The notes under the pieces are model-generated. The model was not told the DNA's origin. It saw nothing but the letters and a program-made list of their open reading frames with translations, and searched no databases. Both the position numbers and the translations under genes were made by a program. From Bisporella sp. PMI_857 (Eukaryota; Ascomycota; Leotiomycetes; Helotiales; Helotiaceae), in the NCBI GenBank assembly GCA_021307315.1, contig JAJSPD010000011.1:434001-498000 (forward strand): a DNA stretch of 64,000 bases. The letters are read 5' to 3'. Positions within the stretch are counted from its first letter, which is position 1. Every line of letters starts with the position of its first letter. This document shows positions 1 through 64,000 of this stretch, piece by piece.

Positions 1-107
1 ATCAAGACTTATCCACTAATCTTAACGAGTATTGCGCATGAAACACATGCGTGCGTGCCCTCAGGTTAAAGTATAAGTAGTTACTGCAACCCGGGTGTTC
101 CTACAAT

Positions 108-199
108 CAGATATACACCTGCAAAATGATGGTATTTCAGATATACAACGTGAAACAGGTTCTTTTCTGAAATACCATCATTTTGCAGGTGTATATCTG
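108..199. repeat. Perfect 33-bp inverted repeat (hairpin)
   Basis: Bases 108-140 and 167-199 are exact reverse complements, separated by a 26-bp spacer. The surrounding 100-310 bp repeats short words such as ggtatttcag and ggtatatgag. A similar string (ggtat, A or T, tgagatatttgcc) occurs near 292-313 and again near 57104-57121, so this may be part of a small dispersed foldback or MITE family. No coding sequence is evident. The small open frames here only reflect the palindrome. Confidence 0.7.
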
Positions 200-309
200 A
201 TATACCACTGTTTTGGTGCCAAGAAAAAAGTAGTGGTATATGAGAAAGAGTCCAAACAAAAGTGTGGTATTTCAGAAATAATACAGGCAAATGGTGGTAT
301 ATGAGATAT

Positions 310-1140
310 TTGCCGATGATTAAATCGTTCGTGGTGAGCTAAAATATCCCCGTGGCCGCTGCGCGCGACTAACAGGTGTCCTAAAGCTTTCCAGGACAGC
401 GACAGCTCTTTTGGAGGTAAAAAAGCCGTTGAAACTGGGATCGCTTAATATGAGGGAGGAGCGTTAGCCAGCTACCATTTAAGGTGTTTTTGGGGAAGCT
501 GAGGAGCTACAAAGCGTTTCAAAGACTCCCAGGAGTGTGGAAGAGAAGCGGGAGGAGGTTGCAATGCTCCGCGGCAAGCAAGAGCGCCAGCGAGTTCATT
601 GCCTGGCACTTGGATTGATTCATTCTTCTAAGTCTATTGCTACGTACAAGAGTATATGCCCATGTGGTCCGTGCGTTGCAGGGTGTGATATTCGCTCGTA
701 CCAACAGTTATTAATAAAAAGGCAATTAGGTGTATGGCTGGATTTTGGTATTCCGCGAAGACTCCTGGGCGGTACTATACCCCGCTGCACAATGACTAAA
801 TGACGGTAATTTTACTGCAAGGGCCCGCGTGCCCCAACTTCTGGCTGCATCTGTAGGAGACGGCTGCGCACCGCAGGGATGTACGGACACACATGGGTGG
901 GACGTCGCGAGCTGGCGAGGGAGTGGAGAGTCGAGACGGATTGGGAGATGAAAGAACCGAAACAGCCGATAAGATATGCTCAATTTAGGAGATAGATCCA
1001 AGTAATATGGTTTTAAAAGTCTGTAAATACCTCTGCAATCTTATTTACCTCCCTGATCGCTCGAGGACTATACCACTCATTTACCAACGCCTTTAGAATA
1101 ACAGTTCCATGTGACAATAAGCTATCCAACATCTGCCGAG
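310..1140. other. Gene-poor stretch with one dispersed repeat segment
   Basis: I see no convincing gene. Bases about 888-956 match about 32254-32322 in reverse orientation (shared core ggagtggagagtc then gacggattgggagatgaaag). This is a fragment of a dispersed repeat of unknown class. The short open frames on both strands have no recognisable domain. Confidence 0.5.
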
Positions 1141-1143
1141 CCA

Positions 1144-2027
1144 TCACCGTTTCCCGAACATCGCCGTAAAGGAAGCCGCATCAATTTGGCCTTGAAATGC
1201 TCTGCTGTTCTTCGACGTCGTCATCTTCCCAAAAGACTGCTCCACGCCATCGTGTGCCTCGCCAACGATTCCCTGCATTGCAAAAGACTGATCATCGGTG
1301 CTCATGTCACCGAAACTTTGCCCAGTTCTCTTCGCTCTGGTGGCCGAGAGAGTTTCCTGGCAGACTTTCCGAAGCCCTGCGGTCAACTGCATGCTCGCAT
1401 CTCGATCAGAGGCTGAGCCTTCTTCTAACGCAAGGGATGTTTGATGGTTGCGCAGCTGCGTGTCAAGCTCGGCTAGGGCCTGCTCCTGGGCTTGGAAACG
1501 ATCACCTAGTCGCTGGATATCGTCGGTGGTCCGCGTAGTAACAATCCTGTTTCGTGTTAAATATAGTTGACTTAACCGGCATAGAACCTACAGGTTGATT
1601 GACACCAGCACCATGGATATAGTTCTCTGACAGTCGCCCAGCTCTCTATTGAACTTATTTATTTTCGATTCGCGAAATTGGATCGTGAGCTTGTCCCGTT
1701 GCTGAACTTTTCTTTTGTCGAATGGTTCGTGAAGCCCGTGATAAGAGCAGTAAACTCATCGCAAAGGCGTTTCGCCGACTCGAGCGTTTCATCCAATTCA
1801 ATCATGCCTAAAACGGAATTGAATACGCCGACAGGTTCAGAGGCTGCTGTCAGCATCTGTTGCAGAGCACCTAAAGTCTTCTGGGTTTCGACAAGAGAAT
1901 TTTTCGATTTAGCGATGGTCTGCGGCGCCTCCGCCAATCCGTCGATAAGGTCGCATGCTGCCTTGCAGCTTTGCCACGCGAGAGTTGCAACAGCGATTAC
2001 ACTGGCAGTCACGCTGAGGGGATCCAT
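1144..2027 (-). pseudogene. Helo-like N-terminal domain protein with two C-terminal HRAM-like amyloid motifs; one-base frameshift
   Basis: The start ATG is at 2027. The N-terminus (MDPLSVTASVIAVATLAWQS, then CDLIDGLAEAPQTI) is the typical start of fungal Helo_like_N proteins (PF17111 type), relatives of HeLo membrane-targeting cell-death domains. The frame breaks near 1706-1710, where one base appears lost. The family-like continuation (KLTIQFRESKINKFNRELGD) sits in the next frame. An intron at 1547-1591 (GTAGGT...ACAG, 45 bp) joins in frame to TTRTTDDIQRLGDRF and to a tail ending at 1144. The tail holds two 18-residue repeats, GQSFGDMSTDDQSFAMQG and EQSFGKMTTSKNSRAFQG. These resemble HET-s-related amyloid motifs (HRAM), as found in effectors switched on by a partner NLR. 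The neighbouring divergent NLR carries a third copy. As read, the protein would stop after the Helo-like part and lose the motifs. A sequencing error at one base cannot be excluded. Confidence 0.75.
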
Positions 2028-2285
2028 CCTGGTGGCACGCAGAGTGGAAGGATATTAGGGTACGGTGTTGGATGGTGGCAGATACCTTCAGAACTGAAGC
2101 GGGCTGTCGCTCCTGCATTTGATACGCTTATCACAATTCGACCATGTGGTGGCGCTGGGTACAGCCGCAGCCTCGCCATGACGACGAAGGAATTGGAAAT
2201 CTCTTCAAAGCATTTTATACACACGGACGTACAATAACATTTAATTACGAAACGACGCTCGCTCCTGCTTAGGTAAATAAGCACG
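2028..2285. promoter_or_regulatory. Shared 258-bp divergent promoter region
   Basis: This short gap separates the start codons of the Helo-like protein (-) and the NACHT-WD40 NLR (+). No other gene fits. Head-to-head placement implies common regulation, as reported for NLR/effector pairs such as nwd2/het-S in Podospora. I did not recognise specific promoter elements. Confidence 0.45.
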
Positions 2286-4374
2286 ATGGAACCTCCGGCG
2301 GGGCGGATAGAACAGCAATTCGGTAATGCGGAAGCAGCCAACGGCGGTTTGTTGCTCCAGGGCAACGTCCGTGGGGACCTTCACATACACCGTAAGTTGT
2401 CACCGAAACGGTCGGCAATCTACCAACCGACACATTTTGTCGATCTTGGCTAACTTTCTTCAGATTCACGCGACAGTCCGCCAGAGTTCTTCGACAGTCT
2501 CCTAGAAGCCGAGTTTGACGCTGCAAGCAGGCAGCATTCGCCTTCTTGCCTCGAGAACACACGACGAAATGTTCTTGAACAAATCGAGAAATGGGCGTAC
2601 GGCGATGGCAAAAAACATATATACTGGCTTAAAGGCATGGCTGGCACCGGGAAATCCACTATTGCCCTGACGGTTGCCCGCAGGTACGCCAAATTGAGAC
2701 GTCTTGGCGCGAGCTTCTTCTTCTCCCGAGGCGGTGGTGACCTCGCATCCGCGGGGAAATTTGTTATCACGATCGCCGCCCAGCTAGCCCGCACCTCGCT
2801 AGAGCTAAAAAAACGCATTGACGATGCCGTCGCGTCTAACCGTCGCATCCTCGACCTAGGATTGTACAGCCAATGGGAGAAGCTGGTGCTTGGGCCGCTG
2901 GCGCAGCTAGGCAAGAACGTGTTTCCGCTCCCAATTGTCATCGTCGTCGATGCGCTGGATGAATGCGACAACAAAGAGGATGATGTCTCTCTGCTGATCC
3001 AATGCCTTGCTGCCGCTACGGCGGTCGATAACATTCGGCTGCGTGTGTTTGTCACGAGTCGACCAGAGCAGCCAATAAATTTCGGGTTCGGCCGAATCTC
3101 ACAAGACGCACACAAAGATTTTATCCTCCACGACATCGAATAGTCTATCGTAGATCAGGACCTTATGCTATTCTACAAGGACAAGCTCACGTACACAGCC
3201 AAACGATTTGGACTTGGCGATCACATACACTCCGACGAAACTATCCAATTCCTAGTAAGAAAATCCGATCGCTTATTTATCCACGCCGCTACCGTGTGCC
3301 GCTTTATTCACGACGGGGGGCAACTTGCCAGTGATCGTCTCTCTCTTCTGGTTGCCGCGGGAAGCGCGCCAACCAAGCCAGAGAAGGAGCTAGACCAGAT
3401 GTACACCACCGTCCTAACACATTCGCTTGCGGTGAAACTCGAGCAGGAGGAGGTAGCTAGGGTGCAAGCCTCGTTCAGGCGTATTGTCGGATGTATTGTG
3501 GTACTCTCCGATGCAATGACACATACTAGTTTGGCTACATTACTCGGGGAACCCAAGAGCGATATCATTTCGACGCTGCACTCTCTCCATTCAGTGCTGG
3601 ATATTCCAGAGGAGACCAGGCCCATTCGTCTCCTCCATCCGTCCTTCCGAGATTTCCTTCTAAACCCGGCAAGATGTCTGAACCAATCATTCTTGGTCGA
3701 CGCCAGAGCCACCCACCATCACCTATTGGACTGCTGTCTCCGGCTCATGAAGAATCATCTCCGACGGAACATGTGCAACCTTAAGCGGCCTGGAATACGG
3801 GCTCACGACCTTGCTAAAGCCGATGTAGGCAAGTTCATTCCTCTCCCTGTTCAGTACGCCTGTCGCTATTGGATTCACCATCTTCAACAAAGTGATGTAG
3901 ATCCTACAGAGCATTCGGGCATTATGGACTTTTTCCAAACTCGGTTTCTTTTCTGGCTCGAGGGTCTTGCCTTAATTAGTCGGTTGTCCGATGGTATTAT
4001 TATGGTTAGGCTTCTAGAAGTGATGTTAGCTGTAGGTGGTCCTTATCTACTAAACGCGACGCCTATATTAATAAATCGAAGAGGAGCGATGCTACCAGAC
4101 GTCGTCCCCTACTTTTTAGGATTACGGAAAAATGGCGACAGAAACTCTCCAATGATGCTTCCCTGCCTTTACATCTTATATTGTACGATGCGAAGAGATT
4201 TCTCTTAAGTCATAGCTCAATCATTGAAGAGGCACCACTACAGGTGTACTGCTCTGCAACCCTGTTCAGCCCGAAAACAAGCATTACAAGAACGCTTTAT
4301 TCCCATCAGGTTCCAAAGTGGATATTGCGTAGGCCTACCATTTCTGAGAACTGGAGTCCATATTTACAAACCTT

Positions 4375-5804
4375 AAGCCATTCAGATTCGGTGAGGGCAG
4401 TAGCATTCTCGCCCGATGGCAAGCTGGTGGCATCAGGATCTGACGACAGGACAGTCCGGCTTTGGGATGCGGCGACAGGTACAGAGCGGTGTGTATTAAA
4501 AGGCCATTCAAGTTGGGTGTGGGCAGTGGCATTCTCGCCCGAAAGCAAGCTGGTAGCATCGGGATCTAGTGACGAGACAGTCCGGCTCTGGGATGTGGCG
4601 ACAGGTACAGAGCAGCGTGTATTGAAAGGCCATTCAAGTTCGGTGTGGGCAGTAGTATTCTCGCCCGATGGCAAGCTGGTAGCATCAGGATCCGATGACA
4701 GGACAGTCCGGCTCTGGGATGCGGCGACAGGTACAGAGCGGCGTGTATTAAAAGGCCATTCAGATTCGGTGTGGGCAGTAGCATTCTCGCCCGATGGCAA
4801 GCTAGTAGCATCAGGGTCTAGTGACGAGACAGTCCGGCTCTGGGATGCGGCGACAGGTACAGAGCAGCGTGTATTGAAAGGCCATTCAGATTCAGTGTGG
4901 GCAGTAGCATTCTCGCCCGATGGCAGGCTGGTGGCATCAGGATCTGATGACAGGACAGTCCGGCTTTGGGATGCGGCGATAAGTACAGAGCGGCGTGTAT
5001 TAAAAGGCCATTCAAATTGGGTGAAGGCAGTGGCATTCTCGCCCGATGGTAAGCTGGTAGCATCAGGATCTTCTTCTTCTTCTTCTTCTTCTTCTTCTTT
5101 ATTTAACGTCTGGTGGGCTACACGAAGTGTAGCTGCCACAACACCTCCCGAAGGGTATAAAGACGTGGAGAGGCTATACTACAGTCTAATTATTTACACA
5201 AGGCCCAGGTATTACCCTTTCTACCCCTTGCTAATAGTTTTCCTACAGATATCAATCCAATTAATAGCCGAAGCGTGCCTTCCTGAAGGCGTATCAACTT
5301 GCAATCCTACCTCCGCCGGTTGGGTAGGCATTCAACATATCTGTTCTAAATATATACAGTGCTTGTTCCTGTTCTGAGGCTAAGTTCACGTACAGTTTTG
5401 TACTACAAAGGAAAAATAAAAGTAATAACACAAGTTATGAAGGTAGTGAGTGAAACACTCAGTTCGCTTAGGTAGCTATTCAAAGCTCCCCAGCTCGCTG
5501 TCCTGCCTGGATGGTTACATAGGGCAGATTTTGTCATAGAAGCCTGTCACTTCCAGGTATGCCTGGAACTTCGATGGCTTTTCTAAAAGAGAGCGCAAGT
5601 AACCGTAGCATCAGGATCTGATGACAGGACAGCCCGGCTCTGGGATGTGGCGACAAGTACAGAGCGGCGTGTATTGAAAGGCCATTCAGATTCAGTGTGG
5701 GTAGTGGCATTCTCGCCCGATGGTAAGCTAGTAGCATCGGGATCTAGTGACGGGACAGTCCGGCTCTGGGATGCGGCGACAGGTACAGAGCAGTGTACGT
5801 TTAG
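4375..5804 (+). repeat. WD40 repeat array, 126-bp units
   Basis: Near-identical units start at 4375, 4501, 4627, 4753, 4879, 5005 and 5679. Each encodes GHS..V.AVAFSPDGKLVASGS, then TVRLWDAATGTE and R or Q. Unit six is interrupted by the insertion at 5072-5604. Two unit types alternate, SDDRT...TER and SSDET...TEQ, in the order A B A B A A B. Differences concentrate after GHS (DS, SW, SS, NW), in the residue following V (R, W, K) and in the DDR/SDE triplet. Confidence 0.9.
5057..5619 (-). mobile_element. Non-LTR (SINE/truncated LINE-like) insertion in the WD40 array
   Basis: The 15-bp sequence gtagcatcaggatct occurs at 5057-5071 and again at 5605-5619, as a target-site duplication. Between them lie 533 bp (5072-5604) unrelated to WD40 sequence. 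On the minus strand the insert ends in ttaaataaagaag followed by an (AAG)n tail directly abutting the duplication. A long variable-length duplication plus a simple 3' tail is the signature of target-primed reverse transcription. No reverse transcriptase frame fits, so it is a SINE or a 5'-truncated LINE. Removing the insert and one duplication copy restores the WD40 frame (548 bp). One caution: the duplicated word also lies inside the WD unit. Confidence 0.75.
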
Positions 5805-6093
5805 GATAGATACGACTGTGCGATATTTTTCCTTTTCCTCTTGTGGCACATATCTTATTACAGATCGTGGGATTCTTCAGCCGCCTCCCGGCGTATCTCA
5901 ACCTTCGCCCCAAATCTATGCTTCGAGAAGTTGGATAAGGGAGGACGAAGAGGATCTCCTATTCCTCCATCCCGATTGTCGAGACTCGCTCATATTTGTT
6001 GCTGGAAGCACTGTGGTTTTCGTGGATGCTTCTAATCGTGGTTCAGTTTTACAGTTCAGTTCGTCTGCAAAGTGTATGGTAGAGGGCATTTAG

Positions 6094-6965
6094 GCGGAGC
6101 ACGTTGGCGAGAATATACCTAGTGGTTCTAGTTTCATATATGCTTCAAGACGCTCAAGGTTGGTCGGACAGTCTATGATGTAGTATTCGATACTACCAGG
6201 AGTGCCGTAAATGTGGCCATTACAGTCATATATATTTTATTATAATAATTTTGATAGAGATGGTCCTAAGGGAGCTGATGTTTATATACTATTGAATGTT
6301 GGCACTGAATGTTCTAGAAACTATAATAAGGAACCCCGCTGCGTTTTGGTCTGGCATCGTATGTTCGAGGCTCTCCTGGCAGGGAGGCCTCTGCAAGGGA
6401 TTAGAACGACTGAGTGGCAGCTCCGTGCAGAAGCAGCTACGTAGCTGCTTGTAGAAATTTCTAGAATAAACGTGTAACAGCCAGGATCCGTCAAACTAGT
6501 TCAAGACGCCGGATATGGAATAAACGTCCTTACAGGGGAAATTGAGGTTCTCAGCTACACTACGATTTGGGCTGCAAACGGCGTAAACCGCCCATGGCCG
6601 GCTACAGGCTTACAGCTACAGGCTTGCAGCCACCACAAAAGCGTAGGACCTAGACTGTCGTGGGCTCCAGCTGCAGTACCTTCAGGGCTGCAATGGGCGT
6701 AACCAACCCATGGCCAGCCACAGGCTTGCAGCCACTACCAAGACGTGGACCTAGAATATCGTGGGCTTCAGCTGTTAGAGTAGTTTCGGAGATTTTCAAA
6801 TCACAAGCAAATCACAAGCTTGGTGGCTATAGAGAAGGAATACAACACAGTCGAGGGGCGAAGGACATAAAAGGAAGCTAGAACTCCTTGGAGGAGGGCA
6901 AGCTTAAGTGTGAAACGGCAAAAAGCACATGCTTCTTGCCGAATTATTATTGCGCCTTATATATC
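6094..6965. other. Intergenic, with a diverged tandem duplication
   Basis: No convincing gene. Bases about 6569-6670 and 6687-6775 are two diverged copies of one unit (ctgcaa..ggcgtaa..cccatggcc..ctacaggcttgcagcc...cgtggacctaga). The short frame at 6211-6444 has no recognisable domain. Confidence 0.5.
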
Positions 6966-7162
6966 TGTTGGGATACATGTAAATAGATTCACGTGGACCA
7001 CCGGTACACGTGAGTTGTAGGTCCTTTCAGGACCTACAACCACCCCGCGATAGACCGTAGCTTAGAACCTCATATTATACAATCAAGGAATACCAGAATC
7101 ACACCAGCAAGAACGTAGTCTATAGCTACTACGTCTTTTGCTACGTGATAAGTATTCCGACA
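6966..7162 (+). mobile_element. Solo LTR, family A copy 1
   Basis: It starts TGTTGGGATAC and ends GTATTCCGACA, typical TG...CA inverted ends. It aligns over its whole length, in opposite orientation, with 8473-8661 and with the split copy at 11968-12560. No direct flanking duplication remains (atatc on the left, gatat on the right). Confidence 0.65.
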
Positions 7163-8472
7163 GATATAGATGATAAAAAAACGATATGTCCCTATAATTT
7201 GATCCTAACGAGGGACTAGATATTAGTAATATCAAGAAGAGATAAAGCATACAAAAGAATCATAGTTAACGCTGCAGGGATGATAGGTATGCCTACAGTT
7301 TCGAACGACGCACTCTTTGCGATCTGGAGAGAGGTCGGCCTTAGTAGAGCTTTGGCTGAGTTTAGGGTCCTAGCAGATGCTGCTTTTGACCGAGGTGTCT
7401 CCCAAGATCCCGGCAATGTAATTGGAGCCCGATCAGAGGTGTCATAGTCAGGTTCCGATAAAGAGAGCCAAATTTTGAGCCACATCACATTTGCTATTCA
7501 AAGGACGTAAATCGGATCTCGTAAAAGTACATTACATGGTATGTAAGAGCATCTTAGGTACCGTTCGGCTAATGCTTAGGGTGGGCGAGCGACTTGGAAT
7601 ATTCGAGATTTTCACTCTTAAAGCGAATAATCGAGCGAAGGTCACGTTTGTTCTAGTTACTCTTGAGAATGTATCGTAGCTCTTTTGGCCGATTAAACTC
7701 CCAAAGATGCCTGGTTACTACTCCTATAAAAGTGACAGCCCACGGCCTTATGTAACGACGCAAGGAATCACCGGCTAGAATAGAGGCATATGGGAGTGCC
7801 TACAATACGCTGATAGTGATTGCCTTATAGGTCTATCTACGGGGGATACAAAAACATGAGGAACAACTGTAGAGAGTAGGAGCAGGCCCTTTTTATAGGC
7901 GACTCCGACTCTCCTCCGTATCGGCTCTGAAACCCCTCATACCTTGATCGTCAGCCTCCTGACCCCGCACCATGACCTCCGTGCCGCACCTTAGGCATAC
8001 CGGTTGTTACACCTTAAGCAGTAGTCCATTTCTAATTTCCACATCGAGCTGAAACATGCTCCTACTATTTTCAATACGCTTGACTCGCATTGTCCCCTCC
8101 ACCTCGAAAAGACACATTTTGCTTAATTTCCGATTCTACTACTTTCACTTGGAGAGACTATTCTAGTATGACGCTAAACAATTAAGGAAAGAAATCATCC
8201 AGTAGAGAATAACATAATATCAAACCTTAATAATAATAGTACTTCTAGTATAAAGCAAGCTCGAAACAAGATGGAGTGAAAGCACCGAATTTGAAAATGT
8301 GTCTTTTCGAGGTGGAGGGGATAACTTTCAGTCTCAAATGTTGTGTTCCTTTGACTCTCTCCTTTGGGATAATGTTGGCATTGTAGTTTCGTCCTGCATT
8401 CAAGGACAGATCTTCTAGTATTGGGCTATAGCCGCTATACAGACAGCATTACAGCTTGTCGGTTGCCTACAG
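7163..8472. other. Intergenic sequence between two inverted family-A LTRs
   Basis: No recognisable gene. The open frame at 7216-7488 (-) has no domain I know. The stretch contains a separate 28-bp terminal inverted repeat element, listed on its own. Confidence 0.4.
8093..8321. mobile_element. MITE-like element with perfect 28-bp terminal inverted repeats
   Basis: Bases 8093-8120 (tcccctccacctcgaaaaga and 8 more) and 8294-8321 are exact reverse complements, 173 bp apart. The interior has no coding capacity. Size and structure suit a non-autonomous DNA transposon. I could not identify a convincing target-site duplication. Confidence 0.6.
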
Positions 8473-8661
8473 TGTCGGAATGCCTATCACGTAGCAAAAG
8501 GCGTAGTAGCTATTGACTACGCTCTTGCTGGTATGACTGTGGTTCTGTTGTTCGTTGATTTTGATTCTAAGCTACGGTATCGCGAGTTGGGGTGAGAACG
8601 AGGTCTCACAATTCCAGTGATCCGGTGGATCACGTGAAAACTATTTACATGCATTCCAACA
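8473..8661 (-). mobile_element. Solo LTR, family A copy 2
   Basis: On + it reads TGTCGGAATG...GCATTCCAACA, the reverse complement of copy 1 with about 80-85% visible identity. The flanks (tacag, cagct) do not form a duplication. Confidence 0.65.
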
Positions 8662-8823
8662 CAGCTACATACATAATGTAAAGTCATACACTTGACTGAG
8701 GCGTAGACAGAAAGTCATACAAAAGTAAAAAGCAAATAGATAGTTCACATAGAGGACTACCTCAACTTAAAGCCACGAGCATTTAAGAAAGCTCCCATCC
8801 TATATTGAGACTCTGGCTACTAG

Positions 8824-11273
8824 CTACTTAGCATCAACCTTCTTCTGCAAAAGTTCAGGATACCATTGCTGCCCTAAAGACACACCGATTAGCACTAAAC
8901 TTAAAGCTAACATGGATCTGAGTAGGAACTCACTTCCGGGATTTTCCTCCATCGCAATCCGTAGATTCTGATTGAGTGCCCCAGCATCTTTCAAACATCT
9001 AAGAAGCACATCTGCCGCCGCTTCATGATTCAAAACAGATAGTGGCTCAATATTCTTAGGTAAAATCCCCTGATTCGGCCGTTGAACCAAATGTTCAGCA
9101 ACTTCTCTGGGCCGTTGATCGAGAGGTTTAGGATCAACTTCCGGAGCTGTAATAGCAAGAAATTCCTCCAATCCAACGACCTCCAGCTCATCCGGGCCGG
9201 GTGGAGTTGACGGCGGATTCTGAACCTCGATGATTTGTTTGCGCGTACGGACCAAGGCGTAACGGATGTAATCCGAGTTTGCCCGGTAGTTTTCTGACGA
9301 GACGAGGACGGTCCAGCCGTTTGGGACTAAGTCGCGGATTTTGGGACTGATGTTGTCGGGGAGAAAGTCGTCGCCTAGCGCGAAGCTCTCAGCTAGGATA
9401 GGGGATATTTCAGCTGAAATTAGAGCGGAAGTGGAAAGAAATGCTGGGGCGCTGGAGAAGCTAAAGAGTCGGGCTGACGAATTGATATCCCATTTTGGTG
9501 TTGGTGAAAAGGTGTGAAGATAAGTGAGGAAGCCAGCGGCGAAGCGCTCAGGGCTGAGAAGGCTGTCGCCTAGATAAACAGAGCCTGTTTGAAATTGCAT
9601 AGTCCCGTTCGAACGGCTTTGATAGCTGATGAGGATTTGCTGGATAGGGAATATAGAGAGAGGTGCTACTTGGACTGTATCAATAGATGTACTTGTCTTC
9701 TCTGGGATGGTTGGGAGCCAGAAGTTCTTGCGGAGAGCAGCTGAATATGAGCCTGCGAACACGACTTTCACTCTTGATAGAAAAGGCGCTCGAGCAGAGA
9801 GAGCTTCGAAAAGTTGCCAATCTAGCGTGTCGCTTTCTCGGAAGGGGCTTTGCATGAAGTATATCTCGCGAAGACTTTCTGACCGTGATAGTTCCTCTAT
9901 GAGCTCGATCGATAGGTTTCGGATACTGCTAATACAAAGACTAAGCGACGATATCTTACCCATTTCAGGTACGTCCACAGCTGCTGAAATAGCTTCCGCA
10001 GAGATATTATCCAGGTGTTCCAAGCTAAGATGCTCTCCATCGTCAAAAGCTAATCGTAGAAGCAGCCCTGCTGAGCGGGTGTTTCCAAGTCGAGTGGAGT
10101 ATTGCAGCAAATTGAGCCGTAGTATTTCCTTAAAATTAGGAACTTCGCGGACGTTATCAAAAATAGAAATGTCGAAATTATCGACGTCAACCGTACTTTG
10201 CTAAAGTTTTGATAGTCAGGATTAGCAACATGTGATGTGGGTTATGAGCTGAAATAGTGGAATGAGACTATTGCTCGTATAATCGTCTGGAAATACCGAG
10301 TAGCTGTCGGATCATGAAATATTGGAGTCAGGAAATAAGCCGTGAAAAGCTGAGTACTTACAAGTAGGCTCCTGATGGCCTGTTCACGCAATGACTTTCT
10401 GGCCCCTATGGACAAATCGACCATTGAAAGAGCTGCTTCGTCGTCCAAACCTGTAGGCCAGATAATCTCGAGAGCATCTAAATAAACCAGTGGTACTGGA
10501 GCCAGTAGCTCGGCCATATTGTCATGTTCCGGGATTATATATGGACCAGGAACTTTGATCAAGTATTCCGCCGCAGACATGACGACACGGGACCGTATTT
10601 GATCTAGGACTCGAAATTCGCCACCTCGTTCGTTTGCCATGTGAATTGCTGGACCTCTTTGCCTCGATATTGCTTCTAGAGAGGAGGCCCATTTCATTGG
10701 GGCGGAAGCAAAACCAACTATACCATACCGCACTTCATCCAGTTCCGTGATATCAACAACCACCATTCCCCATTCGACGCTAGTGTCGTGGTAGACGGTA
10801 CCCAGAGGTTCAGGAGTCGCCTGGTAGCAATAACCTCCGTGGGGATCAAAGGCAACGCCTTGAAGCAGGCAAGCACTGATAAAGGGAAATTCCCTGACGC
10901 TGGCCTGATCCCAGGGCATCATCTCAAGTCGTGGCTGACGGTAGCCATCAGAATTCTCTAGGAGCTCTACTGGCTCGGGGTGGTACTCTTTGTGCCCTCC
11001 CTCTCTCATGTAATAGCCCGTAGCAAGGGCTAACTCGGCTCGGATAGCAGGGTGATTTGTCTTATCCATAAAGATAGTGATGATTCGCTGGCAAGAGGTG
11101 ATGAGAGGGGACCCTTGAAGTGATCCATCTAGATTTGCTGATGCTCTGCTAGAGACTACAGCGACGGGACGGCGACGCCCAGCAATCTGTGCTACAACAA
11201 AAAAGACAAACGAATACGGGTTGAGTGATCCATCAATTTGCCTCCAATATGGAGTAAATGATGCGGATGCCAT
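8824..11273 (-). CDS. Two-exon gene of unknown function
   Basis: This appears intact. Exon 1 runs 11273-10362 from ATG (MASASFTPYWRQIDGSLNPY); an in-frame upstream ATG at 11411 would add 46 residues. The intron 10361-10201 has a GTAAGT donor and a CTTTAG acceptor, phase 0, with ctaat and ctgac candidates as branch point. Exon 2 (10200-8824) opens QSTVDVDNFD and ends with a hydrophobic stretch LLRSMLALSLVLIGVSL followed by QQWYPELLQKKVDAK. That could be a C-terminal membrane anchor. The protein is about 762 residues. I recognise no domain. Exon 1 resembles fungal uncharacterised proteins with conserved Trp, Pro and Gly positions, and exon 2 has leucine-rich, helical character. Without splicing, exon 1 would end at 10242, but the strong donor and matching phase favour one gene. 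Confidence 0.7.
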
Positions 11274-11411
11274 AGCATAAGGATGAAAAAAGAAGGAATG
11301 GGCTGACACCGATAGATGAGTGATGCGCTGTATCTGGGAAGATGAAATGAAGTGAAGATAGAAAGGCAAAGTCCGCAGCCTAAAAGCTAACGTTCGCTTA
11401 GAGCTAGTCAC

Positions 11412-11967
11412 CTATTCAATTAGTAAGCTGTACGTACGTGCATGCTCTAGGTAACTGTTTGGTAGGCCTCAATCCAGCACCAATAGCAACAAATTCACTC
11501 TTTAGGTAAGTACAAAAAAAGTAGAACCTCTTCAGTGTTTTGTGTGGGACAGGCGGTTGAACGGTAAGTTAGGTAAGTGTAATCATCACCGCTCGATGAA
11601 AGACCTCATGTTAATTGCGTCATAATCACTTCATCATAAACTGGATCATGGTTATATGCCGAACAAAGAGTCAATCTCGTACACAGAGCAGGTAAATCTA
11701 GACACGGAGATTAAAAGTTAGATGAATCCCACCAGACCTAACCGCGAGGCTTGTGGTATCTAGGCCCAAATACCAGGCGGTGACGGGATTCTGCCCACAG
11801 AATGGGCGCCAAGGCCAACGGGCAACAAGCTTGTAAAACACAACGCGATCAGCCTGTAAAAATGCGATTATAAACTTGAAATAATTTTGTTTGTGTATAA
11901 TGCTATTATAGCTTTGAAAAGTTTTAAGTTTTTTTTAATGTTGAACTTTTTAATATGTAGCAGTAGT
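11412..11967. other. Intergenic, AT-rich, no gene seen
   Basis: No open frame with recognisable content. Bases about 11819-11880 contain short words (agcttgtaaaac, cagcctgtaaaaa) similar to the cagcctgtaaatacag repeats at 13708-13780. Confidence 0.4.
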
Positions 11968-12000
11968 TGTCGGAATACCTACGTACTGTAGTAGCTATTG

Positions 12001-12418
12001 TGTCAGGAATCGGCTTACGTAAGTAGGCCAAGGAGCTAGAAACATCTTCCCTCATTTACAGCTCAGAACTGTAGACAATATCATCATCTGTAACGCTCAT
12101 ACAAGCCTGTATTTCCATCACCGTGATACCCTCACCGATCCTTCAATTGATTCCTCTTTGTTGAACAGGCTAGGTCTAAGGATCATACCTAGTCTATTGT
12201 AGGCACCGGTAGGCACCTGTAGGCAACGGTAGGCAGCGGTAGGCAACAGTGTGATGACATGTGAGTATCGTACCTCTATAAGTAGAGGGATTATCTCCTG
12301 TAGTTTAGGTTCTACAACCTTCAGCAATTGATACTCGTTTGCCCTATACTCTCTGAAGGCCTCGTGACTTTCTTCCTCTATTTGAACACTCTTGCCCTAA
12401 TAAACCCTATTTCTGACA
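12001..12418 (+). mobile_element. Solo LTR, family B copy 1, nested in A and split by C
   Basis: It starts TGTCAGGAATCGG and ends ATTTCTGACA, flanked by TATTG at 11996-12000 and 12419-12423. It matches the reverse complement of 59890-60071 nearly end to end, apart from the family-C insertion at 12159-12388. Confidence 0.85.
12159..12388 (+). mobile_element. Solo LTR, family C copy 1, innermost of the nest
   Basis: TGTTGAACAGGC...CTATTTGAACA, flanked by CTCTT at 12154-12158 and 12389-12393. A short variable repeat (ggtaggca) lies inside, with more units here than in copy 2 at 19828. A TATA-like tctataagtag lies near 12274. Confidence 0.85.
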
Positions 12419-12689
12419 TATTGACTACGCTTTTGCTGGTGTAGTTCTGATATTCGTTGATTGTTCTAAGCTATTGTTCTACGGAGTTGAGTAGGATTGA
12501 GGTCCCACTGTTTCAGGTACTGGTCACATGATCATAACTACATACAAATAACTACCAACGGTAGTGGTAATGGTTTTATTACGCCCGGCTAGGCCTAGTT
12601 AGAGGGCCATGGTCTATATTACATAATACATTTCCTCCGGTTTCCAATGCCTCCTTCAGCCCATACAAAACTGTCTCTGCCAATATTTT

Positions 12690-12887
12690 CCAAGTTCAGT
12701 GTCACATAGTCAACGGGATCTCGTGTATAATTAGTAGCAAGTTAATTTGAAAATCATTCCTCCAAGTGTTCAATGTCCTATTGTCGGCGACTGAAGCGGC
12801 GCCTGCTGAAAACACGAGAGTAATATAAGGTTAGTCGGGTTAGTTAGAATAAAAAATAAAATAGAGTTTACTGTTGCAGAAAGTTAG
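12690..12887. repeat. Dispersed repeat E, copy 1
   Basis: This segment (cacatagt..a..ggatctcgtgtataattagt ... ggttagtcgggttag) recurs at about 20120-20527, where it adjoins a LINE tail. It may be LINE 3' sequence left by a truncated copy. It is abutted on the right by a family-F LTR at 12888. Confidence 0.55.
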
Positions 12888-13109
12888 TGTCACGGCCCTG
12901 ACTTCTTAGACGGAGCTCAGCACCGGACATCCTAAAGCTCGCTCATACTGGCCTCCGGCCAGCCTCCTGTATATAAAGCACTGCTTTCCTCCCCTTCTTC
13001 TGTCTGTAGCTTGTTCTCTTAGTTATAACAATTGACAGTCGTTCACACCTTTGAGTCCCTTTCCCTGAGATCCACGGATCGAGATGTCTGTTCGCCTTGA
13101 GTTGTTACA
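12888..13109 (+). mobile_element. LTR, family F copy 1
   Basis: TGTCACGGCCCTG...GAGTTGTTACA, matching 44695-44980 and the reverse complement of 21041-21267. A conserved TATA region (tgtatataaagcactgct) and gttataacaattga lie inside. The left flank is gttag and the right flank gacgg, so no duplication is present. It may be the left end of a rearranged element. Confidence 0.7.
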
Positions 13110-14105
13110 GACGGCAAGCCCGCATCAGGAAACCGCGACCCCCCGCATCAGGCAAAGCACATGCACGCGGGGTATCAGAACCGCTGATCCTTCCATCTCG
13201 CGCTGCTTGCTCTTTTTCTTTCTCTTCCAACAAACCCGACCACGCCTGGTTGGTCATACCGCGTAGCTCGTGTGTCTGTCTCATGCCTGTGCGCCAGCCC
13301 TCATTTCGGCCTTTTTTGTCCTGCTCAGGCTCCAATTACGCTGCGGTTGTGGTTACGGGTAAAGCAGGATCTCTGCAAATTTCGATAGTGCAGGCTTTTC
13401 GTAATGCAGATTCCGCGTAGCATTGGCCGTAATACGAGCTGAGCAGGCTTTGAGTGTCGAATACTGATTTTCCTGGCCATACTCCAAGTTTGAACAGTTC
13501 TCGACTATGTTTGGCCGCTGCCCCGGATTGCTCCACTTGTTTCTCATCCTTTTCATGCCTGAGGTTTCAACACATTGAAATACTCGTTCAGCTACCGTGT
13601 GGCTTAAGTGCTTTCGTGGCTGGTTAGGGCTCCAATACACGTACCCCTGGGGTAAGTTAATAATTCCGACTAAGCGCATCGCGTACCCCCCCCCCCCCCC
13701 CCCCCAAGCCTGTAAATACAGCATGACCAGCCCTAGAACACACTGCGACCAGCCTGTAAATACAGCGCAACCAGCCTGTACACACGCGATTACGGGCTTA
13801 TAAAGTGTTTAACATATATGTAAAGACTTGCAAAAATACATGTAAACTGCAAATTAAATATACAAAAGACCTTTTTTTTTTTAACAATATCTTTTATAAT
13901 AATACTGTTTTGCTTAAGATTTAATCAGCTTGCAAAGCTGGGTTTAAAAACAATTATAGTATTTTTCAAGTCAGTGACTCTGTATTAGGAAACGGGCGAT
14001 ACGGCCGCTAATGCATTGCTGTGCGTCTACCCCGTCCCCGCGATATTTCTGCGACCTTGAATCTTCCTTCGAGCGCACGAACCAGGACATACGATCATCA
14101 ACACA
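13110..14105. other. Intergenic with a C20 homopolymer and short repeats
   Basis: No supported gene. A run of 20 C lies at 13686-13705. It is followed by repeats of the word cagcctgtaaatacag (13708-13780) and AT-rich sequence. Runs like this are prone to assembly error. Confidence 0.5.
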
Positions 14106-15424
14106 ATGGAAGACTTCAACCAACCGAGTCCGCGACGAATCAACCTGCTTGAGCGCCTGCAAGAAAGAATCGGCACCGTACCACCACACTTTTGGGCTAT
14201 CTGCCAAGTGTGCGACCTCCAGGCACTCGAAAAATTGGTCGAGACTGCCCACATATCCCCCTCAATAGTTCGTATTCTTGCTTCACAAACCTCTTCAATA
14301 GTACTGTACTGTAAGCAGTATAGTTAGTCTACTTCTTGCCTTTCTCTCTAATGATTTATAGGGACTCAGAGTGCTCAAGGGACATCACGTAGCTCAACTC
14401 CGAACACAAGCCAGATGAAACGGGGCCCAGGCTCATCTCCTGCTAGTTCTCCACTTGCTAAGAGGCAAAATGCCACCGACTCACCCGCCAGTTCCCCGCT
14501 TGCTGAGAGGCAGACAACCACCACTTCACTTGCTAGCTCACCTCTCTTGCATCGAAGCAAGGCAGCCACAGTTTTAGTAAGTTTAAAATATACATTGTTT
14601 TACTATGTAAAGCTTATATATTCTAGGCTAGAGAACGAGATGGTCATTGTTGTGTTCTTACTAACGATCCAGCTATTGAAGTAGCACATATCTACCCATT
14701 TTGCCAGCTATCAGGTGCAGAAGAGAATATCTTTGGGGCACGACATGTGTTTTGGGACCACTTAAAAACCTTTTGGTCTGAGGAAAAAGTTTCGGCTTGG
14801 GAAGCAGAACTATTCCCAAGAGGTCTATCTGAAGCAGGGGATGAAACGGTCGATAATCGGGTAACCTTGTCAAAGGTTGTACATTGTTATTGGAACCGGG
14901 GGGCATTTGCCTTGAAGCCTATTTCTATTTCCGACAATACTACCTTGAAAGTCCAGTTCTTTTGGCAGAAGAAACAACCCGACATCCAAGCAACAATGAG
15001 TCTTTGTACTCTACCTTCTTCTACAGAGGCCCTTGATCAAAATGAAGGAGCCTTCGACTATGGCCAAACTAGACTAGTTGATAAAGAAGGCAAATGTATC
15101 AAATCTGGCGATATCTTCGACCTCAAAACCGACGATCCAATAAAGAAACCCCTCCCAAATTTCAAGCTTCTTGAGCTCCAGTGGTTTCTTACGCGTGTAA
15201 TAGGCATGGCTGGTGCTGCCTTTCCATATGAACCAGGTTCTGGAGATAGATCGGACGGTGATGTTCCTGGTTTGGATTTGGATGAAGTAGGAGATGCGTC
15301 ATTTCTTTCGGAGATTCCACCGCAAGAACTTTCATACGAAGTCAACAAACTCCTTGCGGACAGTCCTAAGCATCGAACAGAGGAATCGGAGGGAAATGGA
15401 GTAGGAATGGTAGTGACTTTATAG
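14106..15424 (+). CDS. Fungal HNH_2 nuclease-domain protein
   Basis: Three exons: 14106-14310, 14362-14576 and 14627-15424. Introns are 14311-14361 (GTAAGC...TATAG) and 14577-14626 (GTAAGT...TTCTAG). Phases match, giving about 405 residues. The N-terminal part (QPSPRRINLLERLQERIG) and a Ser/Pro-rich linker precede the HNH_2 region. That region opens ARERDGHCCVLTNDPAIEVA then HIYPFCQL, and includes the aromatic-rich block ARHVFWDHLKTFW and the family strings YWNRGAFALKPISISDNTTL and KVQFFWQKKQ. HNH_2 (PF13391) proteins are abundant in ascomycetes and their substrate is unknown. I infer a nuclease fold from the conserved Cys, Glu-Val-Ala-His and downstream His. The tail (FEL/LQWFLTRVIGMAGAA) is also family-typical. 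No lesion is seen. It is not linked to an intron or intein, so a homing role is unlikely. Confidence 0.85.
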
Positions 15425-16120
15425 CAGAGAGGAGATTTAAAGTAGAGAGTTTTGCTAAACTGGAGGCTGTGTATTATGGAAGCAACCGAAAACAGCAGCT
15501 AAATCGCCTATATCTAGAAAATAGTAGTATTATTATCACGGAGAGTACTCAGTAGTGCATTGAACAGCTAATTGATGGTTGACAATCCCAAGTAGCGAAG
15601 TGATATTATTGTATGTATACACGCTTAAAGAACAGATTGTTTACAGTTGAGCTGTTCTCATAAATACCAACTCTTTAGCTTTTCTTGGCGTGCTCGCGTA
15701 TCCAGCTAATGACTCTCAACGCGGGCCTCTTCTGTGACACACCCCTTATCTTTTCGTGCTGTGATTTTATCAATCAAGAAGCAGCTCGCAGAGATACTTT
15801 TCTTGTATTATCCCAAGTTGCGCGCGTTTATATTTTGCATGACCGTGGCGCGTTGTTGTTGTTTCGGAAAGAGTTGATTTCGGAGTTTAGAATCCTGAAC
15901 GCGATATTGTAGGCGTTAAGCCTCCTGGCGAGCAGGTTGTGATTTATTGACTTTTGTTCATTTAGTCACCGCTTTTTCGCTTAGGTGAATCACACGGTAT
16001 AAATTAGCATTTCCTGTTCGCAACTTCTCCATCTCTACAACAACAGCACTATCACTATCACCACTACCATCACAGCTCTAGTTGCACCCTTCTACTATTG
16101 AACTACTCCACCATTACTAC
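15425..16120. other. Intergenic with promoter-like sequence
   Basis: No convincing gene. Bases 15990-16110 have a TATA-like cacggtataaatta and a C/A/T-rich leader (ctacaacaacagcactatc) just before an ATG at 16121, resembling a fungal promoter and 5' leader. Confidence 0.4.
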
Positions 16121-16756
16121 TATGCTTCTTTTCACTGAAGAAGAATGGGAGGAGCAGGTGAGAAGGGAACATCGGGAAGGAGAAGAACGTGCTCGGAGGG
16201 CAGCTCGTGAGAGAGAAGCAGTATGCTCACTTTTCTTTCTTTTTGCTTTGCTTTCTTACTAACAGTTCACTTTAGCAAGCGGCTCAGCAATTTCGCGTGA
16301 CGGGCTTCAGGCATAGTGGAAACAGTCTTAGCAACTCGAGGCAGTCGGTTTCACCTTTCTCATATACTAGCGAAGTGGGTGGTCGTGGTAGCGATGTTTT
16401 ACAGAGCAGTTCAGGTCTTGTCGTCAGCCGTTCTTCTGTATAAATGCATTCACATTATCAGCTTTCTTTTATTGATCGAGTTAGATTCAGCCCTGCACCA
16501 GCTCGCTAGTTATACACTATGTCTGGTGGTCGTAGTTCTGAGTATTTTTCTCCAATTGTTCGAGTTACACTACTCGATCTTTAGACTTCTGTTCGTGATG
16601 CGCGAGCTCTTTATTCATTTTCAGACTTCTCGCAAAGACGCACGCTAATGCTTGACATGTCTCGCATCACTTTGATATCAGGAAGCAGAAAGCACTATTT
16701 CACAGGTCAGGTGTTCGATTTTTCGCAAACATTTTATATTCCAGAGCGTAAGCAGC

Positions 16757-16993
16757 TGTTGGTATAAAATCAAAGTCATGTGAATGCCCCATGACGCACA
16801 GGCCACCACCTAAATATATTTAAGTTCTCGCTCGTAGGATGTAACTTAGAACAATCAAGAACAAGTCAACCACCCACAACGAGCATATATAGCACTGCGC
16901 TGAGATCGCGGTGCTACGTGCCCCGTGGGTAACCAACTTAAGCTATTGCAAGTCATCAATACGAAGAAGGTATCACAGTGAGTGATACCAACA
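16757..16993 (+). mobile_element. Solo LTR, family G copy 1
   Basis: TGTTGGTATAA...GTGATACCAACA, flanked by GCAGC at 16752-16756 and 16994-16998. It matches 57380-57610 closely. A TATA-like gcatatatagcactg lies inside. Confidence 0.9.
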
Positions 16994-17867
16994 GCAGCAG
17001 TTTCGCAATTTTCAGCTATTTCTTCTTTTCAACTAGTTGCGCGATTAACGTTCTTAGTTTCGTCTCGAGCATGCTGCACGCAATTCTTTCGAGGTACTTG
17101 ATTCTACAACTTCTTTTTATCGCGGTAGACGTTTTCCATCCGTAGATTTGGACAATATCCATTCTAGAGATTTCGGAGCGCGTTCGCAGCATCGTTTTGG
17201 GTCTACTAATCAATCGCAGCAAATCAGCGGTACTTTTCTACTTTTTTTACTTGCTCGCCGATTATCCGTCAGATTTGAATCTCTTGCCGAGTCAGTTTTT
17301 TCTTTGAAAAAAGGTTCTCGCGCTTTTCGATCGAGCGTAGCTGCAGAGTTTCAGACCCGCTCGCAGTTTTCGTCCAAGTTTTTTACTCTATCGAAGTCTG
17401 GATTTAAGTCCCCGGGTCACAAGAAACAAGCTTCTTGAACTATATTCTTTTCTTTTAAACGAACTTATACAAAGCTTATAAGTAGTGCGCGGCGTCAGCT
17501 CGCTTGCATAGAATGCGTTCGATTTATACTAGCGGAGTTGAGTAATGGAGTTTGTCGGGACGTGACTAACGCGAGTACTGCATGATGTGCTCGCTGTTTT
17601 ACTAGGAACAAGTGTAAAGCAGCTTCTCGTTTAATAGCTCTATTGTCCGGTAAGCTTACGGACGAGTATTTGAACCAGCGTCGACAGCTTAGAATAAAAA
17701 AGATAAGAACAGCTATACGTGAGCTATTAGCTTTGGAAAAAGTGATAGAAAATGGAGATTCGAGTAGTGATAGTAAAAGCTCGTCGAGTACTTTCTATTT
17801 TTCACCAGATTTTTATCCCGGTGTAAAAAAAAGACTTCGCGGTCTTCCTTTTCCAGGCGGAGCAGAG

Positions 17868-18069
17868 TGTAAGGTGCTGGAGTAGTGTGGCACAAATCAA
17901 CTCATATTGAACAAAGACTAATCTCTACCCTCTCTACTACGTCCCGAGTCCCCTACTTATACCCTCCGAACCCCTGGCGGCTCCCTACGTGCCCATACAT
18001 GCCAAGTCTCAGTGCCTTTACCGAGCCCCCTTCATTGCCCCTCAGCACGTGACATCCTGGCGCCTGACA
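17868..18069 (+). mobile_element. Solo LTR, family H copy 1
   Basis: TGTAAGGTGCTGG...GCGCCTGACA, flanked by CAGAG at 17863-17867 and 18070-18074. It lies within the coding relic. A second copy at 18709 has the same duplication sequence. Confidence 0.85.
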
Positions 18070-18708
18070 CAGAGTCTGGTAGTCTATTTCGTTTTCGCAG
18101 TAAAAAGCGGTTTCGTATTATATTTACTTTTCGAGATAATTTCGCAAACTCCTGAAAAACTCGTTATGCTTCGGATCGTACCGGCTTCGGATCGTACCGG
18201 TTTAGGAACGTTACTTATACGGCGGAAGTAAGTATAAATAGGTTAATTGCAAGTTGGCGGAAGCTTAGAAACGTTACTCGTATATATTGAGGTGTTCTTT
18301 TGATTTAGCATGGATTTTCTTTGCGCTGCGCAGTGGTTTTGCAATATGGAGATGTCTTTAGTTGTATAGTAGTACAAAATAAATACATGGATTTTCTATT
18401 ACTCTGCGTGTGCAAAAGCAGTTCTTAGTGAAATATTTGTGTTTACAAATGAAATTTGCAAACGAAATATTAGAACTACAAGTGTTGTATGATCTGTTGA
18501 ATGTTATTCTACTTGCTCGATTCTTTTTCTTATGTTTTGCAGGTTCAACAACTCTCGGAAATGCTCAAACTTGTATTTTGGAAGATTTTTTGTGAGCTCG
18601 TCAGCAAGCATAATCAGCTGTTGGCAGGTATGTTACTATAAAAGCGCTTTTTCTATATTTTTGGGCAACCACATGTTGTGAATATCTATGTAGCGCAGTT
18701 TAGCAGAG

Positions 18709-18911
18709 TGTAAGGTGCTGGAGTAGTGTGGCACAAGTCAACTGCAATTCTGATACAAGACTAATCTCTACCCTCTCTACTACGTCCCGAGTCCCCTACT
18801 TATACCCTCCGTACCCCTGGCGGCTGCCCACGTGCCCATGTGTGCCCAGCATCATGGCTCTTACCGAGCCGCTCCTTGCCCCTTTAGCACGTGACATCCT
18901 GGCACCTGACA
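18709..18911 (+). mobile_element. Solo LTR, family H copy 2
   Basis: TGTAAGGTGCTGG...GCACCTGACA, flanked by CAGAG at 18704-18708 and 18912-18916, nested in the copia relic. It differs visibly from copy 1 at many positions. Confidence 0.85.
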
Positions 18912-19060
18912 CAGAGATTCTCTCGTTTTTTCCTACTACTAGCTTTATAGTTTGTTAGTTATTACAGAATATATTCTAAAGCTTACCGAGCTCTAGTTGA
19001 ATGTCTTTGAAAAGCTTTTGCAAAGCTATAGTTTTTTTTTGCTGTGCTTTGAAGAGCTAG

Positions 19061-19515
19061 TGTAACAAATAGAGGGCAGCAGGGGTGATTGCAATATAAC
19101 AGGCGGGAACAAGTGCTGTAGTTTGCAATAAAGATGTATTGATATTAAAAGTATGCTTGTCAGTCTAACAGAAAAGAAAAACTCAAGCTTGCCCTTCTCC
19201 AGAGAGCTCTAGCTGTTCCTTATATCTCTTAACGATGCTTAACAGTGCTGTATCCTTTTTAGAAGTCGGCACTTCTGTAAAGGAGCCTGTAGCCGACTTA
19301 AACTGACCTGTGCTGCTGTAAACCATTCTAACCGACTTTAGTGTAAACTATCTTTAAACCGATTGTGGGCTACTTTAAAACTATTCTTAACCGATCCTGG
19401 CTGTCACAGCTGTAAACCTTCCTTAAACCGACTGTCACAGCTGTAAACCTTCTTTAAACCGATTGTGGCCTGTTGTAAGCCATCCTTAACCGATTGTGGC
19501 TGTTACACTGTTACA
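19061..19515 (+). mobile_element. Solo LTR, family I copy 1
   Basis: TGTAACAAATAGAGG...CTGTTACA, flanked by gctag (19056-19060) and gcgag (19516-19520), matching at four of five bases. The interior holds many diverged repeats of the words taaaccga and ctgtaaacc. It matches 45656-45970 and is nested in the copia relic. Confidence 0.75.
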
Positions 19516-19827
19516 GCGAGCAGCTTAGCTTTTGTAAAAGAAGTTGTTATAGTATCTTGTTTCTCCGCTTTCCATGCGACGATTCCACCAAACAAGCTCA
19601 TGACATACTTATAGGAAGATTTTCTGGTGGACAGGTCATTTGCAAATGATGCATCTGTTGCGATAACTAGCTGTCTAGAGCGAACATCGTAGCTGTACGT
19701 GACGGTCATGAACTTTGTCCCGTAAAAATATGAGAGCGTTCAGTGTCACGACACGCGCTGTGGATCTACAGATACAGAGGGCAACGGTGGTATCATACGA
19801 GAATCTATAGCTGAGGAAGGAAGAAGA

Positions 19828-20033
19828 TGTTGAACAGGCTAGGTCTAAGGATCATACCTAGTCTATTGAAGGCACTGGTAGGCAACAGTAGGTATCAGTG
19901 TGATGACATGTGAGTATCGTACCTCTATAAGTAGAGGGATTATCTCCTGTAGTTTAGGTTCTACAACCTTCAGCAATTGATACTTGTTTGCCCTATACTC
20001 TCTGAAGGCCACGTGACTTTCTCTATTTGAACA
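19828..20033 (+). mobile_element. Solo LTR, family C copy 2
   Basis: TGTTGAACAGGC...CTATTTGAACA, near identical to copy 1 (12159) except for fewer ggtaggca units. The flanks gaaga and gagga match at four of five bases. Confidence 0.8.
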
Positions 20034-20119
20034 GAGGAGCTCGAGGAGAGCAGGCTATATATACACGAGGCGCTCTGAGAGCTCGGCTAATATAAGTCAC
20101 GTGTGCTTGGGAGCACGGG

Positions 20120-20535
20120 ACGTGACATTCAGTAACACATAGTTAAAAGGATCTCGTGTATAATTAGTAGCAAGTTAACTTGAAGATTATTCCTCCAAGT
20201 GTTCAATGTTTTATTGTCGGCGACTGAAGCGGAGCCTGCTGAGAACACGAAAGTAATTGTGGGTTCACTCTAATACGGGGCACCACCACGTTCCTGACGT
20301 GAGTGCCTATTGTATTCTTGAGTGAGTGATTGATTGAGTGTTAAGTTCTAACTACGGTGAAACTACGAGTATATATAACCCCGTTCCGGGTCACGTGAAC
20401 GACACCCTTCGTTCAAGTGCGTGATCACAAGACCTCTCTAGTTAATTGTACTAACATTAATATAAGGTTAGTCGGGTTAGTTTGAATAAAAAAATAAAAT
20501 AAGGTTTACTATAGCAGAAGTTAGCTCCCTGTTTT
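20120..20535. repeat. Dispersed repeat E copy 2, split by a solo LTR
   Basis: It matches 12690-12887 on both sides of an inserted LTR (20258-20456). It adjoins a LINE C-terminal coding fragment at 20607-20972 (-), so it could be that LINE's 3' untranslated sequence. Confidence 0.55.
20258..20456 (+). mobile_element. Solo LTR, family D
   Basis: TGTGGGTTCACTC...TTGTACTAACA, flanked by gtaat and ttaat (four of five match). Comparison with the uninterrupted E copy near 12820 (gagtaatataagg) shows exactly where it entered. Confidence 0.75.
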
Positions 20536-20606
20536 ATCTTTTTGTCTAAACGTCCTGTAGCAATAGCAAACTTGATCGTTGTTCGAACTGCGTTTATATT
20601 TGGTGC

Positions 20607-20972
20607 TCATTTCTTCGGGTCAGACAGAGCTTTTCCTCCAAAATAGAAGGAAAGATTGTTTCTTTTTGTGTTTGTCTGTGCTAACATTTGCGTACGGTAT
20701 GTGTCCCATTTCGTGCATCGGAAAAAAAAGTGCTTGACAGTTTCTGTAGCCTGTCCGCAGGCACATTGGTCAGATTCCCCCGCTTTAATACAATGAAGGT
20801 ACCCGTTCAAATGTATCATTCCCGTACGGAGCTGTGCTAAAACGCTCGCTTTTCTCTGCCTGTTACAATGCCGAGCATGTCGTGAATAGCTCCGCCTACC
20901 CCAACCGTTCCTTTCCTTGCGGACGAGCTTGTCGCAATTCGAACTCCGTGAGTAGTATTTGCAAAGGGCCAT
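20607..20972 (-). pseudogene. LINE (Tad-like) ORF2 C-terminal fragment
   Basis: The fragment reads AQLRTGMIHLNGYLHCIKAG, then SDQCACGQATETVKHFFFRC. This is the CxC-x6-H-x4-C cluster typical of the C-terminal tail of fungal non-LTR retrotransposon reverse transcriptases, followed by W.TYRTQM and FYFGGK. Only about 120 residues remain. It could be one end of a truncated copy whose 3' flank is repeat E. Confidence 0.75.
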
Positions 20973-21040
20973 ATATCACGAAGAGGCTCTGAGAGCTCGG
21001 CTAATATAGGTCATGTGTGCTCCAGAGAAGGGACGTGACT

Positions 21041-21267
21041 TGTAACAACTCAGGGATCTCGGTCCGTAGATCTCAGGGAAAGGGACTCAAAGGTGTGAAC
21101 GACTATCAATTGTTATAACAAAGAGAACAAGCTACAGATAGAAGAAGGAAAGGAGAGCCGCGCTTTATATACAGGAGACTGGCCAGGGGCCAGTTTAAGC
21201 GAGGTCCTGTGGTGTCAGGGGTCGAGCACCAAGGGGCTCTAAGCGAGATAGGGCCGCGGCCATAACA
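21041..21267 (-). mobile_element. LTR, family F copy 2
   Basis: On + it reads TGTAACAACTCAGG...GCCATAACA, the reverse complement of family F, including tttatatacaggag and caattgttataac. The flanks (tgact, gtact) do not match convincingly. Confidence 0.65.
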
Positions 21268-22575
21268 GTACTGTCCTCCCCTTTCCACTCCAACCAGCCG
21301 AGTTCAAGCAATAACTTACCTCTTTGTGCCTTAGAAGTGTTTTAATGAAGTGATATCGGCGCAAATTATGCGAGGAACGAGGAAAGGAGTTTCTTCAAAA
21401 ATTTTACAAGTGAACTACACACTCTTAAGTCACATCTTATACAAAGTGGGCCTCCTCAGAAATCATCCGGAATATCGTAGTCCACACCTCTGGAGGAGCT
21501 AATATTCGGAAACTATCGCGCTTGTTGTCGCGGATAACCATTCGCTCGTCCTGATCAAGGTAAATCAGTACTGTGCAGTAAGCTTGCGATATAGGAGAGG
21601 AAAACTGGAACCGGTGGGTGGGCAAGAACTGGCTCTGCTCTGCGATGCAATACCTTTGGGGTACAACCGGGGTATGGGGTGCACAACACAATATCAGCAA
21701 ATGGACCCCGGTAAAAATAAATAACAAAAAAACTAGCGACACTCAATTCGCCTTTCACTGTAGTAAGTGACGATACGCACATTGTAGAGAATCACTTCTG
21801 TTATACAGGAATATCTATTACGTAGCCCTCTAAATAGAAAGAAAATAAGATGAAAGAGCCTAGAAATATCCTCCTTGTGCTTCAAGACCTCCTCCCTTCC
21901 CGCTGGAACTTTTTGATATTGCTTACAATTTGTAGTACAATACCTGATTCTACCTAGACTGCTTCAAAACCCGACCTACGGGTACCTATTGGCACGTGTA
22001 ACCCCTGATATCGGCTAAAATAGAGAATAAAATTATAAAAGTTCGCAAAATTCGCGAATAGCATCTTCGCGTATCTTTTTCAAAATTCCGTATTAAATTT
22101 AAGCGAGGTTTGATAGAGACGCACATGCGTTGGGTCCTCAGCTGGGTCCATTTGGAGCAGCATAGTTCTACCTTTTTCTTTACTATTAGTTTAGCGATAA
22201 CCTTTGGGTGCTACAGGATAGTGTTTAGTTCTAGGAACTGATCTATTGCAACCCGAATCGCAAATTGTAGTGCGCGTCTCCACCTGTCGCTCTTGCTTGA
22301 CTCGCCCTTGACCTGTGCCAGGCTCCAGTGGCCGTACTCCTCAAGCTTGGCCTTTCTATCCCCTTCCACGTCTCCCGGATCTTCACCCGGTATGTCGGCG
22401 GAGACATGGTGGGTTTAAAATAACGACAGTTAATGGAGCCATCCGCCTTCTACTTGGGCTATTATCTAGCACATTTTTGAGAATGTTAGTTGGAATCTTC
22501 ACGTTAATATCGACGTCCTCCTCTATATTCCCTTTAATGTGACCGGCGATCACCTCTAGCTGGCCTAGTAGTAGC
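21268..22575. other. Intergenic, no supported gene
   Basis: The frame at 21437-21742 (-) ends APPEVWTTIFRMISEEAHFV and may be a fragment of a larger fungal protein, but I cannot identify it. The remainder shows nothing I recognise. Confidence 0.35.
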
Positions 22576-25500
22576 TTATAGTGGTTTCCTTGCTTGTCCG
22601 GCTAGTAGTGGCTTCCTTGTCACTATATACGCCTTAACATCAGCCCCTTTCTCCAGAAGTAGCCACGCTACCGCCTCGTGCCCATTTTCGATGGCTTTCT
22701 GCAATACTGTCTGTCCATTCAAATACTCCGCATTAACATCGGCCCCCTTCTCCAGCAGTAGCCGCACTACCGCCTCGTGCCCATTTTCGACAGCTTTCTG
22801 CAATACTGTCTGTCCATTCAAATCCTTCGCATTAACTTCGGCCCCCTTCTCCAGCAGCAGCCGCGCTACCGCCTCGTGCCCATTTTCGACAGCTTTGTGC
22901 AACACTGTCTGTCCATTCAAATCCTTCGCATTAACACCGGCCCCCTTCTCCAGCAGCAGCCGCGCTACTGCTTTGTGCCCATTTTCGACGGCTTTGTGCA
23001 ACGCCGTCTGTCCATTCATATCCTTCGCATTAACACCGGCCCCTATTTCTAGCAGCAGCCACGCTACCACCTCGTGCCCATTTTCGACAGCTTTGTGCAA
23101 CGCTGTCTGTCCATTCATATCCTTCGCATTAACATCGGCCCCTATTTCTAGCAGTAGCCGCGCTACCGCTTTGTGCCCATTTTCGACAGCTTTGTGCAAC
23201 ACCGTCTGTCCATTCAAATCCTTCGCATTAACATCGGCCCCTTTTTCCAGCAGCAGCCACGCTACCGCCTCGTGCCCATTTTCGACAGCTTTGTGCAACG
23301 CTGTTTGTCCAATCCAATTCTCCGCATTAACATCGGCCCCCTTTTCCAGCAGCAGCCGCGCTACCGCTTTCTGCCCATTTTCGACGGCCATTTGCAACAA
23401 TATCTGTCTATCCAAATCCTTCGCATTAACATCGGCCCCCTTCTCCAGCAGTAGCCGCGCTACCGCCTCGTGCCCATTTTCGACTGCTCTGTGTAACACC
23501 GTCTGTCCATTCAAATCCTTCGCATTAACATCGGTCCCCTTCTCCAGCAACAGCCGCGCTACAACTTCGTGCCCAATCACTGCCGCCCAGTGCAGAGCCG
23601 TCCATCCGATCTTATATCTTGCCTCTACGTAAGCCCCGTTCTCTCGCGCTAGCTGCATTAGTAGCAGTCGCACTACCGCCTCGTTTCCCCGCGAAGCCGC
23701 CAAGATCGGCGCTGTCTCTCCATTCATATTTTGGTGGTTGACATCGGCCCCTTTCTCTAATAACAGCCTCACAAGTGCCATATATCCAGACTCGGCCGCC
23801 CTATGCAACGCTGTCCCTCCATTTACAGTGCCGGCGGTGACGTCGGCCCCTTCTTCTAGGAGCAGCCGCATTACAGCTTCATGCCCGGAGTCGGCTGCCC
23901 AATGTAGCACTGTCCCGCCATACATATCTCTCACATCAACCTTAGCCCCCCTCTCTAGCAGGAGTCGCACAACTACTTCATGCCCGTTTCCTGCGGCCCT
24001 GTGTAGAGCCGTCTCTCCAGACAATGTGTTCTTCTCCGTCACATCAATCCCCGTCTCCAGTAGCAACCGCACTATCGCCTCATATCCGAACTCGGCCGCT
24101 GAGTGCAGTGCCGTCCCTCCATGTATATTTTTGGCGGCAACATTGGCTCCCTTGTCCAGAAGCAGCTGCACGATAGCTTCATGCCCAGACTCGGCTGCCC
24201 AGTGTAGTGCCGTCTTTCGAGCCCTATCATCCGAGTTAACCTCGGCCCCATTCTCCAACAAGAGTCGCACAACTCCATTGCATCCGGACCCGGCCGCCTT
24301 ATGTAGTGCTGTCTCTCCATTCTCATTTTTGGAGGTGACGTTAGCCCGCTTACCCAGCAAGAGACGCACAATTAGCTCATTCCTCGACGCAGCCGCATTA
24401 TGCAGTACAGTCTCTCCTCTGATATCTTGCACATTAATATCGGCCCCGTTCTCCACCAGCAACTGTACGACAACTTCGTGCCCGCTCCACAACGCTCGGT
24501 GTACCGCCGTCCACCCTTCAGGATCCTTCATATTGATGTTGCTTCCTCTGTTCAACAGCAGCTGCACTACTGTCTGGTGGCCGCTCCCGGCCGCTAGATG
24601 CAATACTGTCCACCCAGAGTCAGTTTTTACCCTTGCATCAGCTCCCCTATCCAGCAGAAGTCCTACAACCTTATATCCACTCAATGCCGCCCAGAACAAC
24701 GCTGTCCATCCAGAGTCAGTCTTTGATGCGACATCGGCCCCATTGTCCAGCAACAGCTGTACCACTGCTATGTACCCACTCCACGCCGCCCAGTGTAGCG
24801 CCGCCCATCCAGTCTTACCAACCATCTTCGGCTCTAGCGACCGCACGATGACCTCACGCTGAAAATACGATCTTACCATAAGATCGATGGGGCTTTGAGG
24901 CGACCGGGAATAGACGTCAACATTGCTCTGGTACACCTTAAGCCATGTCGTAAATCGCTGGGATTGTGAATCACAAACGTCTAACGTTGACTTCCAAAGT
25001 GATGTCTTCTCTCGTGCTTCAGCCCCTTGGAAATGAGTGGCCCAGTTTTTTGCTGCGTAGTCCAAGAAATCATGTCTTCTGGTGTATTGATCAACATGAT
25101 TTTTAATATCCAAAGATGGCAATTCAGGGTCGATGACAAGAGGGTGGTCCTGAAAGACAGGAAACAAGAGATACCAAACACAAGCTTCTGCGAGGACGAG
25201 ATTCGATTCAATTGGACGTAGCGAATGCTTCCACGATCCCTGGCTGGGGTCTGTGTCGCCAGAAGATTTGACCAAGAACTCCTTTGCTGTGTGGTGGATG
25301 AGGTAGATCTTTGAGTCTATGACTTTTACCAAAAGTCCACAGAGTTCTTTGACTGTGCTACCGATACACGGTTCGAGATCCAGATCTTCATTTGAGTGGT
25401 TGCAGCGTCTGATGTTGAATGCGACATTCATCTCTTTAAGTGAAAGCGGTCTAACAGCTGCAACGACTATATGAAGGAGTTTTCGGGCATCTTTGACGTT

Positions 25501-27640
25501 GGAGCTTTGCCGCATAATCTTGTCATAGACTGCATCCAAAGTGCTGGGTATACTGTTGACAATATCATCTAATGCTCTTTGAGAAACTCGTGCGCTCTTC
25601 TCAATCATCTCCAGAATAATGGATACTCACAGGAATGTTAGATCGGCATTGCTGATGAGCCGTCTCTGCAGATCGGCTCGTACGGTTCTGGAAAGAGCCT
25701 TCAGAGACCCAATTTCCTCGACCTTGGCTTTGATGACAAGCTCAATGTCACCGCTGATGGCGGCTGTTTCGACTTCCGCCTTCAACCTAATTGTTGGTCC
25801 CGCATGGAATCGTCTCTCAATCGAACCATATGGGCGACTAATGACAATGAATTTCAAAAAGGCGTTTGCATTTTGGCTTCCATATTCCGAGTAGAATCTG
25901 ATCAAAGAGTCAATGAGGAGGTCTCGAGTCAACGCTTCGCACTCATCCAAGCCGTCTATGACACATATGACATTGCCGCAGTCCGGGTCTTTCGTGGCCG
26001 TTGTGAAGATCTCCCACAAGGTGCTAAACTCTTCAGTAAACTTCTGGTCCTTGTTCTGAAACTCTGTCATAGCGTGTCTAACAAGGAAAGTTTTGGCAAT
26101 GAAAAGCTGATGTAGTATTGCGCAAAGAGCACCAGCTGCGCTATTCTGTTTATCGTTGTCATCTTTGCAGAAGAAAAAGCAGACGGTGCCGGGAAGTATC
26201 GATTGAGCCTCAGGGGTGTTGAGCTCACTGACGAGGAACGAGGCCAAAACAGATTTTCCGCATCCGGGATCCCCCGACACCCACAAGAGACTTGACTTCT
26301 GCTCTCGCTGCCAGTGTTGATATTTTTGGTGCCGCAGGAACCACTCACAGGTTCCTGGCACTCGATCTGGGTTTCTTCTTCGGTGGGATTCATAGTCCGA
26401 TTTGTAGAGAGACTGCAAGCATTTGGTTTCATCCGCGGAGAGAGCTGGTATTGATTTAGTAAACCTCTTGAAACTCTGCACCATCATTTACCAATTAAAA
26501 TTGAAGACAGCGATGCCCACTCTTTATGTCTGGTAATAAGTGTGTGAAAGTACTGCTATCATACTAAAATTTCAATTTTGATGACGACACCCACTCTTTA
26601 GGACATTCGGCCGAAGATAGTTAATGAAAACATTATATACATTATATGATAAATCATCATAACGCCCAGGAATAAGATAACTAACCTTCCTTACGCCGGT
26701 TGGCCGAAGGATCTGCTCCAATAGCGTAGAGGAGCCCTTTAGCATATGCGGCAGCTGTTGCAGCAGCGTAGCGATGCCACACGTCATTTTTATGACAGTC
26801 GGCATAGTCACAGATTCCTCGTACGACGGCAACAGGTAATGTGTTCATGAGACCGGCTGCTTCCATCTCAAAGCAAATTATCTTGTACTTGTCCCTTAAT
26901 TTGTCCCTGAGCTTCGCATTCTTTATAAGCTTGTCTCCCGACGCGATAAGGCCGTAATGAACGACCGGATCTTGAGAGTCCCGGGGTTCGCGCGTTATCA
27001 GCGAATAGTTGTCCTCTGCTGCGTCGTTTGTTTTCTCTGCTTCGTACAGTTGATCGTTCTCTACGCCTGGGTGCAGGAACTTTTCACCTGTAGCTGCCGC
27101 TCGAAAAGCGTCAAGGTACTTTAAAAAGCTGTGAGAGCCGCTGAATTCTGCCTCTGTTTGAACCGTTGAGAACGCATTTCGCAAGCGTCGATCCGTTGGG
27201 TAAAGCCAATTCTTCTTGACAAAGCCATTGACCGTCTCCTTTCCAAGTTCGTAACCTATGACCCCTTGCGCATCATCGGAATCATCTGCTGGTGCACCGA
27301 CTACGACATCGCCAAGGCGGATATCCGGTTTCAGGTGTCGCCCAGGCACTCCAGCACCAATACCGACCATCAGACCATACCGAAGATTTGGAAAGCTTTG
27401 CCTCATCTGAGAAACAAGGCTGGCTGCGGAGACCGTACCGGTTGATTTTTTAGGCAAACCAACTATAACAACATTGTGGCCACCAATAGTGCCCGGTATG
27501 TAGTCGTTATCGTCGCCATGCCTCCCAGGAAATACGCCATCATGTCTTGCATCTAACATGAATCTGGCAGCGAGTACCTCGACTTGGAGCGCACATATCC
27601 ATCCTATTGTATAGTCTTCGTATCGGAGTGTAAAAGGCAT
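22576..27640 (-). pseudogene. PNP_UDP-NACHT-ankyrin NLR with an in-frame TGA
   Basis: The start is ATG 27640 (MPFTLRYEDYTIGWICALQV), the usual beginning of fungal nucleoside-phosphorylase-like NLR N-domains. YGLMVGIGAGVPG, DIRLGDVVVGAP, CFEMEAAGLMN and GICDYADCHKNDVWHRYAAA are family hallmarks. The PNP part ends near 26690. An intron of roughly 190 bp (exact ends unclear) precedes the NACHT part: CEWFLRHQKYQHWQ, P-loop GDPGCGKS near 26275 and Walker B VIDGLDEC near 25960. An in-frame TGA at 25627-25629 falls where the family has Trp (ADLTFL.VSIILEMIEKSAR). The same frame then runs on through the winged-helix region into more than 20 ankyrin repeats, ending at 22576. A GTGAGT overlaps the TGA, but any intron from it would delete conserved sequence. 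If read as written, the product lacks the sensor array. Confidence 0.85.
22640..24830 (-). repeat. Ankyrin repeat array, 99-bp units
   Basis: There are over 20 units of 33 residues. The C-terminal ten or so (about 22640-23560) are nearly identical (NGQTVLHKAVENGHEAVARL then LLEKGADVNAKDL). The N-terminal ones are more diverged. Variation in the homogeneous part is limited to a few codons per unit (E/K, A/V, R/W, K/I, D/E/G). Confidence 0.9.
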
Positions 27641-27727
27641 AGTGTGCAAGCGATATGAAGGAGCGTTTGCATAGGAAGCAACCGAAACGATAGGATTTGG
27701 AGCGCCTAGGGCGATCGAGCATCTTGG

Positions 27728-27871
27728 TACAGTGGGGTGCAAAAAGTTTGCATCCTTGTTGTATTAGCGTTATAGCTAATACGTAGTTTCAGGGTTGCAG
27801 GACTAAAATTGCGCACTTAAACTGCCCTGAAGCAAAACTCTTGGTGCGCGAACTTTTTGCACCCCACTGTA
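27728..27871. mobile_element. Tc1/mariner-type MITE with TA duplication
   Basis: Inverted ends cagtggggtgcaaaaagtt (27730-27748) and its reverse complement (27851-27869) extend to about 22 bp with one mismatch. They are flanked by TA at 27728-27729 and 27870-27871. The 140-bp interior is non-coding. It sits 88 bp upstream of the PNP-NACHT-ankyrin start codon, so it lies in that gene's promoter or leader. Confidence 0.85.
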
Positions 27872-28140
27872 CGTGACAAACGACGGTCGCGATGTTGACG
27901 TAACGACTTTAGTTTGGGCGACGGGCTAAATGATATCGCGGCTAAAGTGAATGGAGAGGAAGTCAAAGAGCGCTACGTGACGAACTATTACGATACTGTG
28001 AGAATGTGGGTTCCAGTTGGGCCAGGCTTGAGCGTTTCTTGGCGATTTGCTAAGGAATTAGCTGGCCTGGGCCAAGATTTTTCTAGCCTAGCCCAACTGT
28101 AACCCCGGTCCCGTACAGCTAGAAAGTGCGCCAAGCGCAC
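27872..28140. other. Intergenic, unassigned short frame
   Basis: A 62-codon frame at 27914-28102 (+) has no domain I recognise. I see no other feature. Confidence 0.3.
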
Positions 28141-28740
28141 CTAGCTACATAAGGAATGTTGTCTGAGACATCCTTCAACAGTTGCCGCAGCTAATATCGC
28201 ACGCACTAGGCGCCCTTCAGGCAGAGCAACTGCTGAAGTAATGTGCTGAGATGTGAGACAATGAGTGTTCGTGTCTGGCGGTCTCCACCTATCCCACTTC
28301 GAATCCTCTGGAGCTGGATGTGCTAGAATGACAGATTTGATATGCTCGGCCATGAGGGATTCCATGCCCGTAATGCAACACATATCCGCCAATCTAGCAA
28401 ATTCGATAGCTGTGGTAACAGCGACGTCTGGTGCACACTCTCTAAACACGACTCGGCAAAGGCACACCCACTGTACAAGCATTTGGAAACTTCGAGGCGT
28501 AACCAAGCCATTTATCTCTTCCAGAGTTGTGAAATGCTCCTCCCCTTCCCTAAATGGTCCTTTAAACATAGCTGCGAAATGTGGGGACAAGTAGTCTCTT
28601 GGCATTTGTGCTCGCCATATTAAAGTGCAGGACTGTTGTCGGACGCGACCAAAAGGGCACAGGGATGCTTGCGTAGGCACAGCCATGTCTCGCGAGCGCC
28701 TTGTGGGAGCATCTGCGGTTCTGCTGCATCCGGTCATCAA
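28141..28740 (-). pseudogene. BTB/POZ-like protein, probably truncated
   Basis: The core YLSPHFAAMFKGPFREGEE, NGLVTPRSFQMLVQWVCLCR, then AIEFARLADMCCITGMESLM matches fungal BTB-fold proteins, which act as protein-interaction adaptors. The usual first BTB strands are replaced by unrelated N-terminal sequence (MMTGCSRTADAPTRRSRD). The frame ends soon after the family string ILAAATVEGCLRQ, where relatives normally continue. Both ends therefore look lost. It could still be a short expressed variant. Confidence 0.6.
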
Positions 28741-29353
28741 CCTCGTTCTTTTCTTTCTGCTACGGAGGAGCCCAGGTGTGAGAGGCTCTTAATTGAAGGC
28801 TAAATGCTAAGGGCTGTCATTCCAGCGCACGGTGCATCGATGGGTATCCCATCAGCGACCGCATCCTTGTCCTTCCTGCCACATTATCGTGGGATTCGCT
28901 TTCAATATGTAGGAGTATGATGGAAACATGGCAACCATATCTGGCGATGAGCGCTTTGCTGGAAGGGGGGCTCTCACTGCTAGGGTCATCAATAAGCCTA
29001 GTGAATTGCGAAGCTATTAGGAAACAGTTAGGTTCTGATTATGTGATTCAGAGCGTGGAAGAAATCGACACAGCTGACCAAGAAAAAGAAGCGTTATTCT
29101 ACTCTAATAGAACTAATCTCTTCTGACGGAGAAGGGGAATTTCGTGAGGTAGAAAATAAGGTGGAAGGGTGCACAGTAGTCGAGGACAGAGGTTTTCAAG
29201 GTCGGACTAGGGATGGTATAGACATACTGAAAAGGAGACAGAGCCGCAGAATGAGGTAGATACCAAGCTATCAAGATCCAATGCGTTACGGAAGTGGTTA
29301 TTGAGATACGAGAAGCCCCCGCACGAGGGAAGGAATTCGTCTGACCAAGTATG
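28741..29353. other. Intergenic, no supported gene
   Basis: A 69-codon frame at 28917-29126 (+) has no recognisable domain. Nothing else is seen. Confidence 0.3.
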
Positions 29354-31698
29354 CTAACCAAGCCCCTTGTGCGTTTCTTCAAATGTCTCATCTTCTCCCA
29401 CGCAGATTCTGTACGACAACTTGGCATATTGTACAGCCTGTGCCGCAAGGTCCGGAGCCACCGATTGATACGCGCCACACAAAACTCCCCAGCATTCTAT
29501 GTTGTAATCCATAAACAAGCCCCATTGCTTGATGGCCATTGGCGTACCAATCTTGCGCGGCAAATTCCCCCCTTCAATAACGTAGCCAAGAGACGAAAGC
29601 GACTTCAGTGCGGAGTTGATCGCTTTGGCCGGTTCCCTTCGTTGCATATACATCTGCGCGAGACGAAGGTGGAGATCCCAGACATGAAGACGAGGCACTT
29701 TGGAAGCTAGCTGAGCGTACCGTTTCTCCATCGACACAATTATGCTTTCTATCTCGGGTAGATTTGCTTTTAAACCTGCTTTTAAATGTTGGAGAACTTT
29801 GGCTCTTTGTTGCTTTCTGCTGTTGAGGGTATTCCTTTTCGTAGTTTGATCATCTTGACACATGGCGCAGTCACATTTGAAGCCCCAGTGCTCAAATTTC
29901 TTCTGGCGGTCATCATTTTCTTCTGCGATCGGTACGTGGTACCAGAATTCAATCTCTGTATTAGGAGCAAGGTCACGAGTAGCTCGAACTATCATTATAT
30001 CTCCGATGAAAGCACGCCGAGCATTACTGTTGCAGCTATGGTTGATGTGTGAAGCCAGGGGCCAAACACCACAGGAATAGAACTTTTTTCGGCGGTTTTC
30101 TTTACCGCTTCACTCTCCATGCTACGTAGGTGAGCTTGGCGGGATGATAGAGGACAGCCGAAACAATTCAGGGCTATGACCCGCTCAATATAGAATCTGA
30201 GTTTGATTAATACAGTTCAATATTGGGGACAGAGAAGAATTATGTTCTTACGTGTCAATCACAGGGGTGTTGTCGACCATGCAAAAGCCAATGGACTTAT
30301 ACGATCCGTGATGGAGATCAATGATAGCTGGAGCGAAAGAAGGACTTTTGTAAATTTTTTGAAAAACCATTCGGATAAGTTCGGATTGGGCTCCCATAGT
30401 CACTCTGTCTCTTTCCACGTTGATTAGCAGCGTTAGGTCATTATCTTGGTCAGATGCCTCCTGTGTATCGTCGGCGATGTATGCATGGGCAAAGGCTTTC
30501 TCGCAGAAAAGAAGATCGCCGGCCTTGATAGCTTTAGTTGTGAACAGACCTCGTCCTCGAACGCCGGATCCTCTGATAGCAACTGAGCCAGTGTATGTAG
30601 CATGATCGAGATGCGGAGGGCGAAATTTGGCAGCTTCCATGTATAACTGGTTGAATATATAAGTGCCACTCTTCTGTTCCTGAAGACGCTTTGTGGCTCG
30701 AAGAAGTTCTTTTTTGGCCTCTACATTGTCTGGGTATTCCGAACGAAGAGTTGTAAGAACTTCGCAGCATTCTTCGAATTTTTGAAAGTTGTAAAGTGCT
30801 TGAGCTTTACGATACAAAGCCTTCTCCACCGGTTTGGGGCAGGATACCATGGGTTCAAGATCAGCAAGAGCGGCATCAAAGTTCTTCGCTTTGAGGAGAG
30901 CAAGAGAACGATTCAACTTTAGTCTTTGTGCCTCTCCCTCTTCCGATGTGGATTTTAAAGCTCTGGAATATCTGATCATTCGTTATCATCTGATCAATGA
31001 TCCAGAATTGAAGCAAGTACTCACAATTCAATAGCAGCATGGTAGTTGAACGCATTGAAGTAGTTGTTGCCTTGCATCCTTAAATGCTCCGCAGAGACCT
31101 CAAGCTCCTTCACGCGTGGCTGCCAGCAGGATGGGATCCGCTGGTCATTTTTCGGAATATATATAAGGTCAGAAGGATGGTCAATACGAAGACCATAATC
31201 GCCGTCGGACATCAATTTTAGATAAGGTTCTTTAACAATTAAAACCGTTCCTTCGCCAAGAATATTTTCGGCAGAACGTGCATTCTCCTCTTCTTGATAG
31301 TATAGCTGCAGCATAATAGCGTCGCCATTCTCATCTTCCACGATAGCCATAACAGCGGTCATTCTATCTGGTGGTGTAATGGATCTTACCGTGATATAAT
31401 TCTCTCTGTGGTGAGTTTCTAGGAGAAGATCTTTGATCATGACTTTGCGCAAGTCAAGGATAGAGCGAAAACACGGACTGTAAGCTGGAGGAATAAAACT
31501 TGTTCGTATGTTTGAGCCCGCTTTGCCCTGTCGACGACCCATGAAGAGCCGAAATCGGAATTGCATCGTGATTTCATCGCGAGACTTTCTTTTTTCGATA
31601 TTCTGGCCAATACGAGTTTGAGCATTTTGGAGAGCCTTTTTCTGGTTGAGAAGCAGTTCCATGTACTGCGGGACCGCAGACACATCGTGGGTATCCAT
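29354..31698 (-). pseudogene. TPR-SET domain protein (SMYD-like), one-base frameshift
   Basis: Exon 1 is 31698-31025 (MDTHDVSAVPQYMELLLNQK). Intron 30972-31024 (GTGAGT...GATCAG) leads to exon 2 with TPR-like helices (LNRSLALLKAKNFDAALADL) and the SET start (GSGVRGRGLFTTKAIKAGDL). A second intron starts at GTAAGA (about 30249) and ends at ACTCAG (about 30195). The next exon opens FYIERVIALNCFGCPLSSRQ, then loses frame at an A6 run near 30087. The correct SET core WPLASHINHSCNSNARRAFI and IMIVRATRDLAPNTEIEFWY is one base out of phase. The post-SET FKCDCAMC follows, and the frame ends at 29354. Such proteins are lysine methyltransferase-like, with targets unknown in fungi. One missing A in a homopolymer may be a sequence error, so the gene may be intact. 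Confidence 0.8.
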
Positions 31699-33835
31699 CT
31701 CGTTCTTTCACCGAAGGAGTTAGGTAGAAACCTGTTGCCTTCCTAACAGTAGCTTTTCAAGATTTAATGCCAAACATAGAGGAAGTCTTCGGTCACGACA
31801 ATTGAAATATGTTCGATGGTGTCACAAAGTGGTGTGTTGTCAAAGCGGGCACAAATTAGAGCTTGTTCGCTTGCTGCCTGCAGGAAATCTTTGCTTCAAC
31901 CACAAAAGTGAACGTTTTCCCTACAGTATCAACGAGTAGTCTTTCGCGGGCATCAAAAGCATTGCCGCCTTCGAGCGCCACTGACAGCTTTCTGTAACAG
32001 CCATTAAACGACAGTGTAAAAAAAGTGAGATATTTTTCCTGATCTATCATCTGAAGCCCACAAAATAAGTGAAAATATTGTGAATATCGAGTATAATCCG
32101 ACCGTGCTTGCTACAGGTTGATTCCGACGTCACCAAACGTAACAATCTCGCAAACAAGAGGATAGCATATTTCATCTGGAAACTCTCCCCGTGGCCTGCT
32201 CGTTGCCCGACGCAATACCATTCCGTCCCAGAGCGGGTTTGAGCTCCCTCAGTTCTTTCATCTCCCAATCCGTCTTGACTCTCCACTCCCCCGCCAGCTC
32301 GCCACCTCTCACCCATATGTGTGTATATGTTGAACAGGCTAGGTCCAAGGATCATACCTAGCCTATTGGGGAAGTTCTAGATACGTATGCGTATGCACAT
32401 ACGTATTTTAGCTTTGATGTGAATCGATCGATGTATGGCCTACGTATGTGATATCACATCTTTATAAGTAGATAGATTCATTCTCTTCATTCATGGTTTC
32501 TACAACCTTCAGCAATTCATTGATTTGCCCCATACTCTCTGGAGGCCACATGACTGTGATCATATTTGTACTCAATCCAATAGTATATCCGCGCGGTGTA
32601 TCGTTGTTTCGTACAATCATTCATTGCTAAAAGCTGCTATGCAGAAGTGGCGAATCAATCGAGGGAAAGATGCCAAGTCTTGGTGGTATTGATAGCAAAT
32701 CCATCTGATGATCGGAAAGGCAGCAAGTATTAGTTTGGTCCCGATACACCTAATTAAAACGTATGTCACCGTCTTGTTCTGTGCCCAACTCTTACTGTAA
32801 CGACTCGTAAGAGCTATCACCTGCCTCTCGCGTTCGAACCCTCCGCCCATCATCTGCAAGTTCGTGATTGGAACTGACCTCCTCCGGTGGCGTCTCATCC
32901 CGACGTCGTTTCTTTGCACCAGGAGCAGTTATTATACAACTCCTCGCTTTTGCTTGGTTTCTTGCTCTTCTTGCTCTGCTCACCAACTACTTCAGCCTTG
33001 CGAGCCAGAGATCGCGAGAACAAAATAAACAGCCATGTGCTCTCAGAAACCATAGTCTCCTGTGTGAGGGTTTGAATCAAGGTATGCATTGATTCTAGAT
33101 ACAAGACATAGTGAGGAATCAAGAAGATCTATTCACGTGTTCAACGCGTCGTCCCGTGACACGTAGGACGGCCACTGTCCTTGAGGGTGTATTCTACATG
33201 CACTGAGCCTGCTACTACAAGTATTCTCATTTCACGTAGCCCTCTTCAGTTAATTGATTTATCTCCCCAACTATGGCAACGACGTCCCACCGAATTCAGC
33301 ATAGGGTGCAGTCTTGGGTGTCCATGTACTGGATAAATCACCCCTGTCGCGATTGGTATCAACACCACGTTGTACACCAATGCCCACGTAGAGTTGAACT
33401 TGACTCTCCAGAAAACCGTACGCGAGAGTATGATGAGAGTCAAGAGGGAGTTCCGATTTGACGACACAAGCACAAACTTGGCACTCGAGATAGCAACGTC
33501 TGCGCTTCAGCTGATCGGCGATAACACTGCGCAATGATTGGCTGCTTTCCTTTCGTGGTACCCAATCAACGGAGCAAGGCAAAATACGCGCCAGCCCTCG
33601 GTGCAGTAGGCGTGGGATTGCAAGCCGCGAAACATTGAACATGGCACGTTTGCTCGCCTCCCTTTCACTGCCCTGATATGTCGCTTCTCGGGCCCTTCTC
33701 TCGACCTTTCCACCATGATCGTACTGTCTACGATCGTTCTCTATCGGCCACTCAACGCGAGATAATGTACTAGTGTCTATCTGGTGTCTATTTTGACAAT
33801 TTCCTTCCCCGCAACCGTCTCAAACTCTGATCATA
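31699..33835. other. Intergenic with repeat J copy and a solo LTR
   Basis: Repeat J copy 2 (about 32254-32322) is the reverse complement of about 888-956. A basic minus-strand frame at 32792-32986 (RRARNQAKARSCIITAPGAK) could be a transposase tail but is too short to assign. The remaining frames are unassigned. Bases 33720-33835 precede the HET gene start. Confidence 0.4.
32328..32582 (+). mobile_element. Solo LTR, family C copy 3 (diverged)
   Basis: It starts TGTTGAACAGGC and keeps ggatcatacctag, the TATA-like tttataagtag and ctacaaccttcagcaatt. It has a different interior (acgtatgcgtatgcac). GTATA flanks it at 32323-32327 and 32583-32587. Confidence 0.7.
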
Positions 33836-34173
33836 ATGCACCTTTTGGAACTCAAAGATGACGGCGAGTTCAGCCTTACCGGGGGCATAGTTGACGACAA
33901 CACTCCGCAGTATGCCATCCTTTCGCATACTTGGGGCAACGATGAGGAAGAGGTCACGTTTGAAGACCTGAAAAAAGGCAGAGGCAAGAGCAAGGATGGC
34001 TATGAAAAGATTCAGTTCTGCGGAGAACAGGCAGCTAGGGATGGCTTGCGTTACTTCTGGGTGGACACATGCTGCATCGACAAGTCCAATAATAATGAGC
34101 TCTCAGAGGCCATCAATTCCATGTTTCGCTGGTACCGCGAGGCGACGAAGTGCTACGTGTATCTGTCAGATGT

Positions 34174-34299
34174 TGTTGGTACTAAGGCACTAGTGAGATC
34201 ACATGACTCACCGAGCGTATGACTAGCTAGCGCTTAGATAGAGAATAACAACAACAACGTCTATCAACACAAAGTATTGCAATACCGTTTGAACCGACA
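34174..34299 (+). repeat. Copia 5' LTR
   Basis: 126 bp, TGTTGG...CCGACA ends, identical to the 3' LTR. The primer-binding region would begin at 34300 (ctgatcagttagg). Confidence 0.95.
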
Positions 34300-37200
34300 C
34301 TGATCAGTTAGGTCAATTACGAAGACTCTTTCGCCGTTGGCCATTGAGTATCACCTGTGAAGACTCTACACCTAAGTAGCGCCGCGTGCCGCGTGAAGGT
34401 ATAGCGTAAACACGACCTATTACCGTACGCTGTGAGAAGTCAACGTCTGACTTTACAGGTTCAGACAACAAAAACACGTCAATTTACGCGTCAGTTTCCC
34501 TTCAAAGACGCACAAATTCTTTGCAAACTTTTCAAAACCCTTTACAGACGCAATGGCAAGCTCAACTAAAGTAGAACTCGGACAAGAGGAGAGAGACGAA
34601 AAAGCCAACATTTGGTCAGCGGACAAAGTAGCAACGGCCACAACAAACGATATAATCGGCTATATCACCGACAAGATTAATGACTACAGCGAACAAAAAC
34701 TCCAAAGCATCGACCTTTTCGAATACTGGAAAGCCGACTTCGAAAACTTTACTTCGGCAACTTACAAAAAGACCACAACAAAAACAAAACTGCTGAAAGA
34801 CTATTTGCTCGACAATGGCGTATAGATTCCGAAAAACAGACGACCTATTGCGGACAACCTTATAGCTAGCATGAAAAAATAGGCAGTTTAGCCAGCAAGT
34901 GCTTTTAATTCCGAATATCAGCGACTACAGTTTGCCAACAACAGGAACGAGCAAGACGATAGACAACGGACGCTTCGACTAAAAAATCAAAGACCTAATT
35001 TAATTGGGCTTACGAAACTATATACAGAAGAAAAAAAGTACGGCGGAGATAGCGACAGTTTCGACTACAAATACGGCATTTTCGTTGATTTATGCGAGAA
35101 AGCAGAGCTTCCAATAAACGCTTATTTCAAAGCTTTTTCAATCATGCTACGAAGGGCCGCGCTGAAGCATTATTACACAACTTGCAAAACAGACCCAAGG
35201 ATGACACAGCTAGCAGACTTTTGCAACAGCGTACGAAACACATTTGAAGGGGCTGAGTACAAAAGAAGCATACTGACAAAGTGGAACGCGCTATCACTAC
35301 GCCAAATAATCAACAAGAACACCGACAAAGACACCGAAACTTGCTTACAGCTACTGGTCGAAAAGCTACGCACAACACAAATGAACCTCGATACTAATCT
35401 CCAAAGCGACTTTTTTCTACAGAACAAGCTTTTTATGGCTTGCCAAAATCACTCGGCATGCTCGATCGCCTGCTCGATCCCTGCACTTACATCAACTGGA
35501 CTTATCAACAACTTGCGAACAAGCATCGTAACGTACGAAAGCGTTAACAAGAAGCAAAGCCAAACTCAGTTTCTGCAGGACGACGACGAGACTGAGCAAT
35601 ACTTTACAGATCGTCGATACTATTTAAACCACCAGCAAAATCGTTATTCTTAGCAACGCTAAAGCCGGTACAATCGACTAACTAGAAGCCAATTCGGACA
35701 ACCGCAACACAACCGCACAAGCTACAGCAGTTAACTATAGCAAAGTTAACTACGGCAAAAAAAGTGTTTTATTTGCAAGAAAAAGAATTGCTAGTTTACT
35801 CGGCACACTCAAGAAAAACGCGACGAAGCCAGAGCCAAATACAGAGCTACGTTTGCTAAAAAAATTAACCGACAATTTGACTAATATCTAGCAAAGGACG
35901 AAAAAGAAAAAAACGAAACACACAACGAGCTGATTAATTTTGCAGAAGAATTTAAAACTTTAGTAGTTAAAGTAGAAAAAACTAATACAACAAAAAAGTC
36001 GGATGTGTTTATAACAAAAGCAGGACACCTAATTGAGCAAGCACAAGCTACTGATATTGTTCGAAAGCTATCGGATAAAGCAACAATACACGCTTTGCTC
36101 AAAAACAATGATTTGCACAACGAGAATTTTGTCACAGACCGATATGAACCAGACGAATTTCACGGCATTATGATTGATACAGGAGCGGCTGGAAAGTCTA
36201 CAGCTGGCTACAATCAATACATTGCGTACGAGAAACTGTTTAGAAAGACTTTAATTGATACCAACGAAAAAGCAGTAAATGCTACGTTTGGCATCGGCTC
36301 GACAGCTTTTATTGGCAGAATTACAATACTAACACCGATCGGCCAATGCGAATTTTACATCGTTAATACTAATACACTTTTTCTACTAGGCCTTACTGAC
36401 ATAAATGCAAAGAAAATTACGCTTAATAACATCCGGAACAAGCTGACTGATAAAAGCGGAACATTAGTACCTATTGTACAACGATTTGGTCACTCGTTTT
36501 TAATGTAAGGACCGATAATATCAACCAATTGCTATTTTACAAAGACTAAGTTACGGACGCTTCACAGGCGATTTGGTCACTCGTCAGCAACACGTTTAGC
36601 TAACGTGCTCGAACGCGCCGGCCACAGCGACGTACAGCACCGCCAGATTCTTGATCATATTACTAAATATTGTACAAAATGTCAGAAATATAGCGAAGCA
36701 CTACTACAGTTCAAGTTTACTCTCCGAAACGACAGCATTGACTTTAATCACTCTATTTATACTGATATTATGTATATCGATAGTTCTCTACTGTTGCACG
36801 TCGTTGATGAAGCCACGCGATTTCAAACTGTACGATAGCTACAGAACATAACAGCTTAACATGTTTGGAACACTTTACGTACGTGCTGGATCGACAGCTA
36901 TTTAGGCCCACTTAACGTTATTGTCTACAACGCCGATACAAACTTTGCTTCTTAAAAATTCTAACAATCAGCAAAATCTTTATTTATTCGTACAAAAAAA
37001 GTTCTTATTAAAACAGCGGCATTAATAAGCATAGTCGAAAAATACTACAAACCACTGCGACGCGCTTACTAAGTAATCAAAAACGAAATCGATAGCATTA
37101 ACAAAATAACAGCACTCTAAATAGCTGTAAAAGCTATCAATAACACAGCAAGCTATAACGGCATTGTTCCAACGCTTTTGGTTTTTGGAGCTTTTCCGCG

Positions 37201-39290
37201 AATAACGCATTTAAATCCTCCCGCACTATCAATTGCACAGCGAACTACTGCAATCAAAAAAGCAATAGCTGAAATTACAAAGCTACGAACGCAAAAGCAA
37301 ATCACAGATGCGCTACGAACCCGGAATGGACTATTAACAAATAATATCTATACAATCCCACTCGGCTCAAATGTTCTAGTATAGCGAGTTTATAAAAAAA
37401 GCTGGAATAGGCTATACAAGTTGCTTGCTATCGAAAAAAAGACAGCGACTATTAAGCTTCCGCACAGGCCAACATCGTTTCGTACAACAAACGTCAAACG
37501 ATATACTGCAAGCGGTACTACAAACTAGGCTCAATCTGAACAGCAAGAAAATAGCCAAACTAACCGTCGTTCAACACGTACACGCCAATTGCCAGCCAGG
37601 TACAAAGCTGATATTATAATCACAAATACACAGCCAAAGCCACAACTTGATTTCACAAGCTCAAAACAAAAAGAACTAGATGGCCTAATCAAAAAAGAAG
37701 TATTTGAGTTTATCAGAAAAACAAATGCACCGGACAACGCACGCATCTTCAATAGCCGATTCGTCGACTATGTTAAGCTCGAAAGCACTCTAAAAGCATA
37801 CGAAAAGTCACGTTTAGTTGTGCAAGCATACAAAGACAACGGCAAAAAAGCAGTACTGACTTAATCACCAACAATCTAACGCGTAAGCTAGCGACTTATT
37901 CTTTGCTTAGCACTATACGCCGACCTTGACATACATGTACGTGATATTACACAAGTATACACACAATCAAAATTACAACTTGCACGAGACTTTTACGTCA
38001 AGCTTTTTTAAAAGCTAAATCTGCCGGAAGGAATGCTACTTAAAGTTTTACTTCCGCTGTACGGAGTCCCTGAAGCAGGAACTCACTGGTTCTATATATA
38101 CTACAACTATTACATCGACAACTTGAAACTGCAGCAATTATTATACGACGCATGTTTCCTGTTCACAGCTATTAATAGCAATACGAGCCGCATGACGGAC
38201 ATTGCAACTGTAGAACTACAAACCGATAACACTTTAATAGTATGCAACGCGAGTTTCAAGAAAAGAAAGTCAGACAAATTTAAGAAAGCAGGTTTCCTTG
38301 CAAAGCCAACTTAGCAACTGACAACAAACAACAATTTTAGTTTTAACGGCGCTCAAATAAAAAAGCTAACGAACAACACGCTGACTGTTTCGCAAAATGA
38401 TTAAGCCAAGAAAATCGAATTGCTCAACACGCACGATATCAGCGGAGAAAAATACGTCTCACAGCGCGCCAGAGAAGCTTACATATCGTCAGTATGCTAG
38501 CCACAGGTTGCTTTCGGTCTATCACACGCTGCACAAACTACCAACTCTCAGAAGGATAATGTCGACAAGCTGAACAGGTGCCTAAAATGGCAAATCGAGA
38601 ACAAAGACAAAGAATTGACATTTGTGAAGCTTACGGGCCAACTACGACTTATTACTTTTACAGACGCATCGTTTGCCAACAACAAGGACTATTCCTCTCA
38701 AATCGGCTACGTGATAGTACTTGCGGACAACAGCAACAATTGCAATATCGTTCATTGGTCAAGCGTCAAGTGCAAACGCGTTACAAAAAGCGTTATAGCT
38801 TCAGAGCTATACGCAATGGCCCACGGTTTTGATACTACTTGCGCACTCAAGAATACTTTCGATAAAATCACCCAACGCCAGACACCAATCGTCATTTGTA
38901 TCGACTCATTCTTACTCTACGAATGCCTAGTGAAGCTAGGTACAACTTACGAAAAGCGCTTAATGATCGACATTATGGCAATTAGACAATCGTACGAACG
39001 GCGAGAGATCGCTGAAATCATCTGGATTGCCGGAGACTCGAACCCCGCTGATTCAATGACTAAACACGCTAGCAACACAGCTCTTGCGCGTATCATTGAA
39101 ACAAATAAGGTTGATATACAGGCTGCAGCATGGGTAGAGCGAGAAAGAGGGTAGAGCGGGGAAGAGATATCAACGCAATCACGTATCGATAAGATGTTTT
39201 GCTTTGTTTTTGCTTCATTTCCTTTATTATATCTTATTTCCTTTACCATATCTTATTTCCTTTACTGTACCGTTAAAGAAAGACTGCCAG

Positions 39291-39416
39291 TGTTGGTACT
39301 AAGGCACTAGTGAGATCACATGACTCACCGAGCGTATGACTAGCTAGCGCTTAGATAGAGAATAACAACAACAACGTCTATCAACACAAAGTATTGCAAT
39401 ACCGTTTGAACCGACA
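39291..39416 (+). repeat. Copia 3' LTR
   Basis: 126 bp, identical to the 5' LTR. It is preceded by a purine-rich stretch (gttaaagaaaga) that could hold the polypurine tract. Confidence 0.95.
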
Positions 39417-42400
39417 GATGTCGTGGTATTTGACTCGGATGAGAACAACCAGTTGCCTCTGTCTTCGTGGGAATCCACATTTCGGGAAAGCCGATGGTTC
39501 ACTAGAGACTGGACGCTTCAAGAGCTTATTGGTCCAGCATCAGTTGACTTCTTCTCGAAAGAGGGCAGGTGGCTAGGAGATAAGAAATCGCTGGAGCAAC
39601 AAGTTCACGAGATTACGGGAATTGCGGTGGAAGCTTTTCAAGGCATACGACCCCTGTCTCAATTTAGTGTTGATGCGCGAATGTCATGGGCAGAAAACCG
39701 CAATACGGCACGCAAAGAAGACAAAGCGTACTGCCTATTAGGTATTTTTGGCATTTACATGCCGCTAATCTACGGCGAGAAGGACTACGCGTTTACTCGA
39801 CTCCGGGAGGAGATCGACAAATCCTCGAAAACGCGAAGGGAGGCGGCATTGTGGCTAGCGCCATCGAATACCTCTACCGATTTGGACAATCTCCGGGAAC
39901 AGAGAGATTCTGGCAGTTGTTACTGGCTGCTTGAGAAAAGCAAGTATCAACAATGGCTGAAAAGTGCCCGATCGTCAGTGCTGTGGATATATGGAATCCC
40001 CGGGAGTGGAAAGTCGGTTCTGGCATCTTTCGTCATTGACGATATCTACCGGCGATTGCCATCAAGCGTCGCTGTCGTCTACTACTTCTGCAATGGCAGA
40101 AGCACGAGCAAATCCGCGTCCATCACGATACTGCGGTCGGTGCTACACCAGTTGCAAGTACTGCTTCCTTCTGCATCTGGAATTGTGGAAGAAGCTTGCC
40201 GAGAATCGCCTTATAGCGTCGCACAATTCGACGAGCTCTGGGAAGTGTTTCGGAAGCTCGTCAGAGCGGCGAGCGTAGTATACTGCGTTGTCGATGGATT
40301 GGACGAGTGCTCTGGCATGTCAGTTGAAGGCAGCCCGGGGAGATCCTTATTTGCCAGGAGGCTCATCGAGTTGGCTAAGCCTACTGCAGGGGAATTCAAA
40401 CTCAATATCCTATTCAGCAGTCGCAACGAGCCAGACATTCAATCTGCCTTCCAGTCGATAGAGGCAAATGTCGATATTATAGGCATTACAAACGCCGACG
40501 TCGACGGGGATATCGCCGGGTACATCATAAATCGCGTCAATCGTTCGAATGCTCTTCGAAACCTTGAAGATGAGCTCAAAGGTCAAGTTGTTCAACAGCT
40601 GCAGCAAAACTCATCTGGAATGTTCATTTGGGCCCGCCTAATGGTGGAGGAGCTGGACTTGCGAGCATCGCCAGAAGACATTAAAGAAGCCCTGAAGATA
40701 CTCCCCCGCGAGCTGCATGACCTTTACGACCAGATCTTCAGCAACTTGATCCGCAACGCTATGAAAAGGGAAGGCCTACGTGACATGGCCAGCTTTATCC
40801 TGCAGTGGGTCGTGCATGCTGCTCGGACTCTCACCCTGTCGGAGCTTGCAGAAATTCGAGCCGTGACGCCAGGCCAACCAGTTTTGTCCGATCGGAAGAG
40901 ACCCCGAACGGACCGCTTGCGAGAGTTGATCATGTCGTCATGCACGCCATTTGTTGAAGTCCGCTGGGACGGAGTTGTACAGCTAGTACACCACACAGCG
41001 AAGGAGTATCTCCTTCAAAAGTCCCGCGAGATTCAGGAGCTTCTCCATTCTTCCCGTCAGTCATCAAGTAGCGCCATGCAGGTACACATGTCACCACATC
41101 GAAATCTCGCCAACATATGCCTTGCATACCTGAGCCTCGACGAATTTTCCATGCCGTTGCTAGGGGCACAGAAACGATTCACGGCCACTGCAGCAGCCAA
41201 GGTTCGTTCCATGCATCCATTTCTCGACTATGCATGCTCGAGCTGGCAGTATCATGTCCAGCATTCCGACGCCATTGTCGACCTCATTCCGCTTGTCCAA
41301 ACCTTTCTAGCGACCGCACAAGCCAGGACATGGATCGAGTCAACCTTCACATTAGGTGGGTCGGCGTCTGACCTGGCTATGATTAACGAGACAATAGACA
41401 GGTCGCGCAGCACCACCTCAACGGCTCGCGATGCTTCGTCCCTCCGCTCTCTACAGACTTGGTCAGAACATCTACGAGAAGTGATCTTCACCTGGAACGA
41501 TACCCTCCGTCAGAATCCGAGCGAGATACATTACCTGTACTTGCCAACGCTTTTCGACACGGGGACAGATCCCAGAGCAAGCAGGCTCCAGGTTATCAAA
41601 ACCCTAACGAAACCCAGCCTCTACGATCCGCGCCTCAGAGACGTGGGCAGCGGCATGGAGCGGTTCGTTCTGAGAAAGCCCCTCTTATTCACAATGTATG
41701 GGCTTATCACACTTTCACTGAGCTGTTCGCATTGGTTCTCGGGTGAACTGCAGTGGAAAACCGACTTTTTCGTCGGATTCGACTGGGGACCGGGCATAAT
41801 TGGAGCGAGAGAGTTGACTCTTAGCCCTGACAGTTCTCATATTGCCGGTGCCATTGACTTAGGAGGTGGTGGTATTAGTCTATGCATATGGGCTCTCCAC
41901 GAGGGAGGGATAAGACCAGTGTCCTGGTCTCGCAAACATGGACAGTTTGAGATGCTGCCCTGCACGACGCCAACCAATAGTTGGGATCGCTACTGTGGTC
42001 CAGGATTTGCGCACTCAAGTCGCCTTTTGGCCTTCTCTGAAGACGGGAGATTTATTTTGGCTCCTGGGGGCTGCTACAATGTCGTTACCGGTGAGCAGCG
42101 TGGTGTTCCTCGCTGCTGTATCGATCCCGGCGTCCACAGTGCAACTTGGACCGAGCAAGGCCACCGTATTGCATGCATTCGAAGCGGGTATGGCCTTGAA
42201 ATCTATACCAACAATGGACGAGCGGTCTTAAAATTAACGAATAGTATAGTTAGAGAGTCTACAATCTTGGACTTTTCCAACAATGGGCGGTACATTCTTC
42301 TTCGGCGCAAGTACGGTGATGATCCCAAGTTCAGCTTTTCAGTATACGATGTTACACGACGGGAATCTCTCTCCCTGCCACCCCCTCTATCATACAACGA

Positions 42401-44085
42401 AGCAGAGCAGAGCGGGGACGTGTTCAACGACGTGGTTGCTTCTAGAATCAGCACAGACGGGAAGTACGCTGCGGTACTACACGGTCGACAAGGTCGACAT
42501 CGTGGCGGCAGCTCCTTTCTGATGGTCTGGGACCTCGAGAGTAGGGCACTTATCATCGCTAGTTCTTATCCATATAGCGCTTCAAAACGCGCCACCTCCC
42601 TTGTCTTTGACTCTTTGGAGACAGGGATTCTACATGTCGCTGGGTGTGGTTCCGACTATGAAGAGATTGATCTGCGTCAATCGGCGAGGGCGAACGACGT
42701 AGCCACCGGAGCAGCAGCCGCCACTAGCATTCCCAATGCGACGATGCTGAAGTGGTACTCAATGGGAGGTCGGCTGGAAGGCAGGATCGTAATTAACAGA
42801 TTTGAGATGTATACGTAAGTAAATGAAAGCCTTCCTCGTCAAAAGGTTGACACTAACATGGTTTTACTAAATGACAGACGAACCCGTGTGACAAACACAA
42901 TGGTCTGGACGATTGGTCGAGAAATTTTTCCAACGCCTCAACAGTTTCACTTTGATTACTTGGACGAAGGTTGGGGTCATGGCTATGGTCAGAAAAGTTC
43001 TTCACAGCTAATGGACGAGGTACGTGGAGGTTAACCAGCTTCCGGTTCGACTATATAAATGCTAATTAGTGGTCATTCAGTCCCTAGAAACTTTCCTAGT
43101 ATTCGGAAATCTATATTCATTAAGCCAACAACCTAACCGCCCGGCCCCTTGTAAGTCCTTTTCCCAAGCTAAGATTTTTAACTACTTGGAGAGCATCGGC
43201 CAGGAGAAGCCTGAAGAAATGGACATGTACTATTCAATCCTAAGCTCGGACCACAAGCTTGCTTGTTTCTACGCCGACACCTATGTCGCCGTCTTTTGCT
43301 CCCTCTCTGGCGATTTACAATGGATTCATACGCGCCAGAGGAATTGGAGACCCCCCCTCAATTCCATCCTACCCGTCCTCTGCTCCTTTGCGGAGCCGCT
43401 ACCGTAACTCACAGTGACAAGGACAAGCTTTCCCAACTCTGGATTGTTGACGTCTCAACCCGCGACAACACAGCCATGGCAATACCAAATTCTTATTCTT
43501 CCGAGGGTTGTTAGTAGCCCTACACTCTTGTCCCTCTCCCCCCAGCGCGTATACACTGACTCGATTCACAGGGGGTATGAATGTCACTTTTTCACCTTGT
43601 GGGAACTACTTATATACCCACACTAGGTCTCCGGCCGCAAAGAATTGCATCGAGCTTTCTAAGTACGAGCTTCTCCCCGGACTACTCTCCAGCTGCTCGC
43701 TCCGCAACTGGCCGATCGCATCGTATATGTCGACCCTCTTCCTGAATGGTCCCACAAGTTAGTCCTCAAGGATGGCGAGCCCCACCTCTTACGCAACGCC
43801 AGGAGGCTCCCCACGACAATTATCATTCTGTTTCACATCGCCTTTGATGGGACAGCAAAGTGGAAGATGCTAGGTTCCCTACCAAGGCAAGCGGTGGGTC
43901 AAGATATGAGGCTCGCTTGCTGGGATGTCAGGGCAAAAGATGGGAGAATCGACATAGTCTTGACCGATGGCGGTTTCGCTAGAGAGGCCACAGTCATAAC
44001 CACATGGGAAGGTGATGGCTGGGACGAAGAGCGGAAAGCGGAGGTTGTGTTACCTGCCTCTTCTACTCCGGTCCTCCATTATTAG

Positions 44086-44694
44086 CAGTAGCTAATGACC
44101 AACGAAGGCTTTAGGGAGCAAGAGAGCCGGTGACAGCGACAGCAAGCCTGTAAAAAGTGAGGTCGACTTAGATAAGGATGATGACAATAGGGATCATGTC
44201 TTAAGAAGTGGAAGCGGCCGTCCTCATCTTCTGATATCCCAAAGTCCAAAAGGCGTAAGCATCATCCTCACCGAAGATCCAGAGTGGCCGCTACCTCTAG
44301 CTCTAAAGGTCAACTACCTTCACGGGCGCCTTCTGTGTTCACGGCCACGGATGCAGAGTTGGCATACAGCCGTGGGGGATCGCCTAGAGCTGTCCTTCCA
44401 ACGCTGACCATTATCACATTCCATCCACACTCTCTGCACTGCTGGTTCTTCACAGCATTAATCCAGGATACTTGTGATAACCAAGGGGTTTCTTTCTGCC
44501 ACCTGACTCAACTTATTGAAAGCATCAGCCATATGGGAAAGATCGAGGACTTTACTTTTAAACCAACAGATTAGCATGCATTCCTTTTGACTGGGGTCAG
44601 CCGTTATACACCATCCCAGCTTCTATCTGACGAATTGGTTCTTTCACCCACAGCAGGTCTCAGCCTAAGTCATAATGGTGTAGTGCCTGCTCGG
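44086..44694 (+). pseudogene. Coding relic of unknown family
   Basis: A frame from about 44200 reads basic sequence, then KGQLPSRAPSVFTATDAELA, PRAVLPTLTIITFHPHSLHC and LIESISHMGKIEDFTFKPTD. A TAG at 44572-44574 follows, then the same frame continues (HAFLLTGVSRYTPSQLLSDE) to 44694, where a family-F solo LTR enters. It looks like a conserved fungal or transposon protein, but I cannot name it. The TAG fits a former CAG. Confidence 0.4.
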
Positions 44695-44980
44695 TGTCAC
44701 GACCTGGCCCTATCTCGAGCTTGGCGCCAGACACCGCAGAGCTCGGTAGAGCTTGGCCCCTGCTACCACAGGGCTCGGCATCCCAGAGCTTGGCGACCGA
44801 CGCTACATGGCTCGCTTACACTGGCCCCTGGCCAGCCTCCTGTATATAAAGCACTGCTCTCCTTCCCTTCTTCTGTCTGTAGCTTGTTCTCTTAGTTATA
44901 ACAATTGATAGTTGTTCACACCTTTGAGTCCTACTACCTAGATCTACGGTCGAGATCCCTGTTCAGCTTGAGTTGTTACA
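44695..44980 (+). mobile_element. Solo LTR, family F copy 3
   Basis: TGTCACGACCTGG...GAGTTGTTACA, flanked by CTCGG at 44690-44694 and 44981-44985. It is longer than copy 1 because of an extra segment repeating the word gagcttggc. Confidence 0.9.
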
Positions 44981-45059
44981 CTCGGCACTATCATGACATA
45001 GATGTGAATCTATATTTGCCACATGAGGACAGTTGTATAAACGACAAAGGAAATACAAG

Positions 45060-45395
45060 AAAGTATATGCAAAGTCAAGCATAACCGGTGGTCAATGCTA
45101 GATGAGCAGCGCTTAGTAGCATACAATAAGGAAGAGAAGCCTTGGGAATGGATTTTTAAGAAATTCTCAGACAGGACTGAGCCAGCAATCCGTACGCGTT
45201 GGAGAATCATTCAAAACGGGTATATCCCGGCAAATGGGTAGGCAGTAGCTTATGCTCTGTGTTTCTATCGTCTCTTGGTATCCCGTAACCTAGAGTCTGA
45301 GAGGGGTCTCATTACTTCCACTCTTTGGTGGTCAGTTGAAAAGCTCTCTGAATTACACGTCTCGAAGGACCTCTCGCTATTCTACTCTGCTAAGC
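45060..45395 (+). repeat. Dispersed repeat K copy 1 with Myb/SANT-like fragment
   Basis: A frame near 45077-45240 reads HNRWSMLDEQRLVAYNKEEK, PWEWIFKKF, then AIRTRWRII. This is the tryptophan pattern of a Myb/SANT DNA-binding domain. The nucleotide sequence, including the non-coding part to about 45390, recurs diverged at 53147-53410. It probably belongs to a transposon or a multicopy gene relic. Confidence 0.55.
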
Positions 45396-45655
45396 TCTTG
45401 GCCGTGCATTTTTGACGTTGCTCGATTGCCGTTTCTACTGGTAGATCGGTTGGTTTTTGAGTTAAATTGGTTCAAATATAGTGCCTGAGGTATCAACACC
45501 AAGTTACCTGGGCGGACGTATTTATGTCAGGATTTGTGATCTAGGTAGCTGACATGTCCCTGACCAGTGTTCCTATTAGTATTTCTCGAGATATATCGAC
45601 CTCTAATATCAATACTATACACCACGCAATATAAGATTTCAAATTTGTATACGCA

Positions 45656-45970
45656 TGTAACAGAAAGAGGGCAGCAGGAGGGATTGCAATATAACAGGTG
45701 AGAACACTTGACGAGCGCTGTAATTGGAACAGTGATGTATTGATATCAGAAGTATGCTTGTAAGTCTAACAGGAAAACTCAAGCTTGCCCTTCTCCAAAG
45801 AGCTCTAGCTGTTCCTTATATCCCCTAACGATGAAGCCTGTAGCCGACATAAACCGTCCTGTGCTTGCTTTAAACCATCCCTAACCGACTCTGGCTGTCA
45901 CCGCTGTAAACCTTCTTTAAACCGATTGTGGCCTGCTGTAAACCATCCCTAACCGATTGTGGCTGTTACA
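45656..45970 (+). mobile_element. Solo LTR, family I copy 2
   Basis: TGTAACAGAAAGAGG...GTGGCTGTTACA, flanked by acgca and gcgca (four of five match). It has fewer taaaccga-type internal repeats than copy 1. Confidence 0.75.
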
Positions 45971-46439
45971 GCGCACCACGGCATATATATACCGTTCTCC
46001 CTATGCTTCATATCTTGTATGGAAAACTCCTGCTTAGCCTGTAATACCAAAACTCATCGAGCTGTAGATAGATATAGAAAGATTATATCCTGAGCAAAGT
46101 ATTCACATACTTGAATTTATTGTGCTTCAGTAGTGGCATAATGCCCATCGAGCGGCAAATGAGAGCCCCACTTCCTGACTGTAAAGAAAAGCAGAAGCAG
46201 TATAGTTGTAATTTAGAAATCATGACACGATTGCTAAACTGCTAACGTGACTCGGGTCTGGCCGCAAGACTGAGGCTTGTTTCAAGTATGACTTTTCGAA
46301 TACTTGTGTCCGCACCGACCTTATAGCATTACTATACGCACGCTTATTTTTGTAACACGTGCTAGTGAGTATACATGGTTGTTTGTAAGATCATAGCTGC
46401 ATGGTTTCATGCAGCGTACTATACACACTTAAAATTATG
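45971..46439. other. Intergenic, no supported gene
   Basis: I see no gene, LTR or structured repeat in this AT-rich stretch. Confidence 0.4.
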
Positions 46440-49400
46440 TTATTTTAGAGAGAATTTCAGGCTTTTAACACCAATTTTTGCCAACCCACGTGACAGCTTT
46501 AATCCCTTGCCTGTATGCATGCCTACGCCGCTATCTGGTATCTTAGGAGGAAAAGGAGACGGACCGAGCTTTTGCGATGCAAACATTTCAGAATAATGTT
46601 GACAACACGCCCGAGCAGTCGGATGATCTGTACCAAAAGCGGTGCTGTACGCAGCGCATGCTCTTTCATACAAAACAAGAGATTCGTTGTAGCGATGCCG
46701 ATTTGCAAAGAAGTGAGCGAGGCAGTACACGCTCGTCAGCCTGTCAGGATTCTCAGGCCAAAGCACCTTCTCTCGCCAGGCCAGCGTCTATCTATTTATT
46801 AATTCTGCCTCCTCGTACTTGCCTTGACGCCCCAGCACTCTCGCCAAGTTGCTCATGCTCGTTAATGTGTCAGGATGCTCAGGCCCGAGCACCTTCTCCC
46901 GCCGCGCCAGCGTTTGCTTGTTCATCAATTCTGCCTCCTCGTACTTGCCTTGGCGCTCAAGCACGAGCGCCAAGTTGCTCATGCTTGTCAGCGTGTCAGG
47001 ATGCTCAAGCCCGAGCACCTTCTCTCGCCGCGCCAGCGTTTGCTTGTTCATCAATTCTGCCTCCTCGTACTTGCCTTGGCTGTCCAGCACTCCCGCCAAG
47101 TTGCTTATGCTCGTCAGCGTGTCAGGATGCTCGAGCCCAAGCACCTTCTCCCGCCGGGCCAACGTCTGCTTGTTCATCGATTCTGCCTCCTTATACTTGC
47201 CTTGGCGCCTCATCACAAGCGCCAAGTTGCTCATGCTCGTCAGTGTGTCAGGATGCTCGAGCCCGAGCACCTTCTCTCGCCGCGCCAGCGTTTGCTTGTT
47301 CATCAATTCTGCCTCCTCGTACTTGCCTTGGTGCTCCAGCACTCCCGCTAAGTTGCTTATGCTCGTCAGCGTAGAAGGATGCTCAAGCCCAAGCACCTTC
47401 TCTCGCCGCGCCAGCGTCTGCTTGTTCATCGATCTTGCCTCCTCGTGCTTGCCTTGGCGCTCCAGCACTCCCGCCAAGTTGCTCATGCTCGTCAGCGTGT
47501 CAGGATGCTCAAGCCCAAGCACCTTCTCTCGCCGCGCCAGCGTTTGCTTGTTCATCAATTCTGCCTCCTCGTACTTACCTTGGCGCTCCAGCACGAACGC
47601 CAAGTTGCTTATGCTCATCAGCGTAGAAGGATGCTCAAGCCCAAGCACCTTTTCTCGCCGCGCCAGCGTCTGCTTGTTCATCGATCTTGCCTCCTCGTGC
47701 TTGCCTTGGCGCTCCAGCACTCCCGCCAAGTTGCTCATGCTCGTCAGCGTGTCAGGATGCTCAAGCCCAAGCACCTTTTCTCGCCGCGCCAGCGTCTGCT
47801 TGTTCATCAATTCTGCCTCCTTATACTTACCTTGGCGCTCCAGCACGAACGCCAAGTTACTCATGCTCATTAGCGTGGAAGGATGCTCAAGCCCAAGCAC
47901 CTTCTCTCGCCGCGCCAGCGTTTGCTTGTTCATCGATTTTGCCTCCTCGTGCTTGCCTTGGCGCTCCAGTACTCCCGCCAAGTTGCTCATGCTCGTCAGC
48001 GTAGAAGGATGCTCAAGCCCAAGCACTTTCTCTCGCCGCGCCAGCGTTTGCTTGTTCATCAATTCTGCCTCTTTATACTTACCTTGGCGCTCCAGCACGA
48101 ACGCCAAGTTGCTCATACTCACCAGCGTGGAAGGATGCTTCTTTCCTAATCTCTTTTCCCTGAATGATAGTACTTGTCGATGCGCTGTTTCTGCTGCTGA
48201 ATATTGCCCGAGGCTTGCTTGACACCGTCCCACCCGATCCAAAAGCGAAGCCCTTGCTGTCTCACTTACTGCGCCATTAAGTCCAGCAACGTGGATTGCG
48301 TGCGAAAGGTACGTCGTCCATATTTCCTTCTTTTCATGCCCGCCGTACGGCACTAACTGCTCGAGCCGGGCTACTGCTGTGCCCGCCCAAGTCACTCGCT
48401 CGTCATGTCCGTCTAGCCAGCAGACAGACGCCATGTGGACGAGTCGGTGCATATCGAAGAACCTCTCTCTGTCTATCTCTTGTACCGTCTGTTGACGCTC
48501 TATAATGAATGCGTATCCTGTCAGGGTTCCAAGCGCTTTAGCTTGCTGCACTAAGGAGCCTCCAGAAGGTAATAGCGACTGGGGAATGTTGATGCGATCG
48601 ATGCACGCCATGAACGAAAGGTACTCCGAAGCAAGCCGATCTTGCCTACGTATTTGATCGAACGAGATATGCCACGTTTTTGCAATCGTGCTGTCCATTT
48701 CTCGGTATCTATTAGGGTCTTCGAAATGCTCGCTAAAAAGCTCAGTCTCTGAACCAGTTTGTCGAAACAATGCTATGTACCTGGATACTGCAATATCGTT
48801 ATTGTTGATGAAAGCGGCTGCCTGTACAATAGCAAGCGGTAGATATGTAAGTATCTCCAGCAGTTCGTCAACAGCCAACTCGTCATTAAGCAACGCTTGC
48901 TTCGTTATTCGCCGCGCTAGCAGCTGCTTAGCTTCAGCTTTGCTCATATTATTCAGCTCTAAAACACAGCTTTGCGTTAAATCTCCAGCCGCTTTCTTAC
49001 TCCGAGTTGTGAAAAGTATTGTGCCTCTATTACTGTGCGGGAGATAGTCGCTCAGTCGGGCTGACATTGGATCGCTATTAGTAGTACCTAATAGGACGCC
49101 AGGGTCATCAGCATTATCAACGATCATTAGCCAGTCGCCCAAGCTGTCTAAGCTTAGTGTTTCCTTAACAAGCCTCTGAATGTCTGCGTTGCCATCGGTA
49201 ATTCCTGGTATACGGAGGCGGATTCCGATTTCCCGATAAGCAAGCTCGAAGCTGTCTTGGCTGATAGCAGGCACCCAGAAAACCAGACGTCTAGCATGTC
49301 TCGCTAGCGCGCGATATGCAAACTCAAGGGCAAGTGCTGATTTACCGCAACCTCCCAGTCCATATATTGTCATGCGTCGGTGGGTGTTGGAAAAAAGAAG

Positions 49401-50321
49401 AAATTGTTCGAGATATTGAAGTTGGTCTTCTCGACCGATGAAAAGTTCGTTCTTTGGGAAAGGTAACAACGAAAACACTACACATCGTTAGCCGTATAAT
49501 AACTTGTATAAAGGAATGCTACTTTGCCTGAACAAAAACGTACCTGTTAAGTCTTGCAGACTTTCCGTTCCCTGCTTATTTTGCCGCCTCTGTATCTCCT
49601 CCCTCAGCCGTTGAGTCGCGTACACTTCTCCTTCTCCATATATAAGCGATAAGAATACCCCGAAGATTCCCAGTAAACAATATACTTTGTCCTCTTTTAA
49701 CGTTGTTGTGCGATTGGCCGCCCAGCTTATTCGCTCTTCAACGCTAAACTCGGTGAGATTTTGTCCTCTTAGTACTCCGATAGGAATCTTCGTGATCTTT
49801 TGGATTTCCTGCTCTAACGATATTCTACTGCCTAGCCGCTTGCCTTCCTTAGAGAAGAACTCAACAGTGGCCGGCGCTAAAAGCTCTTGCAACGTCCAGC
49901 CTCGCGTGAACCATCGACTCCGTCGAAAGGCTTCCTTCCACGTTATGCGAAAGGCCTCAGCGTTAGTAACCTCCTCCGGCACAGAAATATCCGATAAATA
50001 TACATAGCACTTGGAAGCACACTGGTACCAGCGGAACATAGAATTGATAGCTGTACTAAGCTCAGCGCTAGTAGACTTGTCTATACAGCAAGTATCCACC
50101 CAGGAGTACTTTATGCCATCTTCGGCAGCTTTGTTTACACAGAAGCGGATTTTGGCGTAGCCAGTTTTGTTCTTGCCTGTACCGGCCACCAGCTCATTAT
50201 ACGTGACTTCTTGACCCTCAGTCCAGGTGTGCGATAGGATGGCATACGGAGGAGAGTCGTTATCGTTGACAGAAATCAGCTCCAAGTCGCCGCCCGATAA
50301 GCGCTTCAGAAGACGCATCAT
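46440..50321 (-). pseudogene. HET-NB-ARC-TPR NLR with a late in-frame TAG
   Basis: Exon 1 (50321-49544) is a HET domain: YAILSHTWTEGQEVTYNELV, WVDTCCIDKSTSAELS, SRWFTRGWTLQELLAPATVE and YCLLGIFGVFLSLIYGEGE. Intron 49478-49543 (GTACGT...GTGTAG, phase 1) leads to NB-ARC: PKNELFIGREDQLQYLEQF, P-loop GLGGCGKS near 49350, kinase-2 WLMIVDNADD near 49115, then FTTRSKKAA. TPR repeats of 42 residues (NKQTLARREKVLGLEHPDTL) follow. A TAG at 46788-46790 replaces the Gln of the NKQTL motif in what would be the twelfth unit. The same frame continues to 46440 with a last degenerate unit (SVYCLAHFFANRHRYNESLV ... LYERACAAYS). The truncated product would keep HET, NB-ARC and 11 repeats, so activity is possible. 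HET-NLRs mediate incompatibility cell death. Confidence 0.88.
46791..48180 (-). repeat. TPR array, eleven 126-bp units
   Basis: Each unit encodes TLARREKVLGLEHP, S or D, TLTSMSNLA.VLERQGK, Y or H, .EA..MNKQ. Units 1-6 alternate between AFVLERQGKY..AELMNKQ and AGVLERQGKHEEA.SMNKQ, which points to a two-unit (252-bp) amplification step. The long open frames on the opposite strand are only codon-bias shadows of this array. Confidence 0.9.
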
Positions 50322-50640
50322 GGCACCCGCATGTTCTTCCCGAGCAAAGAATGTTGGTCGAGTTCGATCGCAATGCAGGCATATTATCGTGGAGAGCCAG
50401 GAAGCGCAGAGCAGCGGTACATATCTCTCGACCTGCTCAAGTCTCGTGTATGAACATGGAACACATCAGGCAAGCTGCAATCTCGGTGCTCGATGGCGGT
50501 GGTTGGTGGTGCTCGTGGCGCGGGGTCGACTCAGCCGCAAGCTCGCTGGTGCGTGGGGCTTAGCGCCAAAGTGTGAAGATTCGTGGCATAAATAAGCGCT
50601 CAGGCGCCGAAAGTGGTGCCTTATAAAAAAAATAGACCCG
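50322..50640. promoter_or_regulatory. Upstream region of the HET-NB-ARC-TPR gene
   Basis: Non-coding by position. I could not recognise specific elements. The open frames here overlap the HET exon antisense and have no domain. Confidence 0.3.
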
Positions 50641-53140
50641 ATGCTCGATTTTTTACATTCAGTTCGTCGATGTAGGCTGAAGTCAAAAACGGCTTCCCAA
50701 TTGTCCTGGTCAATTTTTGGGTTACTAAATGCTTATATCTAATGTTCAATTATGCGAATTCGCAACCCAATTTTCCCGAAATAAGGAGGAAGAGCTTCCG
50801 TAATCGCCGCACTAGCGACGGAACGAGGAACAGCAAGCTGCCCCAAGGTAGGCCAAACAAGGTTAAACAGCCCCCAAAAGCCCACAAAGTAAAAAAAAAA
50901 ATAGAGGAACAGCAAGCTATCCCTAGATAGCCAATTAAGAAAACAAACAGCCCCCAAAGTCACTATCAACGCCCACAAGTGAAAGATCCGGGTGACTGAG
51001 AAAAATTCCCAGCGACCTAGAGAAGTAAACAAAAAATTATTGGGGGAGGAACTAGGCGAAGCGCAGTCTTTCAGCAAACTCCTTGAAGCTCAGAGAGGTG
51101 ATCAGCCGAGGTAGCTACCCCCAGCCGTTCAAAAGCCAACACAGTGCCCGTGGAGATTTATAGCCTATCAGAGAGCCTCAAGCCTTGAACCACCCTAGAA
51201 TCAGGCTCCCGGGCAAGCCTATAGCGCCCCAAGCCCCATAATCCAGATCCGAGAGTATCCAGCACCAGCATCCAGTTCCAGGTTCCTAGAGCCAGCAATG
51301 GAATTGATCCGGGGAAAGGGACTGGTCCTGGAATAGCCTGAAAGGAGTCATGAAAGCCTGGAAGTCCCTATTCTATAGCACCGTTAGGAGGTCAGCAAGC
51401 CTTGATAGAGCAGGAAGGAAATACAAGGACCCGACCCTTTCCTATCAAAGCGATGACAACAAGTACGGGAGAGGATACAAAGAAAGGGGGATACTTCTCT
51501 ACAGCCCCCGATGCCCACAAACCCCCAAGACCCCACCTCGCAGACGGCTATCTGCAAGCTTCAACGCTGCTGAACGACCGAATCCGACAGTACGTTGGAC
51601 CGCCTTAGAGCTGACTATGATGAAAACACCATGCAACCTTACAGTGGGTGGATCTTCGCCTTTGCCGCCAAGAGCAACCGAAGCTCAACAGACAAGGTAG
51701 GCTACAGGTAGAAGATCTCTTCAACTAAGGGACATCAGACGCTGTTGCCAACCGAAGGTGGCCGCAGGTCGAATCACTTGAAGTGATGACTACAGGTCAA
51801 ATCTCTTGAAGCGATGAACCTCCGCCCTCATAGCCAAAGGGATATGATATCGGGTAGGAGATTGTTGCAACTAAGGGACAATTGTGCAGCCTGGCGTCGA
51901 AACGCCGAGCTGACGAGTGATTGAGGAAGTGAATATAGTGTGGGAAAGAATGTGATTGTGAAGGAGGTATGAGGATCAGGGAGAGATCGTGATTCGAAGC
52001 TCCTAGGGAAAGAAGTTAGCAATGAAACCGAATGGAGAAGCTCTGAACTACCGTTGTTTTGCGTTGAAGGTTGCTTGGAGAAGAAGGTATAAAAGTTTTT
52101 CGGAGAAAAGTAAGAAAAGGTAGAAGGAAGGTCGCAAAGCGAAGGTGAGGAAGGAGACCGATCTGACTCACGCAATGTCAACGAAAGCTATGCTTTGATC
52201 AAAAAGAGCTCTCGATTCTCTTGTATTAAAGGCATAGTATTTACTATATGCCACGATATACAGCTGAGCCATGATATATAGCCAGGGTATAACGAGGTTG
52301 TATGGAGGGGTTCGCTGTAAAAGAGGAGTTCAATTTTGAAGGTGAACAAGAGGGCCGATCTAGAACTGCACTCAACATCAGCGTATTGCGTATTTGACGT
52401 CGTTACAGATGATACTTTTCAATTCTCTCATGCTAAGAGCCTTACTTGCTTTATTATATGTCACTCGATATGATCGGGAAGATGGTTCGAAGTAGAAGGC
52501 CGAAGTGAGCCTGAAGGTGAAAAGTCAAAACTTGGTTCTCTGAAAAGGATCAAAGTTGTTTGGATCCCTTAGATACTTCTCTGAGCACGATCAAGAGGTC
52601 TAGAGATCGATTTGTTGGCGTTGTTGTAAAATTATAAGATGGAAAAGAGAGATGGAGGGGTAGAGCTGGAGAGTCGGCATTTTCTTGTGGGCAAGGAGCT
52701 TGATATTCACTCTCAAGGCTAGGAGGCGACCCACCTGAAAACACTTGACACTGCGCCTATGAAGAAGACTCGATCTAACTGAACGAAGCCTCTATAGCTC
52801 TAGTACTCGAGGCGAGTACATATGAGAGGGGCGGATGTGGTGATCATATGAGTGTCTGATCATATAACCTAATGAGATTGATATGTATAAGCTTTTGTTT
52901 TCTGTACAAAGGAACGCAGCCAATCAACAATACTATTATTCGATCACCGCTTTTATATCTGTATATTCTATTCGATGATATATCACGAAGGTTTCGGCCT
53001 ACTGGTGTACACTCTATTACGCTACGTTTATGCTACGTTTCGGCTTCGTGCTAGATCCTGTTGCTGTTCTTGCGCCTCAGACATGTTTCTTTTCTACAAT
53101 ATAAAGGGAATTGGGCAATTCTAAAACATTTGCTCGTTGG
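50641..53140. other. Degenerate sequence, possible retroelement relic
   Basis: Bases about 50760-51720 (+) contain fragments of protein-like frames rich in Pro, Lys and Ser, cut by many TAG codons. One piece near 51590-51710 reads LDRLRADYDENTMQPYSGWI then FAFAAKSNRSS. I cannot assign it. Bases 51700-51830 carry short direct repeats (tacaggt..aatctcttgaagc). From 51830 to 53140 I see nothing supported. Confidence 0.35.
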
Positions 53141-53146
53141 TAGCAT

Positions 53147-53410
53147 ACTAGAAGGAAAATAAGCCCTGGGAATGGATTTTTAAGAGATACTTAAATAAGA
53201 CTAAGCCGATAATCCGTACAAGTTGGAGCATCATTCAACACAGAAACAAGAAGGGTACATCTCGGCAGATAGGCAGGCAGTAGCTTATGCTCCGTGTGTT
53301 TATTGTCTATTGGTGTATCTTGTAGCCTAGAGTTTGAGAAGAGTCCCGAAGAGCTTCTGAATAACACGTCCCGATCGACCTCTCGGTATTCTACCGAGCC
53401 CTCCTGGTGG
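53147..53410 (+). repeat. Dispersed repeat K copy 2
   Basis: It aligns with 45100-45395 (aagccctgggaatggattttt, then aagag.tactta), but the Myb-like frame is more eroded. It shows that K is a repeat family rather than one gene. Confidence 0.55.
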
Positions 53411-53895
53411 GTTCATGGCGACCTATAAGGCCTCATTTGATTCCATAGGCATTCTCACCAGTCTCATATGGCCACTCTACATCGTTACCTCTCCGGCTGA
53501 TGGAGATAACAAGGTCTTCTTTGAACGACTTTGGAGAGGGCTTGGAGACAAATTTGGAAAAAAATCATAAGCTAACCAAGGCACTGGGTATAGCAAGAAA
53601 ATGTTGGAGATTGAAGAAAAGGAGTAGTACAATTGGCGCTAGAAAGAGGGAGTTTAATGGGAGGGATAGGACGGCGAGCTTGGGTGAGACGGTGCTATTC
53701 TGATTTAGAGTCAGAAGATTATTATTCAAATGAATGTGCTATCTAGCATGGACCAATATCAAAAACGAGCGTGTGTGGACGTCGACCAGCCATAACCGTA
53801 CATCTTCTATCAAATCTCCCAATTATCATTCTCACATATCTCCAGCACAAACCCTAATTTGACAGAGCGCCCAACCTCGGCAATAGAAGTAGTCC

Positions 53896-54156
53896 TTAGT
53901 CAGTACGCTTGTTACGCCTATTCCTGCTGGAGACTCCAGCATCGAGGGACCTTTGGATCGCGTCTGCCTTTCGATCTTCCTCCTCTTGTCGTTCCCTCTC
54001 CTTCCGATCTTCTTCTTCCTGTCGCTCCCTCTCCTCCCGTTCCTCTCTGTTCTTTCGACGTTTATTCTGGCTGGCTGTAGCCGCGTCGACCATCTTGTCC
54101 TCAGCCGCAATCTCGTCCTCGAGACTATTCTTGCTACGTCTATCGTCTGCAGACAT
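53896..54156 (-). CDS. Small charged coiled-coil protein, hypothetical
   Basis: An 86-residue frame from ATG 54156 (MSADDRRSKNSLEDEIAAED) has two tandem copies of ERQEEEDRK and a basic end (RNRRNKRTD). Composition predicts a highly charged helix. There is no homology I recognise and no intron. It could be real or a low-complexity chance frame. Confidence 0.3.
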   Translation of the reverse strand: MSADDRRSKNSLEDEIAAEDKMVDAATASQNKRRKNREEREERERQEEEDRKERERQEEEDRKADAIQRSLDAGVSSRNRRNKRTD

Positions 54157-54169
54157 CTTGAGGGGATAA

Positions 54170-55346
54170 TACGATTCCTATCTCCAAAGACATTTACAAA
54201 GGGCTAAAAAAAAGATGGTATAGATATTCTCACCTTGGTGAAAGACCTTATTGTTTTTTACAGAGGATCAGACTGGGCTGTGAAGTTAAATGCTGAACGA
54301 TGGTATATGTGGTAGTTTGCTGAGTTGTGGATGAGACAAAGAAGATAGAAAATGGAGGAGGGAGCTGCTGGTAGATGATAATTTGAATGAACTGAGAGAG
54401 GGCACACCGAGTATCTCTATAGACTTTGGTTTAATAGCTCATCACTGAAATAGCTACATCATGGTCTATGGATAGTTTGAAGCTTAACCGCCATCACAAA
54501 CACGAACAGAACTCCTAAGTACCACCATCACCGTAATCCGTACCGCTGGCTTCTTTTTTCAGCAGGCTTGACGTGAGTGTTGGAGGGCTATAATCCTGGC
54601 TTACCCTCCTAAGACCGAGACATGACTCCGTTGTTTGTAATTGTTTGGTTGAAAACGAGGGAAATAGCCGCTCGTGCTATCATCGCTCTGTTTAGCGGCA
54701 TCGGATCAACGCATTGGCACTGCGGTTCTGTCTGGGTCTGTTGAAGAAGGCAAATTTTGATTTCCTCGAGGCTGAAGGTTGTTGGTTACTGCGCCGCGTT
54801 GGTGTTTTATCTTCAAGTCGCCAAGTGGAATATGTTCAGTGCTTGATGAAAATGGACTTGAGTCCCACAGTCAGCTCTGCCCACAGTAGCGAAGATCGAG
54901 GGGAATAAATCCCCACGGCAGAGATATAGAAGCTATGAACAGGTATCATATCTGATATCAATAACATGAGCCGCAACGTCACATCCACGCTTGTGCCAGT
55001 GGTAGTCGGGTCGATCCATTAAGCGGGTATGTGCGAGGCCCAGAACTCTAACGCGCCAATGCAGAGTGTGATGGAAAATACAAAACGTCTTGAGCAGGGA
55101 TGATCCCGGCCAATCGGGACAGAACCTCAAACGCTTCAAACGCCACCAGCCTATTGCCATTTCAAGACTAGAACATCACAAACATACAAAACCCCAGATT
55201 TTCTCAATTCAGTATTCATTTCCTGGCATTCACACAGAGGATATCTTTTCGCAGTGGTCATACTTGCCTTCACCATCAAATTGCGAGGATCCCACCGTAA
55301 CACTCTATCTCCCACCTAGTTTTTGCGTCAGTCCATATCAATCGAG
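54170..55346. other. Intergenic, no supported gene
   Basis: Nothing recognisable. Bases 55290-55346 directly precede the APH-like gene and contain a C/A-rich leader. Confidence 0.35.
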
Positions 55347-56885
55347 ATGCCAAAAATCGTGGAGAACGCCAGGCAAGATTTCGACGGGCTCGCATGGGAT
55401 AAAAATGATGAGGAATGGGAAGAAGCCCAGAAAGCGTTGAGCAAGAAGTCCTTGTGTCGTCGCCTCGAATTGCTGGTGGCGGAGAAATTCGGAAAGCCAG
55501 CAACCTGGATTACCCCAATGATTATTGGCGGGTTTAACAATCTGTATCGAATACGCGTTGAAGATGTTTCCCCCGATATTCTGGTTCGACGGCCCTCCGT
55601 TAGTCAAGCTCAGCTTCCGGAAGAGAAAACTCTCCGAGAGGCGGCAACTGCGAAGTATATACAGCAGAACACTAAAATACCCACTCCGCAAGTAATATAT
55701 TACAGCGATGTCTCTGATGTCGGGCCATTTATTATTATAGAGCGCGTTGAGAACAAGTCAACCTTGTCGCATGCTCTGACTACACCCGGCGTTGATCGTT
55801 CAATAACTCATGCATTAGATCCAAACATCTCCCAAACTACGCTGGAAAACTTTTATCTTAAAGTGGCGAATATTATCCTTGAACTCTCATATCAAAAATT
55901 TACACGGATTGGGTCCTTGCTCGAAGCGGATGATGGTTCCTTTTCTGTAGGTGGGCGACCTATTACTCAAAATATGAGCGACATGCTTCAGCTCGCCAAC
56001 ATCCCTTCTTTCATTTTCGTACCAGAGTACAAGACCTTCCAATCCTCAGACGAGTACTACTTGCACTTAGCGCGGGGGCATCTGGTACAGCTGATATTCC
56101 AACACAACGACTTGGTCAAATCAGCGGACGACTGCCGAAACAAATATGTTGCTCGCCAACTTTTCCGTCAGCTGGCGAAGCAAGGCCGACTCTCTACATT
56201 TGGATTTGCTGAGGATAACTGGTCTGCCCAGGCAAAAACCAGAAGTTCAAAACTCTTGCCAGCGCCTTCAAATTCAGACTCATTTCGGCTGTATGGAGAT
56301 GACTTTCGTCCAGGAAATATACTAATCAATGATGCCAACGAAGTTGTTTCCGTCATTGACTGGGAATTCACGTATTCAGCACCTACACAGTTCGTTCTCG
56401 ATCCTCCATGGTGGTTACTACTTGACACCCCAGAAATGTGGGATGCTGGTATCGACGATTGGGTAAAAAAATATGAGTTTCGACTTGAGACATGGTTATC
56501 CGCCATGAAAGAAGCCGAGAAGAGTGCGGATTCTGAATCCAGGTATACGGAATTCCCGCTGTCGGCATACATGAGAGAGAGTTGGGAAACGGGGAGATTC
56601 TGGGTGACTTATGCAGCGCGGAAGAGCTGGGCGTTTGATACCATCTTCTGGAACTATTTGGATGAGAGTTTCTTTGGACGGAGGGAAGATCGCGTCGAGA
56701 AAAATGAGCTTTGGAAGACAAGAGTGCATCTTTTAAGCGAGGGAGCGAGGAATGCGATGGAGCCATTTGTAGAACGGAAGATAGAGGAGATGAAGGAGCG
56801 GAAATTGGTCGAGTGGGATCCGGAAGAAGCGAAGGGTTATTTGGCGGAGTTGCTTTTTGATTGTGATCCAAAACTTGCCGATTAA
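55347..56885 (+). CDS. APH-family (phosphotransferase-like) protein
   Basis: This is an intact single exon of 512 residues from ATG 55347 (MPKIVENARQDFDGLAWDKN); in-frame codons upstream lack ATG. Motifs: the nucleotide-loop-like region GGFNNLYRIRVED and ILVRRPS, the catalytic loop RLYGDDFRPGNILIN (Asp and Asn kept, with Tyr in place of the usual His) and the metal-binding VSVIDWEFTYSAPTQFV. This matches the large fungal APH (PF01636) group, related to aminoglycoside and choline kinases. The fungal substrates are mostly unknown, so drug resistance should not be inferred. C-terminal helices (RFWVTYAARKSWAFDTIFWN) are typical. No lesion is seen, unlike the neighbouring NLRs. Confidence 0.88.
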   Translation: MPKIVENARQDFDGLAWDKNDEEWEEAQKALSKKSLCRRLELLVAEKFGKPATWITPMIIGGFNNLYRIRVEDVSPDILVRRPSVSQAQLPEEKTLREAATAKYIQQNTKIPTPQVIYYSDVSDVGPFIIIERVENKSTLSHALTTPGVDRSITHALDPNISQTTLENFYLKVANIILELSYQKFTRIGSLLEADDGSFSVGGRPITQNMSDMLQLANIPSFIFVPEYKTFQSSDEYYLHLARGHLVQLIFQHNDLVKSADDCRNKYVARQLFRQLAKQGRLSTFGFAEDNWSAQAKTRSSKLLPAPSNSDSFRLYGDDFRPGNILINDANEVVSVIDWEFTYSAPTQFVLDPPWWLLLDTPEMWDAGIDDWVKKYEFRLETWLSAMKEAEKSADSESRYTEFPLSAYMRESWETGRFWVTYAARKSWAFDTIFWNYLDESFFGRREDRVEKNELWKTRVHLLSEGARNAMEPFVERKIEEMKERKLVEWDPEEAKGYLAELLFDCDPKLAD

Positions 56886-57379
56886 ATCTATGCGCCGATT
56901 TTCGCAAGCCTTACTGATCAGCACAGTTTATTTAACGTTTTTAACAGAGATCCATTCTTGAATCACACCTGAACTAACCCGCAAACAGCCTCAAAATGCT
57001 TAAAACAACTTCAAAGCTTTATGCAATCGAGAACACTCCCCCATTGACTCAGGACCTAACATACCAACAGTGGCACTTCAGAAATATGAGCACTTTTTGA
57101 TGGTATTTGAGATATTTGCCATAAAAACAATAAAAGGATGCAGCACACAATACAGGAGTAACTCATAACCTTAGCCACCTAATCTTTTGTGCACGATGGG
57201 CAAACTTTCTGATGTATCGTTATCGCCCAACAGGCCGACCTCAGAAAGCGCAGCGACAAGTAAATGGGTGTCACACCAGACAATCTGCTCAGATTATTGG
57301 CTACGGACATTTATCGCAATCTCGTGTTTGACAGTTCTATTGTATCCTACGGCTCTCCTAAAACCCCCTCATAGCAAAC
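56886..57379. other. Intergenic, no supported gene
   Basis: Bases about 57104-57121 resemble the 292-313 repeat word (ggtatttgagatatttgcc). Otherwise nothing is recognised. Confidence 0.35.
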
Positions 57380-57610
57380 TGTTGGTATAAAGTCATGTGA
57401 ACGTTCCATGACGCACAGGCCACCACCTGAATGTATTTAAGTTCTCGCTCGTAGGACGTAACTTAGAACAATCAAGAACAAGTCAACCACCTACAACGAG
57501 CATATATAGCACTGCGCTGAGATCGCGGTGCTACGTGCCCCGTGGGTAACCGACTTAAGCTATTGCAAGTCATCAATACGAAGAAGGTATCACAGAAAGT
57601 GATACCAACA
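57380..57610 (+). mobile_element. Solo LTR, family G copy 2
   Basis: TGTTGGTATAA...GTGATACCAACA, flanked by CAAAC at 57375-57379 and 57611-57615. It is near identical to 16757-16993. Confidence 0.92.
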
Positions 57611-57720
57611 CAAACAATGCGCCTCAAAATACTAACTTGCAACCGATGAGGCCATTCACTGATGTAATTCTACAGGCCGACCCCGTTTCCTTGGCTTTTT
57701 AAATGCTCCCCTTCAATCAT

Positions 57721-58797
57721 CTAGGATAGGGAAGTATCTGGGATAACTTCTCGCGAACCAACACGGCTTGATTGACTGTCAGCTTCCTCCCGAAACGCGG
57801 CATCATGACTTGTTGGATCAGAGAGATGGTGACTTTCCAACCCCTGTGAAAGTCCGGATTCCCCTGTCTCAGATTGCTGCAAGACCTCAAAATCTATATC
57901 AGGCGGTAAGTCATCGATAACTGAACTGATTCTTTTCAAGTGAGCTGGCATCCATATATCGTGGACGTTTTTGGTGAAATTGTATGCCGTCCCCTTCTCC
58001 CTCCAATCCGGTGCTGTGAAGTCGAACGTATGGATCGGATGACGGTAGTAGGTAGTCTCGCTTCCTTTGATTATAGGGTAGCGGCCGTAGATCCAAACAT
58101 GAACCCTTTTGTTGATGGAAAATCATTCAAGTAAAACCTCTGGACTTGGTCTGCCGCGTCTTGGAGCAGCTCAGTCCCTGTACTAATGGCAAAGATGCAA
58201 GATCCAACTGCTAATTGTTCGCTTCCACAGCTAGCGATACAGGGGCTGAAAGTCTTCAGATTAGAAACTTGAGAGAACCCAGGCGTTGCGCACCGTAATC
58301 GTTCACCAACTTTGACTGGATCGCCGAAATCAGCGAGCTTGATATGATCCTCCTTGCTAATAAGTATGTTTGCAGGCCGCAAGTTACCATGAATTAACCC
58401 ATTTTGTTCGAGAAATGCCACAGCACTGACGAGTTGCCTTGTCCAGCGGACTACAGTATATTCGCTGACTGGGTGTTGCTCCCGGTTTCTGTTTCGAAAT
58501 TCAAGTGTGGTAGCAAGACGCTCTAAAAAGATGCCTTGCGGAACAATCAAGAAACAACGGATAATGTTATGATGTGCCGGTTCGATTTGTTTTAGAAATT
58601 GATATATAGCCTTCTCATGTTCTAGAGACGCAACACCCGCTTCATGATTCGCGATGTCTTCATTGTCGGAATTGTTGTAGCTAAGAGGCCTTGAAAACTA
58701 TAGCATCATTTACGCTATAAACATGAGCTCCAAAGCCAGTGGCGAGGAAGTCGTACGATTGGAGGGTGGGCAAAGGTTCAAGTAAGGTCCATTGCAT
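57721..58797 (-). pseudogene. Protein kinase-like gene with a degenerate catalytic loop and frameshifts
   Basis: ATG 58797 (MQWTLLEPLPTLQSYDFLAT) leads through FGAHVYSVNDAIVFK (P-loop and VAIK-like region). The next block (SYNNSDNEDIANHEAGVASL, EHEKAIYQFL and HHNIIRCFLIVPQGIFLERL) is one base out of frame near 58690. Then comes VRWTRQLVSAVAFLEQNGLI with HGNLRPANILI, where kinases have His-x-Asp, and LADFGD for DFG. Asn for Asp could be a single G-to-A change or a true pseudokinase. The frame stops at 58071. A further block, in another frame, reads TYYRHPIHTFDF, TAYNFTKNVHDIWMPAHLKR, then an acidic tail to 57721. It may be a separate gene fragment. I am confident of the kinase fold and less so of the gene limits. 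Confidence 0.65.
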
Positions 58798-59889
58798 GTT
58801 GGCAAGTGCGCGATTGTCAACGACCGGTTGCAGGACTAAATTTATATCGCTAGATTCCACTTAAAATTTCCAAACTAGCCTATTTGGTTGCGAGTGTCAG
58901 CCAAGCGTCTGAAGGGCCATTCAGTCGGCCAGCTAATCCTTAGAGAATCAAAAGTGAAATTATTATTATTATTATTCCTTTTGTGACAGGCTGGTAGTGC
59001 CACTAGCACGGTCCTATAAGCCTGGAAAGGCGGTTTGTAGGTGCTTCAATCAGGGGTGGGGGTCGCTCTACCCCTCCATTCGCCAAGCCTCGCGTTCTTC
59101 CGAGCGAACCGTAGCAAGAATCCCAACATGATCGAAATGGCGCAACAGGTGGAATCTCCACTGGAAGATAGATGCAATGTGCCTTAAATATCAAAGGATC
59201 TACTAATACGGCTCGGGGTTTTTGCCGTTGAATTTCACTTTGCCTTTAATTTCTTTCTGGCGACCATTTCGTCCACCGCGTCGTCTTCCAATTTCTGAAT
59301 AGCAGCGCTAGGGTCCAGTTCCAGGCTATTGTGGCTGTGCACCCCTACCCAATTGAACTCCACGGTACCGCTGCTGATTGTTATCGCAGATCAGACCCAA
59401 TTCTTGCTCATTCTAGTAGCCAATGGTACGCTACGGAAAGGCAGGACCAATTACCTTTAACAGCTCCAGCGACCGACTAAGACGGCTCCCACTTGTGTTG
59501 AGAGCAGGCCTTTCAAGATGCTGCAGGGTATCCTCAGTTCTGGTATACATCGAAGTGAAGGCTCTGGCCACTCGCTCCAGCGACCCTTTGTATACTGGGC
59601 TCTTGACCTTTCGTCAGAAGTCTTAACGCACACCATGGTGTAGGTGTAGCATTACCCCCGGCGTATCCGTATCCGCACCCACCACCAGGTGGGGTCCCAA
59701 TACACTTACCGGGTTATAATTTTGGTGCAAAACCTACCACCCCCCTGCCGCCCCACCAAAATGATCGCGCGTCGCGTTCTGCATTCACTTGTACTGTAAT
59801 TTGGCCTGCAATTGATGCACTGCTTAACGTAGTTACATGTATGAACAAATTATGGGTGCCTTAGGCTCCTAGACATCTTTCAACAAATC
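58798..59889. other. Intergenic with an (ATT)n microsatellite
   Basis: A run of six ATT units lies at 58959-58976. Bases 59690-59770 contain C-rich sequence (accacccccctgccgcccc). No supported gene. Confidence 0.4.
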
Positions 59890-60071
59890 TGTCAGAAATG
59901 TATTCTATTAGGCAGGGAATCAATTAGAGGATCTGTGAGGGTATCACGGCGATAGATTATACAGGCTTGTAAGAGCGTTACGGATGATGATATTGTCTAC
60001 AGTTCTGAGCCGTAGATGAGGGGAAGTGATTTCTAGCTCCTTGGCCTACTTACGTAAGCCGATTCCTGACA
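59890..60071 (-). mobile_element. Solo LTR, family B copy 2
   Basis: On + it reads TGTCAGAAATG...GATTCCTGACA, 182 bp, flanked by AAATC at 59885-59889 and 60072-60076. It is the uninterrupted counterpart of the nested copy at 12001-12418. Confidence 0.92.
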
Positions 60072-60594
60072 AAATCGCATCAATAGAGGATTACACGTGA
60101 CACTTGACCACCAATTGGTGAGGGCTAATGCGCTAGTGAGCCCCAAAAGTCAGCCCGTGAGGCTAAGAGCAGGAACAATATCTGAGAAGCCAGCGACACA
60201 AATACCCAAAGCTCGTATCCTCTCTTGCAATGCTCAAAATGCATCATGCAGCCAGAAGTCCGCCAAGAGAGAAAATTGGGCCTTGTGTCCCTTCGCTACA
60301 ACCCGTCCAATTGAGCCGCTAGACGTCCAGTTGTTAAAGCCTTAAAATTCGGGTAAAAATATTTTTAAAGACCATAGTGTGGCAGTGCTCAAGCCATGGC
60401 AGAATGGCAGAGGCTGAGCATTTACAAGGCGCAAAGCAAGAAAAACTTAAAATGTGCTTACTTTCATCATCAGTCCGCACCGAGCAGGTTCCGACAAGCA
60501 ATATTGGCGGTAGAACGTGGGGTTAACCACGGATCATTTTGGCCGATAATTTGGCTTGGGGCATCAGATCGAAAAATGAAAAAGTTGATTCCCG
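60072..60594. other. Upstream region of the HeLo-NACHT-ankyrin gene
   Basis: No supported gene. The frames at 60097-60345 and 60396-60647 have no recognisable domain, and the latter overlaps the start of the NLR. Confidence 0.3.
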
Positions 60595-63500
60595 ATGGAG
60601 CCAATAAGCTTCACCGCCGGAATCGTTGGCCTGGCTGGCCTTTTTAGTGTATGTCTGGATGTCATCGACAAAGTGGATTCTTATAAGGAATTTGGGTTGG
60701 AGTCGCGTTCGATTGTCGCTCAGTTTAAGGCTGACAAGCATCTATTCGCAAAATGGGCCCAAGACGTCGGCATATACAGAAGTAAATTAAAGAACAACTA
60801 CCATACCCGTCTCGACAATCAAGAAACAAGTTTGATAGTCCAAGAGATTCTATCAAGCATTCAGGAGATCTTTAATAAGACAGAGAGTACGATGTCCAAT
60901 TTGCAGCCTGTAGTGGAAGCAGGTTCAACCTCTTTTCCTGATAGTATTCGATTCCTAAACACACGTCAAAAACCTCAAAAATCTGAGGGCGCTATCTCGA
61001 AGAGGAGTGCGATTGGATGGTCTCTCAGAAGCAAAAAAAAATTTATTTACCAAGTTCAACAATTTGGAGGCTTAGTCCAAAGATTGTACAGCTTAGTCCC
61101 AGCAGACGGACTGACAGGACCAGAGAATGCGCACAACGGTACAATAGGTAATGATCTAAGTTTGAGGAAGGGTATGTGTCCTTTTGAGTTTATAGTCCAA
61201 CAAGGCTGACTAGCTACGGAACGAAGATAAAGATACGTGGTTCTTTAATTCTCAACAACTACTTATCGAGATGGAAAAACAGATTGAGCGTAAGACTTCT
61301 ACACTTTTTATAGAAAGGCGCTAACGATTATAGACGAAACGAGGAAAGAACTGGATGTTTGGCTTAGTGCGACATGGGCTAACGATATTTATGACAACTT
61401 CATTCGAAGGAGGCTTGACGGAACATGCGACTGGATTCTAAGTCGACAAGTCTTTCTTGACTGGATATCTCCTGATTTCCCTTTTGGGACGACAAAGATC
61501 CTGTGGATTAATGGTCCAGCAGGCTACGGAAAGACGATCTTATGCGCAAGGGTGGTTCAGTATTTGTCACCGATGCTTGAGTCTCCATTTGCATACTATT
61601 TCTGTTCGTCAGACTCTGAAAGCCGACGCGATCCCTTGAGTATAATAAGATCTTGGATCTCTCAAATAATATTAGGTAATCGAGATGCATTCGAGTTGGC
61701 CTATAGCAAGTGGGAAACGAAAGACGGACGGAATGCCTCGCAGACGGATATTGTCGAGCTCTTTCAAACCATTGTTCAACAAATACCGAATTGTACGTTC
61801 GTTGTGGATGGGCTCGATGAGTGTGCATGGCCAGAAGATCCAACAGGCTTTTTCGAATCTCTTAAACAGGCTGTTGCGCATACACCGACTCGAATCCTGA
61901 TTCTCAGCCGTGATGAACCTGAAATTCGATACGGCTTTCGTGCTATTTGGACCGGCGACAATAATCAAGACCTAAACGAGTACAAAATTCTTCCAGATGA
62001 TGTCCAACCTGACACTATCTTATTCTCTCGAAGTGTTGTTGACAAAAAATTGGGAAATAAAAGCGAAATACTTAGAAATGAGCTGTCGCAGAGGATGGCC
62101 AGCCGATGCGAGGGAATGTTTTTGTGGGTGAAGATAGTAGAAGAACAACTACGCAGTGGGAAGAACAAGAAGCAACTTGAAGAAACCATCGATCAGACTC
62201 CTACCGCACTAGACCGTCTGTACGACCGAAACTGGGTGAAAATTTCCAATCTTCCAGAGAAAGATAAGCTCCGGGCCTTTTCTATTCTGCGATGGGCTGC
62301 ATTTGCTTTACGACCGCTCACAATTCTCGAAATTACTGAAGCTCTCCTTATCGTGGATGATGAGTGTGAAGACTTTCCAGTCGACGAGCTGCCAGATGCC
62401 ATCGACGAGGATTATGTCCGCAGCGAGATCCTAGGTCTATGTGGATCGCTCTTAGAGACTCGAAAAGCAGTAGCAAAGCAGGATTTGGGCTTAATGACAA
62501 TACATTTAGCGCATTTTTCGGTAAAACAGTATATTCTTTGCCACATGCCGGTCCAAGAAGGACTGCTCATGGATAATGAACGATTGCGTGCCTCTAGCGA
62601 GACATTTCAAAACAATTTATTAGCGAAGTTATGTCTCCGCTACTTGAACTTCCGGAGCGTGTGGCGAGAATCTTCCCAATTTCAAATCGATCTAGCCAGA
62701 CGGCCATTCCAAGATTATGCCGCAGGATCATGGCATCACCATACTCGAGAGGGTGGTTCAAACTACAAAGAAGTCGTTGAGCTCACTAATGCGCTGTTTA
62801 GCTCTAACAGCGGGAACTGGGAGTCATGGAAAAAGTGGTTCGATATTAATGACGACAAATCCAAAATGCCTGACTCTCAAAAGCAAATCACTTCGACTAA
62901 CCCATTATTCTACGCATCATTTCTTGGGCTTCGAGATACCGTCATATACCTCCTTGAAGAAATGAAGTTGGACGTGAATTATGTTGATAGGTTCAAAAGA
63001 ACAGCATTACAAGCAGCTGCTTTAAACGGTCGAACTTCAATAGTGAAGCTGCTTCTCGAGAAGGAAGCCGACGTGAGCATTGAAAATAAAGAAGGCTGGA
63101 CACCCTTGAATTCAGCATCTAACTGCGGTCACACTGAGGTAGTTAGGTTACTTCTTGGGAAAGGAGCTGATGTGGCGGTTGCAACTGACAAAGGATGGAC
63201 GCCCTTGAACTCGGCATCTTACAATGGTCATATCGACGTCGTCCAGCTGCTTCTCGACAACGAAGCCGACGTGGCGATTCCGGATGAGGACGGATGGACG
63301 CCCTTGAACTCGGCATCTAGCAATGGCCATGTCAACATCGTCAAGCTGCTTCTCGACAACGAAGCCGACGTAGCGATTCCGGATGAGGACGGATGGACGC
63401 CTTTGAATGCAGCATCTGACAATGGCCATGTTGACGTTGTCAAGCTACTTCTCGACAACGGAGCCGACGTGGCGACTCCGAATAAAAACGGATGGACGCC

Positions 63501-64000
63501 CATGAACTCGGCATCTGGCAATGGTCATATCGACGTCGTTAAGCTGCTTCTCGACAACGGAGCCGACGTGGCGATTCCGAATAAGGACGGATGGACGCCC
63601 TTGAATGCAGCATCTGACAATGGTCATGTCGACGTCGTCAAGCTGCTTCTCGACAACGAAGCCGACGTAGCGATTCCGGATAAGGACGGATGGACGCCTT
63701 TGAATGCAGCATCTGACAATGGCCATGTTGACGTCGTCAAGCTGCTTCTCGACAACGGAGCCGACGTGGCGATTTCAAATAATAACGGATGGACGCCTTT
63801 GAACTCGGCATCTGGCAATGGTCATGTCGACGTCGTCAAGCTGCTTCTCGACAAGGGCGCCGACGTGGCGATTCCGAATAAGGACGGATGGACGCCCTTG
63901 AATGCAGCATCTGACAATGGCCATATCGACGTCGTCAAGCTACTTCTCGACAACGGAGCCGACGTGGCGATTCCGAATAAAGACGGATGGACGCCCTTAA
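60595..64000 (+). CDS. HeLo-NACHT-ankyrin NLR, incomplete at window edge
   Basis: ATG 60595. Residues 1-190 are a HeLo domain (MEPISFTAGIVGLAGLFSVC, DKVDSYKEFGLESRSIVAQF, LFAKWAQDVGI), the HET-S-type membrane-permeabilising cell-death domain. The frame closes at 61207-61209, so an intron is needed around 61140-61215; its ends are unclear. An intron at 61290-61333 (GTAAGA...CTAAC...TATAG) joins in phase to HETRKELDVWLSATWANDIY. NACHT: LDGTCDWILSRQVFLDWISP, P-loop GPAGYGKT near 61516-61539, Walker B VVDGLDEC near 61801-61824. Sensor side: a winged-helix-like region, then ankyrin units from about 62890. The frame is fully open from 61334 to 64000. This is the only NLR here with no lesion seen. 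Effector, switch and sensor are fused in one chain, unlike the split pair at 1-6 kb. Confidence 0.88.
62890..64000 (+). repeat. Ankyrin array, 99-bp units, running off the window
   Basis: Eleven to twelve 33-residue units. Those from about 63080 are nearly identical (DGWTPLNSASDNGHVDVVKL then LLDNGADVAIPNK). Differences are confined to S/A, S/D/G/Y before NGH, V/I-D/N, E/G and the last two or three residues of the unit. The C-terminus lies outside the window. Confidence 0.92.

Follow-up and report, generated by a model that had tools for sequence, protein, structure and literature searches.

Two divergent genes, an effector gene on the minus strand and an NLR gene on the plus strand, lie next to each other in the 64-kb window (the whole stretch of 64,000 nucleotides of Bisporella sp. 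PMI_857 DNA that was analysed) and encode three peptides of similar build, here called r0, r1 and r2. The locus raises the questions of whether the two genes form an amyloid signalling pair, to which motif class such a pair belongs and whether it still works. We consider it highly probable that the genes are a HELLF-type (HRAM) amyloid signalling pair which has been inactivated in this fungus. This reading builds on the observed gene anatomy, the identity of the motifs, their homology to the HELLF amyloid, the conservation of r0, r1 and r2 and the lesions in both genes, while amyloid templating and cell death would be functions of the working ancestor, carried over from the work done on Podospora.

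Anatomy and lesions of the gene pair

The features of the locus are listed in Table 1. The effector is a short protein with an N-terminal HeLo-like domain, like the effectors of the HELLF type. The domain matched Pfam PF17111 (PigL_N) at E 6.2e-12, which bears out the Helo-like effector proposed by a sequence-only reading of this DNA; in the effector of the relative P0029, PF17111 was found at E 8e-17. The NCBI effector model of Bisporella sp. PMI_857 (P0001) is letter-identical to the window across the last exon. Two overlapping lists of 27 and 34 effector homologues comprised 52 proteins, P0001 included. The C-terminus of the effector is present as a single copy in the fungus's own genome (55.6 Mb), which contains 41 matches to PF17111.

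The junction of NLR exon 1 with the NACHT exon (2391/2464) is credible, judging by the donor GTAAGT, the CTAAC before the acceptor and the preserved frame; retention of the intron would lead to a stop after 55 residues. The same junction is used in P0053, the NCBI model of the window's own NLR. Also in the NLR gene models P0054 and P0055 of other species, r0 is contiguous with NACHT, so that the joining of exon 1 to the NACHT exon, as had been proposed, holds in all three models (gene models only). The best Pfam matches of the NLR were NPHP3_N and NACHT, followed by WD40; NB-ARC reached only E 0.01, below its cut-off, and no Pfam hit was obtained at the N-terminus. The r0 motif occurs once in the genome, and the NACHT exon has 42 matches there including itself, the best other copy being 52% identical.

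Table 1 Features of the divergent gene pair and of the inserted element in the 64-kb window
Feature	Position	Strand	Remarks
Effector last exon	1144..1546	-	r1, r2 and a short aromatic tail; stop codon 1144-1146; supported by homologues
r2, second amyloid repeat	1183..1245	-	VEQSFGKMTTSKNSRAFQGQI; 6 residues past r1
r1, first amyloid repeat	1264..1326	-	TGQSFGDMSTDDQSFAMQGIV; from alignments and profile
Effector intron	1547..1591	-	About 45 nt, as suggested by splice signals and by SINLIVTTR being continuous in NCBI model P0001
Effector exon 1	1592..2027	-	HeLo-like domain PF17111; start codon 2027-2025; frameshift near 1701-1710
Intergenic stretch	2028..2285	.	258 bp, between both divergent start codons
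NLR exon 1	2286..2391	+	Start codon 2286; r0 at 2307-2369
r0, NLR copy	2307..2369	+	IEQQFGNAEAANGGLLLQGNV; residues 8-28 of the NLR
NLR intron 1	2392..2463	+	72 nt, GTAAGT...CTAAC...CAG; same junction in NCBI model P0053
NLR NACHT exon	2464..4208	+	NPHP3_N 1.3e-28, NACHT 1.2e-6; premature stop 3141-3143; frameshift between ~4031 and 4181
NLR post-NACHT region and WD40 array, first part	4079..5071	+	WD40 E 7.3e-81; matched in frame 2 by P0054 and P0055 (tblastn)
5'-truncated LINE (non-LTR retroelement)	5072..5604	-	533 bp in the WD40 array; 15-bp target duplications 5057-5071 and 5605-5619
NLR WD40 array, last part, and C-terminus	5605..6093	+	WD40 E 1.5e-19; C-terminal 94 residues 82% identical to P0056

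The effector contains one lesion and the NLR three (a stop, a frameshift and the LINE insertion), and the 'decayed' state suggested by the sequence-only reading is thus confirmed. The tblastn searches with the effectors P0029, P0032 and P0041 all showed a change from frame -3 to -2 with the match resuming at 1710, and all three place the break at about 1701-1710. The in-frame stop of the NLR (3141-3143) lies inside the stretch matched by P0054, P0055 and P0056. Further downstream, the NLR match ended between 4031 and 4112, P0054 and P0055 resumed in another frame at 4079 and 4181, respectively, and the WD40 part resumed in a third frame at 5605. These tblastn results comprise at most 14 matches per query, with the P0055 and P0056 matches inside the WD40 array filtered. 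The single-base lesions are possibly sequencing errors, which the LINE insertion could not be.

The pair does not consist of working, open genes. The open 5' parts extend to about 122 residues in the effector and about 261 in the NLR. Since translation of the effector would stop short of r1-r2 and that of the receptor within the NACHT exon, the signalling pathway is most likely dead in this genome. As judged from its sequence, the pair is a member of the HELLF type by descent, and a non-working one.

It is improbable that the pair still works, the single-base lesions being assembly errors or being removed by unusual introns. Both NCBI models (P0001 and P0053) do read through the lesions via extra introns, and the last effector exon is open and has kept the key motif residues. 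However, the introns of the NCBI models delete conserved stretches: P0001 is without the FSKRDR...NKF region, which most full-length relatives have kept (P0036 is also without a part of it), and P0053 is without some 52 residues that P0054, P0055 and P0056 have. Moreover, base-calling errors cannot account for 533 inserted bp flanked by target duplications. Even less can be said for a reduced or new role of the truncated products, i.e. r0 with a part of NACHT and the HeLo-like domain without r1-r2. The two 5' parts are open, but the truncated effector would contain neither r1 nor r2, and r0 could therefore not template it.

Motif class of r0, r1 and r2

The three peptides on which the sequence-only reading was founded were located in the window with the equal spacing of Q-x-F-G ... 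Q-G in all of them. According to PMC4518210, which is cited throughout from its accessible parts, an HRAM repeat pair consists of two 21-residue repeats joined by a loop of 6-18 residues, with G at position 19, hydrophobic residues at positions 5, 8, 10 and 16, T also at position 10 and R or K preferred at position 15. In the inactivated Bisporella pair, r1 and r2 are two 21-residue C-terminal repeats of the effector with a 6-residue loop and with Q3, F5, M8, T10, A16, Q18 and G19. The r0 motif is the single N-terminal copy in the adjacent receptor, as in other pairs of the HELLF type. The hydrophobic and charge rules of PMC4518210 are followed fully by r2 and, except at position 15, by r1; r0 keeps Q3, F5, Q18 and G19, is weak at 8 and 16 and has no R or K at 15.

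A search of PDB with the effector alignments gave a single strong match, 6EKA (E 5.3e-34 and 1e-33); the other 6 matches in the search with the latter value had E 0.1 or worse. The Foldseek record describes 6EKA as the solid-state NMR structure of HELLF prion amyloid fibrils. Across r1-r2 plus flanks, 48 of 69 residues (70%) of the window effector are identical to 6EKA. For the intact relative P0029, an AlphaFold2 model based on 32 sequences reached a mean pLDDT of 81.6 and a pTM of 0.74, with pLDDT of 63-78 per ten-residue block across r1-r2. In the model, the N-terminal part is helical, and strands are predicted within r1 and r2 at 223-225, 231-241, 250-252 and 258-268. Foldseek with this model, which is that of the relative and not of the window protein, returned 6EKA in the first place (prob 1.00; 73% identity over 52 columns) at a weak E of 0.061.

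By sequence comparison, r1-r2 of the window is thus of the HELLF type and not a new motif class. The amyloid region of HELLF, which is called an HRAM5 protein, propagates as the [Phi] prion and sets off cell death via the HeLo-like protein; its backbone fold is near-identical to that of HET-s, with no cross-seeding between the two (PMC7885112 and PMC7889193, accessible parts). In PMC4518210, Q18 is the mark of HRAM4, and a Podospora protein is listed under this label. One motif group appears to have been printed under two labels, HRAM4 and HRAM5, hence the name 'HELLF type' used here. The HRAM4 group, with Q at 18 and G at 19 as in the window, comprises one Podospora and two Pestalotiopsis fici proteins in Table 1 of PMC4518210 and 10 r0/r1/r2 triples in its Table 2. 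The effector family of the window includes P. fici PFICI_11740 (P0052), presumably one of these two P. fici proteins.

Other amyloid motifs were considered as well. The HET-s motif HRAM1 has N at position 3, where r0, r1 and r2 have Q, and neither the PP (NxGxQxGxN) nor the PUASM (FxGxGxQxxGxGxF) pattern, both taken from PMC9815663, is present in the three peptides. The sigma motif is about 40 residues long and consists of a three-fold repeat of two submotifs (PMC5485727). The Pfam HET-s prion domain gave no match in the window effector at E up to 1. The sequence-only reading had supposed a distinct specificity class, and a motif apart from the known HRAMs would indeed agree with the divergence of r0 and with a partner of the NACHT-WD40 instead of the NB-ARC-TPR kind. 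Against the identity of r1-r2 with the HELLF amyloid region and the presence of the subfamily mark Q18, a new class is nevertheless very improbable.

The conservation of the HELLF-type repeats was followed in effector alignments of 32 homologues (A2) and of 21 of those found (A1). Within the alignment of 32 effectors, neither repeat varies at Q3, F5, S14, Q18 and G19; A16 is fully conserved in r1 and almost fully in r2. A 21-mer pattern that fixes Q/N3, F5, Q18 and G19 (the conservation of these columns rests on the pattern-free alignments) was applied to the 52 homologues and found 51 r1, 50 r2 and 49 distinct pairs; r1 was not recognised in P0022, nor r2 in P0003 and P0037. Charges were counted in those 31 of the 49 pairs in which r1 and r2 both have 21 residues, to the exclusion of 18 pairs whose r1 has 20. 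Position 7 brings opposite charges together in 20 of the 31 pairs and position 12 in 23, against like charges in 1 and 0, respectively. Such charge pairing is in line with an in-register stacking of r1 on r2.

A repeat profile was built from 71 distinct 21-residue r1 and r2 sequences of the homologues, excluding the window's own two and the 20-residue r1 forms. On this profile, r2 (55.0 bits), r1 (53.3 bits) and r0 (13.9 bits) took ranks 1, 2 and 3 among the 54,725 stop-free six-frame 21-mers of the window; the fourth scored 5.3. The receptor copy is thus far less r1/r2-like than the effector repeats are to each other. It was also the top 21-mer among the 961 of P0053, and the r0 motifs of Aspergillus sclerotialis and Nemania, both outside the profile, scored 16.6 and 15.5. 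These two (in P0054 and P0055) share Q3, F5, G6, N7, E9, A10, N12, G13, Q18 and G19 with the window. At the core positions, the three species have A/S/S at 8 and L/S/S at 16, and the hydrophobic core of r0 looks weak. A chance resemblance is hardly credible, although r0 is identical to r1 and to r2 at only six of 21 positions each, given its third rank, none of 200,000 shuffles reaching 13.9 bits and the recurrence of the motif at the equivalent position in two further species.

Receptors of other fungi and known signalling systems

Four matches to residues 1-75 of the NLR were obtained among 30 candidates (P0053, P0054, P0055 and P0056), and r0 is present in three of them, the window's own included. 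In A. sclerotialis, the NLR P0054 (partial) and the effector P0029 are each on a 7,278-bp contig, and in Nemania FL0031, the NLR P0055 and the effector P0035 are each on a 383,494-bp contig; very likely, the effector and the NLR share one contig in both species, which does not imply a particular distance between them. In both receptors, r0 starts at residue 8. The fourth match, the Leptodophora NLR P0056, has no r0 (no 21-mer above -1.1 on the r1/r2 profile) but an N-terminal HET domain (PF06985, E 2.9e-14). The expected co-conservation of the motifs is supported by the two species whose effectors carry r1 and r2, with r0 weak at positions 8 and 16, and does not extend to the Leptodophora receptor. 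No match named Leptodophora was found among the 34 effector homologues, some of which are without a name.

The NACHT exon of the window is closest to P0056 (79% identity over 225 residues, versus 73% and 71% for the other two). The HET domain of P0056 is joined where the r0 exon of the window ends (LHNHHSRDSPP versus LHIHHSRDSPP). From this alignment, r0 may have been swapped for HET at the exon border; an error of the gene model is also possible. P0056 is built like the HET-NACHT-WD40 receptors of the HET-D/HET-E type. P0056 shares the NACHT-WD40 body with the window receptor, which has r0 in the place of HET and, in contrast to the HET-bearing receptors, would act on a separate effector.

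Of the known systems, HELLF/FNT1 of Podospora anserina ([Phi], HRAM5, 6EKA) has, like the window, a HeLo-like effector, the r1-r2 regions being 70% identical over 69 residues, and a neighbouring NLR with one N-terminal r0 (for r0, the likeness concerns its place). In contrast to this system, both genes of the window are broken. The FNT1 receptor is an NB-ARC protein with TPR (PMC7885112, accessible part), whereas that of the window is of the NACHT-WD40 kind; with NPHP3_N/NACHT followed by WD40, the window NLR was rejected as an orthologue of FNT1. HET-S/NWD2 of P. anserina (HRAM1) likewise combines a receptor of the NACHT-WD40 kind with a neighbouring effector that carries two repeats at its C-terminus, but the window effector is HeLo-like (PF17111) with Q instead of N at position 3. 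The HET-S/NWD2-like arrangement with HRAM-type motifs recognised by the sequence-only reading is thus found in the divergent pair, with the 6EKA match (E 5e-34) in its effector. A HELLF motif on a NACHT-WD40 receptor is not unprecedented in kind, because in Sordariales amyloid N-termini are reported on NACHT (44%) and NB-ARC (56%) receptors alike (PMC12258605, accessible part).

By analogy with Podospora, the WD40 receptor of the working ancestor would have sensed a cue and oligomerised through NACHT. The clustered N-terminal r0 copies would then have stacked as a beta-solenoid amyloid and templated r1-r2 of the effector, whose HeLo-like helical domain would have moved to the membrane and killed the cell.

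The LINE insertion and a possible turnover of receptor genes

At a threshold of E 0.001, the genome yielded two further copies of the LINE (C248 and C10). The C248 copy runs into a 1,279-residue ORF with endonuclease, reverse transcriptase and RNase H domains, and the C10 copy is shorter (384 of 511 bases). All three copies have a (TCT)n end, i.e. (AGA)n in the element sense, directly behind TC[AT]GG[AG]TCT, which represents the Ser-Gly-Ser codons of the WD40 repeat and has the form TCAGGATCT in the window. All three lie at loci with NACHT, those of C248 and C10 also with HET. The target duplication of the C10 copy is GTCGTGTCTGGGTCT; that of the C248 copy, read by eye, is 14 bp long, and the WD40 array resumes beyond the element.

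With a threshold of E 1e-20, the genome contained 36 matches to the LINE ORF, counting the ORF itself (36 scored of 183 candidates); the best other match was about 34% identical. Five of the 35 related LINEs were sampled at the 3' side. They end in simple repeats of other kinds, and the downstream stretches fetched contained nothing that convincingly resembled a WD40 repeat. One of these stretches extended only 7 bases past the tail; a weak pattern match behind the element L070 proved not to be a WD40 repeat. The literature, as far as its accessible parts go, yielded no report of LINE targeting to WD40 repeats and mentions a LINE sequence related to Tad3-2 that lies downstream of an HNWD gene in Podospora.

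Because the three detected copies share the Ser-Gly-Ser site at three different NACHT-WD40 loci, we tentatively suggest, with slightly less than an even chance of being right, that this LINE homes to the WD40 repeats of NACHT receptor genes and helped to wreck the receptor in the window. If this is true, a mobile element lands in the repeat arrays of fungal immune-type receptors and helps to turn them over.

The coupling to NACHT-WD40, the replacement by HET and the WD40-sited LINE are points that a specialist might not expect. The HELLF amyloid interface is placed here on a NACHT-WD40 body, whereas the receptor of the studied Podospora case is NB-ARC-TPR, which suggests a portable amyloid contact that receptors of different kinds can carry. 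Similarly, the relative that has HET instead of r0 suggests a switch between intermolecular signalling, with a separate effector protein, and intramolecular signalling. The decay in the window presents such a pair on its way to loss: both genes are broken, a state that is concealed by the public gene models. The WD40-sited LINE would, if confirmed, be a new route of receptor gene turnover in fungi.

LINE copies in WD40 repeats of NACHT receptors

The LINE lineage comprises three detected copies, one long with an EN-RT-RNase H ORF and two 5'-truncated, flanked by target duplications of 14-15 bp. In all three cases the host is a NACHT receptor locus, and the copy directly follows the same Ser-Gly-Ser codons within a WD40 repeat; no such site was seen at five relatives that were sampled.

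Positions of the detected LINE copies
Host	Position
Window NLR	5072-5604	
Own genome	C248:210375-214638
Own genome	C10:80202-80581

The WD40 repeats at window 4379-5071 appear nearly identical among themselves, a pattern also shown by fast-evolving recognition genes of fungi. Around ATATACACCTGCAAAATGATGGTATTTCAG (window 121-320) lie short repeats, both inverted and direct, which may represent a small mobile element.

Public gene models and subfamily labels

Comparison of the NCBI proteins P0001 (effector) and P0053 (NLR) with window 1144-6093 showed that introns are called across the lesions in both models, deleting conserved stretches of the two proteins and thereby masking the decay of their genes. 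The Podospora HeLo-like HRAM protein was placed under HRAM4 in a 2015 table (PMC4518210) and HELLF was named HRAM5 in 2021 (PMC7885112 and PMC7889193); these labels need to be reconciled.

N-terminal parts of the receptor

The Leptodophora NLR P0056, whose NACHT body is the nearest to that in the window, carries a HET domain in its N-terminal part (residues 1-280 considered). Since this domain is joined exactly where the r0 exon of the window NLR ends, r0 and HET may be N-terminal modules that can take each other's place.
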